From positions 1-64,000 of the forward strand of contig CANLUH010000001.1 of assembly GCA_947494205.1 (NCBI GenBank): a stretch of DNA of 64,000 nt. Direction: 5' to 3'. Shown here piece by piece: positions 1 through 64,000 of the stretch. The notes under the pieces are model-generated. The model saw only the letters and a list, made by a program, of their open reading frames with translations, searched no databases and was not told the DNA's origin. A program made the translations under genes and the position numbers. Within the stretch, counting starts at the first letter, position 1. Every line of letters begins with the position of its first letter. Origin of the DNA: an uncultured Flavobacteriaceae bacterium (lineage in GTDB: Bacteria; Bacteroidota; Bacteroidia; Flavobacteriales; Flavobacteriaceae).

Positions 1-170
1 CTTTAAAACTAGTGGTGTGATTAAAGCTAATTCCTTAGCTCTTTTGCGTGCGCGTTTTTCTGATTGATAAATAGCCTGTCTACTTATCCCAAACAATCTA
101 CAGCAACGAGACAGACTTAGCCCTTGTTGTTGTCGGATTCGTTGGATTGCTTGGGTAAATACTTTTTTCT
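1..170 (-). CDS. IS3-family transposase OrfB, N-terminal fragment cut by window edge
   Basis: In the -1 frame relative to orfA the minus strand reads on without a stop from the A6G run to the window edge. The product includes RQQQGLSLSRCCRLFGISR and then AIYQSEKRARKRAKELA, the typical beginning of IS3 OrfB before the DDE catalytic domain. A TAG lies in this frame directly upstream of the slippery run, so entry by -1 frameshifting from orfA is the natural reading. The catalytic core lies outside the window, so it cannot be judged whether the transposase is active. Confidence 0.75.
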
Positions 171-512
171 AATGGAGGTACCATGTTGTTGATCTGAGAT
201 ATCAATCATCGTATTGAGTACTTTGTTTTTAAGTTTCTCATCAGATAGTTCAGCTTCTAATCTTTTTATTTTTTGGGCAGGAGTTTCTTTCATTTGAATG
301 ATGACAACCCTTGTTTTGGGTTTATTCCAGTCTAAGGTACCATGTTTTCTTAACCAAACCAAAACGGTGCTCCTTCCTTGGATGCCATATGCTTTTTGAG
401 CTTGCTTGTATGTCATATCGCCCTTTTCTACTTGAGATACTACTGCTAATTTAAAGCCTAAATTGTAATCACGCTGTGTTCGCTTTTTCCTTGGATTTTC
501 TGAATATTTCAT
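117..512 (-). CDS. IS3-family transposase OrfA
   Basis: A 131-residue protein with a basic start, an N-terminal helix-turn-helix (about residues 14-60) that includes the stretch AYGIQGRSTVLVWLRKHG, and a C-terminal coiled coil (about 78-102). This is the DNA-binding half of an IS3-type transposase, which recognises the element ends. The frame runs past the slippery run on the minus strand (A6G, plus positions 162-168) and stops at 117. Ribosomes that slip back one base there enter the orfB frame and make the OrfAB fusion. The assignment is based on layout and the HTH pattern; the IS subgroup is not determined. Confidence 0.85.
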   Translation of the reverse strand: MKYSENPRKKRTQRDYNLGFKLAVVSQVEKGDMTYKQAQKAYGIQGRSTVLVWLRKHGTLDWNKPKTRVVIIQMKETPAQKIKRLEAELSDEKLKNKVLNTMIDISDQQHGTSIRKKYLPKQSNESDNNKG

Positions 513-564
513 AAATAAGTTGAATTTGTGTCAACTTATTTCAGGACGGGACATTATTACAAAT

Positions 565-604
565 AAAAAAAGCTCGGATTTTACATAAATCCGAGCTTTT
601 TTAT
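565..604. terminator. Bidirectional hairpin terminator
   Basis: Perfect 11-bp stem (571-581 with 588-598, AGCTCGGATTT) with a 6-nt loop, an A-run on the left and a T-run on the right. It works on paper in both directions, and sits between queE (minus strand, reading towards it) and the insertion sequence. Confidence 0.85.
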
Positions 605-678
605 TTGTGCTTTTAGCTTTTGCCCCCAAGCCATTAGCTGTCAATAGTAAATAGCTAATGGCCAACAGCTAATAGCCA

Positions 679-1308
679 TTACGGTATATTTAAATATTTA
701 TGTGTTTGTAAAGAGACTTTCCATTTAGGATTAGCCATAACGTAATCTACAATTTCTGGAATCATTTTATCTCGTTTACTCCATTCTGGTTGCATATATA
801 AAATACAATCTTTATTCACTTTAGCGGCTTGTTCTTCGGCAAAACGAAAATCATCTTTATTATAAATTATTGTTTTCAATTCGTTTGCTTTATCATAAAC
901 ACCTTGTGTTGGTAGCTTCATTTTTTTAGGCGATAAGCAAATCCAATCCCAAGTCCCAGACAATTCGTAAGCACCAGAAGTTTCAATGTGTACTTTCATG
1001 CCTTTCGCTTTTAACTGCGATGTTAATTCCGTCATGTCCCACATTAAAGGCTCTCCTCCAGTTACTACAATAGTATCACTATACTTTGCAGCATTAGCTA
1101 CAATTTTTTCAGTTTCTGTAGGTGGATGTAACGAAGCAATCCAACTTTCTTTTACATCACACCAATGGCATCCCACATCGCAACCGCCTATTCTTACAAA
1201 ATAAGCTGCTGTTCCTTTGTAGAAACCTTCCCCCTGAATGGTGTAAAACTCTTCCATTAGAGGTAACATTTTTCCTTGATTTACTAAATCCTGTATTTCC
1301 TGCGTCAT
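679..1308 (-). CDS. queE: 7-carboxy-7-deazaguanine synthase QueE
   Basis: Radical SAM enzyme that converts 6-carboxytetrahydropterin to 7-carboxy-7-deazaguanine, a step in making queuosine for tRNA. The 209 residues include the family's entry motif IQGEGFYKG, an iron-sulfur cysteine cluster in GGCDVGCHWCDVKESW (C43, C47, C50; the CxxxCxxC spacing of radical SAM proteins), and VTGGEPLMW for SAM binding. The first ATG is used here; an internal start at residue 14 (MLPLMEEF) would also keep the whole fold. A promoter -7 box only 7 nt upstream suggests a leaderless or nearly leaderless message. It is a single gene, with other queuosine genes not in the window. Confidence 0.93.
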   Translation of the reverse strand: MTQEIQDLVNQGKMLPLMEEFYTIQGEGFYKGTAAYFVRIGGCDVGCHWCDVKESWIASLHPPTETEKIVANAAKYSDTIVVTGGEPLMWDMTELTSQLKAKGMKVHIETSGAYELSGTWDWICLSPKKMKLPTQGVYDKANELKTIIYNKDDFRFAEEQAAKVNKDCILYMQPEWSKRDKMIPEIVDYVMANPKWKVSLQTHKYLNIP

Positions 1309-1315
1309 AAGCCTG

Positions 1316-1323
1316 CAAATATA
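1316..1323 (-). promoter_or_regulatory. Promoter -7 box of queE (TATATTTG)
   Basis: The minus strand reads TATATTTG, a match to the Bacteroidota -7 consensus TAnnTTTG, ending 7 nt before the queE ATG. No clear TTG -33 element stands at the expected distance, so confidence is moderate. Confidence 0.5.
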
Positions 1324-1439
1324 GCTATAAAGTTTGAAGTGAATAGACTATACACACCAATTTTTAGATTGTGAAAAGTATACGAAATAGTAATACATTC
1401 TCTTAAAGATTATTATTTTTACGGCAAATACTAAATATT

Positions 1440-2984
1440 ATGAGTAAACGCGACGCATTCTTTAAGCACATCACCGAAGGTAATACTACAAAAGGAGACT
1501 TTATTACTTTAGGTTCTGCTATACTTGATGAAGAGACTATAACCGATGCTTTTGTAAAAATTCCTTTAAAAACAATGAACCGTCATGGTTTAATTGCAGG
1601 AGCAACAGGTACAGGTAAAACTAAAACATTACAAGTATTAGCCGAAAATTTAAGTGATAAAGGTATTCCCGTTTTACTTATGGATATTAAAGGGGATTTA
1701 AGTGGTTTAGCAAAACCAAGTCCTGGGCATCCAAAAATTGATGAACGTCATGAAAAAATAGGATTAGATTTTGAAGCTAAAGGCTTTCCTGTAGAAATCA
1801 TGTCTTTATCTGAACAAGATGGTGTTAGACTTCGTGCTACGGTTAGCGAATTTGGGCCTGTGTTATTGTCTAGAATTTTAGATCTAACCGAAACACAATC
1901 TGGTGTAGTAGCAGTTGTTTTTAAATATTGTGATGATAATAAATTACCGCTTTTAGATTTAAAAGATTTCAAAAAAATATTACAATACGCTACTAAAGAA
2001 GGTAAAGAAGAATTTGAAGAAGAATATGGTAGAATTTCCTCTGCTTCAACTGGTGCTATTCTTCGTAAAATAGTAGAGATAGAACAACAAGGTGGCGATT
2101 TATTTTTTGGCGAAAAAAGTTTCGAAGTAGAAGATTTAGTGCGTACCACTAGAGACAGTCGCGGTTATATAAATATTATACGTTTAACAGATATTCAAGA
2201 TAAGCCCAAATTATTTTCAACATTCATGTTAAGTCTATTGGCTGAAATCTATGAAACATTCCCAGAACAAGGTGATTCTGGAAAGCCGGAGTTAGTCATG
2301 TTTATAGACGAAGCGCATTTAATATTTAATGAAGCCTCTAAAGCTTTATTAAACCAAATTGAAAGTATTGTAAAACTAATTCGTAGTAAGGGCATTGGTT
2401 TATATTTTGTAACACAAAACCCTACCGATGTTCCAGAAGCTATTTTAAGTCAGTTAGGTTTAAAAATTCAACATGCGCTACGTGCGTTTACAGCTAAAGA
2501 TAGAAAAGCAATAAAACTAACAGCACAAAATTACCCAGACACAGACTACTATGATACTGCCGAAGTATTAACCTCTTTAGGTATTGGAGAAGCTTTAGTG
2601 TCTGCTTTAGATGAAAAAGGAAGACCAACACCATTGGCCGCAACCATGTTACGTGCGCCAATGAGTAGAATGGATGTATTAACCGATAGCGAATTGCAAG
2701 ACTTATTTCATGATTCTAAATTAGTCATGAAATACAATGAGGAAATAGACCGAAAAAGTGCTTACGAAATTCTAAATGAAAAAATAAAAAAAGCCGAAAC
2801 TTTAAAAGCTAAAGAAGAAGCTAAAATTGCTAAAGAAAAAGAAGCCGCTAAAGCTAAAAAAGCAAGTAGTAAAAGAACGACAACAAGACGCAGAAGCACA
2901 GCACAAAATCCAATTGTAAAAGTATTAACTAGTGCTACATTTATAAGAGCCGTTTTCGGAATACTAAAAAAAGTAATTAAATAA
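1440..2984 (+). CDS. HerA-like ATPase, DUF853 family (YjgR type)
   Basis: A 514-residue ATPase of the helicase HerA-like DUF853 family. It has a Walker A motif GATGTGKT (residues 54-61), a Walker B region LVMFIDEAHLIF (about 285-296), a sensor-like stretch GLYFVTQNP and a basic, Lys/Ala-rich coiled tail from about residue 440 (repeated AKEEAKIAKEK pattern, then SSKRTTTRRRS). Relatives form hexameric rings that move along DNA or protein substrates, but the role of this subfamily is not established. It has no obvious partner: queE is divergent and the lipoprotein downstream starts after 57 nt. Confidence 0.88.
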   Translation: MSKRDAFFKHITEGNTTKGDFITLGSAILDEETITDAFVKIPLKTMNRHGLIAGATGTGKTKTLQVLAENLSDKGIPVLLMDIKGDLSGLAKPSPGHPKIDERHEKIGLDFEAKGFPVEIMSLSEQDGVRLRATVSEFGPVLLSRILDLTETQSGVVAVVFKYCDDNKLPLLDLKDFKKILQYATKEGKEEFEEEYGRISSASTGAILRKIVEIEQQGGDLFFGEKSFEVEDLVRTTRDSRGYINIIRLTDIQDKPKLFSTFMLSLLAEIYETFPEQGDSGKPELVMFIDEAHLIFNEASKALLNQIESIVKLIRSKGIGLYFVTQNPTDVPEAILSQLGLKIQHALRAFTAKDRKAIKLTAQNYPDTDYYDTAEVLTSLGIGEALVSALDEKGRPTPLAATMLRAPMSRMDVLTDSELQDLFHDSKLVMKYNEEIDRKSAYEILNEKIKKAETLKAKEEAKIAKEKEAAKAKKASSKRTTTRRRSTAQNPIVKVLTSATFIRAVFGILKKVIK

Positions 2985-3041
2985 GTACACGAACTTAAAT
3001 TTACATAAAAAACAAATTAATAAATACCCATATAAAACTAA

Positions 3042-3596
3042 ATGAAGAAACTATTTTTCTCCTTAATCGCTTTAGCAACATTAGTAACTGCTTGCCAGAA
3101 AAAAGAAGTTAATCCTTTTTTAATTTCTAAACAAAACATAGGATTACTTACAGACTCTACAACAGTTAGTGCTTTAGAAGCAGTTTATGCAAACGATTCG
3201 GTAGTTAAAAAAATTGCTGGAGATGAATTTACTGGACGCATCAACGCTATAGAAATCTATGAAAAAGGAGGCAAAAAACTTTTAGAGCTATCCCCTAGCC
3301 AAGCTTTAGACTCTACAGCAACAATTAGTAATATTAAAATATTTGATGCTCGTTTTAAAACAGATAAAGGTATTAATTTGAATAGCACATTTGGAGATCT
3401 AAAAACAAACTACACCATTTCTAGTATACAAAATACCCTAAGAAATATTGTAATTTTTGTTAATGAGAACAACACCTATTTTACAATAGATAAAAAGGAA
3501 CTACCTGCCGATTTACGTTTCGATGTGTCTAAAAAAATTGAAGCGATTCAAATTCCTGAAACTGCTAAGATTAAGTTCTTTATGTTAGATTGGTAG
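3042..3596 (+). CDS. Small lipoprotein of unknown function
   Basis: Begins with a lipoprotein signal peptide ending in LVTAC (lipidated Cys18). The remaining 165 residues have no recognised catalytic motif; they alternate short beta-like stretches (GRINAIEIYEKGGKKLLEL, ISNIKIFDARF, RNIVIFVNE), suggesting a beta-rich periplasmic or outer-membrane-attached domain. It precedes a cupin and a hydrolase on the same strand with a 41-nt gap and may be cotranscribed with them. I do not recognise the family. Confidence 0.75.
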   Translation: MKKLFFSLIALATLVTACQKKEVNPFLISKQNIGLLTDSTTVSALEAVYANDSVVKKIAGDEFTGRINAIEIYEKGGKKLLELSPSQALDSTATISNIKIFDARFKTDKGINLNSTFGDLKTNYTISSIQNTLRNIVIFVNENNTYFTIDKKELPADLRFDVSKKIEAIQIPETAKIKFFMLDW

Positions 3597-3637
3597 AAAA
3601 TAGCTCTAGGCTTTGATAATCTATTTAAAACAATATT

Positions 3638-4003
3638 ATGTCTAAAAAATATACAATACAAAATGCGCCTTTTGTTGTACCAACAACAGATGGAAAACTT
3701 ATAGAAGAACATTTTGGAAACGCTACCGATGGGAACTCTAAAATAAGTATTGCACACATGGTAGCCCCAGCTGGTTGGAGTGAACCATTTCAAACACCAG
3801 AATTCGATGAGTATACCTATATTATTAGAGGCAAAAAGCAATTTATTATAGATGACGAATTACTAGTACTAGAAGCTGGACAATCTATTAAAATAGAAAA
3901 AAACACAAGAGTACAATACTCCAATCCATTTACAGAAGCTTGCGAATACATTGCTATTTGCACACCTGCTTTTTCAATGGACTTGGTACATAGAGAAGAC
4001 TAA
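3638..4003 (+). CDS. Single-domain cupin protein
   Basis: A 121-residue protein with a cupin beta-barrel pattern: hydrophobic strands around EFDEYTYIIRGKKQFIIDD (second motif G(X)5 region) and LEAGQSIKIEKNTRVQYSN (typical of the first strand after the metal-site loop). The usual histidines of the metal-binding HxH motif are replaced around FDEYTYI, so metal binding may use other residues or be absent. The stop codon directly abuts the start of the alpha/beta hydrolase gene, so the two are probably translated together. Its substrate is unknown. Confidence 0.8.
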   Translation: MSKKYTIQNAPFVVPTTDGKLIEEHFGNATDGNSKISIAHMVAPAGWSEPFQTPEFDEYTYIIRGKKQFIIDDELLVLEAGQSIKIEKNTRVQYSNPFTEACEYIAICTPAFSMDLVHRED

Positions 4004-4828
4004 ATGTCGAATACTATTATTAAAATTATTGGTAGTACCCTAAACGCATTAAGTTATGTTGCGCCAAGGTATGCTAACACAAAAGCTTTAGCCCTTTTTT
4101 CTACACCTAGAAAAGGACGTATTACACCAAAGCAAGACTTATTTTTAAATACAGCAAAAAAACAATCGTTTACATATAATGAGTATTCTGTAATGTCCTA
4201 CCATTGGCAAGGTAGTGGGCCTACTATTTTATTAGCACACGGTTGGGAAAGTAATGCACAACGTTGGGAAGATCTAATTTCGCTTTTAAAACCTTTAGAC
4301 TATAACATTATTGCTGTAGATGCACCTGCACATGGAGCGTCTAGCGGTAAACAGTTTAATGCTGTATTATATTCTGAATGTATTAACGTTATAGTTAATA
4401 ATTTTAATCCAGAAATTATTGTTGGGCATTCTGTTGGTGGTATGTCTACAGCATTTTACCAACATAAGTATCAAAACGAGTCTATTAAAAAGCTTATATT
4501 ATTGGGGGCTCCGGCTCATTTTGTAGGTGTTTTTAAACGCTATGTAGACATGATGGGATATAACAAACGTATAGAAAACGGACTAAATGCACTTGTTGTA
4601 AAACGTTTTAATAAACAACCATCCTATTTTTCTACAGCCGATTTCGCCAAAACGATTACTACTAAAACGTTGGTTATTCACGATACCGAGGATAAAATTA
4701 TTCCGTATAACGATGCCGAACTTATTGTAGCAAATCATAACAATGCAGCATTTGTTACTACCAGTGGTTTTGGTCATGGGTTACGCAAACCTCCAGTTTA
4801 TGAACACATTTTAGAGTTTTTAAAATAG
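4004..4828 (+). CDS. Alpha/beta hydrolase
   Basis: A 274-residue alpha/beta hydrolase with a complete apparent triad: nucleophile Ser143 in GHSVGG, acid Asp230 in HDTEDKIIP and His258 in GFGHG. The oxyanion-hole region is LAHGWESNAQRW, of the HGW type. There is no signal peptide, so it should be cytoplasmic. The start codon follows the cupin stop with no spacer, indicating coupling. Substrate is unknown; carboxylesterase or acyl hydrolase activity is the general expectation. A weak hairpin follows the gene. Confidence 0.87.
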   Translation: MSNTIIKIIGSTLNALSYVAPRYANTKALALFSTPRKGRITPKQDLFLNTAKKQSFTYNEYSVMSYHWQGSGPTILLAHGWESNAQRWEDLISLLKPLDYNIIAVDAPAHGASSGKQFNAVLYSECINVIVNNFNPEIIVGHSVGGMSTAFYQHKYQNESIKKLILLGAPAHFVGVFKRYVDMMGYNKRIENGLNALVVKRFNKQPSYFSTADFAKTITTKTLVIHDTEDKIIPYNDAELIVANHNNAAFVTTSGFGHGLRKPPVYEHILEFLK

Positions 4829-4847
4829 AGAAACTTAAACATTAGAA

Positions 4848-4877
4848 AGGAAGTTATTTTAAATAAAACAACTTCCT
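4848..4877. terminator. Possible hairpin terminator after the hydrolase gene
   Basis: Inverted repeat AGGAAGTT (4848-4855) with AACTTCCT (4870-4877) and an AT-rich loop. It lies 20 nt after the hydrolase stop, but there is no T-run on the plus strand, so it may only be a partial terminator. Confidence 0.45.
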
Positions 4878-5081
4878 AAAAAACTAAACTGAGGTGAATT
4901 ACCCTTTTGCTATCATTTAATTATTTAAAAACTGTATGGATTTTTAAATATAGCATCATAAATATAATTGAATGCTTTACTGAAATGCATTTCGATTGTA
5001 TAAAGTGTTTATTTCATTGTATAAAAAGCATCCCGCATATTCATTTTGTCTTTTAAGTCAATCAACACTTAAACGTCTGTT

Positions 5082-5180
5082 CAAGTGGAATTTCTTTTCT
5101 GGAATTTTGTATCGAGAACGATTTTGGATGTAAAGCTTCTCGGTACACTTCTCCTACGTCGAAGCACTTGAAGTGACGTA
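5082..5180. repeat. REP-like intergenic element with inverted repeat
   Basis: Contains TGTATCGAGAA (5108-5118) and its near-reverse complement TTCTCGGTACA (5137-5147; one G-T pair), followed by CTACGTCGAAGCACTTGAAG and GTGACG. Sequences reading 'TATCGAGAA...CTTGAAGTGACG' are recalled as common intergenic clutter in flavobacterial genomes, but copy number in this genome cannot be checked here. Confidence 0.4.
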
Positions 5181-5298
5181 TTAGATTCATTTCAAAATAC
5201 TACACCAGTTTAAATGATTTTCATCAAAATAAACAATAGGTTTATATTGCTTTTTAAATTTTTAAAACAAGCTTATATCAGTATCAATTATAAAACTG

Positions 5299-5306
5299 TA
5301 ATTTTG
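5299..5306 (+). promoter_or_regulatory. Promoter -7 box of rluF (TAATTTTG)
   Basis: TAATTTTG fits TAnnTTTG and ends 4 nt before the rluF ATG, so the expected transcription start falls on or next to the start codon (leaderless message). No clear -33 TTG is seen. Confidence 0.5.
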
Positions 5307-5310
5307 CACC

Positions 5311-6093
5311 ATGGAAGAAAAATTAACTAGACTTAATAAATACCTAAGCGAAGCTGGTTATTGCTCGCGTCGTGAAGCCGATAGACTTATAGATGCCGGA
5401 CGTGTTACTATTAATGGTACAGTACCAGAAATGGGAACCAAAGTAAAGGAGAGCGATATTGTTGAAGTAGATAGTAAACCCATTACCGAGCGTAAAGCCG
5501 ATTTTGTATATCTAGCCTTTAACAAACCTGTCGGGATTGTTTGTACTACAGATACGCGTGTGGAAAAGGACAATATTATAGATTTTATAAACTACCCAAA
5601 ACGTATTTTCCCTATTGGTCGTTTAGATAAACCGAGTGAGGGTTTAATTTTTTTAACCGATGATGGAGATATTGTAAATAAAATATTAAGAGCTAGTAAC
5701 AACCACGAAAAAGAATATGTAGTTACTGTAGACAAACCTATTTCGCAAACCTTTATAAAGCGTATGGCTGGCGGTATTTATCTTTCCGACTTAGATAAAA
5801 CGACTAAACCATGTACAGTAGAAAAAATAGACTCTTTAACCTTTAAAATTATTTTAACGCAAGGGTTAAACAGACAAATTCGTAGAATGTGCGAATACTT
5901 AACTTACGAGGTGACGTCTTTAAAGCGTACGCGTATTATGAATATTCCTTTAGATGTTCCCGTTGGAAAATACAGAGCGTTTACAGCAGAAGAATTAAAA
6001 ACGCTTAATGCCCTTTTAAAAGACTCCGATAAAACATTTAATACTAAGCCTTCTAACAAGAACATACAGTCTGTAAATAGACGCAAACGATAA
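5311..6093 (+). CDS. rluF: 23S rRNA pseudouridine synthase, RluF type
   Basis: A 260-residue pseudouridine synthase: N-terminal S4 RNA-binding domain (about 4-65, with SRREADRLIDAGRVTING), then the catalytic domain with FPIGRLDKPSEGLIF, in which Asp106 is the catalytic aspartate. The SEGL ending and the following DGDIVNKILRASNNHEKEYV are typical of RluF, which modifies U2604 of 23S rRNA, rather than of RsuA or RluB. The C-terminal 35 residues are polar and basic. It overlaps the following LytTR gene by one base (TAATG), so the two form an operon. Confidence 0.9.
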   Translation: MEEKLTRLNKYLSEAGYCSRREADRLIDAGRVTINGTVPEMGTKVKESDIVEVDSKPITERKADFVYLAFNKPVGIVCTTDTRVEKDNIIDFINYPKRIFPIGRLDKPSEGLIFLTDDGDIVNKILRASNNHEKEYVVTVDKPISQTFIKRMAGGIYLSDLDKTTKPCTVEKIDSLTFKIILTQGLNRQIRRMCEYLTYEVTSLKRTRIMNIPLDVPVGKYRAFTAEELKTLNALLKDSDKTFNTKPSNKNIQSVNRRKR

Positions 6094-6968
6094 TGCGCGC
6101 ATTGTTTAATAACATATCTAACACTAAACGCATTTATGCTATTATTGCTTTAGTATTAGTTATTACCATAACTTTTGAAACCGCACAGCAACTTTTTTAT
6201 ATTAAGCGTTTTAACTTAGGAAACGATGTTACCTTTTTTAGCTTGCTAAAAACACAAACCTACCGTTGGATTATTTGGTTAGTACTTTCTATCCTTTTAG
6301 TATGGTTTGTAAAAACCAATGCTACTAAACAGGTACTAACGTTATCCAGTTATATAAAGTACAGTTTGGTTATTTTAGGTTTGGTCTTTTTTAATATTAT
6401 TTGTATTTCGCTTGCTCAGGCTTTACTGGCAGAAGAACCAATTACAGTGTCTGCTTTTATTACAGAATATGTTACCTTTTTCACCTTCCAAAAAGGGCCT
6501 ATGTACACTTTAGGTTATATCGCCATTACTATAATATTACATTTTTATTTTGTTAATGCCCAATTACAAATTGAAGTACAAACGTTAGCCGATATAAAAC
6601 AAGAAAACAAAGATTTATACCAACAATTAAGCACTAAAATAGATGATAAAGCGTCTATTTTAAATATTAAAATTGGTAATAAACGGAAGATTATTCCTGT
6701 AAAAGACATTTACTGGATTGAAGCTGACGATTATTGTGTTAAAGTACACACCTCAGCAGTGCAAAGTTATACTATGCGAAGCTCCTTAAAAGCATTAGAA
6801 CAAAAGTTAGATAGTAATTTTTTACGTGTACACCGTAAAGCCATTGTAAATATGGCATTTGCTAAAGAAGTTAATTTATCGCAATCGCCTGTTTTAATTT
6901 TAGAAAATAATGTTGAAGTGGCTATTTCTAAACCTAATTTAAAAGTGGTTAGGGATTTTGTTGGGTAA
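6093..6968 (+). CDS. Membrane-anchored LytTR-type transcription regulator
   Basis: The N-terminal half has four hydrophobic segments (about residues 13-31, 52-70, 84-108 and 133-155); a short coiled stretch (about 160-190) then leads into a C-terminal LytTR DNA-binding domain (about 195-291) with IYWIEADDYCVKVHT and FLRVHRKAIVNMAF, both hallmarks of the family. There is no receiver domain, so the signal must come through the membrane part, as in other one-component membrane LytTR regulators. Its start overlaps the rluF stop. Targets are unknown; a 21-bp-spaced direct repeat at 11297-11330 is a possible site type. Confidence 0.87.
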   Translation: MRALFNNISNTKRIYAIIALVLVITITFETAQQLFYIKRFNLGNDVTFFSLLKTQTYRWIIWLVLSILLVWFVKTNATKQVLTLSSYIKYSLVILGLVFFNIICISLAQALLAEEPITVSAFITEYVTFFTFQKGPMYTLGYIAITIILHFYFVNAQLQIEVQTLADIKQENKDLYQQLSTKIDDKASILNIKIGNKRKIIPVKDIYWIEADDYCVKVHTSAVQSYTMRSSLKALEQKLDSNFLRVHRKAIVNMAFAKEVNLSQSPVLILENNVEVAISKPNLKVVRDFVG

Positions 6969-7418
6969 TCAACCTAAATTCTTTTCAAAACACCTGCTAT
7001 CTTTTACGCCTGTGTATTGACCATAATTAGGAATTAAAGTATAACCATTTTTTTGATAAAGCCCAATAGCCTCTACTTGCCTTATTCCTGTTTCTAAAAT
7101 ACATTTACTGTAAGACAACTCTACCGCCCACTGCTCTAATTCTAAAAGCAATAAAGACGCTATACCTTTACCTCTACTTTGTGGAGATGTGTACATACGT
7201 TTAACTTCTACTGTGTGGTTATTAAATGCCTTTATTGCGCCACAACCTATAGGCGTTTCATTTTCGTAAGCAATAACTACATACTTTATACTATCTAGCT
7301 TATTAAACTGATTATAAAACGCATGGTCGTCTCCATCTGTTACAGCTAAATAGGCATCTAATTGTTTTACTAATGCTATAAAATCTTTGTTTTCTGAATT
7401 GGTTCTTACAAGTTTCAT
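6969..7418 (-). CDS. GNAT-family N-acetyltransferase
   Basis: A 149-residue single GNAT domain. The acetyl-CoA pyrophosphate-binding motif is SPQSRGKGIASLLL (the RGxGxA signature), preceded by the usual beta strand VEVKRMYT and followed by LYQKNGYTLIP near the C-terminus. Substrate is unknown. It is convergent with the LytTR gene, the stops being directly adjacent, and is probably monocistronic. Confidence 0.88.
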   Translation of the reverse strand: MKLVRTNSENKDFIALVKQLDAYLAVTDGDDHAFYNQFNKLDSIKYVVIAYENETPIGCGAIKAFNNHTVEVKRMYTSPQSRGKGIASLLLLELEQWAVELSYSKCILETGIRQVEAIGLYQKNGYTLIPNYGQYTGVKDSRCFEKNLG

Positions 7419-7507
7419 GCTTTAAAGTTAATCATTACATAAAAAACAAACGATATAAAAGACCTGACTACTTTCTTCACTTTATTATACTTTAACTTGA
7501 TTTGCTT

Positions 7508-7843
7508 CTATTCTACTCCTGTTTTATAATCTTCCAAAGATTTAAAAAAATTATTAAACGCTTTTAATTCATCTCCATTAGATTCATGTAATAGAATTCT
7601 AGCGATTAAATTTCTATTGTCTGTATATTCTAAACCTGTAGTTATTAATAAAAACCCAGAAAAATTCTCAAAAGGAGGCATATCTTTTGGATATGGATTT
7701 CCAGTTAAATAACCGTTTAAAAAATCTTGTAAAGCTGTAATAGTTTTACTAGAAAGGTACCTTTCAGGGTGTTTTTCAATTAAATATAAAACATCGTATA
7801 TTTTATTTGACTCTAATATCTTGGTGTTATTGTAATTTCCCAT
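7508..7843 (-). CDS. Hypothetical protein (111 aa)
   Basis: A soluble, mostly helical 111-residue protein with no signal peptide, no cysteines and no recognised motif; the central part reads YLSSKTITALQDFLNGYL. Acidic, small and ending a run of accessory genes, it could resemble an immunity-type protein, but that is only a guess. It lies 19 nt after the stop of the upstream membrane protein on the same strand. Confidence 0.6.
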   Translation of the reverse strand: MGNYNNTKILESNKIYDVLYLIEKHPERYLSSKTITALQDFLNGYLTGNPYPKDMPPFENFSGFLLITTGLEYTDNRNLIARILLHESNGDELKAFNNFFKSLEDYKTGVE

Positions 7844-7862
7844 GAATTCTGCTAGATTTCCT

Positions 7863-8405
7863 CTATACTTTACTATTCTTTTTCCTCAATATCCTTATTA
7901 AAATAACTATTCCTGTAATAACAGAAATAATAATAGAAAGAAACATTAAATTATTAAAAATAACAATAGCTACTAAACTATTATTCATTGTATTATGATA
8001 CGCAAGGGTTTTAACTTCTTTATCTAAGTTTTCAAAATTAAATGAGACTAAGGTGTCTTTATCTATAATAAAACTTCCAATAGTTTCATATACGTTTTCA
8101 TTAATTGTAGTTTTCATTTTCGCTCCTATTTTAAAAAGCTCAGTATTCTTAGAGGTAACGAAGTCGAAAGTGTAATCTTTATTAGAGTTTTTATTTACCT
8201 TATAATTTAAATTATTAGATGTTTTATTTACAGTAAAAAGAAGATATTTTCCTTTAGATAATTTTATTTTAAGATTCTTTTCTGTTTTAAATTCAACATA
8301 ACTTTCTTTATAATTTATACTATCAATATCTACTTTAATATAAAGTACTATAGCTAGTATTAGAAAAGTAGCAAAAATATAATTCAGCCTTTTTTTATTT
8401 AACAT
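7863..8405 (-). CDS. Hypothetical protein with two transmembrane segments
   Basis: A 180-residue protein with an N-terminal membrane segment (about 9-25, YIFATFLILAIVLYI), a beta-rich extracytoplasmic middle of about 115 residues and a second, C-terminal membrane segment (about 145-170) ending in RILRKKNSKV. The topology suggests a periplasmic domain held by two helices. No family is recognised. It lies 21 nt downstream of the 301-residue gene and probably shares its transcript. Confidence 0.6.
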   Translation of the reverse strand: MLNKKRLNYIFATFLILAIVLYIKVDIDSINYKESYVEFKTEKNLKIKLSKGKYLLFTVNKTSNNLNYKVNKNSNKDYTFDFVTSKNTELFKIGAKMKTTINENVYETIGSFIIDKDTLVSFNFENLDKEVKTLAYHNTMNNSLVAIVIFNNLMFLSIIISVITGIVILIRILRKKNSKV

Positions 8406-8426
8406 ATAATTTTTTTTAATCTATTT

Positions 8427-9332
8427 TCAGGTTATTGTTGCCAAAGTGTTAACAGGTATTATTTGGTATGCTTTGTAGAGTATATGAAATGATCCTGAAA
8501 AACCAACTGCTACATCTTGTTCATCTTTTTCTTTTAAGGTTTTTAACTGGTTTTCTAACTGGTTTACTGTAGTAACATTGTATAATGCTTTTGTATTATT
8601 AAAATGTTGCTGGGAATTTAAATTACTAAACAGAGTTTTTTCGCTATGGGAGTCGTAGATATAGGTTTTAGGAAACCATTTTTGGTGGTTTAGTTCTGCT
8701 ACATAATGGCATAATAAATCGGCTTCAACTATATGATATGTTGTTATGTTTTCTGGGCGTCTTTTTATAATGCTATCTGCCATTGGTTTTGTAAACTTCT
8801 GTGCATATTGTTTTTCGTAATATTCACGGATTATATTGGCATTTCTAAATAACTTAGTAAATGATTTTGGTGTAGTAGTATCTTGAAAATTATAAGGTGC
8901 ATGAAGCAAATGAGCTACAAACCTAAAGTTTTCGTTTTTTAAACCTATGGTTATTAAATACAAAAAAAGTTCGTGAATAATAATACTATAGTGTTTATAG
9001 ATTTCACCTTCAGTTTTACTGGTTTGTTCTATAGTTGGTAATTGTTCTAAAAATGTTATCCAAGATTCAATAGTAGAAGCAATACTATGTAATTGTGTGT
9101 ACCAATCTATAACTTGTAGTATATGATTTCTTAATATAGTGTAGGCTTCTAAAGTTTCGCAGATTAGTTTACCTTTAGTAAAGTTATCTATACTTGTATT
9201 CCTTATATTAAAATAGTTTAAGTCTTTTAAAAACGTATTCAAAATAGTATTAAGTAAAGTATTTACAGTAGTTTCATCTGTAGCATTTACTGTTTTTATA
9301 TTCTGTATTAACTCGATTGTTTTAAAAGCCAT
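8427..9332 (-). CDS. Hypothetical protein (301 aa)
   Basis: A soluble, helical protein of 301 residues, rich in Thr, Asn, Ile and Leu, without signal peptide or membrane segments. I recognise no domain. It has a few His and Tyr rich stretches (HYSIIIHELFLYLITIG, YHIVEADLLCHYVAEL) but no catalytic signature. It lies 16 nt after the zinc-ribbon gene and is likely part of the same transcript (PTH2-like, zinc ribbon, this gene, membrane protein, 111-aa protein). Confidence 0.6.
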   Translation of the reverse strand: MAFKTIELIQNIKTVNATDETTVNTLLNTILNTFLKDLNYFNIRNTSIDNFTKGKLICETLEAYTILRNHILQVIDWYTQLHSIASTIESWITFLEQLPTIEQTSKTEGEIYKHYSIIIHELFLYLITIGLKNENFRFVAHLLHAPYNFQDTTTPKSFTKLFRNANIIREYYEKQYAQKFTKPMADSIIKRRPENITTYHIVEADLLCHYVAELNHQKWFPKTYIYDSHSEKTLFSNLNSQQHFNNTKALYNVTTVNQLENQLKTLKEKDEQDVAVGFSGSFHILYKAYQIIPVNTLATIT

Positions 9333-9348
9333 TTTTAGTACTATTTAA

Positions 9349-9903
9349 TTAAAGAGCCTTTATTTTAGTTGTTATTTCTTTTACACGCTTTGCCCAATAC
9401 ACAATTGCTTTTTCTTTATCTACTACTCTATTATTTTTAGTTCCTGTTCTAAACCCCTTTGGTAAATTATAAATATAATTACCATGTTTTGCTAAATCGC
9501 TTTGGTTTTCGCTAGTGGTTTCTGGCGCTACCCAATTGGCCCAAAAGTGTTGTTGCTTTATATAGTTATCTCGTTTTTCGTTTAAAAAGGCTAGTAATTG
9601 TGTTCTATCTTTGGGTATATAACCAGGCCCAGAACAGCCGCAGGAATGGTAGGTAATGCCGCTTTTATATAAATCTTGTATATGCGCCCACGCTTTAATA
9701 TCATTCTTTTTTGGTGATTCGAAATCTAAACCCATGTTTGCCATTAATGCACTACATTCTGGACATTTAGAGGGTTTCTCGTTTACGTTCTCGTTGTATG
9801 CTAAATCTCTATTAATATCAACCAAAAGTTTCCGTTTAAATGTTTTTCGGCAGTTAAAACAGGCATAATGTGGTTTGTAAGCATACATAGCGTATTTACA
9901 CAT
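9349..9903 (-). CDS. Zinc-ribbon protein
   Basis: The N-terminal part carries two CxxC pairs, ACFNCRKTF (about residue 15-18) and KCPECSALM (about 47-50), which would bind one zinc ion, followed by GLDFESPKKND and a second Cys patch, SCGCSGPGYIPKD. The C-terminal half is basic and Trp/Tyr-rich. It could bind nucleic acid or partner proteins; the exact function is unknown. Only 2 nt separate its start from the stop of the PTH2-like gene upstream, so the two are probably translated as a pair. Confidence 0.7.
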   Translation of the reverse strand: MCKYAMYAYKPHYACFNCRKTFKRKLLVDINRDLAYNENVNEKPSKCPECSALMANMGLDFESPKKNDIKAWAHIQDLYKSGITYHSCGCSGPGYIPKDRTQLLAFLNEKRDNYIKQQHFWANWVAPETTSENQSDLAKHGNYIYNLPKGFRTGTKNNRVVDKEKAIVYWAKRVKEITTKIKAL

Positions 9904-9905
9904 AA

Positions 9906-10208
9906 TTATTTATAGAGTTTATAAAATTGAAATGGTTTGGGCCACTCTAATCTTGGTTTAAAGGCTATAGCAACTTCTGTATTATTTAATGCAGATTCGG
10001 TTAACACCACATGGTTTTCGAAGGTTTTAGCTTTTTCAAATTCCTTTGCGTTGACTTTACAGATTACTTTATAAAATGGTCCAGACACCCACTCTTGTGT
10101 GTCTTTATCTGCTTTAAACTTTAAATAGGTAGCTAAAGACGCATGCGCAGCCGCTAGAATAGCAAAACCTTCTGGCACACTATCTTTTACTAGAATATAC
10201 ATTTTCAT
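9906..10208 (-). CDS. Peptidyl-tRNA hydrolase 2 / DUF2000-like small protein
   Basis: A 100-residue protein. Its first half, MYILVKDSVPEGFAILAAAH followed by ASLATYLKF, and the later VICKVNAKEFEKAK and EVAIAFKPR resemble the fold pattern of the PTH2/DUF2000 group: strand, loop, AAHA helix, then a strand ending in CKV. PTH2 proteins cleave peptidyl-tRNA, but the key residues of that family are not all evident, so catalytic activity is unproven. It is the first gene of the minus-strand cluster 10208 to 7508. Confidence 0.6.
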   Translation of the reverse strand: MKMYILVKDSVPEGFAILAAAHASLATYLKFKADKDTQEWVSGPFYKVICKVNAKEFEKAKTFENHVVLTESALNNTEVAIAFKPRLEWPKPFQFYKLYK

Positions 10209-10293
10209 GACTATAGTCTCTCTTTTATATTTCTAAATTATAAAATAAAACGATTATAGTTGAATAAATACTACTAAATAAGAGTTTACAGCA

Positions 10294-10334
10294 ATAAAAA
10301 AGCGTAAACTATTAGCTAAGTTTACGCTTTTAAG
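10294..10334. terminator. Hairpin terminator, bidirectional
   Basis: Perfect 12-bp stem (AAAGCGTAAACT, 10299-10310, with 10319-10330) and an 8-nt loop, with A-run to the left and a short T-run to the right. It lies downstream of the secreted-protein gene 10361-11002 (minus strand), which reads towards it. Confidence 0.8.
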
Positions 10335-10360
10335 GTTGCTATAAATTAATAAAATGGGTG

Positions 10361-11002
10361 TTAATTATCGGATCTTACTACACTCCAGCGATTAGCATAA
10401 ATGGCATCGTAAACCACTATTAGTGTGTTACCTGGTTTTATAATAATGTCACCATCTGCAGAAAACCTATTAGCTGGTGCAGAGGCAGAATTATCCTCTG
10501 CTAATATTTTTAAATCGGTATTACTTTCGTTATAAATGTAAATTATTCTACCATGTTGTCCATCTATAATACCACCGAGTTCTGCACCAGAATGTACTAT
10601 TCTAAATACATTAAAAAAGTAATTGGTTGTACCTAATAAAAAATCTGCATTGTTATTTGTACCAGAGGGAGATGGTAATGTAACACTTGTAAAATTAAGA
10701 ATTTGCCCATCGGATATTAAAGGTTGCCATCTAATATCTTTCCAATAATAAAAGCCAGGAAACACATCGTTAACTCTTGCTGTGTTATAGACTAATGTGC
10801 CATTGGCTAAATTGCCGCCTCTTGGGTTTAAAACGGGAGCTTGTTGTGTAGTCTCTACTAGTGCTACTCTAGGAATTAATATGCCTTCTGTAGTACTTTC
10901 TACATCTAGCACACCTTGTGGGTCTGTGGTCTGGATTCCTACTTGAGCATATGACATGCAAGACAATAGGAAAACGATTAGGGGTAGTTTTCTCATAATC
11001 AT
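10361..11002 (-). CDS. Secreted surface protein with signal peptide
   Basis: A 213-residue protein with a Sec signal peptide (MRKLPLIVFLLSCMSYAQ; cleavage after the AQ or just before it) and an alternative start 6 nt downstream of the first ATG. The mature part begins VGIQTTDPQGVLDVESTT, a pattern recalled from many flavobacterial exported proteins that resemble phage tail-fibre tips, then has FYYWKDIRWQPL. The remainder is beta-rich. Function is unknown, probably cell surface. A 9-bp hairpin lies 34-56 nt upstream of the start. Confidence 0.7.
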   Translation of the reverse strand: MIMRKLPLIVFLLSCMSYAQVGIQTTDPQGVLDVESTTEGILIPRVALVETTQQAPVLNPRGGNLANGTLVYNTARVNDVFPGFYYWKDIRWQPLISDGQILNFTSVTLPSPSGTNNNADFLLGTTNYFFNVFRIVHSGAELGGIIDGQHGRIIYIYNESNTDLKILAEDNSASAPANRFSADGDIIIKPGNTLIVVYDAIYANRWSVVRSDN

Positions 11003-11035
11003 TAAATTAATGTAGGAGTGGATTTATGCTTTTAT

Positions 11036-11058
11036 ACATCTATTACTATAATAGATGT
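11036..11058. promoter_or_regulatory. Perfect inverted repeat upstream of 10361-11002
   Basis: ACATCTATT (11036-11044) and AATAGATGT (11050-11058) flank a 5-nt spacer, 34-56 nt upstream of the start of the secreted-protein gene. It may be an operator or an RNA hairpin in the leader. No T-run follows on the minus strand. Confidence 0.4.
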
Positions 11059-11296
11059 TAAAACCATATAAATAGTTATTTACACTTTTAATTTAAGAAT
11101 TGCCCATTGTAAAAATAAAGAAAGATTTTTCTCATAGTCCTTTTTTGCTATTTTTTTCACTTCCGAATGGTAACTTTTAGATTAAGTGCACGTTATGAGT
11201 ATAAATTGAATGATTGTTCGGCTATTTTATTATAATAAACATACTCTCAATACATAACCTATTGTTTTTTATGGAAGCTTTTAGTTTTTTCTTAAC

Positions 11297-11330
11297 GCTT
11301 TTTACTGCAAATAGTATGCTTTTTACTGCA
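11297..11330 (+). repeat. 13-bp direct repeat spaced by 21 bp
   Basis: GCTTTTTACTGCA occurs at 11297-11309 and 11318-11330, start to start 21 bp, which is two helical turns. It lies 70-103 nt upstream of the ATG at 11400, a fitting place for an activator site. LytTR regulators bind direct repeats of this spacing; the link is inference. Confidence 0.5.
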
Positions 11331-11399
11331 TTGTATACGCTAGACTGTATCCTTTTTGTTTGATTTGAAGTATTAACTCAAAAAAACAAATACAACATT

Positions 11400-11984
11400 A
11401 TGAAAAAAACAATACTAACATTATGCTTTATTGCAATGGGAGTAGCACTTATACAAGCCCAAGATAATTTTAAATATGAAGCCTCTAAAGCCTCACCTTA
11501 CGGTCTACCTCATCCTGATGCTCCAGAACAGATTAAAGATTATGCGCCTTTAATAGGTACTTGTAATTGTAAATCTACTTCAAGAAAACAAGATGGTACA
11601 TGGAATACACCTGTAGATATGGTTTGGAAATGGAAATATATTATGAATGGTAAAGCTGTACAAGATGAAACTCTAAAAGCTGATGGCTCTCATTCTGGTA
11701 GTATACGACAATTTATAGCAGATAGTAGTAAATGGTATGTGCATTATTATGCCTCTAAAACACCTTCAACCACTTTATCTACATGGACTGGTAATAAAAA
11801 GGATGGAAAAATTGTTCTTTATAAAGACCAAACTGCTCCTAATGGTACTCCTGGTTATTACAAGTTATCTTTTTACGACATTAGTAAAACGGGTTATAAA
11901 TGGATTGGAGAATGGGTAGATAAAACTGAAACAATTACGTTCGCTACATGGAAAATAGAATGTACAAGACCTAAAAAGCAGTAA
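11400..11984 (+). CDS. Exported protein, DUF1579-like
   Basis: A 194-residue protein with a Sec signal peptide (MKKTILTLCFIAMGVALIQA, mature start near QDNFKYEAS). The mature chain resembles the calycin-like DUF1579 type: a short beta barrel seen in LIGTCNCKS, MVWKWKYIMNGKAVQDE, KWYVHYYAS and KWIGEWVDK, with many Trp and Tyr. Such proteins are thought to bind small hydrophobic ligands, but the function here is not known. A tiny membrane-protein ORF follows 1 nt after the stop. Confidence 0.7.
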   Translation: MKKTILTLCFIAMGVALIQAQDNFKYEASKASPYGLPHPDAPEQIKDYAPLIGTCNCKSTSRKQDGTWNTPVDMVWKWKYIMNGKAVQDETLKADGSHSGSIRQFIADSSKWYVHYYASKTPSTTLSTWTGNKKDGKIVLYKDQTAPNGTPGYYKLSFYDISKTGYKWIGEWVDKTETITFATWKIECTRPKKQ

Positions 11985-11985
11985 T

Positions 11986-12078
11986 ATGTCATTAGGTAGT
12001 ATCATTGCTATTACTATTAGCATTTTTGCTGCTATTATTTTTGCAATATATTATAGTACAAAAACTAATAATAAGTAA
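11986..12078 (+). CDS. Tiny single-span membrane protein (30 aa)
   Basis: A 30-codon ORF starting 1 nt after the stop of the DUF1579-like gene: a hydrophobic stretch SLGSIIAITISIFAAIIFAI (about 20 residues), then YYSTKTNNK with a basic tail. It has a clear ATG and stop (TAA at 12076). The single hydrophobic helix followed by a basic end fits a bona fide small membrane protein, positioned for translational coupling. Existence as a real gene is plausible but unproven. Confidence 0.5.
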   Translation: MSLGSIIAITISIFAAIIFAIYYSTKTNNK

Positions 12079-12118
12079 GAATTAAATAGTATTTTCACTA
12101 GATATTAATTTTTACTTT

Positions 12119-12541
12119 ATGTCACAATTATCACCGTTTCACATTGCTATTCCTGTTCACAATTTAGAGGCTTGCCGTACATTTTATCGAGAGGTTTTAA
12201 ATTGTGAAGAAGGAAGAAGCAGTGACCATTGGGTTGATTTTAACTTTTTCGGACATCAATTAGTTATTCATTACAAAGCAAAATCTCTTGAAGATACAAC
12301 TACTAATGCTGTAGACGGAAAAGCAGTGCCTGTACCACATTATGGTGTTGTTTTAGACTGGGATGTATTTCATACTTTTGCCGAAACGTTAAAACAAAAA
12401 GATATACAATTTATAATCGCTCCTTATATTAGGTTTGAAGGTCTAGTTGGAGAACAGGCTACTATGTTTTTTAAAGATCCTGCTGGCAATGCTTTAGAGT
12501 TTAAAGCTTTTAAAGATAATAATCAGTTGTTTGCTAAATAA
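12119..12541 (+). CDS. VOC-family (glyoxalase/dioxygenase fold) protein
   Basis: A 140-residue two-module VOC protein: [20 protein letters not shown] with a metal-ligand type His near the start, [25 protein letters not shown] and a closing [12 protein letters not shown] with the usual Glu. Such proteins use a divalent metal for glyoxalase or ring-opening chemistry; the substrate here cannot be told. The last 8 nt overlap the end of the convergent TIGR02206 gene. Confidence 0.85.
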
Positions 12542-13262
12542 ATCGCTCTTTCCGTTTATGTTCTATATGAAAAGGTAAATAAATTAATAAGAAATACGGA
12601 ATAATAGCAAATTGAGCCGTTACTACATAATAAGGCCAATCACCAAAATAATCTAATATAGAGGCGGCTTCTGGTTTAGCATTCAAATAGGTATAGTTAG
12701 CATTTAAAAGCAAATTAACTGCATACATGATTAAAATATAGAACTGTAATGCTATTATAGATTTAAAAACACTTTTAAATTTTGGCCTAACATTAAATAC
12801 AAAGGTAGCATAGAACATAGCTATTAATAAGCCTAAATGTACAATCCAATACCTAAAGTAATCAAATACGGGAAATCCTTTTTCAATATCTGGGGTAATG
12901 ACACCTTGAAGTGTACCTGCTACAATCCAGAAAAATAGTATTTCGTACATCCAGTATTTTCTATAGTAGGTGTACACTGGAATTATAAGTGCCATGAAAC
13001 TACACAAAAATAGAGGTAGATCTTTACTTACATCGTAATTCCCTAAACTGTAAATATGAATATTAAACGCTACTATAGTTAGAGATATAAAAGCCCCTAT
13101 AACATTAAAAATAGTTTTCTGCTGTTTAGCATTACATCTATTACGAGCATAATAAATTAAAATAATACCAACTATTATTCCTATAGACACAGGAAGTAAA
13201 TGTTGTAACGAACCTATTTGCACTCTCTCCAATAGAACAAATGTATATTTCATATAATGCAA
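12534..13262 (-). CDS. TIGR02206-family integral membrane protein
   Basis: A 242-residue polytopic membrane protein with about seven hydrophobic segments (for example [48 protein letters not shown]). The pattern with [17 protein letters not shown] matches the TIGR02206/YwaF group of small bacterial proteins related to TMEM164. Its function is unknown; an acyltransferase-like role has been proposed for eukaryotic relatives. It is convergent with, and overlaps, the VOC gene by 8 nt. Confidence 0.8.
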
Positions 13263-13285
13263 TATACATAATTATATGTATACTC

Positions 13286-14170
13286 CTACTTCGTTAATCT
13301 GTGGCGCTCTCTTGCCAATAATGTGTTCTTTAATAACATAGCAATCGTCATAGGTCCAACGCCTCCGGGTACAGGGGTTATATAGCTTGCTTTTTTACTT
13401 ACGTTCTCGTAATCTACGTCTCCAGTAATTCTATAACCTTTTACTTTTGTATCATCTGGTACACGAGTAATACCTACATCTATAATTACAACGTCGTCTT
13501 TAACCATTTCTGCTTTTAAGAAATTAGGAACTCCTAATGCAGAAATTACGATATCTGCTTGCGAAATAATCTGTGTTATATTTTTAGTATGACTATGCGT
13601 TAAAGTAACCGTAGAGTTTCCTGGAAATCCTTTTCTTCCCATTAAAATACTCATTGGTCTTCCTACAATATGTGAACGACCAATAACAACAGTATGCTTT
13701 CCTTTGGTGTCTACATTATAACGATCTAATAGTTCTAATATACCAAATGGTGTTGCAGGAATAAATGTTGACATATCTAAAGCCATTTTTCCAAAATTCA
13801 TTGGATGGAAACCATCTACATCTTTATCTGGATGTACTGCCATTAATACTTTTTGTGTATTAATTTGTGGTGGTAATGGTAGTTGAATTATAAAACCATC
13901 GATATCATCATTATTATTTAACTCTTCAATTTTATCTAATAATTCTATTTCACTGGTTGTATTAGATAGTCTTACCATTGTAGATTCGAATCCTACACGT
14001 TCGCAAGCTCTTACTTTACTTCCTACATACGTTAAACTTGCACCATCATTTCCAACTATAACTGCAGCTAAGTGTGGTACTTTTTCACCATTAGCTTTCA
14101 TTTTTTTTACTTCCTCAGCTATTTCGTCTTTAATGTCGTTACTTACTTTTTTTCCGTCTAAAATTGTCAT
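13286..14170 (-). CDS. folD: Bifunctional methylenetetrahydrofolate dehydrogenase/cyclohydrolase FolD
   Basis: A 294-residue FolD enzyme, interconverting 5,10-methylene-THF and 10-formyl-THF for one-carbon metabolism. Family motifs present: LTYVGSKVRACERVG with the catalytic Lys, DGFIIQLPLPPQI, the NADP-binding VIGRSHIVGRPM and TPVPGGVGPMTIAML near the C-terminus. Length is normal. It lies 122 nt downstream of ffh on the same strand, with no clear terminator between, so some read-through transcription from ffh is possible. Confidence 0.95.
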   Translation of the reverse strand: MTILDGKKVSNDIKDEIAEEVKKMKANGEKVPHLAAVIVGNDGASLTYVGSKVRACERVGFESTMVRLSNTTSEIELLDKIEELNNNDDIDGFIIQLPLPPQINTQKVLMAVHPDKDVDGFHPMNFGKMALDMSTFIPATPFGILELLDRYNVDTKGKHTVVIGRSHIVGRPMSILMGRKGFPGNSTVTLTHSHTKNITQIISQADIVISALGVPNFLKAEMVKDDVVIIDVGITRVPDDTKVKGYRITGDVDYENVSKKASYITPVPGGVGPMTIAMLLKNTLLARERHRLTK

Positions 14171-14292
14171 CTTTAGTTGTATTGTTGTTGGTATAGTAGT
14201 AAATAAGATTGTACAGTAGGTTCTTATTTTTAGTTACTTTTATCGTCTGTACACGAAGTAATTAGTTGTTGTAAATAAAAAAACACGAGGAA

Positions 14293-15621
14293 TTACCTCA
14301 TGTTTTTCATAGCTTGCATCATACGTTTTCCGCCGCCGCCTTGCATCATCTTCATCATTTTGCTCATTTGATTAAACTGCTTAAGTAATTGATTTACTTG
14401 CGTTACAGAAGTTCCTGAACCTTTCCCAATTCGTTTTTTACGACTTGCATTAATTATTGCTGGATTTGTACGTTCTTTAATTGTCATAGAATGTATAATC
14501 GCTTCAATATGCTTAAAAGCATCATCATCGATGTCTATATCTTTCATCATTTTACCAGCACCAGGAATCATTCCAACAAGATCTTTCATGTTTCCCATTT
14601 TCTTTATTTGCTGGATTTGCTTTAAGAAATCATCGAAACCAAATTGATTTTTAGCAATTTTCTTTTGTAGTTTTCTAGCTTCTTCTTCATCAAACTGCTC
14701 TTGCGCTCTTTCTACTAAAGACACAACATCTCCCATTCCAAGAATACGATCTGCCATACGAGAAGGATAGAATACATCTATCGCTTCCATTTTTTCTCCT
14801 GTACCTATAAACTTAATTGGCTTATTAACTACAGATTTAATAGATATTGCAGCTCCACCTCGTGTATCTCCATCTAATTTAGTTAAAATAACACCATCGA
14901 AATTTAATACATCGTTAAAGGCTTTTGCTGTATTAACGGCATCTTGCCCTGTCATAGAATCCACTACGAAAAGTGTTTCTTGTGGTTCGATTGCTTTGTG
15001 TATGTTAGAGATTTCGGTCATCATCGCCTCATCTACAGCTAAACGACCCGCCGTATCTATAATAACTACATTGTGTCCGTTTTCTTTTGCGTGCGCTATA
15101 CCTGCTTGTGCTATAGCTACAGGATCATTATTTCCTCTATCGCTAAAAACATCTACTTTTATTTGCTCACCAACTACATGTAATTGATCTATCGCTGCAG
15201 GACGATAAACATCACAAGCAACTAATAAGGGTTTCTTTGTTTTTTTATTTTTTAAGTAGTTGGCTAACTTACCAGAAAATGTAGTTTTACCAGATCCTTG
15301 TAAACCAGACATTAAAATAATACTTGGTTTTGCAGATAAGTTAACTCCAGCTGCATCTCCTCCCATTAATTCGGTTAATTCGTCTTTAACGATTTTAACC
15401 ATTAATTGTCCTGGCTGTAAAGTTGTTAATACGTTTTCACCAATTGCTTTTTCTTTTACTTTTTTAGTAAATTCTTTTGCAATTTTAAAGTTAACATCGG
15501 CATCTAATAACGCACGGCGTACTTCCTTTAAAGTTTCGGCAACATTTACTTCTGTAATGCTACCATGCCCTTTTAATACGTGTAACGCTTTATCTAACTT
15601 TTCACTTAAATTATTAAACAT
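14293..15621 (-). CDS. ffh: Signal recognition particle protein Ffh (SRP54)
   Basis: The GTPase that binds signal sequences of membrane proteins and docks them to FtsY. The 442 residues show the N domain (1-95), the G domain with P-loop GLQGSGKT (106-113), DTAGR (189-193) and TKLD (247-250), and the C-terminal methionine-rich M domain with SGTSVTQVNQLLKQFNQ and a run of Met residues (MSKMMKMMQGGGGKRMMQAM). A promoter -7 box lies 26 nt upstream. The 4.5S RNA gene was not found in this window. Confidence 0.96.
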   Translation of the reverse strand: MFNNLSEKLDKALHVLKGHGSITEVNVAETLKEVRRALLDADVNFKIAKEFTKKVKEKAIGENVLTTLQPGQLMVKIVKDELTELMGGDAAGVNLSAKPSIILMSGLQGSGKTTFSGKLANYLKNKKTKKPLLVACDVYRPAAIDQLHVVGEQIKVDVFSDRGNNDPVAIAQAGIAHAKENGHNVVIIDTAGRLAVDEAMMTEISNIHKAIEPQETLFVVDSMTGQDAVNTAKAFNDVLNFDGVILTKLDGDTRGGAAISIKSVVNKPIKFIGTGEKMEAIDVFYPSRMADRILGMGDVVSLVERAQEQFDEEEARKLQKKIAKNQFGFDDFLKQIQQIKKMGNMKDLVGMIPGAGKMMKDIDIDDDAFKHIEAIIHSMTIKERTNPAIINASRKKRIGKGSGTSVTQVNQLLKQFNQMSKMMKMMQGGGGKRMMQAMKNMR

Positions 15622-15646
15622 AGTTTTCTTTACTTTTTAAGAACTG

Positions 15647-15654
15647 CAAAAGTA
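15647..15654 (-). promoter_or_regulatory. Promoter -7 box of ffh (TACTTTTG)
   Basis: The minus strand reads TACTTTTG, a match to TAnnTTTG, 25 nt before the ffh ATG. A clear TTG -33 element is not visible. Confidence 0.5.
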
Positions 15655-15804
15655 AATAAATATTTTGTTTTTTACTTTACTTAGTCTAGCGTTTTAACAG
15701 GAAAACTATATTAATTACGACTTTATAAAAAAACTAAAGTCTTTATTTAGAATTTGTTAATTTAATCTCTATAATTAAGGCAGCTAATATTAATTCTATT
15801 CCAT

Positions 15805-15838
15805 AAAAAAAGAGCTACTTGGGAGTAACTCTTTTTTA
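15805..15838. terminator. Hairpin terminator
   Basis: AGAGCTACT (15811-15819) with AGTAACTCT (15824-15832), one mismatch, between an A-run and a T-run. It follows the minus-strand lipoprotein gene 15987-17633 at about 150 nt and can act in both directions. Confidence 0.65.
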
Positions 15839-15839
15839 C

Positions 15840-15859
15840 TTAACTACTATAAAAACTAA
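15840..15859 (+). repeat. 20-bp direct repeat, left copy
   Basis: TTAACTACTATAAAAACTAA, identical to 21711-21730. The two copies have the same orientation and bracket the lipoprotein/sigma/FecR/TonB-receptor module. Confidence 0.7.
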
Positions 15860-15986
15860 TATTGGGAATTATTAGTGTATTGTAAACAAAATCTATTACG
15901 ATTTATTGTTATATTTTTTTAAAATTTAATTTTCCTTACTAATATAAGCATTTCAATTATATTAACGAGGTTTCGTTATTTATATT

Positions 15987-17633
15987 TTAACTACAAGTTT
16001 GTTCTAACACCATTGTATCTGTATCCTTAGTCATTTCTAATCGATCTTCATTACATTCTACAATTAGCCAATTTCCTGTTATGGCTTGTATGTTAGCACC
16101 ATTAACATCTAAAAATTCTACCCAAACACCATCTGTTGTTTCTGTTGTAGACCACATTGCTGTTATGGTTTGCCCATCTCCTGTAATAATAACTGTTCCG
16201 TTATCATTAAAATCGAAATCAAAAGTAATCAAATCATCGCTATTATTATAATTTACAACGTTCCAAATGCAAGTTTGTAAATAATCGTCAACTACTAATT
16301 CGTTACAAGTTGATGTACAATCTTCTACTACTAAAGTTATTTCATGTATTGAAGCTCCAGCTGGAGGAGTAAAAACAGCTGCATATATAGTTTGCGGGTT
16401 ACTAAGGTTAGTATAATTATTTACTATTATCGGATTGGTTTGATTTTCTGCATCTGCTAACGTTTCATAATAACCTTCTGTAGGAAATACACTTGTACAA
16501 TCTTCGAAAGCAGCTTCTAAATCAAATGTAGCAATACCATTTTCTCCACATTCAATAATTTCTATACCTTCTGGGTAACAGTCATTATTACAAAGCTTTT
16601 CTATAATTAATATATTATCACCTTCTTGTAATTGTAATATTTCGTCATTACATTCTATAACTTGCCAAACTTTAGTAATATCGGTAATAAAAGGAAAAGG
16701 AGTCGGTGTAAAATTTATTACCACGATAGGCCCCATTTCGTTTGTATCTACTTGCCATGTACCATTAGCAAATTGATCTCCCTCAAACAACGAAAACACA
16801 TTACCATTATCGAAAAAAGTAAAATTTGTTATTCCTGGTGTGTAACCATTTAGCGTTAATAATTGCTGACAATCCATTAAGAACACCGAAACATCTTCTT
16901 CTGTGCAACCTGTAGTGTTATTAACCTCTTCATTACAAATCTCTTCTGCTTCTTGAATAGCAGTTTCTAACGCTTCGTTATTATTTACTATTACAGTAGA
17001 ACCATCACCCAAGATTAATGTTACAGGGAAGTTTAAACTTGCTAAAATAGAACCATCTAAATTGTCTATAAAATCATTTAACATTACATCATTTTCAATA
17101 GTAACTGTTTCTATAATTTCAAAATTAGTATTATATAAAGAGAGAGTTAATGGATACAGAAAACTAATACAATTTGTGTTATCTTCATTATCTGTATTTA
17201 AACAGTCTGCTGTTAAAGTTTCTAACTCTTCTGCATTATTAATCTCTACATGTATTGAATAATTATTTAAATCTAAAATAGTTATAGGGTACTGAATTAA
17301 AGCGCCTTCTATACCATAGTCATCAATAATATTATCAAAAGCTTCTTGAGTTTCAATTGGTTCAAATAACCCTCCAGGAGAAGCCCATATAGGGAAAACT
17401 ACTTCATAACACCCAATATCTTCTATTGTAGCATCTGTAGTCGTTATTTCTGAGATTAAATTTGCTAAATTAGAATTAGGAATAATTACTTCTTGTTGAT
17501 CTGGACCTGTAATTTCTATAACTTCATCTTGACAAGATGTAAAAAGTAAAAAAACAATTAAAAACACCAAAATAATAGATAGGGGCAAAAAAGGGCGATT
17601 CTTCAAGTTTTTCCTTTTTAAAATTGATTTCAT
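15987..17633 (-). CDS. Large repeat-containing lipoprotein
   Basis: A 548-residue lipoprotein: hydrophobic signal then LLFTSC (Cys34). The part up to about 240 has two units with a similar pattern around PITILDLNNYSIHVEINNAE and FPVTLILGDGSTVIVNNNEA. Two further units of about 105 residues (about 242-345 and 445-548) share VWQVIECNDEILQL and NWLIVECNEDRLEM, each ending in a hydrophobic strand and Cys. Between them lies a flavobacterial surface-protein segment with FYETLADAENQTNPI-like wording (GYYETLADAENQTNPI). It is divergent from the sigma/FecR/receptor operon and may be its surface partner; function unknown. Confidence 0.75.
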   Translation of the reverse strand: MKSILKRKNLKNRPFLPLSIILVFLIVFLLFTSCQDEVIEITGPDQQEVIIPNSNLANLISEITTTDATIEDIGCYEVVFPIWASPGGLFEPIETQEAFDNIIDDYGIEGALIQYPITILDLNNYSIHVEINNAEELETLTADCLNTDNEDNTNCISFLYPLTLSLYNTNFEIIETVTIENDVMLNDFIDNLDGSILASLNFPVTLILGDGSTVIVNNNEALETAIQEAEEICNEEVNNTTGCTEEDVSVFLMDCQQLLTLNGYTPGITNFTFFDNGNVFSLFEGDQFANGTWQVDTNEMGPIVVINFTPTPFPFITDITKVWQVIECNDEILQLQEGDNILIIEKLCNNDCYPEGIEIIECGENGIATFDLEAAFEDCTSVFPTEGYYETLADAENQTNPIIVNNYTNLSNPQTIYAAVFTPPAGASIHEITLVVEDCTSTCNELVVDDYLQTCIWNVVNYNNSDDLITFDFDFNDNGTVIITGDGQTITAMWSTTETTDGVWVEFLDVNGANIQAITGNWLIVECNEDRLEMTKDTDTMVLEQTCS

Positions 17634-17775
17634 AATGTTGAGTATTACAAAAATTATTTTTCTTTTTCATAGAAATTTTTAGGCTTCCAATAATTAAACA
17701 ACTGGATAAAAAGAATTCCTACCTTGACTATTAAAAAAAATTGTTTCTTCTTTGTAATACCTTATTAATTCATGT

Positions 17776-18291
17776 ATGATAAAAAATTTACACGATACTA
17801 TTTGCGATGAAATACGTTTTAATACGTTTTTTAAGAAGCATTCTAAAGACTTACATGATTTTTTGTACTATAAATTTGGAGATCATTTAAATCCTAAGGA
17901 TAAAGTACAGGAAGCCTTTATTAAGCTTTGGGAAAATTGTGGTAAAGTTAAACCAGAGAAAGCAAAAAGTTATTTGTTTACTATTGGTAATAATTTAATG
18001 TTAAATGAAGTAAAACATCAGAAAGTAAAGTTAAAGTATCGTGAAAAACCACAAAAACACCATACAAATGAGAATCCTGAGTTTTTAATGGAGGAGAACG
18101 AATACTTAAATAAATTACAGACTGCAATCTCTAATTTAACAGAAGCACAACGCACCGCTTTTTTATTAAACAGAATTGAAGGTAAGAAACATAAAGAAAT
18201 CGCTGAACTTTTAGACATTAGTACTAAGGCTGTTGAAAAACGAATTTATGGTGCTTTAAAAAAATTACGAAAAGATATAAAAGAGCTTTAA
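17776..18291 (+). CDS. ECF-type RNA polymerase sigma-70 family factor
   Basis: A 171-residue sigma factor with region 2 (about 15-80, KDKVQEAFIKLWENCGK) and region 4 (about 115-165, LTEAQRTAFLLNRIEGKKHK then EIAELLDISTKAVEKRIYGA). It lacks regions 1.1 and 3, as ECF factors do. It lies 78 nt upstream of a FecR-type anti-sigma gene and a receptor with an STN domain, so it is the regulator of a cell-surface signalling cascade that should drive its own operon and probably the divergent lipoprotein. Confidence 0.9.
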   Translation: MIKNLHDTICDEIRFNTFFKKHSKDLHDFLYYKFGDHLNPKDKVQEAFIKLWENCGKVKPEKAKSYLFTIGNNLMLNEVKHQKVKLKYREKPQKHHTNENPEFLMEENEYLNKLQTAISNLTEAQRTAFLLNRIEGKKHKEIAELLDISTKAVEKRIYGALKKLRKDIKEL

Positions 18292-18369
18292 AAACGAACT
18301 TAATATTATTTTTTACTTTTTACAGTAGGAGTTTTTAAAGTTTGGTTGTTATATAGCTGAATACAGATT

Positions 18370-19266
18370 ATGAACAGAGAAGATTTAATACAAAAATGGT
18401 TAGACAATGCGCTAACAACAGAAGAGTTTAAAGCTTTTAAACAGCTTGAAGACTATGATGAGTTAATGGCATTAGATAATGGCTTAAAACAGTTTAAAGC
18501 TCAAGACTTTAATACTGATTTAGAGTTACAACGTCTTACCAATTCACTAAAAAACACACCTGCAAAGGCTACTAGTTGGTTTAAGCCTTTACTTCGTGTT
18601 GCTGCAATATTAGCTATTTGTTTAGGTAGTTACTACTATACTACTACTTTAGACACTTCTATTGATACGTTAATGGCTCAAAAAGAAACGATAGCATTAC
18701 CAGATACTTCTACTGTTACCATAAATGCGCTGTCTTCTATTGTTTTTAACGAACATTCTTGGAGCGATGACAGAGCTCTTTCACTTGAAGGAGAGGGCTA
18801 TTTTAAAGTTGCCAAAGGCTCTAAATTTAAAGTAAACACACCTGTAGGTACAGTTACTGTTCTTGGTACAGAATTTAATGTGAAGCAACGTACTAATTAT
18901 TTTGAAGTAATCTGCTACGAAGGTTCTGTAAGTGTAGAATACAATACTAACGTTGTAATATTAAAACCTGGAGATAGTTTTTTAGTTATCGATGGTAAAA
19001 CAATAGAAAAAACTCCTGTTACTAGTACTACGCCGTCTTGGATAAATAATGAAAGTAGCTTTACGAGTATGCCTTTTAAAACTATTATTTCTGAATTTGA
19101 AAGACAATATAATGTAACTTTTAATGTTAATACTATTAACGAGGAGCAGCTATTTACAGGAAGTTTTACTCATAATGACATAGACCTAGCTTTAAAAGCA
19201 ATTACGCTTCCTCTTAATTTAACGTACGCAAAAAAGGATGGTACGATAATACTAAAGAGTGAATAA
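18370..19266 (+). CDS. FecR-type anti-sigma factor
   Basis: A 298-residue inner membrane protein. A cytoplasmic N-terminal part (about 1-70) is followed by one membrane segment, LLRVAAILAICLGSYYYTT (about 73-91), a periplasmic FecR domain (about 95-200, with TVTVLGTEFNVKQR) and a C-terminal DUF4974 domain (about 230-297, with FTSMPFKTIISEFERQYN and FTGSFTHNDIDLALKAI). It should hold the sigma factor at the membrane until the TonB receptor signals. Its last 8 nt overlap the start of the receptor gene. Confidence 0.92.
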   Translation: MNREDLIQKWLDNALTTEEFKAFKQLEDYDELMALDNGLKQFKAQDFNTDLELQRLTNSLKNTPAKATSWFKPLLRVAAILAICLGSYYYTTTLDTSIDTLMAQKETIALPDTSTVTINALSSIVFNEHSWSDDRALSLEGEGYFKVAKGSKFKVNTPVGTVTVLGTEFNVKQRTNYFEVICYEGSVSVEYNTNVVILKPGDSFLVIDGKTIEKTPVTSTTPSWINNESSFTSMPFKTIISEFERQYNVTFNVNTINEEQLFTGSFTHNDIDLALKAITLPLNLTYAKKDGTIILKSE

Positions 19267-21598
19267 AAAAAGTACGCTTTTACTTTTAATAATACTGTTT
19301 GTTTTTAGTTTTTCGAATGTGTTTTCGCAAGAAACTAAAGCCGAAAAGCAACCGCTTATTCCTATTTTAAAAATTCTTGAACATAATTACGATATTAGTT
19401 TTTCGTATGCAGATGCTATTGTAAAAGATAAAACAACTAGTGCTATTATTGGTAAAGCATTAAGCTTAGAAGAAGTTTTATCTCTTATAGAAAAAGAAAC
19501 CGGTTTAAAATTTAAAATTTTAAATAATCGCTTTATAGCCATTACATCTCCTCAATTAAATGTGCAAAACAAACAAAACGCACTAAATGCATTAAATGTA
19601 CAAGAGTTAGATGAAGTTAGTATTTCTAACTTTCTTACTTCTGGTATTTCTAAAACAGGTACTGGTACCGTAAACATTAAGCCTAAAGGTTTTGGTATAT
19701 TACCAGGGTTAATAGAGCCAGACATTCTACAAACCATACAAGCGCTCCCAGGTATTTTAAGTAATAATGAAACAGTATCTACTTTAAATGTTAGAGGAGG
19801 AACACACAATCAAAACTTAATATTATGGGATGGTATAAAGATGTATCAATCTGGACATTTTTTTGGTTTAATCTCTGGGTTTAGCCCTTATTTAACTAAA
19901 AGTGTTTTAGTTGCTAAAAATGGTACTAGTGCTGCTTTTGGAGACGGCGTTTCTAGTACTATAGATATTCAGTTAGACGATAATATTAATACAGATTTCA
20001 CCAGTGGCCTTGGTGTTAATTTACTGTATGCAGACGGTTTTGTAAAAATTCCATTAAATCATAATTTAGAAATTCAGGCTTCTTTACGACATTCTGTTAC
20101 TGGACTTAAAACACCTACTTACGATCAGTTTTTTGATCGTATTCTTCAGAATTCGGATATTACCGATGGGCAAACCAATCCAGATAAAACCATTTCTATA
20201 GACGATACATTTTACTTTTATGATTTTGGCATAAAAATATTACACGATATTTCTGAGAAAGATAAACTACGTTTCAATTTTATTACTATGTTCAATACCT
20301 TAGATTATCTTGAAAAGGATAATTCTACAGCTATCGAAAACATCTCGAATAGTGGTATTTCTCAATCTAATTTAGCTGCTGGTTTATCTTATAATAGGCA
20401 ATGGAGCGACCGTTTATCTACCGATATTCATTTTTACTCTTCAAACTACACGTTAAATGCTACCGATTCTGATGTTACTAATAACCAGCGCTTAATTCAA
20501 CAAAACGAAGTTTTAGATACTGGAATAAGGGTCCAAGCAGATTATATTTTAAGTGATAATTTAAAATGGACTAACGGTTACCAATATACAGAAGTTGGCA
20601 TTACTAATTTTCAAGATATTAATACACCTGCTTTTACTAGTAATATAAAAGAAGTATTAAGAACGCATTCTGAATATAGTGAGATTTCCTTTCTTTCTAA
20701 CAGTAAGAAAACAGTACTTAGAGCTGGGTTAAGAAGTAATTATTTTGATAAATTTAATAAGCTAATTCTAGAACCTAGATTAAGTTTTACGCAACAGTTA
20801 TTTAAGCATGTTAAAGTTGAAGTACTTGGTGAATATAAAAACCAGACAACTTCGCAACGTGTAAATAGTCAAAATGATTTTTTAGGTATAGATGAAAGAC
20901 GTTGGGTTTTAGCAAATAACACAACTATTCCTGTTATACAAAGTAAGCAAGCTTCTATTGGTTTACATTACGATAAAAACAAGCTTTTTTTAAGTGCTGA
21001 GGCTTTTTATAAACAGGTAAATGGGATTAAAACAAGAAGTCAGGGGTTTCAAAATCAATTTCAATTTATAAATGCTATTGGTAGTTACCGTGTAAAGGGC
21101 ATCGATTTTTTAGTAAATAAACGTTTTACTAATACTAGTGCTTGGTTAAGTTATTCGTTAAGTAATAATGATTATACGTTTAGCACATTAAATAATGGAG
21201 AAGCGTTTCCTAACAATTTAGATATAAGGCATACTGTTACCTTTGCAGGCACTTATTCTATTAATAATTTAAAGTTCGCGCTTGGTGTTAATTGGCGCTC
21301 TGGAAAAGCAATAACAGAACCTGTTAAAGGAAATGAGGTTTTTGATGGTGCTATTAATTATAGTTCCCCTAATAGCAGTAATTTAGATGATTATTTTAGA
21401 ACTGATTTTTCTACTACTTACGATTTTAATTTTACTAAAAAAACAAAAGCTAAAATTGGTTTATCTATTTGGAATGTCTTTAATAGAAACAATAGTTTAA
21501 ACAGACTGTATATTCTTGAAGATGATAATACGGTCTCGGAAGTTGAGACAGCATCTCTTGGTATAACACCTAATCTTAGCTTTAGAGTTAATTTTTAA
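19259..21598 (+). CDS. TonB-dependent receptor with STN signalling domain
   Basis: A 779-residue outer membrane receptor. It starts with GTG inside the FecR gene; a signal peptide (about 1-24) is followed by an STN domain (about 32-105, ISFSYADAIVKDKTTSAIIG ...) that contacts the anti-sigma factor, a plug domain with RGGTHNQNLILWDGIKMYQ, and the beta barrel ending in LSFRVNF. It is shorter than SusC proteins and lacks their C-terminal carboxypeptidase-like domain, and no SusD follows. The ligand is unknown: the module suggests an iron chelate, vitamin or polymer. Confidence 0.9.
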   Translation: MNKKSTLLLLIILFVFSFSNVFSQETKAEKQPLIPILKILEHNYDISFSYADAIVKDKTTSAIIGKALSLEEVLSLIEKETGLKFKILNNRFIAITSPQLNVQNKQNALNALNVQELDEVSISNFLTSGISKTGTGTVNIKPKGFGILPGLIEPDILQTIQALPGILSNNETVSTLNVRGGTHNQNLILWDGIKMYQSGHFFGLISGFSPYLTKSVLVAKNGTSAAFGDGVSSTIDIQLDDNINTDFTSGLGVNLLYADGFVKIPLNHNLEIQASLRHSVTGLKTPTYDQFFDRILQNSDITDGQTNPDKTISIDDTFYFYDFGIKILHDISEKDKLRFNFITMFNTLDYLEKDNSTAIENISNSGISQSNLAAGLSYNRQWSDRLSTDIHFYSSNYTLNATDSDVTNNQRLIQQNEVLDTGIRVQADYILSDNLKWTNGYQYTEVGITNFQDINTPAFTSNIKEVLRTHSEYSEISFLSNSKKTVLRAGLRSNYFDKFNKLILEPRLSFTQQLFKHVKVEVLGEYKNQTTSQRVNSQNDFLGIDERRWVLANNTTIPVIQSKQASIGLHYDKNKLFLSAEAFYKQVNGIKTRSQGFQNQFQFINAIGSYRVKGIDFLVNKRFTNTSAWLSYSLSNNDYTFSTLNNGEAFPNNLDIRHTVTFAGTYSINNLKFALGVNWRSGKAITEPVKGNEVFDGAINYSSPNSSNLDDYFRTDFSTTYDFNFTKKTKAKIGLSIWNVFNRNNSLNRLYILEDDNTVSEVETASLGITPNLSFRVNF

Positions 21599-21657
21599 AA
21601 CAGGAAAGTAGGGTATTTAATTATAAAAATGTTTAATCTATATAAGCGATATGTTTT

Positions 21658-21674
21658 ATGTTGTAAAACAACAT
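21658..21674. other. Small perfect hairpin after the receptor gene
   Basis: ATGTTGT (21658-21664) with ACAACAT (21668-21674) and an AAA loop, 60 nt after the receptor stop. It may belong to the 3' end of the message. Confidence 0.35.
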
Positions 21675-21710
21675 TTAATTCGCATTTTACAAGCATTAGT
21701 ATTCCTTAAA

Positions 21711-21730
21711 TTAACTACTATAAAAACTAA
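21711..21730 (+). repeat. 20-bp direct repeat, right copy
   Basis: TTAACTACTATAAAAACTAA, identical to 15840-15859. It runs directly into the palindrome that ends the receptor operon. Confidence 0.7.
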
Positions 21731-21762
21731 ATCCCTATAAGTAATATTACTTATAGGGATTT
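21729..21762. terminator. Perfect 34-bp palindrome, terminator of the receptor operon
   Basis: AAATCCCTATAAGTAAT is followed immediately by its reverse complement with no unpaired loop, and then a T-run (TTTT) on the plus strand. As RNA it would form a 15-bp or longer stem. It lies 130 nt after the receptor stop. Confidence 0.8.
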
Positions 21763-21779
21763 TTGGTTTCTTAATATTT

Positions 21780-21818
21780 TTAATCTCTAATTAAAGGCTT
21801 CATATTATAACGTAATAA
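21780..21818 (-). pseudogene. 3' remnant of a duplicated amidinotransferase-type gene
   Basis: The minus strand ends LLRYNMKPLIRD-stop, which matches the C-terminus LLRCSTMPLIRD of the intact gene at 22677-23591. The 20 bases over the stop (21779-21798 and 22676-22695) are identical and the next 20 share 14. A stop interrupts the frame 3 codons further upstream, and the catalytic Cys is Tyr here. It appears to be the end of a decayed tandem copy. Confidence 0.65.
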
Positions 21819-21890
21819 GACTTTCTACTTCTCAAATATTTTGCTAAAACTATAAGTTTTCTTGCAAAAATCTATATTTGTTGTTAGTAG

Positions 21891-22655
21891 TTATTTTATT
21901 GCATAAGATTTAAAACTATTATATATATCTGTTTTTAGACAAGACCATGCAATATATGCGTAGTAAAATATTTGAGCATAAGTAGTTTTTAACCCCGATA
22001 CTATACTACCTTTCTTAGAAGGTAATTTATTTCCCTCTTTAATTCCTAAACCTTCATAATATTTACATTGATTGGGCAATTCTAAACGTATACAAGTATT
22101 ACATAAACTTTGGTATAGTATTCCGTAATCTAATTTAGAATTCTCTTTTGGTAATTCTTTTAATTGATGCAGAATAAAAAGTCTTTTCTTTAAATGGTTT
22201 TCGTTTTTAACCAGACTATTTAAATTAGCATAATTTAAAACAGTATTTAAATTTACGTCTCCATTTTTTAAATCCTTTTTTAATTTATCTTCAACTTTTT
22301 TATACGAAGTTTCAATTTCTTCTTTATCCGTTTTCTTTTTATCGAAAGAATAAAAGGGTCCTCTATTATCTCCCGTTTTACGGATAGAATGAAGCTGTTT
22401 CTTTCTATCCCACCAACTTAAAAATAAAATCCGAAACTTAGTAACAAGAATAAAAGGCAATCTTAATATGGTTAAAAATAATGCACTAATTAAAACAAAC
22501 AAAAATATTGGCAACACTATAATATATGAATATTTTATAGTGGTTACAACTTCTGTTAACTCAATATTTTCATATAGATTTTCTTTCTCTTTATAATCAA
22601 TAAAAAGATTTTCAACCTCTTCAACACTAGGCTCTATATTAATATACAAATCCAT
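21891..22655 (-). CDS. Hypothetical membrane protein (254 aa)
   Basis: A soluble start rich in Glu, then one or two hydrophobic segments (about 43-80, YIIVLPIFLFVLISALFLTI then ILRLPFILV), and a highly charged, mostly helical cytoplasmic region of about 165 residues with many Lys. No domain is recognised. It lies 21 nt downstream of the amidinotransferase-type gene on the same strand and between two copies of a 20-bp sequence, so it may have been inserted into, or arisen with, the duplicated locus. Confidence 0.6.
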   Translation of the reverse strand: MDLYINIEPSVEEVENLFIDYKEKENLYENIELTEVVTTIKYSYIIVLPIFLFVLISALFLTILRLPFILVTKFRILFLSWWDRKKQLHSIRKTGDNRGPFYSFDKKKTDKEEIETSYKKVEDKLKKDLKNGDVNLNTVLNYANLNSLVKNENHLKKRLFILHQLKELPKENSKLDYGILYQSLCNTCIRLELPNQCKYYEGLGIKEGNKLPSKKGSIVSGLKTTYAQIFYYAYIAWSCLKTDIYNSFKSYAIK

Positions 22656-22676
22656 AAGTTAAATTACGATTTGTAT

Positions 22677-23591
22677 TTAATCTCTAATTAAAGGCATTGT
22701 ACTACATCGTAATAAACCTTCTTGTTTAGCTATTTCTGCATAAGGGACTTCTTCTACTGTAAATCCTTTGTCTCGTAACCAAATGTTTAATCGTGTGAAG
22801 TTTTGTTCAGAAATAATAACATCTTCAGAAATAGAAAAAATATTACTATTCATGTTATACATTTCATCTTTTGTTATTTCAAAAATATTGTCTTTCCCAA
22901 AATATTCTACTAACCATTCATATTCACGTTCTATAAGGAAACCATTTTTATGAATTATAGCTTTATCTTTTCCTATTGGTTGGAAACAACAATCTAAATG
23001 TAATGCATTCTCTTTGGGGTCTGTGTTATGCTTTCTTAATTCGAAAGCCTTTACTGTTTTGTCAGGAAAGTGTTCTTGTAAAGCAATTACAGCATCTGCA
23101 TTGGTTCTAGCTGTTATATAACTAGAATAATCTTCTCCTGTATAAGTTCCCACAAAAATGTAATCATTCCACGGCATCACATCTCCACCTTCTATATGGC
23201 ATTCTTCAGGTAATTCTATTACATTGTCTAATCCTATTTGGTCTATAACATCTTGTATTGCTTCGTATTCACGATTGCGATCTGGTAATATATTTGCTTT
23301 TACTAATTTATCATCTATGACAAAAGCGATATCTCTTGAAAAAATCTGATTATAGTTTTCTATAATTTCTGGTCTAAATACTTGTACATCATATTTATTA
23401 AAAACGGCTGCTACTGCCTCCATTTCTTTAACCATATCTGCTTCAGTAGGATAAGTTCCTGCTAGTACATGTAATTTACTTTTGGGATCATAACAGTCTT
23501 CTGCTTTTGGAGTTGGACCATTACTTTTTGCTGTTCCTAAAACCACAGCACGTAATCTTGCTGTCTCGTTTTTTACATTTAGTTTTAACAT
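22677..23591 (-). CDS. Amidinotransferase/dimethylargininase-superfamily protein
   Basis: A 304-residue member of the guanidino-group modifying superfamily, which includes arginine deiminase, dimethylarginine dimethylaminohydrolase and amidinotransferases. It has the EGGDVMPWNDYIFVG region, a His in LHLDCCFQPIGKDKAIIH and a C-terminal RCSTMPLIRD whose Cys296 fits the catalytic cysteine. The exact substrate (arginine, methylarginine or another guanidino compound) is not shown. It follows gltA after a hairpin terminator, as recalled for other Flavobacteriaceae. Confidence 0.82.
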   Translation of the reverse strand: MLKLNVKNETARLRAVVLGTAKSNGPTPKAEDCYDPKSKLHVLAGTYPTEADMVKEMEAVAAVFNKYDVQVFRPEIIENYNQIFSRDIAFVIDDKLVKANILPDRNREYEAIQDVIDQIGLDNVIELPEECHIEGGDVMPWNDYIFVGTYTGEDYSSYITARTNADAVIALQEHFPDKTVKAFELRKHNTDPKENALHLDCCFQPIGKDKAIIHKNGFLIEREYEWLVEYFGKDNIFEITKDEMYNMNSNIFSISEDVIISEQNFTRLNIWLRDKGFTVEEVPYAEIAKQEGLLRCSTMPLIRD

Positions 23592-23604
23592 AGGGTAAAT
23601 ATAA

Positions 23605-23637
23605 AAAAAGCTTCATAAATTATTATGAAGCTTTGTA
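23605..23637. terminator. Hairpin terminator of gltA
   Basis: AAAGCTTCATAA (23607-23618) with TTATGAAGCTTT (23623-23634), a 4-nt loop, with an A-run before it that is a T-run on the minus strand. It lies 20 nt after the gltA stop and just upstream of the amidinotransferase-type gene. Confidence 0.8.
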
Positions 23638-23656
23638 TATAAATGTTCGAAAAATA

Positions 23657-24943
23657 TTATCTATTATCGATTGTTTTAAATTCTCTATGGTTTTCACCAA
23701 TATAAATCTGTCTTGGACGTCCAATAGGCTCTTTACGTGCTCTCATTTCTTTCCATTGCGCAATCCATCCTGGTAAACGACCTAATGCAAACATTACAGT
23801 AAACATTTCTACAGGTATTCCCATTGCTCTGTAAATAATTCCTGAATAGAAATCTACATTTGGATATAGTTTACGTTTTACAAAGTACTCATCGCTTAAT
23901 GCTTCAGAAGCTAAACCTTTAGCAATATCTAATACTGGATCTTCAATTCCTAAATCACTTAATACTTCGTCTGCTGCAACTTTAATAATTTTTGCTCTTG
24001 GATCAAAATTCTTATAAACTCTATGTCCGAATCCCATTAAACGGAAAGGATCTGCTTTATCTTTAGCTTTAGCCATGAATTTTTTAGTATCTCCTCCATC
24101 TTCCTTAATAGCCTCTAGCATTTCTAAAACTGCCTGATTAGCTCCACCATGTAATGGCCCCCATAGTGCAGAAATTCCTGCAGATAGTGATGCAAATAAA
24201 CCTGCATGTGATGATCCTACTATTCTTACTGTAGATGTAGAACAGTTTTGCTCGTGATCTGCATGCAAAATTAATAACTTATCTAATGCGTTTACTAAAA
24301 TTTTGTTTTGTGTATATTCTCCATTAGGCTTTCCAAACATCATTTTTAAAATGTTTTCTACATAACCTAAAGAGTCGTCTCCGTAATTTAATGGTAACCC
24401 ACTCTTTTTACGCATAGCCCAAGCGACTAATACTGGGAATTTACCCATTATTTTAACAACAGTCTTGTACATATCTTCTTCAGAATCTACATTTACTGAA
24501 GATGGATTAAATGCTGTTAATGCACTTGTTAAAGACGATAATACGCCCATTGGGTGTGCTGCTTTTGGAAAAGCGTCTAATATTTTTTTAATATCATCAT
24601 CTACTACAGATTCTTCCTTAATATCTGCATGGAATTTTTCTAATTCTACTTTTGTAGGTAATTCTCCAAAGATTAAAAGGTAAGCTACCTCTAAAAAATC
24701 TGCTTTATCTGCTAAATCTTCTATAGCATAACCTCTATACCTTAAAATTCCTTCTTCACCATTTAAAAAAGTTATTCCACTCTCGCAAGACCCGGTATTT
24801 TTGTATCCTGGATCTATTGTTGTAACTCCTCCTGTTGCGCCTCTAAGCGTTTTTATATCTATTGCAACTTCATTTTCTGTTCCTGTAATTAAAGGAAACT
24901 CATGCTTTTGTCCATTAATTTCTAACGTAGCAGTTTTTGACAT
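23657..24943 (-). CDS. gltA: Citrate synthase, type II
   Basis: Condenses oxaloacetate and acetyl-CoA to citrate at the start of the TCA cycle. The 428 residues contain ILHADHEQNCSTSTVRIVGS, the catalytic His in GPLHGGANQAVLEML, the His/Arg site FGHRVYKNFDPRA, the Asp/Arg region NVDFYSGIIYRAM and an N-terminal beta domain with a cysteine-containing loop (GSCESGITFLNGE), all of the hexameric type II form. An 11-bp inverted repeat lies 82-110 nt upstream of the start. Confidence 0.96.
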   Translation of the reverse strand: MSKTATLEINGQKHEFPLITGTENEVAIDIKTLRGATGGVTTIDPGYKNTGSCESGITFLNGEEGILRYRGYAIEDLADKADFLEVAYLLIFGELPTKVELEKFHADIKEESVVDDDIKKILDAFPKAAHPMGVLSSLTSALTAFNPSSVNVDSEEDMYKTVVKIMGKFPVLVAWAMRKKSGLPLNYGDDSLGYVENILKMMFGKPNGEYTQNKILVNALDKLLILHADHEQNCSTSTVRIVGSSHAGLFASLSAGISALWGPLHGGANQAVLEMLEAIKEDGGDTKKFMAKAKDKADPFRLMGFGHRVYKNFDPRAKIIKVAADEVLSDLGIEDPVLDIAKGLASEALSDEYFVKRKLYPNVDFYSGIIYRAMGIPVEMFTVMFALGRLPGWIAQWKEMRARKEPIGRPRQIYIGENHREFKTIDNR

Positions 24944-25024
24944 ATGTTCTATTGAATTTTTACTTGTTTTTGCGGATTGCTAAATTACAAAATCTGTACC
25001 GATTTATGAAACTCATTAACAAAG

Positions 25025-25052
25025 GTTTTAACAATATTTTAATTGTTAAAAC
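25025..25052. promoter_or_regulatory. 11-bp inverted repeat upstream of gltA
   Basis: GTTTTAACAAT (25025-25035) and ATTGTTAAAAC (25042-25052) with a 6-nt spacer, 82-110 nt upstream of the gltA start. It may be an operator or an imperfect terminator for the DUF350 gene upstream; the minus-strand T-run is weak. Confidence 0.5.
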
Positions 25053-25179
25053 TTATCGCAAAGAAAAGTGATTATTAACCATACAATGGTCGGTATAATT
25101 ATTATATAATTACAACTTTTCTAGTTAAGGTATTGTTATTAAATTTCTTTTAGATTTTTTAAATAACGAAAACAGAAAA

Positions 25180-25692
25180 TTAATTAAACTGAACAATCTC
25201 TGGTCGAGGTAAAAATGTTTCTAATAAAAATACTAGACTGTCTTTGCTAATTAGCGTTATTGAAATTAAAATGCTTACTAAAAGAATAGAAACTGCCATA
25301 TTATTACTTTTTAACTGCTCTACTTCTTTTATATGTTTCGTTAATACTTTTACTAAAAAGAATGATGAAAACTGAATTATTGATGCTGCTAAAAACCCAA
25401 TAAGTAATGCTAATGATGAATATTTAAATACTTCTGCTATAAGATTCCCTTCGGTATGTATTTTTAGTATTTGAATGGCGTTTATTATGGTAGGTATAAT
25501 TCCACTTAATAAATAGCCTATACTAAATATAATTCCTGAAAAGAATACACTTAATGCTAAGTTATTATTATCGAATTTAGTTTCTTCTAACTGAAACGCT
25601 TTTAATAATACTTTATATGATATAAAGAATATAATTACCGATAAAATAATTGATATTATAATCTGACTGAGTGCTAAATAAAATAATTCCAT
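25180..25692 (-). CDS. DUF350-family membrane protein
   Basis: A 170-residue inner membrane protein with four hydrophobic segments (about 7-28, 48-70, 88-112, 130-150) in two similar pairs, an arrangement typical of DUF350. Family members have no known reaction; some are found with membrane stress genes and heat-resistance loci. It starts 10 nt after the stop of the transglutaminase-like gene, so both form an operon. Its own role remains unknown. Confidence 0.8.
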   Translation of the reverse strand: MELFYLALSQIIISIILSVIIFFISYKVLLKAFQLEETKFDNNNLALSVFFSGIIFSIGYLLSGIIPTIINAIQILKIHTEGNLIAEVFKYSSLALLIGFLAASIIQFSSFFLVKVLTKHIKEVEQLKSNNMAVSILLVSILISITLISKDSLVFLLETFLPRPEIVQFN

Positions 25693-25702
25693 TGTAATGC
25701 TT

Positions 25703-26740
25703 TTATTGATGAGTTAAAACAACATTCCAAAATTCTATTTTGGTAAACTGAGGATCTAAATAACCTATTGGGCATCCTTTTGCTGTTGTTTCTATAAAAT
25801 AATACTTCTTGTTGTTATATCTTTTAAATTTTCCTCTAGCAGGTATATTAAGTCCTAATACAGAATGTCTGTACTCTACACTATTTAATATAGCGACATC
25901 GTAATTAAAACGAGACAACAATGTAAACAGTAATACTGTTCGTGTATCGCAATCCCCTCTTAAATTAGAAATAAATTCTGCAGGTGCATGAAGCCCCATA
26001 TGTATATTACCGTAACACGGTTGTACATCTGTTGTTTTACAGACATCATGTAAAATTAAATTATAAGGAATATCTTGTATTGCTGTAATTATCAATTCAG
26101 CAAATTCTAGCCTATTCATTTGCTTCTCTTTTTGATAATTAAAAAACGTTTGGGCAAGAACCTCTACTAATGGTTTATCATTATCGGCAAGATATTTATA
26201 AAAGGGGCCCCAAGAAAAGCGATTAGTAATTCTGAAGGCTTCTCTATTATTTTTAGATGTTTCTACATTAGAATAATCTATTTTAAACGGTAAACGATGT
26301 GTATTACGATTAAAATCTCTCCAAGTTTGAGTACTCTTATAATATTTCTGAACAGGTACTTTAGAACTATCTATAACTAAAGACACTAGCTCGCTTGTTT
26401 CTTCTAAAGTAGTATTCACTATTTTTCCTTTACCGATTGAAACTACTATGAAGCAAAATAGAAATATTCCTAAACTTAATTTAAAAAGCTCTTTTAAAAT
26501 TTGAAAAGAAGTATTCTTATTTTCATCTTCACTTATCTTATTATAATTTTTTCTAACATAAAACAATAAAAATAAAGCTACAGCTCCTAAAAAGTATAGA
26601 ATGAACTTATTATGTACTAGGTTAAAACCAAAGGCTATTAATACTCCTATAATAAGTATAATGGCAGCAATAGTTAATACGCCCGCAAAAAGCTTATAAA
26701 CAAATTGTAGAAATGTATTAAATGCTCGTTTTATATTCAC
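25703..26740 (-). CDS. Transglutaminase-like membrane protein
   Basis: A 345-residue protein with two N-terminal hydrophobic segments (about 15-35 and 45-62), a third at about 92-108, and a C-terminal cysteine-protease-type fold: GDCDTRTVLLFTLLSR with the nucleophilic Cys, YRHSVLGL with the His and YYFIETTAKGCPIG with an acidic residue in the expected position of the third catalytic member. Such domains act as proteases, transglutaminases or cross-linkers on the outer face of the membrane. It is cotranscribed with DUF350, a partner of unknown role. Confidence 0.78.
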   Translation of the reverse strand: MNIKRAFNTFLQFVYKLFAGVLTIAAIILIIGVLIAFGFNLVHNKFILYFLGAVALFLLFYVRKNYNKISEDENKNTSFQILKELFKLSLGIFLFCFIVVSIGKGKIVNTTLEETSELVSLVIDSSKVPVQKYYKSTQTWRDFNRNTHRLPFKIDYSNVETSKNNREAFRITNRFSWGPFYKYLADNDKPLVEVLAQTFFNYQKEKQMNRLEFAELIITAIQDIPYNLILHDVCKTTDVQPCYGNIHMGLHAPAEFISNLRGDCDTRTVLLFTLLSRFNYDVAILNSVEYRHSVLGLNIPARGKFKRYNNKKYYFIETTAKGCPIGYLDPQFTKIEFWNVVLTHQ

Positions 26741-26754
26741 GAACTAAAAGTAAT

Positions 26755-26795
26755 AAAAAAATCTTGCCACTTTTTACAATGGCAAGATTTATATA
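26755..26795. terminator. Hairpin terminator of eno
   Basis: AATCTTGCCA (26760-26769) with TGGCAAGATT (26780-26789); a run of A precedes it, giving a T-run on the minus strand. It lies about 25 nt after the eno stop. Confidence 0.8.
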
Positions 26796-26815
26796 GTAAT
26801 ATTAAAACAAGTGTT

Positions 26816-28129
<1,314 letters not shown>

Positions 28130-28140
28130 TTAATAACCTT

Positions 28141-28148
28141 CAAATTTA
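28141..28148 (-). promoter_or_regulatory. Promoter -7 box of eno (TAAATTTG)
   Basis: TAAATTTG on the minus strand, 29 nt before the eno ATG. About 19 nt upstream is TTT rather than TTG, so the -33 element is only a partial match. Confidence 0.55.
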
Positions 28149-28203
28149 CAGTTAAATTCTGGGTTGTAAATAGTATTTGTTTCAGAATTGAATAAAATAA
28201 TTG

Positions 28204-28217
28204 CTAAAACGTTTTAG
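28204..28217. promoter_or_regulatory. Perfect 14-bp palindrome upstream of eno
   Basis: CTAAAACGTTTTAG, a palindrome with a central CG of the type bound by LacI-family repressors, about 95 nt upstream of the eno start and between carA and eno. Function not shown. Confidence 0.4.
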
Positions 28218-28224
28218 TAAAATT

Positions 28225-28260
28225 GAAAAGGCAATAAATCTTCTCTTTTATTGCCTTTTC
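28225..28260. terminator. Hairpin terminator of carA
   Basis: GAAAAGGCAATAAA (28225-28238) with TTTATTGCCTTTTC (28247-28260), perfect over 14 bp, and an 8-nt loop. It lies just after the carA stop on the minus strand. Confidence 0.85.
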
Positions 28261-28264
28261 TGTA

Positions 28265-29368
28265 TTAGTTAGATTTAATATTGTTTATAAATTCATCAAA
28301 TAAGTACGATGAATCGTGTGGTCCTGGACTTGCTTCAGGGTGGTATTGTACCGAAAAACAGTTCTTAGACTTCATTTTAATTCCAGCAACTGTATTATCA
28401 TTTAAGTGTACATGCGTTATTTCTAAATCCTCATGTGCTTCTGCTTCTTCTCTATTAATTGCGAAACCATGGTTTTGAGAAGTTATTTCTCCTTTTCCAG
28501 TTAACATATTTTTTACAGGATGATTAATCCCTCTATGTCCGTTATGCATTTTATAAGTAGAAATACCGTTAGCTAATGCTATAACTTGATGTCCTAAACA
28601 GATACCAAATAATGGTAAATCTCTTTTTATAATTTCTTTAGCAAGATTCTGTGCTTCTACTAAAGGTTCTGGATCCCCAGGTCCATTAGATAAAAAATAC
28701 CCATTAGGATTCCATGCGCTTAATTCTTCGAAAGTAGCATTGTATGGAAATACTTTTACATAAGCATCTCGTTTAACTAAATTTCTAAGGATATTCTTCT
28801 TTATTCCTATATCTAAAGCTGCAATTTTAATAGGTGCATTCTCATCTCCAACATAGTAAGGTTCTTTTGTTGATACTTTAGAGGCTAACTCCAAACCATT
28901 CATGTCTGGTGTTTCTGCTAATTGCTTTTTTAAACCTTCTATATTATCTACTTCTGTAGAAATAACAGCATTCATAGCTCCATTATCTCTAATATAACTT
29001 ACCAATGCTCTTGTATCTACATCTGAGATTGCTAACAGATTATTAGCATTTAAAAAATCTTCTAAAGCACCATTAGAATCATCACGAGAATATTCGTAAC
29101 TAAAGTTTTTACAGATTAATCCTGCTATTTTAACAGAATCGGATTCCATTTCGTTATCATTAACGCCATAGTTTCCAATGTGTGCATTAGTCGTTACCAT
29201 TAACTGACCGTAATAAGAAGGGTCTGTAAAAATTTCTTGATAACCTGTCATTCCTGTATTAAAACAGACTTCTCCAAATGCGCTTCCCTCTTTACCTACT
29301 GCTTTACCGTGAAAAATAGTTCCGTCTGCAAGTAGAATGAGTGCCTTTTTTAGTTTTTGATATTTCAT
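28265..29368 (-). CDS. carA: Carbamoyl-phosphate synthase small (glutaminase) subunit
   Basis: Hydrolyses glutamine to supply ammonia for carbamoyl phosphate, used in arginine and pyrimidine synthesis. The class I glutaminase domain has FGICLGHQV with the catalytic Cys, and SVQYHPEASPGPHDSS with the His and Glu of the triad. I use the internal start at 29368 (MKYQKLKKALILLADG), where the conserved family begins; the 14 residues upstream in an open frame (with a run of Thr) are unlikely to be translated. The large subunit gene carB is not in this window. A terminator separates it from rplQ. Confidence 0.93.
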   Translation of the reverse strand: MKYQKLKKALILLADGTIFHGKAVGKEGSAFGEVCFNTGMTGYQEIFTDPSYYGQLMVTTNAHIGNYGVNDNEMESDSVKIAGLICKNFSYEYSRDDSNGALEDFLNANNLLAISDVDTRALVSYIRDNGAMNAVISTEVDNIEGLKKQLAETPDMNGLELASKVSTKEPYYVGDENAPIKIAALDIGIKKNILRNLVKRDAYVKVFPYNATFEELSAWNPNGYFLSNGPGDPEPLVEAQNLAKEIIKRDLPLFGICLGHQVIALANGISTYKMHNGHRGINHPVKNMLTGKGEITSQNHGFAINREEAEAHEDLEITHVHLNDNTVAGIKMKSKNCFSVQYHPEASPGPHDSSYLFDEFINNIKSN

Positions 29369-29432
29369 TGTAGTAGTAGTTGTGTTATGTTTTCGTTTCC
29401 GCGACAACAAAAGTTTTGCAAAATTGCATAAA

Positions 29433-29466
29433 AAAAAGGATAAACTAAAATAGTTTATCCTTTATA
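29433..29466. terminator. Hairpin terminator of the ribosomal protein array
   Basis: AAAGGATAAACTA (29435-29447) with TAGTTTATCCTTT (29451-29463), with an AAA loop and an A-run before it that is a T-run on the minus strand. It lies about 20 nt after the rplQ stop. Confidence 0.85.
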
Positions 29467-29486
29467 TTTAAAATGCTTATTAACAT

Positions 29487-29960
29487 TTATTCTTCTTCGT
29501 TAGTTGCTTTTGTTTCAACTGGAGCAGCAGCAGCTGGTTTACTTCCACCTCTTCTACTTCTTCTTGTTGTTTTCTTAGCAGCTTTGTCAGCATTATAGAT
29601 TTCGTTGTAGTCTACTAACTCAATCATTGCCATATCAGCGTTATCTCCTAAACGATTACCAAGCTTAATAATTCTTGTGTAACCTCCTGGTCTATCACCA
29701 ATTTTAGCAGCTACATCTCTAAATAATTCTGTAACAGCTTCTTTTTGTCTTAAACGACTAAATACGATACGTCTGTTGTGAGTTGTATCAGATTTAGATT
29801 TAGTAATCATTGGCTCTACAAATTGCTTTAAAGCTTTTGCTTTTGCTACTGTAGTGTTAATACGCTTGTGCTGAATTAAAGAACAAGCCATATTTGCTAA
29901 CATCGCTTTTCTGTGAGCAGTTTGTCTACCTAAGTGGTTTACTTTTTTTCCGTGTCTCAT
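29487..29960 (-). CDS. rplQ: 50S ribosomal protein L17
   Basis: Binds 23S rRNA at the polypeptide exit side. The conserved core [20 protein letters not shown] to [14 protein letters not shown] is present. A C-terminal extension of about 40 residues, rich in Lys, Arg, Ala and Glu (from about residue 118), is longer than in E. coli and typical of Bacteroidota. It is the last gene of the array and is followed by a strong terminator. Confidence 0.97.
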
Positions 29961-30020
29961 GACATTTTGTTTTAATCACCATCTTGCTTCTACTCTTATT
30001 GAGGAGCAAAATATGATGTA

Positions 30021-31013
30021 TTAGTCTTTATCTAGTTTATATTTTGATAAATCCATTCCGAAATTTAATCCTTTCACGTTTACTAGTTCTTCTAGCTCTG
30101 TTAAAGATTTTTTACCGAAGTTACGGAACTTCATTAAATCATTTTTGTTGAATGATACTAAGTCTCCTAAAGTATCTACTTCAGCAGCTTTTAAACAATT
30201 AAGTGCACGTACAGATAAATCCATATCTACTAACTTAGTTTTAAGTAACTGTCTCATGTGAAGTGATTCTTCATCATAAGTTTCAGTTTGTGCAATTTCA
30301 TCAGCTTCTAATGTAATACGCTCATCAGAGAATAACATGAAGTGGTGAATTAATGTTTTAGCAGCCTCTGTTAAAGCATCTTGAGGTGTTATTGAACCAT
30401 CAGAAATGATTTCGAAAACTAATTTTTCGTAATCTGTCTTTTGTTCTACACGATAGTTCTCAATGCTATACTTAACATTTTTTATAGGTGTGTAAATTGA
30501 ATCTGTAAAGATTGTTCCTATTGGTGCTGAAGCTTTTTTGTTTTCTTCTGCAGGAACATAACCTCTTCCTTTTTCAATAGTAATTTCCATGTTAATGTTT
30601 ACTTTAGGATCTAAATTACAAACAACTAAGTCTGAATTTAATACTTGGAATCCTGAAATAAATTTTTGAAAATCACCTGCTGTAATTTGATCTTGTCCTG
30701 AAATAGAAATTGATACAGACTCATTGTCTACATCTTCTATTTGTCTTTTAAAACGCATTTGTTTTAAATTCAGAATAATTTCAGTTACATCTTCTACGAC
30801 ACCAGCAATTGTTGAAAATTCGTGATCTACACCTTCAATTCTAACAGATGTTATAGCAAAACCTTCTAAAGAAGATAATAAAACTCTTCTAAGTGCGTTT
30901 CCTACTGTTAATCCGTAACCAGGTTCTAAAGGTCTAAATTCAAATTTACCTTCAAAATCGGTTGAATCGATCATGATTACTTTGTCGGGCTTCTGAAAAT
31001 TAAATACTGCCAT
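30021..31013 (-). CDS. rpoA: RNA polymerase alpha subunit
   Basis: A 330-residue alpha subunit: N-terminal dimerisation domain ([20 protein letters not shown], then [20 protein letters not shown]) and C-terminal DNA-binding domain (about 250-320, with [18 protein letters not shown] and [15 protein letters not shown]). It nucleates polymerase assembly and its C-terminal domain contacts regulators and UP elements. It sits between rpsD (99 nt upstream) and rplQ, the usual alpha operon order. Confidence 0.97.
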
Positions 31014-31112
31014 ATTTTGTTTCTTCGTTTTAATTGTTATTTAGTTGCGCGGTTTATAAGTTTGAAGAAGTACAAATAAACCCTTTGGCTAAATACCAAT
31101 GTAGTTAATTTA

Positions 31113-31718
31113 TTATTTAGAGTATAATTCGACTATGAATTGCTCATTGATGTTTTCAGGAATTTGTATTCTTGCCGGAATAGAAACATAAGTTCCTTCC
31201 TTTTTATCACTGTTCCAAGTGATCCATTCGAATACTGTACTTGAATTTGATAATGATCTCTCGATAGCTTCAAGTGATTTAGACTTCTCTCTTACAGCTA
31301 CAACATCTCCTGCTTTTAATTGGTAAGATGGTACATTTACCAATTCTCCATTAACAGTAATGTGTCTGTGAGATACTAATTGTCTACCTGCACTTCTTGT
31401 TGGAGCTATTCCCATTCTAAATACAACGTTGTCTAATCTAGACTCACATAATTGTAATAAAACTTCACCTGTAATTCCAGGAGCTGCGGTTGCTCTTTTA
31501 AACATGTTTCTGAATTGCTTTTCTAATACACCATAAGTATATTTAGCTTTTTGCTTTTCCATTAATTGGATAGCATATTCAGATTTTTTTCCACGTCTTC
31601 TGTTGTTACCGTGTTGACCTGGAGGGTAATTTCTTTTTTCGAAGGCTTTATCATCTCCGAAAATAGCTTCGCCAAATTTACGAGCTATTTTAGTTTTAGG
31701 ACCAGTATATCTTGCCAT
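31113..31718 (-). CDS. rpsD: 30S ribosomal protein S4
   Basis: A primary 16S rRNA binder with an S4 domain (about 91-155, [20 protein letters not shown] and then [15 protein letters not shown]). The amino end [20 protein letters not shown] is of the non-zinc type, without the cysteine knuckle found in some bacteria. It is preceded by a terminator-like hairpin and a -7 box, so it may have its own promoter (see 31824-31831). In E. coli S4 also represses its operon by binding its mRNA. Confidence 0.97.
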
Positions 31719-31823
31719 TTTAAATTTGTTTTGAGAGTGATTATGAATTAAGGTCTTAATCTTATCCTTCGATAATCGTTAACCTCTCAGTTGATACTTG
31801 TGTTAAATATTTTTTTCAGTCTG

Positions 31824-31831
31824 CAAATTTA
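31824..31831 (-). promoter_or_regulatory. Promoter -7 box of rpsD-rpoA-rplQ (TAAATTTG)
   Basis: TAAATTTG on the minus strand, 5 nt after the T-run of the hairpin at 31839-31877 and about 105 nt before the rpsD start. No TTG lies at the -33 distance because the terminator stem occupies it. Confidence 0.45.
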
Positions 31832-31877
31832 CACAAAAAAATTAATATCAGCTATGTTATATAGCTGATATTAATTT
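31832..31877 (-). terminator. Strong intrinsic terminator between rpsK and rpsD
   Basis: AAATTAATATCAGCTAT (31839-31855) is the exact reverse complement of ATAGCTGATATTAATTT (31861-31877), a 17-bp stem with a 5-nt loop. On the minus strand it is followed by a run of T. It begins about 17 nt after the rpsK stop. Confidence 0.8.
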
Positions 31878-31893
31878 CTATAAGTTGTATAAA

Positions 31894-32277
31894 TTATACT
31901 CTTCTACGTTTTGGAGGACGACATCCATTGTGTGGTAATGGAGTAACATCGATAATTTCTGTTACTTCAATTCCAGCATTATGGATAGAACGGATAGCAG
32001 ATTCTCTACCATTACCTGGTCCTTTTACGTATACTTTTACTTTCTTTAATCCAGCTTCTTTAGCTACACCAGAAGCATCTTCTGCTGCTAATTGTGCTGC
32101 ATAAGGAGTATTCTTTTTAGAACCTCTAAATCCCATTTTACCAGCAGATGACCATGAAATAACGTCACCTTTTTTGTTGGTAAGAGAAATGATAATGTTG
32201 TTAAATGAAGCAGTAATGTGTGCTTCTCCAACAGAGTCTACTATAACTTTACGTTTTTTAGTACTTGTCTTTGCCAT
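31894..32277 (-). CDS. rpsK: 30S ribosomal protein S11
   Basis: A platform protein of the 30S subunit. The 127 residues carry the conserved [55 protein letters not shown] and [19 protein letters not shown] 110-nt gap with no visible hairpin separates it from rpsM; a strong terminator follows it. Confidence 0.97.
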
Positions 32278-32387
32278 GTTTTCTAGTTCTTAGTTTATTA
32301 GTTAATAGTCGCTAGAATCCTAAACCTAAATTAATTTCAAACAGATTCTTTCCAACGTCTAAACACTAAAGACTAAATTTCTAATTA

Positions 32388-32762
32388 TTATTTAGTTGCC
32401 TTTTTCTTGTTAGCAACAGTTTTTCTTCTACCTTTTCTGGTTCTAGAGTTGTTTTTAGTACGTTGTCCTCTTAAAGGAAGACTCGCTCTATGACGAATAC
32501 CTCTGTAACATCCAATATCCATTAATCGCTTAATGTTTAATTGTGTTTCAGAACGTAATTCTCCTTCAATAGTATAAGTTCCAACAGCCTCACGGATTGC
32601 TCCAATTTGGTCATCTGTCCAATCTTGTACTTTGATGCTTTCGTCTACTTTAGCAGTAGATAAAATCTCTTGAGCTCTACTTCTACCTACTCCGTAGATA
32701 TAAGTTAATGAAATAACTCCTCTTTTGTTTTTTGGTATGTCTACACCTGCAATTCTTGCCAT
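32388..32762 (-). CDS. rpsM: 30S ribosomal protein S13
   Basis: Head protein of the 30S subunit at the contact with L5 and the P-site tRNA. Conserved [40 protein letters not shown] and a basic tail ending NKKKATK. It starts 2 nt after the rpmJ stop, so the two are coupled. Confidence 0.97.
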
Positions 32763-32764
32763 AA

Positions 32765-32881
32765 TTACCCTTGTCTTTGTTTGAATCTAGGATTCTTTTT
32801 GTTAATGACGTAAAGTCTACCTTTTCTGCGCACGATTTTGCAATCTGCACTTCTCTTTTTAACTGATGCTCTTACTTTCAT
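32765..32881 (-). CDS. rpmJ: 50S ribosomal protein L36, zinc-free type
   Basis: A 38-codon gene too short for most gene callers: [20 protein letters not shown] then [18 protein letters not shown]. Only one of the four zinc ligands of standard L36 remains (Cys14); the other positions are Arg, Asn and Phe. The protein stabilises the peptidyl-transferase-side of 23S rRNA. It lies between infA and rpsM, as expected. Confidence 0.95.
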
Positions 32882-32936
32882 CTTGTCTTATTAATTACAT
32901 ATTAATATAAGATAGAACCTTTCGGTTACATCCTAA

Positions 32937-33152
32937 TTAATATCTATAAGTTATACGAGCCTTAGTTAAATCGTAAGGACTCATTTCTAATTTTACTTTA
33001 TCCCCTGGTAATAACTTAATGTAATGCATACGCATCTTACCAGATATATGTGCAGTCACAATGTGACCATTTTCTAATTCAACACGAAACATAGCATTAG
33101 ATAATGCTTCTATAATCGTACCGTCTTGCTCTATTGCTGCTTGTTTTGCCAT
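32937..33152 (-). CDS. infA: Translation initiation factor IF-1
   Basis: A 71-residue S1/OB-fold protein ([60 protein letters not shown]), which blocks the A site of the 30S subunit during initiation. It starts 10 nt after the secY stop and precedes rpmJ, a common order in bacteria lacking adk and map at this place. Confidence 0.97.
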
Positions 33153-33162
33153 AGTATAATAA

Positions 33163-34515
33163 TTAAGCTACTGCTTTTCTATTTTTACCAGTTTTCATTA
33201 AGCCATCATAGTGCCTATTTAACAAGTAAGAGTTTACTTGTTGCATAGTGTCTATTGCAACTCCAACCATAATTAATAATGATGTACCTCCAAAGAATAA
33301 AGCCCATCCAGATTGAACACCCATTAGCTTAAATACAACAGCTGGGAACACAGCTATTAATGCTAAAAAGATAGATCCTGGTAATGTTATTTGAGACATT
33401 ATCTTATCTAAATACTCAGAAGTTTCAGAACCTGGACGAATACCTGGTATAAATCCTCCACTTCTTTTTAGATCATCTGCCATTTTGTTTGTTGGTACAG
33501 TAATCGCAGTATAAAAATATGTGAATATTATAATTAAAAAGGCAAATACTAAGTTGTACCAAAATCCAAATATACTATCTCCAGTACCAAAGTTATTTTG
33601 TAACCATAATCCTGTATTAGTATCTTTTAGAAATGCTGCACCACCTATTAAACCTGGTACAAACATAATTGCTTGCGCAAATATAATTGGCATAACTCCT
33701 GAAGCGTTAAGCTTTAAAGGAATGTATTGTCTTGATCCAAAAACATTTTTCTCGTAACCTCCAGTTGCTGAACGCCTTGCATATTGTACAGCAATTTTTC
33801 TAACTGCCATAACTAATAATATTGACGCTGCTATAATTACAAACCAGATAACAACTTCGAAAAGAATCATCATGTTTTGACTAGCATCCCATCTAGAAGC
33901 GAAGTTTTGTAAAAATGCTTTTGGTAATGTAGCAATAATACCTACCATAATTAATAGAGAGATACCATTACCAATTCCTTTATCAGTTATTTTTTCACCT
34001 AACCACATTGCAAAAATACAACCCGTTACTAAAATTACTATAGATGAGAAATAGAATTGACCCGTAGGTAATAAAAATGCTGATTCTGGAATACCAAACA
34101 TCGTTGGTAAACTAGCTAAATAACCTGGTGCTTGTACTAAACAAATACCTATAGTTAACCAACGTGTTATTTGAGTAATCTTCTTTTGACCACTTGCACC
34201 TTCCTTTTGTAATTTCTGTAAATAAGGAATTGCTATTCCCATTAACTGAACTACAATGGAAGCTGAAATGTAGGGCATAATACCTAGCGCAAACACTGAA
34301 GCATTAGCAAAAGCACCTCCAGTAAATGCGTTAATTATACCTAATATACCATTTTGAGCTTGCCCTTGAAGGCTAGTTAATTGAGCGGCATCTACACCAG
34401 GTAATACAACCTGTGCTCCAAAACGATAAACTAATAATAGACCTAGTGTTACTATGATTCTATTTCTTAGTTCCTCTATTTTCCAAACATTTTTTAAAGT
34501 CTCTATAAATTTCAT
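33163..34515 (-). CDS. secY: Protein translocase subunit SecY
   Basis: Central pore of the Sec translocon, 450 residues with ten membrane helices. Recognisable parts: [20 protein letters not shown] at the start, [34 protein letters not shown] and [13 protein letters not shown], and the C-terminal [20 protein letters not shown], loop C5 region that contacts SecA and ribosome. It sits between rplO and infA in the spc operon. Confidence 0.97.
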
Positions 34516-34530
34516 ACTCTTATATCGGTC

Positions 34531-34983
34531 TTATAAAGTTACGGCTTCACCTCCTGCAGCTTCAATAGCAGCTTTTGCTGTAGCAGTAAATTTATGAGCT
34601 GTTACACTTAATTTAGCTTTTAATTCTCCTCTTCCTAAAATTTTAACTGATTCATTTTTACCAGCTAATCCTAAAGTAATGATTGTATCAAAATCTATAG
34701 TGTCTGTTATTTTCTTATCATCAACTAACTTTTGAAGTGTATCAAGGTTAATACCTTGGTACTCTTTACGGTTGATGTTTGTAAAACCAAACTTAGGAAC
34801 ACGTCTTTGAAGTGGCATTTGACCTCCTTCAAAACCTAGTTTCTTAGAATAACCAGAACGAGATTTTGCTCCTTTGTGACCACGTGTAGCAGTACCGCCT
34901 TTACCAGAACCTTGTCCTCTACCTATTCTCTTACCTTGGTTTTTTACTGAACCTTCTGCAGGTTTTAAATTACTTAAATTCAT
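34531..34983 (-). CDS. rplO: 50S ribosomal protein L15
   Basis: A basic, Gly-rich start (GKRIGRGQGSGKGGTATRGH KGAKSRSGY, shown in part) threads into 23S rRNA, followed by a globular domain from about residue 55. The 150 residues are typical. It follows rpmD with a 12-nt gap and precedes secY. Confidence 0.96.
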   Translation of the reverse strand: MNLSNLKPAEGSVKNQGKRIGRGQGSGKGGTATRGHKGAKSRSGYSKKLGFEGGQMPLQRRVPKFGFTNINRKEYQGINLDTLQKLVDDKKITDTIDFDTIITLGLAGKNESVKILGRGELKAKLSVTAHKFTATAKAAIEAAGGEAVTL

Positions 34984-34995
34984 TTCAGTATATTG

Positions 34996-35178
34996 TTATT
35001 TAGTTTCTTCAACAGAGACTAAGTGATTAACTTTTCTTACCATTCCTAAAATATTAGGAGTGTCTTCGTGCTCTACAGTTTGACCAATCTTTTTTAAACC
35101 TAAAGCTAACAATGTTAACTTTTGTCTTTTAGTACGATTGATTGCGCTCTTAACTTTTGTTACTTTTATTTTTGCCAT
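34996..35178 (-). CDS. rpmD: 50S ribosomal protein L30
   Basis: A small 60-residue ferredoxin-like protein: [16 protein letters not shown]-type start (here [20 protein letters not shown]), and the family's [19 protein letters not shown]. It lies between rpsE and rplO. This short form is normal for bacteria. Confidence 0.96.
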
Positions 35179-35189
35179 CTCTGTAAATA

Positions 35190-35714
35190 TTAACCGTTAA
35201 AAACTTTCTCTAATGAAATACCTCTCTCACGTGCAATAGTTTTAGCATCTCTTAATTGCAATAGTGCATCAAAAGTAGCTTTTACTACGTTATGTGGGTT
35301 TGAAGACCCTTGAGATTTAGATAATACGTCTTTTACACCAACTGCTTCCAAAACTGTTCTCACAGCTCCACCAGCAATTACCCCTGTACCAGGAGATGCA
35401 GGGATGATGTTTACTCTTCCTCCACCGTATTTACCTTTTTGTTCATGTGGTACTGTACCTTTCACGATAGGAATACGTACTAAGTTTTTCTTAGCATCTT
35501 CAATAGCTTTTGCAATTGCACTTGCTACATCTTTAGATTTTCCTAAACCGTGTCCTACAACACCTGCTTCATCTCCAACAACTACTATTGCTGAAAAACC
35601 AAATGCTCTACCACCTTTAGTTACCTTAGTAACTCTTTGTACACCAACTAAACGATCTTTAAGATCTAACCCACTTGGTTTTACTAACTCTGCGCTTTTG
35701 TATTTTTGATACAT
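35190..35714 (-). CDS. rpsE: 30S ribosomal protein S5
   Basis: A protein of the mRNA entry region and decoding fidelity. Its dsRBD-like first half has [20 protein letters not shown], and the second half [15 protein letters not shown]-type wording is here [20 protein letters not shown] with [20 protein letters not shown]. 174 residues, usual length. In the middle of the spc operon. Confidence 0.96.
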
Positions 35715-35720
35715 AATTTC

Positions 35721-36077
35721 TTAGAATTTAAGTCCTGCTTCTCTAGCTCCTTCAGCTAACGATTTGATTCTACCGTGATATAAATATCCACCTCTATCAA
35801 AAGTGATAGTACTTACACCAGCTTTTAATGCTTTTTCGGCAACAGACTTTCCTACTAAAGTAGCAATTTCAGATTTATTACCTTTTGCAGAACTAATGTC
35901 TTTATCTCTTGAAGATGCTGCTACTAAAGTTTTACCTGTAACATCATCAACAACTTGAGCATAAATTTCTTTATTACTTCTAAAAACAGCTAATCTAGGT
36001 CTTGCTTCTGTACCAGAAACAACCTTACGGATTCTGTTTTTAATTCTTATTCTTCTTTCGTTCTTTGTTAACGCCAT
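35721..36077 (-). CDS. rplR: 50S ribosomal protein L18
   Basis: Binds 5S rRNA. The 118 residues contain [37 protein letters not shown], and [20 protein letters not shown] near the C-terminus, the family pattern. It lies 6 nt upstream of rpsE. Confidence 0.96.
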
Positions 36078-36087
36078 GACTTAATTA

Positions 36088-36630
36088 TTAAGCTGATTTA
36101 CCTGCTTTTCTTCTTAGTTCTTCACCTACAAACTTAACACCTTTTCCTTTATACGGCTCTGGTGGTCTGAATCCGCGAATTTTCGCAGCTACTTGTCCAA
36201 CAAGTTGTTTATCGTGTGATGTTAACTTAATTAAAGGGTTTTTACCTTTGTCTGATACTGTTTCCACCTTTACTTCTGGTGCAATGCTCATTACAATGTT
36301 ATGAGAGAAACCTAAAGCTAACTCTAATCTGTTACCTTGGTTACTTGCTCTATACCCTACTCCTACAAGCTCTAACTCTTTAGTCCATCCTTTAGATACT
36401 CCGTTAATCATATTATTAACTAGTGATCTGTATAAACCGTGTTTAGCTTTACTTTCTTTATTATCAGATGAACGTGTAACTAATACATTTCCATCTTCAA
36501 CTTTAACCTCTACAGTATCGAAAGATTGAGTTAATTCTCCTAACTTTCCTTTTACTGTGATTACGTTATCTTTTACTTCTACTGTAACTCCTTCTGGAAT
36601 TCCAACTGGGTTATTTCCTATTCTTGACAT
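36088..36630 (-). CDS. rplF: 50S ribosomal protein L6
   Basis: Two similar domains of about 80 residues each, binding near the sarcin-ricin loop. Conserved start MSRIGNNPVGIPEGVTVEVK, then GYRASNQGNRLELALGFSHN and IRGFRPPEPYKGKGVKF with a basic end. 180 residues, normal. It lies between rpsH and rplR. Confidence 0.96.
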   Translation of the reverse strand: MSRIGNNPVGIPEGVTVEVKDNVITVKGKLGELTQSFDTVEVKVEDGNVLVTRSSDNKESKAKHGLYRSLVNNMINGVSKGWTKELELVGVGYRASNQGNRLELALGFSHNIVMSIAPEVKVETVSDKGKNPLIKLTSHDKQLVGQVAAKIRGFRPPEPYKGKGVKFVGEELRRKAGKSA

Positions 36631-36649
36631 TTCTTTCTCCCTTTATAGA

Positions 36650-37048
36650 TTAGTAAACGTAACATAAAACTTCTCCACCTACGTTCTCTCTTTTGGCTTG
36701 CTTAGCAGTCATTACTCCATGAGAAGTAGAAACGATAGCTATACCAAGACCATTAAGAACTCTAGGTAATTCACCAGAACCAGAATACTTACGTAAACCT
36801 GGCTTACTAAGTCTTTCTATTTTTCTGATAACTGGTTCTTTTGTTTCTTTGTTGTACTTAAGGGCTATTTTAATAGTTCCTTGTACTGAAGAATCTTCGA
36901 ACTTATAACTTAAAATATATCCTTGATCGAATAATATTTTAGTAATGTTCTTTTTTAAATTTGATGCAGGAATTTCTACAACTCTGTGATTAGCACGCAC
37001 TGCGTTTCTAATTCTAGTTAAGTAATCTGCAATTGGATCTGTATACAT
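36650..37048 (-). CDS. rpsH: 30S ribosomal protein S8
   Basis: A primary 16S rRNA-binding protein; in E. coli it also represses the spc operon by binding the rplE leader. 132 residues with DPIADYLTRIRNAVRANHRV and the end SGELPRVLNGLGIAIVSTSHG VMTAKQAKRENVGGEVLCYVY (quoted in part). It is 59 nt after rpsN, a slightly longer gap than elsewhere. Confidence 0.96.
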   Translation of the reverse strand: MYTDPIADYLTRIRNAVRANHRVVEIPASNLKKNITKILFDQGYILSYKFEDSSVQGTIKIALKYNKETKEPVIRKIERLSKPGLRKYSGSGELPRVLNGLGIAIVSTSHGVMTAKQAKRENVGGEVLCYVY

Positions 37049-37107
37049 ATGTATTTAATTGCGGCCTTGGTTTTCATTTTTTATGAACCTTAGACCAATT
37101 TATAATT

Positions 37108-37377
37108 TTACCAACTTGCTTTTCTAACACCTGGGATTAACCCTTGGTTAGCCATTTCTCTAAATGTAACACGAGAAATACCAAATGTACGCATATAACC
37201 TTTTGGTCTTCCTGTTAATTTACATCTATTGTGCATACGAACTGGAGAAGCATTTTTAGGTAACTTTTGTAATGCTTCGTAATCTCCAGCTTCTTTTAAA
37301 GCTTTACGTTTCTCAGCATATTTAGCTACTGTTTTAGCTCTTTTCACCTCGCGGGCTTTCATTGATTCTTTAGCCAT
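37108..37377 (-). CDS. rpsN: 30S ribosomal protein S14, zinc-free type
   Basis: An 89-residue S14 with only a single Cys ([20 protein letters not shown]) rather than the paired CxxC zinc knuckles of the short form, so it is the non-zinc type, with a long N-terminal helix ([20 protein letters not shown]). It completes the 30S head near S3 and S10. Directly downstream of rplE with a 3-nt gap. Confidence 0.96.
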
Positions 37378-37380
37378 AAC

Positions 37381-37932
37381 TTAGTTTTTTTGAAAAGGTA
37401 ATCCTAATTCAGTTAATAATGATTTTGCTTCTTTATCTGTATCTGCTGTAGTTACAAATGTAATATCCATACCAGAGATTTTATTTATCTTATCGATATC
37501 TATCTCAGGGAATATAATTTGTTCAGTAACTCCTAAATTGTAGTTACCTCTACCGTCAAATCCAGTTGCTTTAATCCCTCCAAAATCTCTTACACGTGGT
37601 AATGCTGAAGTTACTAAACGATCTAAAAACTCGTACATTCTTTCTCCACGTAAAGTTACTTTAGCGCCAATTGGCATACCTTTACGCAATTTGAAAGATG
37701 CAACATCCTTTTTAGATAATGTAGATATGGCTCTTTGTCCAGTTATAGTTGTTAATTCTTCCACAGCGTGGTCCACTAACTTTTTGTCTGATACTGCTGC
37801 ACCAACTCCTTTAGATAAAACTATCTTAGTAAGCTTAGGTACTTGCATTACATTTTTATAACCAAATTCTTCTGTAAGAGCTGCAATTACTTTGCTTTTA
37901 TACTCTTCTTTAAGTCTAGGTGAATATGCCAT
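37381..37932 (-). CDS. rplE: 50S ribosomal protein L5
   Basis: Central 5S rRNA-associated protein that contacts S13 of the small subunit. The 183 residues contain [60 protein letters not shown] and [20 protein letters not shown], all family marks. It is 2 nt after rplX, so coupled. Confidence 0.97.
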
Positions 37933-37934
37933 AA

Positions 37935-38246
37935 CTATATTACTTCATTAGATTTTTTAGAAAATCTCACTTTCTTATCTCCTTCCATTCTGTATCCTAT
38001 TCTTGTTACTTCTCCTTTAGAAGTTAACAAAGATAAGTTAGATACTTGAATTGGAGCTTCTTTTTCTACGATTCCTCCTTGTGGGCTTTGTGCACTTGGT
38101 TTAGTATGTTTCTTAACCATGTTTACTCCCTCAACGATCACTTTGTTCTTATCTGTAAATACTTTTTGAACAACTCCTTCTGATCCTTTATGATCTCCAG
38201 CAATTACTCTTACTGTATCTCCCGATTTTATTTTAAGCTTTGTCAT
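37935..38246 (-). CDS. rplX: 50S ribosomal protein L24
   Basis: An early assembly protein with a KOW motif: [25 protein letters not shown] (shown in two parts), followed by a basic loop. 103 residues. It lies between rplN and rplE in the standard order. Confidence 0.96.
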
Positions 38247-38259
38247 CTTACTTTATCAA

Positions 38260-38628
38260 TTAAAGCACCTCTGGTGCTAATGATACAATTTTCATGAATT
38301 GTTTATCACGAAGTTCTCTAGCAACAGGTCCAAAAACACGTGTTCCTCTCATTTCCCCAGTTGGGTTTAAAAGTACACAAGCGTTATCATCGAATCTAAT
38401 ATAAGATCCATCTGGACGTCTTACTTCTTTTTTAGTACGTACAACTACTGCTGTAGAAACTGCTCCTTTTTTAATGTTTCCATTAGGAGTCGCATCTTTT
38501 ACTGTAACAACTATTTTGTCACCTACAGAAGCGTATCTTCTCTTAGTACCACCTAGAACACGTATTGTTAATACTTCTTTTGCTCCAGTGTTATCTGCTA
38601 CTTTTAGTCTTGATTCTTGTTGTACCAT
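38260..38628 (-). CDS. rplN: 50S ribosomal protein L14
   Basis: A beta-barrel protein at the subunit interface. Conserved [39 protein letters not shown] and [20 protein letters not shown], 122 residues. The first gene of the classical spc operon; here it follows rpsQ by 2 nt without a promoter, so S10 and spc genes appear joined. Confidence 0.97.
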
Positions 38629-38630
38629 AA

Positions 38631-38891
38631 TTACTTCGCTCTTTCAATTATTTCAACTAATCTCCAACATTTAGATTTACTCATAGGTCGTGTTTCCATG
38701 ATCTTTACAGTATCTCCAATATTACAATCGTTTGTCTCGTCGTGTGCAACGTATTTTTTCGTTTTTAACACGAACTTTCCGTACATAGGGTGTTTTACTT
38801 TTTTCACCTCAGAAACCACAATAGATTTCTGCATTTTGTTACTTGTAACAATTCCTATACGTTCTTTTCTTAAGTTTCTTTTTTCCATCAT
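38631..38891 (-). CDS. rpsQ: 30S ribosomal protein S17
   Basis: An OB-fold protein binding 16S rRNA near the 5' domain. 86 residues: [20 protein letters not shown], then [20 protein letters not shown] and [20 protein letters not shown]. Two ATG codons stand in a row at the start; either gives the same core. Between rpmC and rplN. Confidence 0.96.
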
Positions 38892-38900
38892 TAAGCAGAA

Positions 38901-39092
38901 TTATTGTAATTCTCTTTTAGTTATTTCTGTTGCCAATCTAGCTACATCACGTCTTACTGAACGTAATTGGATTGGGTTCTCTAAAGGAGATATTGCATGT
39001 GCCATTTTTAGGTCTGAATAACTCTTCTTTGTCTCACTAAGCTTATCTTGTAACTCAGCTACAGATAATTCTTTAATTTCTGATTGTTTCAT
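38901..39092 (-). CDS. rpmC: 50S ribosomal protein L29
   Basis: A 63-residue helical protein near the tunnel exit, with the pattern EIKELSVAELQDKLSETKKS and DVARLATEITKRELQ. It lies 9 nt upstream of rpsQ and 12 nt downstream of rplP. Confidence 0.95.
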   Translation of the reverse strand: MKQSEIKELSVAELQDKLSETKKSYSDLKMAHAISPLENPIQLRSVRRDVARLATEITKRELQ

Positions 39093-39104
39093 AATATCAA
39101 TAAA

Positions 39105-39524
39105 TTATGCTTCGTAATCTCTAGCGATTACAAACTTAGTTTTTACAGGTAATTTTTGAGCTGCTAAACGTAATGCTTCTTTAGCTACGTCTAATGGTAC
39201 ACCTCCTACTTCAAAAAGCATTCTACCTGGTTTAACTACTGCTGCCCAATATTCTACGGCACCTTTACCTTTACCCATACGTACTTCAAGAGGTTTCTTT
39301 GTAATAGGCTTGTCTGGAAATATTTTAATCCAAAGTTGCCCCTCTCTTTTCATGAAACGAGTAGCTGCAATACGTGCTGCTTCTATTTGACGCGAAGTTA
39401 AAAAGTTCGAGTCTAGTGATTTTATTCCAAAAGTACCGTTTGAAAGTTGGTGCCCTCTTCCGGCATTACCTTTCATACGTCCTTTTTGTTGTTTACGAAA
39501 TTTTGTTCTTTTAGGCTGTAACAT
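39105..39524 (-). CDS. rplP: 50S ribosomal protein L16
   Basis: Lies near the A site and the central protuberance. The 139 residues include [59 protein letters not shown] and [20 protein letters not shown]. Position and length are normal. Confidence 0.97.
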
Positions 39525-39544
39525 TTTTTCTTTTCTTTAAAAAA

Positions 39545-40270
39545 TTACTTTCTACGACGAGATTGGTTCTTATTATTTCCACCTTGTCCTCGTCCACCTT
39601 TTCCTTGCTTCTTAGATAAACCAACAAGAGGAGAAAGTTCTCTTTTACCATATACTTCACCTTTCATAATCCACACTTTCACACCTAATCTACCATAAGT
39701 AGTATGTGACTCAACAAGTGCGTAATCAATATCGGCTCTAAAAGTTGATAAAGGAATACGTCCTTCTTTGTAGTGTTCAGAACGTGCCATTTCAGCACCA
39801 TTTAAACGACCACTAATCTGGATTTTAATTCCTTCAGCGTTCATACGCATTGTAGCAGCAATAGCCATTTTGATAGCACGTCTGTATGAAATTCTATTTT
39901 CAATTTGACGAGCAATACTAGATGCTACTAAAAACGAATCAAGTTCAGGTCTTTTAATTTCAAAGATGTTAATCTGAACTTCTTTTCCAGTAATTTTCTT
40001 AAGCTCTTCTTTTAACTTGTCTACCTCTTGACCTCCTTTACCAATAATAATACCAGGACGAGCCGTAGTGATAGTAACGGTTACAAGTTTTAAAGTTCTC
40101 TCGATGATTACTCTACTTACACTAGCTTTAGATAAACGCGCGTGAACGTATTTTCTAATCTTATCGTCTTCGGCAAGTTTATCACCATAATCGTTTCCTC
40201 CGTACCAGTTAGATTCCCATCCTCTGATAATTCCTAAGCGATTTCCGATTGGATTTGTCTTTTGTCCCAT
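39545..40270 (-). CDS. rpsC: 30S ribosomal protein S3
   Basis: Forms part of the mRNA entry channel and helicase site. A KH domain (about 47-115 of this start) with [18 protein letters not shown] and a C-terminal domain with [13 protein letters not shown]; the tail from about residue 218 is a Gly/Lys/Arg-rich extension. I start at 40270 ([13 protein letters not shown]), where conservation begins; the open frame extends 12 residues further up ([12 protein letters not shown]), overlapping the end of rplV, and is probably not used. Confidence 0.96.
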
Positions 40271-40277
40271 ATCTATC

Positions 40278-40685
40278 TTAGCTTTGTGTATTATTGTTAG
40301 CTCCAACTACGATTGTTACGTGGTTAGAACGTTTTCTTATTCTGTGTGCACGACCTTGAGGTGCTGGACGTAATCTTTTTAACATAGATCCTCCGTCAAC
40401 TCTAATTTCTTTAACAAAAAGTTCAGCTTCTTCGATGCTTGCATCTTCGTTTTTAGCTTGCCAGTTAGCAATTGCTGAAACTAACAACTTCTCTAAACGG
40501 TTAGAAGCTTCTTTTTGACTAAACTTTAAAATGTTAAGTGCTTTTTCTACTTTTTCACCTCTTACTAAATCGGCTACTAAACGCATTTTTCTCGGTGATG
40601 TAGGACAGTTATTAAGTTTAGCGAAAGCAACTTGCTTTTTACCTTCCTTAATAGCGTCTGCCATTTGTTTTTTACGACTTCCCAT
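40278..40685 (-). CDS. rplV: 50S ribosomal protein L22
   Basis: Lines the exit tunnel with its extended loop (about 90-105, [20 protein letters not shown]). N-terminal part [20 protein letters not shown] and the core [20 protein letters not shown] are typical of flavobacteria. Length 135. Starts 6 nt after rpsS. Confidence 0.96.
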
Positions 40686-40691
40686 AGCTTA

Positions 40692-40970
40692 CTACTTTTT
40701 ACCTTTATTTTTAGCACCTGCATGACCTCTAAAAGATCTTGTTGGTGAAAATTCTCCTAATTTATGACCTACCATGTTTTCAGTAACGTATACTGGCACA
40801 AATTGACGGCCATTGTGTACCGCTATAGTTTGCCCAACAAAATCTGGAGTAATCATACTTGCTCTAGACCAAGTTTTGATTACTGTCTTTTTGTTGTTCT
40901 CAACGTTAACAGCCACTTTCTTTTCTAATTTATAATGAACGTAAGGTCCTTTTTTTAATGATCTTGCCAT
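40692..40970 (-). CDS. rpsS: 30S ribosomal protein S19
   Basis: Forms a complex with S13 in the 30S head. 92 residues: [20 protein letters not shown], then [40 protein letters not shown]. Three nt after rplB. Confidence 0.97.
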
Positions 40971-40973
40971 GTC

Positions 40974-41798
40974 TTATTTCTTTCTACGTTCTACAATATA
41001 TTTATTACTTGCTTTAGTCTTAGAACGTGTTCTAAATCCTTTAGCTGGTATACCGTTTCTAGAACGAGGGTGTCCTCCTGAAGATTTACCTTCACCACCA
41101 CCCATTGGGTGATCAACTGGATTCATTACTACTGGTCTAGTTCTTGGCCTTCTACCTAACCATCTACTTCTACCTGCTTTACCAGAAACTAATAATTGGT
41201 GATCTGAGTTAGATACTACTCCAATTGTAGCCATACAAGTCACTAAAATTAATCTAGTTTCTCCTGAAGGTAATTTGATAGTTGCGAATTTACCGTCTCT
41301 TGCCATTAATTGAGCAAAAGCACCAGCACTACGAGCCATAACAGCTCCTTGTCCTGGACGTAACTCTACACAAGAAATAATTGTACCTAATGGTATATTT
41401 GCTAAAGGCATTGCATTCCCAATTTCTGGAGCAACTTTATCACCTGAAACAATAGTTTGTCCAACTGTTAAACCATTTTGAGCAATGATATAAGCCTTCT
41501 CACCATCTTGGTAATTTAATAATGCGATAAACGCTGTTCTGTTTGGATCGTATTGGATTGAAGCAACTTCTGCAGGAACTCCTGTTTTAGCTCTTTTGAA
41601 ATCAATAATACGGTACCTTTTCTTATGACCACCACCTTTGTAGCGCATAGTCATACGACCTTGACTGTTTCTACCACCTGAACGTTTTTTCGGAGCTAAT
41701 AAACTCTTCTCCGGCTTATCAGTTGTAATGGCGTCAAATCCATTAACAACTCTAAATCGCTGTCCTGGTGTGATTGGTTTTAATTTTCTTACTGACAT
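40974..41798 (-). CDS. rplB: 50S ribosomal protein L2
   Basis: Needed for subunit association and peptidyl transfer. 274 residues, with [20 protein letters not shown], the SH3-like [20 protein letters not shown] and the C-terminal [20 protein letters not shown] that contains the conserved catalytic-site histidine region. Between rplW and rpsS. Confidence 0.97.
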
Positions 41799-41808
41799 TT
41801 GTCTTTAA

Positions 41809-42099
41809 TTACATGTTAGTGTATAAATCAATTATCTCACCTTCCGCCAGTTGTACAATTGCTTTTTTCATTGCATTTGTTTTACCATGTTGAATACCAG
41901 TTTTTGTAAACTTAGTTTTTCTATCTGGACGGACATTTATAGTACGAACTTTTTCAACAGAAACTCCATAAGCAGCTTCAACTGCTTTTTTAATTTCTAC
42001 CTTGTTCGCCTTTGTATTCACGAAGAAACTGAAACAGTTGTTTAACTCACTATTTGCAGTCGCTTTTTCTGTGATTATCGGTTTAATTAAGATATTCAT
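41809..42099 (-). CDS. rplW: 50S ribosomal protein L23
   Basis: Docking site for trigger factor and SRP at the tunnel exit. 96 residues: NILIKPIITEKATANSELNN, CFSFFVNTKANKVEIKKAVE and VRTINVRPDRKTKFTKTG. Seven nt after rplD. Confidence 0.96.
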   Translation of the reverse strand: MNILIKPIITEKATANSELNNCFSFFVNTKANKVEIKKAVEAAYGVSVEKVRTINVRPDRKTKFTKTGIQHGKTNAMKKAIVQLAEGEIIDLYTNM

Positions 42100-42106
42100 C
42101 GTTTCT

Positions 42107-42736
42107 TTATTTACTTAAATTCGTTACAATTCCTTCTAAAGCTCCTTCTAAAAGCACTACTTGATTTGCATTTAAAATCTTGTAAGTACTTAATTCTGAA
42201 GCAATTACAACTTCAGAGCCTTTTAAATTGCGTGACGACAAATATACATTATTATTTGACGCACCCAACACAAACAGAGATTTTTTGTTTTGTAAGTCTA
42301 AAGCTTTCAAAATATTAGTGAAATTTTTAGTCTTTGGAGACTCAAAATTAAAGTCTTCTAAAACAACTAATGACTTCTCGTTTGCTTTAATACTTAATGC
42401 CGATCTACGTGCTAAACGCTTTAAGTTCTTATTAAGTTTTATAGAGTAATTTCTTGGTCTTGGCCCGAACATACGTCCTCCTCCTCTAAATACTCCAGAC
42501 TTGATACTTCCTGCTCTGGCTGTACCTGTTCCTTTTTGCTTTTTAATCTTACGTGTACTTCCAGTAATCTCAGCTCTTTCTTTCGATTTGTGAGTTCCTT
42601 GTCTTTGGTTTGCTAAATATTGTTTAACATCCAAATATACAGCGTGATTATTAGGCTCAATAGCAAACACATCGTTAGAAAGGTCTGCCTTTCTACCTGT
42701 GTCTTTTCCGTTTATATCTAAAACTGCTACTTTCAT
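42107..42736 (-). CDS. rplD: 50S ribosomal protein L4
   Basis: Its extended loop forms part of the exit tunnel; in gammaproteobacteria it also controls the S10 operon. 209 residues, with NHAVYLDVKQYLANQRQGTH, KKQKGTGTARAGSIKSGVFR and GGGRMFGPRPRNYSIKLNKN. It overlaps rplC by one nt. A promoter-proximal L4 site is not recognisable here. Confidence 0.96.
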   Translation of the reverse strand: MKVAVLDINGKDTGRKADLSNDVFAIEPNNHAVYLDVKQYLANQRQGTHKSKERAEITGSTRKIKKQKGTGTARAGSIKSGVFRGGGRMFGPRPRNYSIKLNKNLKRLARRSALSIKANEKSLVVLEDFNFESPKTKNFTNILKALDLQNKKSLFVLGASNNNVYLSSRNLKGSEVVIASELSTYKILNANQVVLLEGALEGIVTNLSK

Positions 42737-43353
42737 TATTTTCTAATCGTTACATAAGCGTTTTTGTGACCTGGTACACAACCTTTCACAACAAGTAAGT
42801 TCTTATCTGCAACTACTTTTAAAACTCTTAAATTTTGAACTTTGATTGTATCTCCTCCCATTCTTCCTGCCATCTTCATTCCTTTGAAAACTCTTGCAGG
42901 GTAAGATGCAGCTCCAATAGAACCTGGCGCTCTTAAACGGTTGTGTTGACCGTGAGTAGCTTGACCTACACCAGCAAACCCATGACGTTTTACAACCCCT
43001 TGGAATCCTTTTCCTTTTGATGTACCTGATACATCAACAAATTCACCTTCTACAAAGTGCTCTACAGTGATAGCATCACCTAACTTGTACTCCTCATCAA
43101 AACCTTGAAATTCTACGATTTTGCGTTTTACAGAAGTTCCTGCTTTTTTAGCGTGACCTAAGTCCGCTTTAGTAGCACTTTTTTCTGTCGCGTCATCGAA
43201 ACCAAGTTGAATAGCTTCATAGCCATCAACTTCTTCAGTTCTGACTTGGGTAACGATACATGGTCCAGCTTCGATTACTGTACATGGAATGTTTTTTCCA
43301 TTTTCATCGAAGATGCTGGTCATACCGATTTTTTTTCCAATTAACCCAGACAT
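42736..43353 (-). CDS. rplC: 50S ribosomal protein L3
   Basis: An early assembly protein with an extension reaching the peptidyl transferase centre. 205 residues: [80 protein letters not shown] and [20 protein letters not shown]. The 122-nt gap to rpsJ upstream holds a terminator-like hairpin, unusual for this operon. Confidence 0.97.
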
Positions 43354-43384
43354 AATTATTATTTATTTATTGTTACTATTTATT

Positions 43385-43428
43385 AAAAACATTCAAGGCT
43401 GAAAATACGTTTCAGCCTTGAATTGTAT
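43385..43428 (-). terminator. Hairpin terminator or attenuator between rpsJ and rplC
   Basis: ATTCAAGGCTGAAA (43391-43404) with TTTCAGCCTTGAAT (43410-43423), a perfect 14-bp stem with a 5-nt loop. On the minus strand the left arm is followed by GTTTTTAATA, a T-run. It stands within the 122-nt rpsJ-rplC gap, about 40 nt upstream of the rplC start. Confidence 0.75.
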
Positions 43429-43475
43429 TTTTACCGTTTTTCCTTCGCTCGCAGCTTAGGACATGTTAGTTCTAC

Positions 43476-43781
43476 TTAAACTTTAATTTCTACTTCTACT
43501 CCACTTGGCAATTCAAGTTTCATTAAAGCATCAATTGTTTTAGAAGATGAAGAGTAAATATCTAATAATCTCTTATAAGAGCTTAATTGAAATTGTTCTC
43601 TAGACTTCTTGTTTACGTGTGGTGAACGTAATACAGTGAAAATTTTCTTGTGTGTTGGTAATGGAATTGGTCCAGTTACTACAGCACCAGTACTCTTTAC
43701 TGTTTTTACAATCTTATCAGCAGACTTATCAACTAAATTGTGATCGTAAGACTTTAATTTTATTCTAATTTTTTGACTCAT
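43476..43781 (-). CDS. rpsJ: 30S ribosomal protein S10
   Basis: Binds near the 3' domain of 16S rRNA and, as NusE, joins transcription antitermination. 101 residues with [36 protein letters not shown]-like wording (here [16 protein letters not shown]) and [20 protein letters not shown]. It is the last gene before a terminator-like hairpin, an odd place in the array. It is 11 nt after fusA. Confidence 0.97.
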
Positions 43782-43792
43782 TTTCTTTAGTT

Positions 43793-45919
43793 TTAAGCTT
43801 CTACGCCTTTAGCTGCTTTAATTACTTCTTCTGAAATATTAGAAGGAGTTTCAGCATAGTGTGAAAATTCCATAGTAGATGTTGCTCTACCTGAAGATAA
43901 TGTTCTTAATGTTGTTACATATCCAAACATCTCAGATAATGGTACGGTAGCTTTTACAGTTTTTGCTCCTGCTCTATCTCCCATATCACTTACTTGACCT
44001 CTTCTTCTATTTAAATCACCTACGATATCACCCATATTTTCTTCTGGAGTAATAACTTCTAATTTCATAATAGGTTCCATGATTACAGCTTTTGCTGCTT
44101 TTGCACAAGCTTTAAATCCTAACTTAGCCGCTAATTCGAAAGATAATTGATCAGAATCCACATCGTGGTAAGACCCATCTTTTAACGTTACTTTCATAGC
44201 ATCGATTTCGTAACCTGCTAATGGTCCATTTACCATTGCCATTTTAAATCCTTTTTCAATAGAAGGGATAAATTCTTTAGGAACATTACCACCTTTAATT
44301 GTAGATTCAAATTGAAGTCCTACTTGACCTTCATCTGCTGGTTCAACTGTAAATACAATATCTGCGAATTTACCACGACCACCAGATTGCTTCTTGTAAA
44401 CCTCTCTATGATCTGCACTTTGAGTAATAGCCTCTTTGTACTCTACTTGAGGTTGACCTTGACTTACTTCAACTTTGAACTCACGTTTTAAACGATCAAC
44501 AATTACATCTAAGTGAAGCTCACCCATTCCTGATATAATAGTCTGCCCTGAAGCTTCGTCTGAACGCACAGTAAATGTTGGATCTTCCTCAGCTAATTTT
44601 GCTAAACCGATACCTAATTTATCTACATCTGCTTTAGTTTTAGGCTCAACCGCGATACCAATTACTGGATCTGGAAAGTCCATAGATTCTAAAACAATAG
44701 GATGTTTCTCTGCAGAAAGTGTATCTCCTGTTTTGATAGATTTAAATCCAACAGCAGCTCCAATATCTCCAGCTTCTATATATTCAATTGCATTTTGTTT
44801 GTTAGCGTGCATTTGGTAAATACGTGAAATACGCTCTTTCTTACCAGAACGATTATTTAACACATAAGAACCTGCATCTAAACGACCAGAATATGCTCTA
44901 AAGAATGCTAAACGCCCTACAAAAGGATCTGTAGCAATTTTAAATGCTAAAGCAGCAAACGGCTCCTTTACATCTGGCTTACGAATTTCTTCTTGATCTG
45001 TATCTGGGTTCACTCCAACAATACCTTCCTTATCTACTGGAGATGGTAAGTAACGACATACAGCATCTAATAAGAACTGTACACCTTTGTTTTTAAACGC
45101 AGAACCACAAATCATAGGAATGATAGCCATATCCATTACAGCAGCTCTAAGTGCAGCGTGCACTTCTTCTTCTGTAATAGACTCTTCATCTTCCATAAAT
45201 TTTTCTAAAAGATTCTCATCGTAACTTGCTACTTCTTCAATTAAAAGTGCACGGTACTTACGAGCTTCTTCTTTCATATCCTCAGGAATATCGATAACAT
45301 CGAAAGTTGCTCCTTGAGTTGCATCATGCCATACAATAGCACGGTTTTTTACTAAGTCGATAACACCTTTAAAATCCTCTTCATCACCAATGTTTAAAAC
45401 GATTGGCACCGCGTTAGATTTTAACATGTCTTTTACTTGTTGACAAACACCTAAAAAGTCTGACCCTTGACGATCCATTTTGTTAACAAAACCGATTCTT
45501 GGTACTTTATAGTTATCTGCTAATCTCCAGTTAGTTTCAGATTGTGGCTCAACACCATCAACTGCACTAAATAAGAATACTAAACCATCTAATACACGTA
45601 ACGATCTATTTACCTCTACAGTAAAATCTACGTGACCAGGAGTATCAATAATGTTAAAGTGATATCCTTTTGTTTCTGGTGTAGGTTCCCCATTTTCAAT
45701 TGGGAATTTCCACTCACATGTTGTAGCTGCAGACGTAATAGTAATACCACGTTCTTGCTCTTGCTCCATCCAGTCCATTGTTGCAGCACCATCATGTACT
45801 TCACCAATTTTGTGAGAAACACCTGTATAATAAAGAACTCGCTCTGTTGTTGTTGTTTTACCAGCATCAATATGAGCTGCAATTCCAATATTTCTTGTGA
45901 ATTTTAAATCTCTTGCCAT
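43793..45919 (-). CDS. fusA: Elongation factor G
   Basis: Ribosomal translocase, 708 residues. GTPase motifs: [19 protein letters not shown] (about 16-34), DTPGHVDF (about 92-99) and NKMDRQG (about 146). Domains II to V follow in the normal order, with [20 protein letters not shown] in domain IV and [20 protein letters not shown] in domain V. Between rpsG and rpsJ with short spacers. Residue changes linked to fusidic acid resistance were not assessed. Confidence 0.97.
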
Positions 45920-45925
45920 TTCTAA

Positions 45926-46402
45926 TTAAAATCTAAAGTGAGAGAATGCTTTATTTGCTTCAGCCATTTTGTGAGTATCTACTCTTTTCTTAACCGCTGC
46001 TCCTTCTTCTTTAGCTGCTGCTAAAATCTCTGAAGCTAAACGTTGCGCCATAGACTTTTCATTTCTTTTTCTTGAATAGCTAATTAACCATTTCATTGCT
46101 GTAGAAACTTTACGGTCTGCACGTATTGGGTTAGGAATTTGAAATGTAGCACCACCAACTCTACGACTACGTACTTCTACGTGAGGCATAACGTTAGATA
46201 ATGCATCTTTCCATATCTCTAATGCTGTTTTTTCTTCGTCTGTTTTCTTTGTATCTACGATATCAATTGCATCGTAAAACACTTTAAAAGCCACTGACTT
46301 CTTACCATCCCACATCATCATGTTAACGAAACGAGTTACTAACTGATCGTTAAAACGTGGATCCGGCAAAAGCGGTCTCTTTTTGGCTGCTCTTTTTCTC
46401 AT
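45926..46402 (-). CDS. rpsG: 30S ribosomal protein S7
   Basis: Initiates the assembly of the 30S head. 158 residues: [40 protein letters not shown], and [20 protein letters not shown] with [20 protein letters not shown]. Slightly acidic end missing. In E. coli S7 also regulates the str operon. Confidence 0.97.
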
Positions 46403-46425
46403 GTCTTCTTCTTAAAGTTTTAAAA

Positions 46426-46800
46426 TTACTTCTTAGGGCGTTTTGCACCATACTTAGATCTACGTTGCGTACGACCATCTACACCAGCGGTGTCTAATGC
46501 TCCACGTACAATGTGGTATCTAACTCCTGGTAAATCTTTTACCCTTCCACCTCTAACCAATACTATCGAGTGCTCTTGTAGATTATGTCCTTCACCGCCA
46601 ATGTATGCATTTACCTCGTTTCCGTTTGTTAAACGAACCCTTGCTACCTTACGCATTGCTGAGTTAGGTTTTTTAGGTGTCGTTGTATACACACGAGTAC
46701 ACACACCACGTCTTTGTGGACAAGAATCTAAAGCAGCCGATTTACTCTTCTTGGTTATTTTGGCTCTTCCTTTTCTTACTAATTGTGAAATTGTTGGCAT
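46426..46800 (-). CDS. rpsL: 30S ribosomal protein S12
   Basis: A fidelity protein at the decoding centre. 124 residues: [55 protein letters not shown] (in two parts) and [20 protein letters not shown], with Lys42 in PKKPNSA and Lys in RVKDLPG unchanged, so it is of the usual streptomycin-sensitive type (inference from family knowledge). First gene of the str-S10-spc-alpha run, with its own promoter. Confidence 0.97.
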
Positions 46801-46827
46801 ATATATTTATATATAAATTTAATTGAC

Positions 46828-46841
46828 CTCTTCTAAGAGGG
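46828..46841 (-). promoter_or_regulatory. Small hairpin in the rpsL leader
   Basis: CCTCTT (46828-46833) pairs with AAGAGG (46836-46841), located between the -7 box and the rpsL start. It would form a 6-bp stem in the 5' leader. A regulatory role is unproven. Confidence 0.35.
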
Positions 46842-46844
46842 CTG

Positions 46845-46875
46845 CAAAGGTAGTAATTAAAATTAAAAATTCAAA
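46845..46875 (-). promoter_or_regulatory. rpsL operon promoter (TTG-N19-TACCTTTG)
   Basis: Minus strand: TTG at 46874-46872, then 19 nt, then TACCTTTG at 46852-46845. Both match the Bacteroidota promoter consensus (-33 TTG, -7 TAnnTTTG). It should drive rpsL, rpsG, fusA and rpsJ. Confidence 0.75.
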
Positions 46876-46979
46876 TCCTAAAAGATTAATTTTCAGTAGT
46901 TTTTCAAAATTACTTAAATCTATATATTATATGAACTGTTTTTGCGTTAGTTTTACAAACCTTAATTTACAGTTTTGTA

Positions 46980-48674
46980 GTGCAAAAAAAATCTTTCTTT
47001 TTATTTATCGTTGTTATTTTCTGTTTTAAGAAATTATATTCCCAAAATCTAAACCTAGAGATTATTGGAAAAGATACAACTGAAACAAAACTACTAAATA
47101 CTTACAACTACAATAAAACTTTAACAGACTATAATGCAATCACTATAGAAATTGACTCTCTTAGAAAAACACTTTTTAAAACTGGTTATATTGAAAACAG
47201 ACTTCTATCTTTAAAAAGAACTAATGACAGTTTATTTACCTCCACCATAGCACTCAACACAAAATACGAGACCATAACTCTTCATTATAATAGTAACGAA
47301 ATAGATAAGAGCATAACTGATTTAGTTTCAAATGACAATTCAGATTCTCATTTCACCATACCTTTTACTTCTACAGAGAGCGTTTTAAACTTTATCAATT
47401 CTGAAATAGCAAAAAAAGGATTTCCATTTACTAAACTCAGGCTTTCTGAAATAAAAATAAAAGACAATAAAACACTTGAAGCCAATATTGTTATCATTAA
47501 AGACAAACAACAAAGAGGCCTCGACAAAATTGTTATAAAAGGTTACGAGAAATTCCCTAAGTCTTACCTAAAACGATTTTTAAAAATTAAACCTGAAGCT
47601 ATTTTTAATATTGAAGACATAAAAAAACGTATACAAACTCTAGACAATCTTCGATTCGCAAATACAATTAAAGAGCCGGAAGTTTTATTTACAAACGATT
47701 CCACCCAACTGTATCTTTATATAGAAAAAACACTTAGTAACACTTTTGATGGTTTTTTAGGCTTTAGTACTAATGAAGAAACTAATAATATAGAGTTTAA
47801 TGGCTATTTAAATTTAGAATTAAATAACAATTTTAATTATGGCGAATCGTTTAGACTACTTTATAAGAGTGATGAACTTGAGCAAAAAAACTTTGAAGCT
47901 AGACTAAACCTTCCTTATTTATTTAACACACCTATTGGTACAGAATTAGAATTAAACATCTTTAAAAAAGATTCCTCTTTTACAACTATTAACCAAAAAG
48001 CAAAACTTTATTATCAATTAGACGCAAAAAGTAAAGTGTTTTTAGGAATCGATACTACAGAGTCTAACAATCTTCTTGATAACGAAAGCGCTTTTAATGT
48101 TGATGATTATAAATCTAGGTTTTATATTTTAAAATATGATTTTGAAAACAGACGCAATTATAACAGGTTATTTCAAGTAAACTCTCTCGTTAATATTGAA
48201 GCAGGTTTCGGAAGTCGAGACTTAAATAATACAACAGAAGAACAAACTAAAGTATCCCTAAATGCACATCATATCTTTAATTTAAATCGTAATAACAGTA
48301 TTTTTTTAAGGTTTAATGGAGCCCTCCTTACTTCTGATTCTTTTTTAGAAAATGAGTTAATTCGTTTTGGAGGTATCAATTCCATTAGAGGTTTTCAAGA
48401 AAACAGCCTAACTGCAACTCTATATGGTGTATTAAACACAGAGTATCGTTACAAATTAAGCAATAGTATTTACGCACATTCTATTATTGATTATTCTAGA
48501 CTAGAAAATAAAATTACATCTCAAAACGAAAACCTTTATGGTTTTGGTCTTGGATTTGGCATTATTACCAAGGCTGGACTATTGAAATTTAATTTTGCAA
48601 ATGGAAAAACGCAAGACCAAAGATTCAAATTTTCTAATTCTAAGATTCACTTAAGTTTAGTGGCCATTTTTTAA
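46980..48674 (+). CDS. Outer membrane protein, BamA/Omp85-like
   Basis: A 564-residue exported protein with a GTG start, signal peptide (FFLFIVVIFCFKKLYSQ, cut near Q) and probably one POTRA-type domain (about 185-255, KGYEKFPKSYLKRFLKIKPE then NIEDIKKRIQTLDNL). The rest is a beta barrel with the Omp85 loop-6 motif in FGGINSIRGFQENSLTATLY and terminal aromatic residue. It may insert or secrete outer membrane proteins or lipids. It is divergent from the ribosomal array. Family assignment is from the motif, the exact substrate unknown. Confidence 0.78.
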   Translation: MQKKSFFLFIVVIFCFKKLYSQNLNLEIIGKDTTETKLLNTYNYNKTLTDYNAITIEIDSLRKTLFKTGYIENRLLSLKRTNDSLFTSTIALNTKYETITLHYNSNEIDKSITDLVSNDNSDSHFTIPFTSTESVLNFINSEIAKKGFPFTKLRLSEIKIKDNKTLEANIVIIKDKQQRGLDKIVIKGYEKFPKSYLKRFLKIKPEAIFNIEDIKKRIQTLDNLRFANTIKEPEVLFTNDSTQLYLYIEKTLSNTFDGFLGFSTNEETNNIEFNGYLNLELNNNFNYGESFRLLYKSDELEQKNFEARLNLPYLFNTPIGTELELNIFKKDSSFTTINQKAKLYYQLDAKSKVFLGIDTTESNNLLDNESAFNVDDYKSRFYILKYDFENRRNYNRLFQVNSLVNIEAGFGSRDLNNTTEEQTKVSLNAHHIFNLNRNNSIFLRFNGALLTSDSFLENELIRFGGINSIRGFQENSLTATLYGVLNTEYRYKLSNSIYAHSIIDYSRLENKITSQNENLYGFGLGFGIITKAGLLKFNFANGKTQDQRFKFSNSKIHLSLVAIF

Positions 48675-48747
48675 GAATTACTCAAAAATCCCTCTTAATT
48701 TCAAATTTAACGTCTAAAACTTTGTTTTATTTAGTTATTATATGTAA

Positions 48748-48773
48748 TTTTTCCCTGGACTAATTCACATAAA
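48748..48773 (+). promoter_or_regulatory. Promoter-like motif shared by both SusC genes, copy 1
   Basis: TTTTTCCCTGGACTAATTCA followed by CATAAA; the second cassette has TTTTTGGCCTAGACTAATTC then AAATAAA at 55581-55607. GACTAATTCA is identical in both, which lie upstream of paralogous operons. It is probably part of the promoter or an operator; it does not fit TAnnTTTG exactly. Confidence 0.45.
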
Positions 48774-48776
48774 ACC

Positions 48777-48972
48777 CGAGTTTGATTAATTAAACAATTA
48801 ATTTAAAGCGAGTTACAACACTAAAAAACACCCTTAACCATTCATTTATAGTGTTGTTCTAAAATCTTATTACATCTTAACTACAGAGATTTTCTGTTTG
48901 CATGTTTCTATTCAAAATTTAAACATATAAACTGCCTATTTATACAATTATCTATTGTGTAAATCAAACTCG
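48777..48972 (+). ncRNA. Candidate structured mRNA leader (cis-acting) of the first SusC gene
   Basis: A perfect 11-bp pair, CGAGTTTGATT (48777-48787) with AATCAAACTCG (48962-48972), would close a 196-nt domain. Inside it lie four hairpins: ACAACACTA/TAGTGTTGT (48815-48823 with 48849-48857), ACAGA/TCTGT (48883-48887 with 48893-48897), ATGTTT/AAACAT (48902-48907 with 48921-48926) and ACAAT/ATTGT (48944-48948 with 48954-48958). AT-rich DNA gives hairpins by chance, so this is a hypothesis; the long-range 11-bp pair is the strongest part. Confidence 0.35.
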
Positions 48973-48993
48973 AGAAAAACAATAAAAACAAAT

Positions 48994-51900
48994 ATGAAAA
49001 CAAAAACTAGTGTAATTTTAACGCTATTTCTAGCGTTAGCTGTGCAATTATCCTATGCGCAAGAAAAAGAAATCTCAGGAACGATTTCGGACCAAAATGG
49101 CGTCCCACTTATTGGTGTCAATATTTTTGAAAAAGACACAAGTAATGGAACCCAGAGTGACTTTGATGGTAACTACAAACTCAATGCAGAAGTAGGAAAA
49201 ACAATTGTCTTCTCCTCATTAGGTTACAAAACAGTTGAACAAACTGTAGGAGACACCAACACAATTAATGTTACTATGCCAGAAGAAGCTGGCCAATTAG
49301 ACGAAATTGTAGTTACAGCTTTAGGTGTAAAGCGTAAACAAGAAAATATTACTTATGCCAACGAGGTTGTTAAAGGAGACCAAGTTAATCAAGCCGCAAA
49401 CTCTAATGCAATTCAAGCTTTAGCTGGAAAGGTATCAGGTTTACAAATTAATACATCAGGCTCAGGTGTAAACCCTAACAAAAGCATCATATTAAGAGGG
49501 TTCTCTTCTATATCAGGTGGAAATAGCGCTTTAGTTGTTATTGATGATGTTATATCAACAACAGCAACTTTAAACAATATTGACCCAAACTCAATAGAAT
49601 CTGTTAATGTTTTAAAAGGCCCTGTAGGAGCAGCATTATATGGTTCTCGAGCGGGTAACGGTGTTATAATAGTTACCACAAAAAAAGGAAGTAAAGGTGG
49701 TAAATTAATTGTAGATTTAAAATCTACTCTTTCAATAGAAACTATTCAGTTTTTACCACAACGCCAAGATCGTTTTGGACAAGGTTGGGAAGGTGATTTA
49801 GACTGGACAGATCAGGGAGCATGGGGTCCAGAATTTGATGGCTCATCTCAAGTTACAGGAATACCTTACCCAACAGCATCAGACTGGAGATTTGCTAGAT
49901 ACGAACATATAGAAGATAACATTAAACCTTTTTTCGATACTGGTGTAGAAAAACAACAAAGCATTACTTTATCTGCAGGTAATAGTGAGGGCTACGGAAA
50001 TTTCTCTTACAATTTTGTAGAAACGGAAGGATTAATTCCTGGAGACAGAAGAACTCGTAACTTCTTTAATTTTAGTGCAGGAAAAACGTTAGGTAAATTT
50101 AATATAAAAGGTATAGCTCGTTACACTACAACAAAATCTGACATAGTTACTGGTGGAACCTATTTCAATTTATCTCAAACACCTACAAATATAGATGTTA
50201 CTCAATTTGCTTCAGGAGACAATGTAGATAACTGGACATTATACGCAAGAAGTCCATATTGGAATTTAAAAAACAGTAGAGCTCTTGGTAATACTGCGAG
50301 ATTTGAAGGGAATTTAGATTTAGGATATGATATTAATGACAATATTAATGTAATTTTAAGGACTTCGGTGAATACTACTAGAGGAGATAGTAGTGCTTAT
50401 AATAATGATTTTGTAGATACTAATATGTATCAGTTTTTTGATAGAAGTATTGTTTCCTCATACAGTTCTACAAGAAATGGGTTCCAACAACTTTATACAG
50501 ATCTTTTAACAAACCTAAATTACGATTTATCAGAAAACATTTCTTTTAACGGACTTCTTGGATACAACATGACTGCCACTAAATCTGATAGCGGAACAAT
50601 AAGCGGAACAGAACTAACAATTCCAGGGTTATATAATATTGGTAATGCTGCAGAGCTAAATGACCCTACAGAGACTAGATCTGTACTAAGAGGGCAATCG
50701 GTTTTTGCTAGTGCAGAATTTGGGTATAAAAACTATTTAACTGTATTATTTACAGGACGTAACGATTGGTTTAGTCAATTATCAAAAGCTGAAAGAAGTA
50801 TATTCTATCCTTCTGCTTCTTTTTCTTTTATCCCAACAAAAGCATTCCCTAGCATAAAAAGCAAATGGTTAACTAGTGCTATAATTCGTGGAGGATGGAC
50901 ACAAGTTGCTAACGTAGGTGGGGTTGGAGCTTTCGCCATAAACGAAAGAGCATTTTCACCAAATGGTTTTCCATTTTCTGGAGCAGGAAACTCTTTCATT
51001 GGAGTAACAAGTTTAACAGATGAAAACATTACACCAGAAGTTGTAACAACTTATGAATTAGTTGGTAATTTCGATTTATTAAGAGTTAATGGTAGACCAA
51101 GAATTAATTTAGATCTTGCTTACAGTTTTCAAACGAACAAAGATCAAATTTTAGGCACTACACCATCAAGTTCTTCAGGATTATTTAATGCAACCGTAAA
51201 TGTTGGTGAAACTGAAACATCTTCTTTCGAACTTGATTTAGGTTTTACTCCTATAAAAACAGAGAACTTCGAATGGAATGCACGTATTGGCTATTCAACA
51301 TATGAAACAAGAGTAAATAAAGTTACAGATATTTCTGAAAGTGTAACAACTGCAAGCACAGGAACTGTTGGAATTGTCGCACAAGTGGGAGAAGCTTGGC
51401 CTTCAATACAAGGTACTGCATACCAAAGAGACGATCAAGGACGTGTTATTATCGATGATAACGGAAGCCCAATTCGTTCTAACGATTTAGAAATATTAGG
51501 AAAAATCGCTCCCGACTACATATTAAACTTCAACACTTCTGTTAAGTATAAAGGGTTTACTCTAGGAGCAACACTAGATTACAGAACTGGCCATGTATTT
51601 CACTCTGGAGTAGCAAGGAATTTAAATGGCATAGGTGGCACTGTCGAATCGGCTATTAATGGTCGTGAACCTTTTGTATTTCCTAATTCCACAGTTCAAG
51701 GCTCTGGAGTTACCAACACTACAGTTTTAACAGGAGGAGCTTCACCAGCTGCTTTCCAAAGCTATGTAACAGATAACTACGGTTACTTTGATGAAAACTT
51801 TATTATTGATGCTACTGCACTAAAAATAAGAGAAGTTGCATTATCTTATGATTTAAATCAAGAGACTTTAAAACAATTAGGATTAAATAAATTAAGTCTT

Positions 51901-52044
51901 GCTATTGCAGGTAGAAACCTATATACATTTTTACCTAGAGCAAACAGAAGTTATAACGACCCTGAATTTGGCGGAGGTCTAGGCTTTTACAGTGTAACCC
52001 CACCAACAAGGTCTTTTGCCTTAAGTTTAAACGTTGCTTTTTAA
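48994..52044 (+). CDS. SusC/RagA-family TonB-dependent outer membrane receptor (cassette 1)
   Basis: About 1016 residues from the start at 48994, whose signal peptide is MKTKTSVILTLFLALAVQL (cut near YAQ). Next come a carboxypeptidase-like beta-sandwich (ISGTISDQNGVPLIGVNIFE, DFDGNYKLNAEVGKTIVFSS), a TonB-box region (DEIVVTALGVKRK), the plug (KSIILRGFSSISGGNSALVV) and the barrel ending SFALSLNVAF. It imports a polymer or oligomer together with its SusD partner, using TonB energy. The open frame extends 13 residues further upstream, unlikely to be used. Ligand unknown. Confidence 0.93.
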   Translation: MKTKTSVILTLFLALAVQLSYAQEKEISGTISDQNGVPLIGVNIFEKDTSNGTQSDFDGNYKLNAEVGKTIVFSSLGYKTVEQTVGDTNTINVTMPEEAGQLDEIVVTALGVKRKQENITYANEVVKGDQVNQAANSNAIQALAGKVSGLQINTSGSGVNPNKSIILRGFSSISGGNSALVVIDDVISTTATLNNIDPNSIESVNVLKGPVGAALYGSRAGNGVIIVTTKKGSKGGKLIVDLKSTLSIETIQFLPQRQDRFGQGWEGDLDWTDQGAWGPEFDGSSQVTGIPYPTASDWRFARYEHIEDNIKPFFDTGVEKQQSITLSAGNSEGYGNFSYNFVETEGLIPGDRRTRNFFNFSAGKTLGKFNIKGIARYTTTKSDIVTGGTYFNLSQTPTNIDVTQFASGDNVDNWTLYARSPYWNLKNSRALGNTARFEGNLDLGYDINDNINVILRTSVNTTRGDSSAYNNDFVDTNMYQFFDRSIVSSYSSTRNGFQQLYTDLLTNLNYDLSENISFNGLLGYNMTATKSDSGTISGTELTIPGLYNIGNAAELNDPTETRSVLRGQSVFASAEFGYKNYLTVLFTGRNDWFSQLSKAERSIFYPSASFSFIPTKAFPSIKSKWLTSAIIRGGWTQVANVGGVGAFAINERAFSPNGFPFSGAGNSFIGVTSLTDENITPEVVTTYELVGNFDLLRVNGRPRINLDLAYSFQTNKDQILGTTPSSSSGLFNATVNVGETETSSFELDLGFTPIKTENFEWNARIGYSTYETRVNKVTDISESVTTASTGTVGIVAQVGEAWPSIQGTAYQRDDQGRVIIDDNGSPIRSNDLEILGKIAPDYILNFNTSVKYKGFTLGATLDYRTGHVFHSGVARNLNGIGGTVESAINGREPFVFPNSTVQGSGVTNTTVLTGGASPAAFQSYVTDNYGYFDENFIIDATALKIREVALSYDLNQETLKQLGLNKLSLAIAGRNLYTFLPRANRSYNDPEFGGGLGFYSVTPPTRSFALSLNVAF
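49019..49038 (+). other. Hairpin inside the signal-peptide codons of SusC 1
   Basis: TAACGCTA (49019-49026), loop TTTC, TAGCGTTA (49031-49038): a perfect 8-bp stem in the codons for the LTLFLA stretch, about 25 nt after the start codon. The same hairpin is in the second SusC (55641-55658). Confidence 0.6.
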
Positions 52045-52063
52045 TAATAAAAAAATATAGAAA

Positions 52064-53575
52064 ATGAAATTTATAAATAAAATAATATGTCTAGCTATTG
52101 TAGCTACCACAGCCTTTGGGTGTGACGACTATTTAGACGTAAACGAAGACCCTAACAACCCTTTACTAGAACAAGTTTCTCCTGATTTAATGCTAGCGGC
52201 TAGCCAATCTGTTCCTGCTGGAACATTAGCTGTCACTATGAATCAACTAGGAAACTTAATGTCTGGCGCATGGGGCGGAAATGTATTAGTAACTGCTGGT
52301 CCTTTTGATGATGAATTCAGATACAATGTAACCTCTACTTTCTACAATGGTATATGGGATAATTTAATGGCGAGAACTGCCAATTATTCTAATATAATAA
52401 ACTACGAAAGCGAAGCCGATTACACAAATCATAAAGCCATTGCCAAAATATTAAGAGCTTTTTACTCTCAATACTTAGTAGACATTTATGGAGACATTCC
52501 CTATTTCCAAAGACATCAATTCACACAATTACTCCAAGTACCTTATGATGAGGATTCATTAGTATATGCAGATATATTAAATGAAATTAATGAAGCTGTA
52601 GAAATGATAGATAATGCTAGCAATAATACCTTAAGTGTAACCAATGAAGATATCATATACGGAGGAGATATGAGCAAATGGCGTAAATTTGCAAATACGC
52701 TTAAACTTAGAGTTATAGTACGTCAATCTAACGTAATTCCGCAATCAGAAGCTGTTTCAGCATTAGCCGGTTTAACGACATCAGATTTTATTGGTTTTGG
52801 AGATGCCGTAACTCTTAATCCAGGTTACGCAAACGAGAATAACAGACAAAACCCTTTTTATGCTACTTATGGATTTAATGTAGCAGGGAATCAAGTTGGA
52901 AATACTGTTGTTGCATCTGAATACAGTGTGCAAATGCTTGATGGCACTAACTCGGGAGGCACATTCGATAATAGATTAATACGATTATATAAAACCAATA
53001 ATCAAGGAGATTATTTAGGAATACAACAAGGACAACTATTAGGGGATTTACCAAATGGAGCTTCCGCCTCTTTATCTGGGCTTGGAGCTGGTTTAGGAGT
53101 TGACCAAGCAAGTGATGCTGGAGCTTCTATGGATTTAAATATTTTTACCGAAGCAGAAAGTTTCTTTTTACAAGCCGAAGCGGTTACAAGAGGTTATATT
53201 TCAGGAAGTGGTCTAGGTTTATTTAATAGCGGAATAGAAGCGTCTTTTAATCTTCTTGGTGCTTCCGGAGCCAATGCGTATCAAAGCGCCATTGCTTCTC
53301 AAGCAGGATTTGGTTACACAGGCTCTCAAGAACAACAAATTGAAGGTATAATTACTCAAAAATGGCTTGCTCTAAGCTGTATTAGTGGCATAGAAGGTTG
53401 GATAGAGCAAACAAGAACAGGCTATCCTAATGCTCCATTATCGTTAACACAAACATCTGGCGTTAGACCTGTAAAACTATTATATCCACTAAGTGAATTA
53501 CAAGGAAACAGTGCAAATGTACCTTCCCAAACAACTGCAGACGCATTTAATCCTTCTATTTTTTGGGATAACTAA
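52064..53575 (+). CDS. SusD/RagB-family lipoprotein (cassette 1)
   Basis: A 503-residue outer membrane lipoprotein: signal ends in TAFGC (Cys20), followed by DDYLD, an acidic stretch like the surface-export signal of Bacteroidota. The helical TPR scaffold of SusD proteins is clear in ILRAFYSQYLVDIYGDIPYF, KWRKFANTLKLRVIVRQSN, AESFFLQAEAVTRGYISG and IEGIITQKWLALSCISGIEG. It forms the lid that captures the ligand for the SusC channel, from which it is separated by 19 nt. The type is that of the SusD-like_2 group; the ligand is not known. Confidence 0.92.
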   Translation: MKFINKIICLAIVATTAFGCDDYLDVNEDPNNPLLEQVSPDLMLAASQSVPAGTLAVTMNQLGNLMSGAWGGNVLVTAGPFDDEFRYNVTSTFYNGIWDNLMARTANYSNIINYESEADYTNHKAIAKILRAFYSQYLVDIYGDIPYFQRHQFTQLLQVPYDEDSLVYADILNEINEAVEMIDNASNNTLSVTNEDIIYGGDMSKWRKFANTLKLRVIVRQSNVIPQSEAVSALAGLTTSDFIGFGDAVTLNPGYANENNRQNPFYATYGFNVAGNQVGNTVVASEYSVQMLDGTNSGGTFDNRLIRLYKTNNQGDYLGIQQGQLLGDLPNGASASLSGLGAGLGVDQASDAGASMDLNIFTEAESFFLQAEAVTRGYISGSGLGLFNSGIEASFNLLGASGANAYQSAIASQAGFGYTGSQEQQIEGIITQKWLALSCISGIEGWIEQTRTGYPNAPLSLTQTSGVRPVKLLYPLSELQGNSANVPSQTTADAFNPSIFWDN

Positions 53576-53592
53576 TTAAAAACAAAAATATT

Positions 53593-54405
53593 ATGAAAAT
53601 TAAAACTATAAAATTAATACTTGTCACTTTAATAGGTTCTTTTTTAAGTGTATCCTGTTTAGTAGACGATGAAGTAGACTCAAGTATATTAGGCGAAACA
53701 CCTTTTGTAGTAGGGTTTGAAAGAGCTACAGATAATTACATATTTACACCAGCAGATACTCAACCGCAATCTTCTGGAGACATACATGTTGTGATAGTTG
53801 GAGGAGATCAAGGTGTGAATCCACCATCGGATGTAGTATTTAGATACGAAATTGACAGCGCTACGACGCTTTCAGATTCTGCCTACAATATTACTAGTAC
53901 CTCTGAAATATTTACGATTCCTGCTAATGGTGAAGTTGCCAACGAAATTTTCAGTTATGAAATCATTCCAACAAATATACCTCTAGGAGAAGAAGCATCT
54001 CTTATTATTAACTTAATATATGTTTCGGGCCCAAATAGTGTTGCAGGTTTACCTTTTGGTCAACTTGTTGTAAATGTTAATAGATGTAATCCTTTTTTAA
54101 TAGGAGACTATACTGCAGCAAACACTGTAGGAGGTTCTTCTAATGGTGATGGGGAAGCAGTTGTTGTTACTGCCATTAACTGTAATACATATCAAGCTAG
54201 TAATCTGCCTAATTTTAATAGTGTACAATTTTTCGATTTTATCTTAAATGAGGATAATACAATTACACTAACAGGTACTTTATCTAACTTTAGTAATTTA
54301 GTAACAGGTTCTGGAATTTTACTACCTAATGGCACTATTCAAATTGATGATTTCGATATTGAAGACAATGCTCAGGATATGAGTTTTGATTTAGTCCCTA
54401 ATTAA
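53593..54405 (+). CDS. Lipoprotein, DUF4843/DUF1735-like (cassette 1)
   Basis: Signal ends in VSC (Cys22) and is followed by LVDDEVDSS, acidic like a surface-export signal. The N-terminal half resembles DUF4843/DUF1735: VFRYEIDSATTLSDSAYNIT, EIFTIPANGEVANEIFSYEI. The C-terminal half starts at about residue 168 with CNPFLIGDYTAANTVGG, and is beta-rich. Its paralogue in cassette 2 (60288-61103) has the same two-part layout. Probably a surface accessory to the SusCD pair, for ligand binding. Function not established. Confidence 0.75.
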   Translation: MKIKTIKLILVTLIGSFLSVSCLVDDEVDSSILGETPFVVGFERATDNYIFTPADTQPQSSGDIHVVIVGGDQGVNPPSDVVFRYEIDSATTLSDSAYNITSTSEIFTIPANGEVANEIFSYEIIPTNIPLGEEASLIINLIYVSGPNSVAGLPFGQLVVNVNRCNPFLIGDYTAANTVGGSSNGDGEAVVVTAINCNTYQASNLPNFNSVQFFDFILNEDNTITLTGTLSNFSNLVTGSGILLPNGTIQIDDFDIEDNAQDMSFDLVPN

Positions 54406-54428
54406 TAATAAATTAAATTATAATAGAC

Positions 54429-55223
54429 ATGAAAAAATTTATATATCATAGGTTTCTTTTTATAGCTTCATTATTAACTATTGTTGCAATAGTATCATCT
54501 TGTAATGAAGACGAAACACTTGAAAGAAAAGGAAAACCAACTGTTTCTGTTTTAAACTCAGGAATATCAGTACAGGAAAATGCGCAACCAGACATAGAAT
54601 TCTCATTAAGTTACTCTATAAAAAACACGACTCACATGAGAGTAGAAATAATTGGAGGTACTGCTATTGAAGGAGAAGATTACACCGTAAACTTAGAAAC
54701 AATAGAATCTGCTGGAGGAGGCTACTTTGGAGGCGAAGGCTATTTCGCTACAATACCTCCTTTTACTACAGATTATGTACTTTCAGATTTTATTACTATT
54801 AATCAAGATAACATTACTGAAGGTAGAGAAACAATTGAACTTCAATTATTTTCGGCATCTAAAGGCTATGCTATAGTAGACCAAACCTATACTATAAACA
54901 TAGACGACTACACATTCTGTAACTGGACATTAGTTACAAATGATGCATACGGAGATGGATGGAATGGAGGTTTCATAACTGTTACTTCAGGAGGTATATC
55001 TACAGATTATGCACCAACCAACTTTACAGCTACATTTGAAATTCCTATAGAAGAAGGTGAAGATTATCAAATCACTTATACTTCTGGAGGTGGAACAGGA
55101 CAAGCTCCTGGCTGGGAAGAAGAAAACACATATACGTTAACAGCTCCAGATGGTACAAGTTGGTCAGATGGACCAATTCCAATGGAAGGCATAATAATAA
55201 ACGGTATAAATAATTGTCCTTAA
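54429..55223 (+). CDS. Lipoprotein with a YGDGWNG domain (cassette 1)
   Basis: Signal ends in SSC (Cys25), followed by NEDE. The middle (about 40-150) has a Calx-beta-like pattern with EIIGGTAIEGEDYTVNLETI. The last part, from about residue 160, has CNWTLVTNDAYGDGWNGGFI and then YTLTAPDGTSWSDGPIP, an aspartate/glycine-rich motif likely to bind a calcium ion or a ligand. The paralogue in cassette 2 (61124-61933) keeps DSYGDGWNGA. A terminator follows. Function unknown; fourth member of the operon. Confidence 0.75.
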   Translation: MKKFIYHRFLFIASLLTIVAIVSSCNEDETLERKGKPTVSVLNSGISVQENAQPDIEFSLSYSIKNTTHMRVEIIGGTAIEGEDYTVNLETIESAGGGYFGGEGYFATIPPFTTDYVLSDFITINQDNITEGRETIELQLFSASKGYAIVDQTYTINIDDYTFCNWTLVTNDAYGDGWNGGFITVTSGGISTDYAPTNFTATFEIPIEEGEDYQITYTSGGGTGQAPGWEEENTYTLTAPDGTSWSDGPIPMEGIIINGINNCP

Positions 55224-55239
55224 ACTAAAAAACTATAGT

Positions 55240-55284
55240 TATTAAAAAAGCCACTCTATGATAAATAGGAGTGGCTTTTTATTT
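55240..55284 (+). terminator. Terminator of the first SusCD cassette
   Basis: AAAAAGCCACTC (55245-55256) with GAGTGGCTTTTT (55269-55280), a perfect 12-bp stem with a T-run, 20 nt after the last gene of the cassette. Confidence 0.9.
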
Positions 55285-55614
55285 AGCACAAATTTAACCC
55301 TTACATAACATTAAATATTTAAGATAATTTAGTAGTACCCTACTCAAGGAATGAAAAAACAAGGGTAATCCTAAGCTACATTTAACATTTTCACACTATA
55401 AAGAAGCTAATAATGCCACTTAATTAGAATAATAATTATAGAATTAAATTATTTTCAAAACTTTAACAAACCCTAAATAGCACCTAGTTTTAGGCATATT
55501 ACTGATGCTTATTGCATAAATTAACACTTGATATTAAAAAAATGTACTAAAAAAATTGTTTTATTAACATTAAATTAGGATTTTTGGCCTAGACTAATTC
55601 AAATAAATTATAAA
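55285..55614 (+). other. Spacer between the two SusCD cassettes
   Basis: 330 bp without a convincing gene. It has a small hairpin, CCTAAA (55472-55477) with TTTAGG (55489-55494), and the promoter-like motif at 55581-55607. No equivalent of the folded leader of cassette 1 is seen, as the motif is only 7 nt from the ATG. Confidence 0.6.
55581..55607 (+). promoter_or_regulatory. Promoter-like motif shared by both SusC genes, copy 2
   Basis: TTTTTGGCCTAGACTAATTC then AAATAAA, 7 nt before the start of the second SusC. See 48748-48773 for the copy in front of cassette 1. Confidence 0.45.
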
Positions 55615-58600
55615 ATGAAAACAAAGTTTAGTGGAATTTTAACGCTATTTCTAGCGTTTGTTGTGCAACTAACGTTCGCACAAGAAAAATCAATTTCAGG
55701 AACGATATCCGATGAAAACGGATTACCGATGCCTGGAGTAAGTGTTCTTGTTGTTGGTACAAGTAACGGTACACAAACAGATTTTGATGGTAATTACTCA
55801 TTATCTGCAAGTGTAGGAGATGTCATAGCATACTCTTCAATCGGTTACAAATCAGTAAATAAAACAGTAGGAGCATCAAATAATATCAGTTTTGGTATGG
55901 AGGTTGACGTTACAGCTATAGATGAAGTTGTAATTACGGCACTTGGTATTAAAAGAAAGAAAGACGCTGTAACAGGTGCATACCAAGAAGTAAAAACAGA
56001 AGAACTTGCTAAAGCAAACAACCCAGACGTAGTTAAAGGTTTAGCTGGTAAAGTATCTGGATTACAAATTACACAAAACTCTAATGGTGTAGGTTCTGGA
56101 GGAACACGTATCGTTTTACGTGGTAACAGATCTATTTCTGGTAACAACCAAGCTTTAGTTGTAATTGACGGAGCTATTTCTGATACTGGATTCTTAAATG
56201 CATTAGATCCAAACCAAATAGAAACTGTAAATGTTATTAAAGGTGCATCAGGTTCTGCATTATATGGTCAGCAAGGATCAAATGGTGTAATTGTTGTAAC
56301 AACAAAAAAGACATCTAAAGACGCATCTAAAATGACTGTTTCTATTAACAGTTCATTAGATTTTGAAACAGTTTCTTTTGTTCCAGAAAGACAAACTCGT
56401 TACGGACAAGGATGGGATTTAGGAAATGGTTTTGAAAACGTTATCTACGAAAATGGTGGATGGGGACCTGAATTTGATGGACAAATTGTTCCTGTAGGTT
56501 TACCACAAGCAGATGGTACTTTTATTACTGCACCATATAGCTCTAGAGGTAGCGATCACATTAAAGAATTCTTTTCTACTGGTTTAACAAGACAAAACTC
56601 TTTTTCTATCGCTTCTGGTGATTCAAATGGATATGTTAAGCTTGGAGCAAGAAATGTTAATAGAGGATTCATTATAGAAGGTGATAACCGTAAGCAAAAT
56701 ACATTAACTTTCAACGCAGGGAAAACTGCTGGAAAGTGGAGTGTTGGAGCTGATATCATTTATACTAATGCTTCTATTGAAAGACATAATGGAGATTTAT
56801 ATACTCAATTATTACAATCTGCTTCTAACATTCCAATTACTGCTTTTGCTAACTCTGGAAATGAAGGTCACTGGAATGCATACTTTACTAATCCTTACTG
56901 GAATTTAGCAAATCAAAGATCAGAAACAGAATCTAATAGATTAAGTTTACAAGGAACATTAGATTATCAAGTTAACGATAACATCTCACTTAGACTTTTA
57001 AGTAATGCTAGAATTAATGATTCTAACGGATTAAGCTATCAAAATGCTTATGATGAGCCACAAGATATTATCGACAATACAGGAGCAAACAGATCATTAG
57101 CATCTAACTTCAACTATAATGGGTCAAGAAGTAGTAACTACTATACTGACTTTTTTATCAACTTAGATTATATGCTTACAGATGACATCTCTTTTGCTGC
57201 AAACATTGGTTTAAACAATCAATACAGCAAATTCAGTTCTGTTAACTCTGGAGGTTCTGGTTTAACAATTCCTGGATTATATACTTCAAGTAACATTAGT
57301 AATGTTGCTAACGTAAATTCAACAGATAATAGAGGGCAAAGCTCTAGTATTGGTGTTTTCGCAAACATTGATTTCGGTTATAAAGATTACTTATACTTAA
57401 ACCTTACAGGTAGAAGAGACTGGGTATCTGTACTTTCTAAAAGCAATCAAGCGTTCAACTACCCAAGTGCTAGTGTATCTTTCATACCAACAAAAGCTAT
57501 TGATGGTTTAAAGAGTAATGTATTAAACTACATGAAAATTACTGCTGCTTATACTTCTGTAGGTAACGGTTCTCAAGTTGCTGCTTTTAACATTAATCCG
57601 TTATTAAATCAAGCACCAGGTTTCCCATTAGGTGGACAAAACTCTTTCGTAGTTGATAGAAGTGTAACAGATCCTTTTATTAACCCAGAGTTTATCGATA
57701 CTCAAGAAATTGGTATAAACTTAGGATTATTTAATGACCGTGTAACATTAGACGCTAGTTATTCTGCATTCCAAGGTAGAGATCAAATTACAAGAATTAA
57801 CACTTCTGCTTCTTCAGGTTTAAATAATATACAACTTAACATTGCAGAATCTGAAGGTTCGGCTATTGAACTTGATTTAGGATTAAAAGTAATTAAGACT
57901 GATGATATTAACTTTGATGTAAATATTGGATATGCTAATAACGAAAACAAAGTAATCTCTGTATCTGATCAATCAGATTCAGTATCATTAGGTGGTTTCA
58001 CAGGTTTCGCTGAAGTATTTGCTATAGCTGGTGAAAATTATCCAGTAATTCAAACTAACTACTATGAGAGAGATCCTCAAGGAAGAGTTTTAATTAACCC
58101 AAATAATGGTAACCCAATAGAAGCTTCAGGTTTAAAAATAGCAGGAAGAACTACACCTAAGCATACAGTAAACTTAAATACTTCGTTTAGATATAAAGAT
58201 TTCACTTTCAGTGCAACTATGGATTACAGAACAGGACATGTATTCTATTCAGATACAAAGTCTAACTTAACTTGGTCTGGACACGCTGTAGAAACGGCAC
58301 AAGGTGGACGTGGAGCATTTATATGGCCAAATTCTGCTATTGAAACATCTCCAGGAGTATTTGAAGCTAACACTTCTGTACCTTCAGGAGGAACAAACGC
58401 AGGTTCTTACATTAACTTCTTTAACTTATATAGAGGAATTGGAGAGAACCATGTATTAGATGCAACTGCATTTAAAGTAAGAGAATTATCATTAAGATAC
58501 GATTTAAACCCAGATTTCTTAAAGAATACATTTGTTAGTGGAGTAAGTATTAGCGCTACAGCTAGAAATCCATTTATCGTATTACCTACTGAAAATAGAG

Positions 58601-58716
58601 GATACAATGATCCTGAAACTAGTTTCACTACAGGTAACGCACAAGGTATTACTACACAAGCTGGAAGTATTCCTGCTACAAGAACTTTTGGACTTGGTCT
58701 TAATGTAACATTTTAA
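55615..58716 (+). CDS. SusC/RagA-family TonB-dependent outer membrane receptor (cassette 2)
   Basis: 1033 residues. The signal peptide is MKTKFSGILTLFLAFVVQLT (cut near FAQ), a sequence strongly conserved across flavobacterial SusC proteins. Domains as in copy 1: carboxypeptidase-like (ISGTISDENGLPMPGVSVLV), TonB box (DEVVITALGIKRKKD), plug (TRIVLRGNRSISGNNQALVV) and barrel ending TFGLGLNVTF. It is paralogous to cassette 1, with nearly identical DNA in the first 70 nt but divergent later, so a duplication is old, or the start region is under a special constraint. Ligand unknown. Confidence 0.94.
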   Translation: MKTKFSGILTLFLAFVVQLTFAQEKSISGTISDENGLPMPGVSVLVVGTSNGTQTDFDGNYSLSASVGDVIAYSSIGYKSVNKTVGASNNISFGMEVDVTAIDEVVITALGIKRKKDAVTGAYQEVKTEELAKANNPDVVKGLAGKVSGLQITQNSNGVGSGGTRIVLRGNRSISGNNQALVVIDGAISDTGFLNALDPNQIETVNVIKGASGSALYGQQGSNGVIVVTTKKTSKDASKMTVSINSSLDFETVSFVPERQTRYGQGWDLGNGFENVIYENGGWGPEFDGQIVPVGLPQADGTFITAPYSSRGSDHIKEFFSTGLTRQNSFSIASGDSNGYVKLGARNVNRGFIIEGDNRKQNTLTFNAGKTAGKWSVGADIIYTNASIERHNGDLYTQLLQSASNIPITAFANSGNEGHWNAYFTNPYWNLANQRSETESNRLSLQGTLDYQVNDNISLRLLSNARINDSNGLSYQNAYDEPQDIIDNTGANRSLASNFNYNGSRSSNYYTDFFINLDYMLTDDISFAANIGLNNQYSKFSSVNSGGSGLTIPGLYTSSNISNVANVNSTDNRGQSSSIGVFANIDFGYKDYLYLNLTGRRDWVSVLSKSNQAFNYPSASVSFIPTKAIDGLKSNVLNYMKITAAYTSVGNGSQVAAFNINPLLNQAPGFPLGGQNSFVVDRSVTDPFINPEFIDTQEIGINLGLFNDRVTLDASYSAFQGRDQITRINTSASSGLNNIQLNIAESEGSAIELDLGLKVIKTDDINFDVNIGYANNENKVISVSDQSDSVSLGGFTGFAEVFAIAGENYPVIQTNYYERDPQGRVLINPNNGNPIEASGLKIAGRTTPKHTVNLNTSFRYKDFTFSATMDYRTGHVFYSDTKSNLTWSGHAVETAQGGRGAFIWPNSAIETSPGVFEANTSVPSGGTNAGSYINFFNLYRGIGENHVLDATAFKVRELSLRYDLNPDFLKNTFVSGVSISATARNPFIVLPTENRGYNDPETSFTTGNAQGITTQAGSIPATRTFGLGLNVTF
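55641..55658 (+). other. Hairpin inside the signal-peptide codons of SusC 2
   Basis: AACGCTA (55641-55647), loop TTTC, TAGCGTT (55652-55658), a perfect 7-bp stem in the codons for LTLFLA, the same place as in SusC 1. Confidence 0.6.
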
Positions 58717-58728
58717 AAAAAAAGAAAA

Positions 58729-60267
58729 ATGAAAAAATATATTAATAAAGGAATATTACTAGCTGCCATAGGAGGTACAGTATTATTCAATTCGTGTGAA
58801 AGCACACTTGATGTAAATCAAACAGAAGTGAGCGCTACTACCGATGGAGTAGCACCAGACTTACTATTAGCTGGAGCAATTAGTTCTCCTAGAGCTAGTT
58901 TTGAAGTAACTACTGGAGAAATGGGTAGTATATTCATGAACCAGTGGGGAGGTGACATTAACAATGTTACAGGTGGATTCCAAGATGAGTATAGATTAAA
59001 CTTCACTCAAAATTACGGATTAGCATCTGCTACATGGAACAATTTATATAGAGGAAGCGGTACTTTTCAGTCTATCATCAACTTTGAAGATGCTAGCTTT
59101 GGGAACCACAAGGCTATCTCTAGAATTATGAAAACTTTCTATGTACAATATTTAGTAGATATTTTTGGAAACGTACCTTACTCTCAAGCATTACAATTTG
59201 GAGATAACTTTACTCCTGCTTATGATGATGCTCAAACTATTTACAGAGATTTAATTGTACAATTAGATGCTGCAATAGAAACATTAAATAACTCAGCAGA
59301 CTACCGTCCAGTAGGAGTTGAAGATACTGTATTTAATGGAGATAGCAGTAGCTGGATTCAAGCTGCTAATACTATAAAATTAAGAATTTTATTAAGACAA
59401 TCTGAGTTAGCAGGTACAGATTCTGAAACTGCTACTTACTTAAACGAGCAATTTGCTCTTTTAGATAATAACTTTTTAACTGCCGATGCAACTATCAACC
59501 CTGGTTTCATTTTAGGATCTGGACAACAAAATCCTTTCTGGAATAACTATGGTCAAGATGCTGACAGTAATGATACGTTCGACAATGACTTCATTACACC
59601 ATCTTTCTACATGGCAGAGTTTTTAAAAGGAGCTGATACAGATCCTAACGGTGGAGGTACTCAAACTGGTGTACCAGACCCTAGACTTACTGCATTATTT
59701 GCACCAAGTCCAAGTAATGGTCAAGTAACAGGTGTTCCTCAAGGTTTTGAAAATAGTCAAGTTGATTCTTCTGTAGAATTATCAGAACTAGGTCCTGGTT
59801 TATTAAAAGCACCTTCTCAAGACAGTTACTTTATTTCTGCTGCTGAAAGTTTCTTTTTACAATCTGAAGCGATACAAAAAGGTTACATGTCTGGAGATGC
59901 TAAAGCAATGTTCGAAAATGGTATTACTGCATCTTTTAACTTACTAGGTATTCCTGGATCTGCTGCAGGTTATATAACACAATCTCAAAATGTTAACTTA
60001 ATAGGATGGGATGGATCTGCAAACAAAATAGAAGCAATTATGACACAAAAGTGGATTGCTATGTGTGGAGTTAATGCTGTAGAATCTTGGATAGATTACA
60101 CTAGAACAGGATTCCCAGATGTGCCACTACCAAGTATAGCAGAGCAAACATCTAGACCAAACAGAATGTTATATCCAGCATCTGAATTTTCAACGAACTC
60201 AGCAAATGTACCTACTCAGCCAGCATCTGAGGCGTTTACTACTAAGATTTTCTGGGACGTTAACTAA
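58729..60267 (+). CDS. SusD/RagB-family lipoprotein (cassette 2)
   Basis: A 512-residue lipoprotein with signal ending FNSC (Cys23) followed by ESTLD. SusD scaffold: FYVQYLVDIFGNVPYSQAL, SSWIQAANTIKLRILLRQS, AESFFLQSEAIQKGYMSGD and KIEAIMTQKWIAMCGVNAVE. It is paralogous to the first SusD, with the same motif spacing. It starts 12 nt after SusC, so it is cotranscribed. Presumed surface ligand-binding lid for the second SusC. Confidence 0.92.
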   Translation: MKKYINKGILLAAIGGTVLFNSCESTLDVNQTEVSATTDGVAPDLLLAGAISSPRASFEVTTGEMGSIFMNQWGGDINNVTGGFQDEYRLNFTQNYGLASATWNNLYRGSGTFQSIINFEDASFGNHKAISRIMKTFYVQYLVDIFGNVPYSQALQFGDNFTPAYDDAQTIYRDLIVQLDAAIETLNNSADYRPVGVEDTVFNGDSSSWIQAANTIKLRILLRQSELAGTDSETATYLNEQFALLDNNFLTADATINPGFILGSGQQNPFWNNYGQDADSNDTFDNDFITPSFYMAEFLKGADTDPNGGGTQTGVPDPRLTALFAPSPSNGQVTGVPQGFENSQVDSSVELSELGPGLLKAPSQDSYFISAAESFFLQSEAIQKGYMSGDAKAMFENGITASFNLLGIPGSAAGYITQSQNVNLIGWDGSANKIEAIMTQKWIAMCGVNAVESWIDYTRTGFPDVPLPSIAEQTSRPNRMLYPASEFSTNSANVPTQPASEAFTTKIFWDVN

Positions 60268-60287
60268 CCTAAATAAAAATTGAAAAA

Positions 60288-61103
60288 ATGAAAAAATTAA
60301 ACAAATTATTTCTTTTACTAGTATTACCACTTTTATGTGTTTCTTGTCTAGTAGATGATGAAGACGACCAAGGACTTCAGGGAATTCAAAACAGTGCTTA
60401 TACTGTTGGTTTTAACTCTTCTAGTACTTTACAAAGTTATTTTGAAGATATAGGAGCTGTTAATATAGATGTACCTGTTAATGTATTAGGAGGTAACTCT
60501 GGAATAGTATTACCTACAGATGTTTCTGTAACTTATACTGTAGACCCATCTTCTACTGCTGTAGAAGGGAATGAGTTCACACTTACAGGTAGTTCTTTTA
60601 CTATCCCTGGAGGAACAACTTTTGGTAACTTACCTATACAAATTAACACAGGTGGTTTAGATCCAGATCAACCTACTACACTAGTTTTAAAGTTAACAAC
60701 TACTTCTAGTAATGCTGCATCAGTATCTACTATTAACGATACTTTTACAATTACTTTCGTAGGATGTCAATCTTTCCACGCTGGTCAATATAGCAACCCA
60801 GATATGCCATCTGGAGCTAATGGAGTTGGAACTATAACTGAATTAGCGCCAAACTCTTACAGAATTGATGCTATGCCATTCTTAGGATTTGGAGGTGTTA
60901 CTCCAGTAGAAATCGATTTCCAAAACGTATGTGGAGAAATCGAATGGACTGGATGGCAATTAGGAACTCTAGTTATTGGACCTGGTTCATTTGATGAAAC
61001 TACAGGAGCGATTACTTTCGATTTCTTAAAAATTTACAACGGTTCGGATGTATCTTCTGGAATCTGGTTTGATCTAGGTGCTACAACTTATACTCCACTA
61101 TAA
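60288..61103 (+). CDS. Lipoprotein, DUF4843/DUF1735-like (cassette 2)
   Basis: Signal ends in CVSC (Cys20) and is followed by LVDDEDDQG. The first half has the DUF4843/DUF1735-like pattern: VSVTYTVDPSSTAVEGNEFT, GSSFTIPGGTTFGNLPIQI. The second half, from about residue 160 with CQSFHAGQYSNPDMPSG, mirrors the first cassette's paralogue. Probably a surface-exposed accessory lipoprotein. Function unproven. Confidence 0.75.
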   Translation: MKKLNKLFLLLVLPLLCVSCLVDDEDDQGLQGIQNSAYTVGFNSSSTLQSYFEDIGAVNIDVPVNVLGGNSGIVLPTDVSVTYTVDPSSTAVEGNEFTLTGSSFTIPGGTTFGNLPIQINTGGLDPDQPTTLVLKLTTTSSNAASVSTINDTFTITFVGCQSFHAGQYSNPDMPSGANGVGTITELAPNSYRIDAMPFLGFGGVTPVEIDFQNVCGEIEWTGWQLGTLVIGPGSFDETTGAITFDFLKIYNGSDVSSGIWFDLGATTYTPL

Positions 61104-61123
61104 TCACAAAAAAAAATTATAAA

Positions 61124-61933
61124 ATGAAAAATATATTAAAATCAAACGTAAGACTATTATCAGTAGCGTTAGCTTTTACAAGTATTATGGCTTGTACTGA
61201 TGATGATTTACCAGGTTTAGAAATACAGCCTAAAGGTACTGTTTCTACAACCGTAACTTCGATAACTGTTACCGAAGGTACTACTGAAATGATTCCTTTT
61301 ACTATTGCTACACCAATTAGCAAGCCTTCTCAATTTAAAATTGAAAAAGTTTCTGGTACTATTAGCCAAGAAGATATAGCTATGGGTGATGGAGATACAG
61401 ATGCAGATACAGGGATTCCTCACGTAGGATATGAAATCACTGTTCCTGCTTATGCAGATAGTTTCAATATCCCAGTTACTGGGCTTATCGATAACTTAAC
61501 TGTAGAATGTGGTGATCAATTATCAGAAAGCGGAACTTACAGAATTACTGCTGCTGGTGTTAGAACTTTATTAACGCCTTCAAGTGATGGTTTCTTAGTA
61601 GACGTAACACTTACTTCTGCTCAAACAGATTTCCCATTAGTAGAATGGACTTTAGAAGCATTTGATTCTTACGGAGACGGATGGAATGGAGCTGCAATTG
61701 TTGTAACTCAAGGTGGTGTTTCAACTGGATATACTTTAGATGATGGAAATGAAGGTGTTATAGCTATTCCTGTTCAATCTGGAGATAACTATTCAATCTC
61801 ATTTGCTAGCGGTAGCTGGGATGGTGAGATAACTTACGTACTTACTGCTCCAAACGGAGATTCATGGAGTGCTGGACCTAACCCACCGGTTGGAGAAATC
61901 ACAAATGGTTTCCAAGAAGTAGTTTGCCCATAA
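61124..61933 (+). CDS. Lipoprotein with a YGDGWNG domain (cassette 2)
   Basis: Signal ends in IMAC (Cys24) and is followed by TDDDLPG. The middle part, with TSITVTEGTTEMIPFTIATP and KVSGTISQEDIAMGDGDTDA, resembles a Calx-beta-like surface domain; the C-terminal part starts with VEWTLEAFDSYGDGWNGAAI and ends YVLTAPNGDSWSAGPNPP. The DSYGDGWNGA motif corresponds to DAYGDGWNGG in the first cassette. It is followed by a strong terminator. Function unknown. Confidence 0.75.
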   Translation: MKNILKSNVRLLSVALAFTSIMACTDDDLPGLEIQPKGTVSTTVTSITVTEGTTEMIPFTIATPISKPSQFKIEKVSGTISQEDIAMGDGDTDADTGIPHVGYEITVPAYADSFNIPVTGLIDNLTVECGDQLSESGTYRITAAGVRTLLTPSSDGFLVDVTLTSAQTDFPLVEWTLEAFDSYGDGWNGAAIVVTQGGVSTGYTLDDGNEGVIAIPVQSGDNYSISFASGSWDGEITYVLTAPNGDSWSAGPNPPVGEITNGFQEVVCP

Positions 61934-61954
61934 GTAGCAAAACAAAATATTTGT

Positions 61955-61988
61955 AATAAAACCACCTCATTAGAGGTGGTTTTTTTAT
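61955..61988 (+). terminator. Terminator of the second SusCD cassette
   Basis: AAACCACCTC (61959-61968), loop ATTA, GAGGTGGTTT (61973-61982), followed by a T-run. It lies 25 nt after the last gene of the cassette. The longer ORF start of the next gene would begin inside it, which argues for the later start. Confidence 0.92.
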
Positions 61989-62008
61989 TTTTACAAAAAA
62001 TTGAAAAT

Positions 62009-63628
62009 ATGAAAACTATAATTACTCTAATATTTTTATTTATAGCATACACTTTTAATGCTCAAACAGTAGGAACTATATCCTTAGATTCGAATTTAGC
62101 TTATGACGGTTTAACGCTTCTAGCTCCAATAAATTCTAAAAAAACGTATTTAATTAATAACTGTGGAGAAGTTATTAACGAGTGGACCAGTACTGTGAAT
62201 GCAGGTAATTCGGTTTACTTATTAGAAAATGGGGATTTATTACGTGCAGGTAAAGTTGCTAATACAGATGTTAATTTTGGAGGTGTTGGCGGTAAAGTTG
62301 AATTATACAACTGGGAAGGAAATCTATTATGGGAGTATACATACTCAAGCTCTACAGTATCTCAGCACCATGATGTATACCCGCTGCCTAATGGTAATGT
62401 TTTAATGTTAGCTGTAGATACTATGAGTATGGCTGAAGCAACAGAAGCGGGAAGAGACCCTTCAATGCTAAGTGAAAGTAAATTATATAACGAACAGATT
62501 TTAGAATTAGAACCTGTAGGTACTAATCAAGCAAATATTGTTTGGCAATGGAATGTTAAAGACCATCTTATTCAAGATTTTAATCCTACTAAAAGTAATT
62601 TTGGTGTAGTAGCGGATAATCCACAATTACTAGATGTAAACTTTCTTAATCAAACTACAACACTTGCCAACTGGTTACATGTTAATTCTATTCAATATAA
62701 TGCAACATTAGATCAGATTATTTTAAGCTCACGTAACCTAAGTGAAATTTATATTATAGACCATTCAACAACTACAGCTGAATCATCTTCTCACTCTGGT
62801 GGTACTTATGGAAAAGGTGGTGATTTTTTATATAGATGGGGTAATCCTGAGTCTTATGATAAAGGTACAGCCGCAGATAGAACTCTAGACGGACAACATT
62901 ACCCACATTGGATTCCAGATGGTTTAACAGATGCAGGAAAAATAATGATATATAATAATGGTAATATGACTGCTGCTTCTTCTGTAGACATTATAGACCC
63001 AGCAACTAGTGCTTCTGGTGTGTATGTATATGATAGTACAGATGGCTATGGGCCAACTGAAGCAGAATGGAGGTATATGCAAACTCCTGCAACAGATTTT
63101 TTCTCTCCTATTCTATCTAGTGGGCAAAGACTTCCCAATGGGAATACGTTGATTTGTGATGGTGATAATGGTTACTTTTTTGAAATAGACCCTACTAATA
63201 CCATAGTTTGGGAGTATATAAATCCTGATACAATATCTGGTGTATTATCTCAAGGTGAAACACCTACTTTAAATATTGTTTTTAGAGCCTTCAAATATTC
63301 TTTGGATTATGCTGCTTTTACAGGTAGAGATTTAACTCCAGGACTTCCTGTTGAACAAAACCCTACAGGATGTAATCTTTTAAGTGTTACCGAGAATGAG
63401 TTATTAGACGCTTCTACTACTCTATACCCAAACCCAGTAGAAAACTTATTAACAATAAACTCTAAAAATGCAATTGAAAAAATAGAAGTATATAATATAC
63501 AAGGTCAAAAAGTTAAATCTGTTATAAATAGAAATACTATAGATTTAAGTACAGTTAATTCTGGCGTTTATTTAGTAAGACTATTCTCTAACGATAATTT
63601 AATAACTAGAAAGATTATTAAGCAATAA
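62009..63628 (+). CDS. Secreted arylsulfotransferase-like protein with type IX sorting domain
   Basis: About 539 residues from the start at 62009, with signal peptide MKTIITLIFLFIAYTFNAQ. The beta-propeller pattern and histidine-bearing SQHHDVYPLPNGNVLMLA, WIPDGLTDAGKIMIYNNGN and GQRLPNGNTLICDGDNGYFF fit the arylsulfotransferase (ASST-like) family, which moves sulfuryl groups between phenolic compounds. The last 70 residues (LYPNPVENLLTINSKNAIEK to ITRKIIKQ) are a type IX secretion sorting domain, so it is exported to the surface. The open frame also has an upstream ATG at 61976, inside the terminator and thus unlikely. Substrate not known. Confidence 0.85.
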   Translation: MKTIITLIFLFIAYTFNAQTVGTISLDSNLAYDGLTLLAPINSKKTYLINNCGEVINEWTSTVNAGNSVYLLENGDLLRAGKVANTDVNFGGVGGKVELYNWEGNLLWEYTYSSSTVSQHHDVYPLPNGNVLMLAVDTMSMAEATEAGRDPSMLSESKLYNEQILELEPVGTNQANIVWQWNVKDHLIQDFNPTKSNFGVVADNPQLLDVNFLNQTTTLANWLHVNSIQYNATLDQIILSSRNLSEIYIIDHSTTTAESSSHSGGTYGKGGDFLYRWGNPESYDKGTAADRTLDGQHYPHWIPDGLTDAGKIMIYNNGNMTAASSVDIIDPATSASGVYVYDSTDGYGPTEAEWRYMQTPATDFFSPILSSGQRLPNGNTLICDGDNGYFFEIDPTNTIVWEYINPDTISGVLSQGETPTLNIVFRAFKYSLDYAAFTGRDLTPGLPVEQNPTGCNLLSVTENELLDASTTLYPNPVENLLTINSKNAIEKIEVYNIQGQKVKSVINRNTIDLSTVNSGVYLVRLFSNDNLITRKIIKQ

Positions 63629-63649
63629 TTAAATCTTTCTGCATTATAC

Positions 63650-63683
63650 ATTAAAGAGACTGATTTTTTCAGTCTCTTTTTTT
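63650..63683 (+). terminator. Terminator after the arylsulfotransferase-like gene
   Basis: AAAGAGACTGA (63653-63663) with TCAGTCTCTTT (63669-63679), an 11-bp stem with a 5-nt loop and T-run. It also borders the -7 box of rlmB. Confidence 0.88.
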
Positions 63684-63684
63684 A

Positions 63685-63692
63685 TACCTTTG
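63685..63692 (+). promoter_or_regulatory. Promoter -7 box of rlmB (TACCTTTG)
   Basis: TACCTTTG ends 2 nt before the first of two start codons (63695, 63698), so the message is probably leaderless or nearly so. No TTG stands at the -33 distance; the terminator occupies that region. Confidence 0.55.
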
Positions 63693-63694
63693 CG

Positions 63695-64000
63695 ATGATG
63701 GAAAAAAACACTCAAATTTTTGGTTTAAGAGCTATTATAGAAGCTATTGGTGCAGAACAATCTATAGATAAGGTATTTCTTCAAAAAGGGCTTAAAGGTG
63801 ATTTATTTACCGAATTGGAAACCTTATTAAGGAAAAAAGGAATTAATTTTTCTTATGTACCAGTAGAAAAATTAAACAAATTAACTAAAAATAATCATCA
63901 AGGTGCTGTAGCACAAACTGCTCCTATTGCTTTTCATGACTTAGAACAGTTAATAGAGACTACCTTAGAAAGTACTACTACTCCCCTATTTTTACTATTA
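63695..64000 (+). CDS. rlmB: 23S rRNA 2'-O-methyltransferase RlmB, N-terminal part cut by window edge
   Basis: The first 102 codons of a TrmH/SpoU-type methyltransferase (RlmB modifies G2251). The substrate-binding N-terminal domain is visible: IFGLRAIIEAIGAEQSIDKV, FLQKGLKGDLF, EKLNKLTKNNHQGAVAQTAP. The SAM-binding knot domain lies outside. Two ATG codons in tandem (63695 and 63698) offer alternative starts. It has a -7 box immediately upstream. Confidence 0.88.
   Translation, partial: MMEKNTQIFGLRAIIEAIGAEQSIDKVFLQKGLKGDLFTELETLLRKKGINFSYVPVEKLNKLTKNNHQGAVAQTAPIAFHDLEQLIETTLESTTTPLFLLL

Follow-up and report, generated by a model that had tools for sequence, protein, structure and literature searches.

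The window analysed here is a stretch of 64,000 nucleotides from an uncultured Flavobacteriaceae bacterium, and it contains two SusC genes. The first SusC gene (48994-52044, plus strand) encodes a protein of 1016 amino acids that matched TIGR04056 with 489 bits and the Pfam domains Plug and CarbopepD_reg_2. The second SusC gene lies at 55615-58716. A protein of 550 amino acids that carries a sorting tail for type IX secretion (TIGR04183) is encoded at 61976-63628, directly after the second SusC/SusD gene set. For the genus comparison, the window genome was examined together with two metagenome-derived congeners, G001 and G002, labelled uncultured Bizionia sp. isolate 1139 and Bizionia sp. MAG-66. 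The upstream neighbour of the first SusC locus, a TamA/BamA-like gene, was 83% identical to its copy in G001 over 388 residues.

A promoter-like block was located at 48722-48752 (plus strand), with a TTG-type -33 part at 48722-48731 and the -7 box TAATTTTT at 48745-48752. This pattern was present twice in the genome, once ahead of each SusC gene, in agreement with a preliminary description in which both genes were said to have a promoter motif in common. The -7 box of this type is placed at -12 to -5 in the text of PMC9723704, and from its position here the transcript start was predicted at about 48757, upstream of 48787. The first SusC promoters of the two congeners carry a dyad between the -33 part and the box, which is perfect in G001 and may be an operator. 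The window promoter does not have this dyad.

At the predicted 5' end of the transcript lies the box GACTAATTCA (48758-48767, plus strand), a family-wide element that stands 226 nt before the ATG of the first SusC gene. The same box is found ahead of the second SusC gene of the window at 55592-55601, only 13 nt before the ATG, and this gene lacks a long leader, as previously described. Among 84 places in the SusC listing, 71 upstream regions were examined and 13 were left out; seven of the 71 had no ATG at the match start and were excluded from the box and hairpin counts, so 64 genes remained. In 56 of the 64 genes, the box ended 9-15 nt before the ATG (38 exact, 10 with one mismatch and 8 with two mismatches). 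Three genes with a long leader carried an exact copy of the box, at distances of 226, 230 and 214 nt before the ATG, and five of the 64 ATG-starting genes had no GACTAATTCA box. Since a -7 box at -12 to -5 places the transcript start at the GACTAATTCA box, the usual 5' UTR would be about 25 nt, close to the median of 24 nt given for Flavobacterium psychrophilum in the text of PMC9723704. Most related SusC leaders are therefore short with the box near the ATG, and the long leader results from a genus-specific insert between the box and the ATG. A third SusC paralogue was seen between the other two in G002 and G001 (L037 and L039), with a similar signal peptide, MKTKISGILTLFLAFA, and without the GACTAATTCA box in the upstream sequence inspected. 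The signal-peptide string of SusC was found in none of the papers of a literature search.

The inserted leader of the first SusC gene is closed by a perfect 11-bp long-range pair, P1, between 48777-48787 and 48962-48972 (plus strand, as are all elements of the domain). The pair was present exactly where the preliminary description had put it, and its 3' strand ends 21 nt before the ATG at 48994. The enclosed domain of 196 nt folded with -37.5 kcal/mol and a z-score of -5.30, and none of 200 dinucleotide shuffles was equally stable. The minimum-energy fold used 8 of the 11 closing pairs, with probabilities of 0.81-1.0 for these first eight, and the inner three competed with a small AT hairpin, P2 (48785-48802). 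Within the closing stem the fold contained five arms. The multi-arm interior proposed earlier was thus confirmed, with one arm more than the four hairpins originally counted.

The five arms differed in their support. P2 appeared only in the minimum-energy fold of the window, and no counterpart was present in the G001 and G002 folds. P3 (48815-48857; 48815-48823 with 48849-48857) had a counterpart in both congeners. P4 (48861-48893; 48861-48868 with 48886-48893) was a weaker arm, reduced to 4 bp in G001 and missing from the G002 minimum-energy fold. P5 (48896-48932) was drawn from the fold and the congener comparison as 48896-48900 with 48928-48932 and 48902-48907 with 48921-48926. P6 (48938-48964; 48938-48948 with 48954-48964) was the best supported arm. 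From the end of the domain to the ATG there is an A-rich stretch (48973-48993). A short upstream ORF in P5 and base pairing between the box and codons 6-8 were set aside, because on inspection by eye neither was kept consistently.

The significance of the closing pair depended on the space searched. Of 2000 dinucleotide-shuffled versions of the intergenic region, 96 contained an inverted repeat of 11 bp whose arms were separated by 100 nt or more, which makes the earlier chance estimate of about 0.03 a fair one. When the leader (48757-48993) was shuffled instead, 18 of 2000 versions contained such a repeat, and the count at anchored end windows was 3 of 2000. Without the closing pair, the interior of the window domain was weaker (z of -2.28, 2 of 200 shuffles), which bears out the earlier caution that AT-rich inner hairpins are cheap. 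In a fixed-frame scan, 69 of the 71 SusC upstream regions were scored alike and two were too short. The window z-score was the most extreme of the 69, with G002 third and G001 eighth, and two short-leader regions reached -4.0 and -3.6.

A DNA search of 149 genomes gave G001 (E 6.2e-11) and G002 (E 3.4e-7) as the best matches outside the genome of the window. These matches spanned promoter and box as well as the initial portion of the leader, and the next best match had an E-value of 1.5e-5 over 37 nt. In a protein search of the three genus genomes, the orthologues of the first SusC in G001 and G002 showed 52 and 51% identity, and their start codons lay about 200 nt past the DNA leader matches. 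The domain was present ahead of the orthologous SusC gene in all three genomes, with lengths of 202 nt in G001 and 187 nt in G002. The distance from the end of P1 to the ATG was 21, 22 and 21 nt in the window, G001 and G002, and the P1 pair probability was 0.98-1.0 at six of seven pairs in G001 and G002 alike. Stability exceeded that of the shuffled sequences in all three genomes (z of -5.0 in the window, -3.86 in G001 and -5.04 in G002; 0 of 200 shuffles each).

To compare the pairing, a reference structure of 49 pairs was taken from the G001 and G002 folds alone and mapped onto a sequence-only MAFFT alignment. Under this congener-derived structure, 30 of the 46 lettered pairs were standard in the window row, compared with only 11-20 of 44-49 when the partners were slid by 1-8 columns either way. 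Nine pairs were changed on both sides, a number that none of 500 shuffles matched, with a shuffle that ignores relatedness; slid structures gave 1-4. P6 was the clearest helix, with all eight aligned pairs standard in all three sequences and three of them changed on both sides. P1 was one base out of register in the window in the sequence-only alignment and mostly failed there. With a shift of 1 nt, 5 of its 7 pairs fitted, including one T-A to C-G replacement, and seven closing pairs particular to the window lie further inward. Three of the four P4 pairs fell in gaps of the window row.

The pairing profile of the whole domain in the window resembled those of the congeners to a degree reached by 0-1 of 400 shuffles when scored by distance and by 1-4 of 400 when scored by correlation. 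With P1 removed, the interior gave corresponding counts of 4-36 and 5-66 of 400. On this basis the overall shape of the domain has good support, and the individual inner helices have less. The leader identity between the window and G001 was only 40-47%, and pairing kept at this identity points to the shape, and not the sequence, as the feature that counts. The preliminary description had named conservation and covariation in relatives as the check to be made. The domain in three of three genomes and its compensated pairs answer in favour, with less certainty for the inner helices and on three sequences, two of which are close.

The minus strand of the domain also folded, with z-scores of -2.8, -4.0 and -3.6 in the window, G001 and G002, compared with -5.4, -3.7 and -5.1 for the plus strand, and in G001 it was slightly more extreme than the plus strand. 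The window row contained five G-U and five A-C cells. With the minus-strand fold and these equal counts, the leader data by themselves are compatible with selection on either strand. The plus-strand RNA is favoured, since the domain sits between the promoter and the start codon.

The distribution of the domain was limited to the genus within the genomes searched. A covariance model built from the three sequences recovered its own members with E-values of 4.7e-34 to 6.2e-55. With stricter filters, it found no convincing homologue beyond the genus in 299 sampled family genomes, where the best E-value was 0.019. Weak matches in ten family genomes outside the genus (E 0.019-0.97) and six further matches in the three genus genomes (E 0.06-8.4) were taken as chance, and no second copy of the domain was found in these three genomes at useful E-values. 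A 31-nt match was observed in contig 5 of G001. The pattern of box plus P1 occurred in 5 of 397 family genomes: all three genus members, plus two genomes in which the match is due to chance. One of these (G176) had no open frame and no SusC after the match, and the other (G230) was the short leader of an unrelated protein. A pattern match in Zwartia vadi was taken as chance on the organism alone, and no viral contig had the pattern.

Known families were searched as well. The window leader had no Rfam match at gathering score, the region 48600-49100 gave only matches with E-values of 4.3-5.2, far under the gathering scores, and the three genus loci gave none up to E 1. The only Rfam match of the window was an S4-Flavobacteria ribosomal protein leader (RF03141) at 31739-31777 on the minus strand. 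No terminator-like site was detected in 48600-49100, and the arrangement of an attenuator with an intrinsic terminator was thus absent there. Among the matches listed in a literature search, no paper on the leader structure of SusC in Flavobacteriaceae was found.

In a tree built from 30 SusC rows, the window's first SusC stood apart from those of G001 and G002, which were nested with SusCs from G327 and G232, members of other genera with a short leader. The second SusC genes of G001 and G002 were 87-100% identical to about +320 and 53-73% identical beyond. Receptor bodies thus appear, from sequence comparison, to have been exchanged behind a conserved start. Leader loss in other lineages is an alternative explanation for the tree, but it would not explain the break at +320. 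If the exchange reading is right, the leader would be a property of the locus and not of any single receptor.

A second structured element, outside the region first described, was found within the coding sequence. Sequence comparison revealed a family-wide hairpin in SusC codons 9-15, formed by AACGCTA and TAGCGTT (49020-49037, plus strand), and the second SusC gene of the window has the same hairpin at 55641-55658. In 54 distinct SusC sequences, 347 of the 378 pair cells were standard and 40 stems were complete, compared with a maximum of 259 cells and 3 complete stems in 1000 draws of a synonymous-codon null with codon usage from 20 ORFs of one genome, that of the window. The remaining 14 of the 54 stems were incomplete, and five of them had only 3 pairs. 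Ten cells were changed on both sides, against at most five in 500 shuffles; four of the ten were in two broken-stem sequences and six in five sequences with 6-7 pairs. The rare codons ACG and GCG, which account for about 6% of the codons for Thr and Ala in the set of ORFs taken from the window, were each kept in 53 of the 64 SusC genes. G-U cells (23) outnumbered A-C cells (2), which fits the mRNA strand, although the genetic code limits this test. Across 196 genomes of the order, the SusC start pattern (at most one mismatch) was present in 12 of 30 Flavobacteriaceae and in none of the 166 others, and all 18 starts recovered in this way were SusC-like.

With the leader domain ending at -21 or -22 and the coding hairpin beginning at +27, the two elements flank the zone from -20 to +20. 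According to the text of PMC6847099, this zone is low in structure in Flavobacterium johnsoniae, and structure within it tunes initiation. Its mean pairing was 0.16 in the window and 0.20 in G002, and in G001 it was 0.43, which is not low; the domain itself had a mean pairing of 0.56-0.59. With regard to an RNA thermometer or a masked start site, the ATG was outside the domain in all three genomes.

As two relatives keep the shape while most of the letters differ, the domain is very likely a real structured RNA region without an Rfam family. Judged from sequence and predicted folding, we consider it to be, with a probability of about one half, a structured 5' leader that works through its shape, heads the first SusC/SusD mRNA and governs how long this mRNA lasts or how ribosomes reach it. 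The domain would be transcribed within the SusC mRNA and act by its shape. Its folded body would occupy the leader to the border of the ribosome landing zone, and it may set the lifetime of the mRNA by shielding it from nucleases, as well as setting ribosome access. P1 would draw the box and the start region side by side. A regulator, if there is any, would be a protein or a nuclease that reads the structure and not a conserved ligand pocket.

The next most probable reading is a sensor leader, in which a riboswitch-like, small-RNA-bound or protein-bound element switches SusC/SusD expression on a signal. Such elements are commonly built as several arms enclosed by a closing stem. A cobalamin riboswitch is reported before a TonB-dependent transporter in F. 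psychrophilum (PMC9723704), and a 54-nt mRNA leader controls Roc of a Bacteroides polysaccharide utilization locus (PMC10294740). However, the leader had no Rfam match of weight and no terminator-like site, its start codon lies outside the domain, and little unpaired sequence is conserved between the window and the congeners. The differing receptor bodies behind the leader also make a receptor-specific ligand less likely. A shape-based leader is favoured over a ligand sensor because the shape is kept, the sequence is not, no terminator was found and the start codon is not enclosed, and we regard the sensor as unlikely. The preliminary description was borne out in part: its folded domain was confirmed, and its proposal of control by a ligand or a small RNA found no support in the Rfam and terminator searches, the position of the start codon or the identity of 40-47% to G001.

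The domain could instead be the relic of a MITE-like insertion with inverted ends, which is tolerated as it folds away and has little or no regulatory role. In favour of this, the domain interrupts a leader that is otherwise short, it has inverted repeats at its ends, and it was restricted to one genus within the genomes searched. Against this, the three genomes contained no second copy at useful E-values, no target-site duplication was recognised by eye, and pairs kept at 40-47% identity are unexpected for a neutral relic unless folding away is itself selected. We regard a relic as rather improbable.

An element acting at the DNA level, with inverted repeats that serve recombination or protein binding and are tied to receptor gene exchange, would account for the similar fold of the minus strand, the equal numbers of G-U and A-C cells in the window and the exchange of receptor bodies at these loci. 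However, at the second SusC of G001 and G002 the drop in identity falls at about +320, within the coding sequence, and the second SusC lacks a leader of this kind. Furthermore, several short arms are, to our knowledge, unlike known recombination sites, and such an element appears quite improbable. A chance product of AT-rich sequence with a fortuitous long pair is very improbable: P1 alone arose in 96 of the 2000 intergenic shuffles and the interior is just moderately better than shuffles, but a domain in the same place in three of three genus genomes with compensated changes, and the most extreme z-score of 69 upstream regions in the window, speak against it.

The shape-based leader can be placed in a broader and only tentative scheme, which we hold to be doubtful. 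The SusC mRNAs of the family would carry a two-part RNA start module, in which the box and the codon 9-15 hairpin flank the landing zone. In the genus, a third, folded-out domain would have been inserted between them, with a closing stem that rejoins the box and the start region, and the module would stay with the locus while receptor bodies are swapped, one RNA start serving whichever receptor is present. Should the domain act as an mRNA leader, it would be a structured SusC/SusD operon leader outside Bacteroides without an Rfam family. Its shape would then persist at one locus despite changes in its sequence and in the receptor that follows. The coding hairpin could bear on start control of nutrient-receptor genes in a phylum in which ribosomes dispense with Shine-Dalgarno pairing.

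Several known systems can be compared with the proposed leader. The ompA leader has two hairpins, with the Shine-Dalgarno site between the structure and the start. Elements of the Escherichia coli ompA 5' UTR stabilise the mRNA, as described in the text of PMC2777011. The likeness is that of a structured leader on an abundant outer-membrane-protein mRNA; ompA belongs to another phylum, whereas the SusC leader is a single closed multi-arm domain with a putative effect on lifetime. The cobalamin riboswitch (Rfam RF00174) had no match here at gathering score or, in 48600-49100, up to E 10. It resembles the SusC leader in its length of about 200 nt, its closing stem and its place upstream of a TonB-dependent receptor, and it is reported in a flavobacterium (PMC9723704, in the text of that source).

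The roc leader of Bacteroides thetaiotaomicron comes from the same phylum and is likewise an mRNA leader, in a polysaccharide utilization locus, with promoter-independent control of expression. It responds to sugars through BT4338 by an unknown factor. However, it is 54 nt long, and no multi-arm domain is described for it in the text of PMC10294740, the source of these statements. In F. psychrophilum, the text of PMC9723704 reports 64 structured 5' regions without an Rfam match, some of them conserved in other genera, and a SusC leader may be among the 64. Although the genes named in the text section used for this comparison differ from SusC, these regions and the leader described here are alike as structured leaders of unknown function within the same family.
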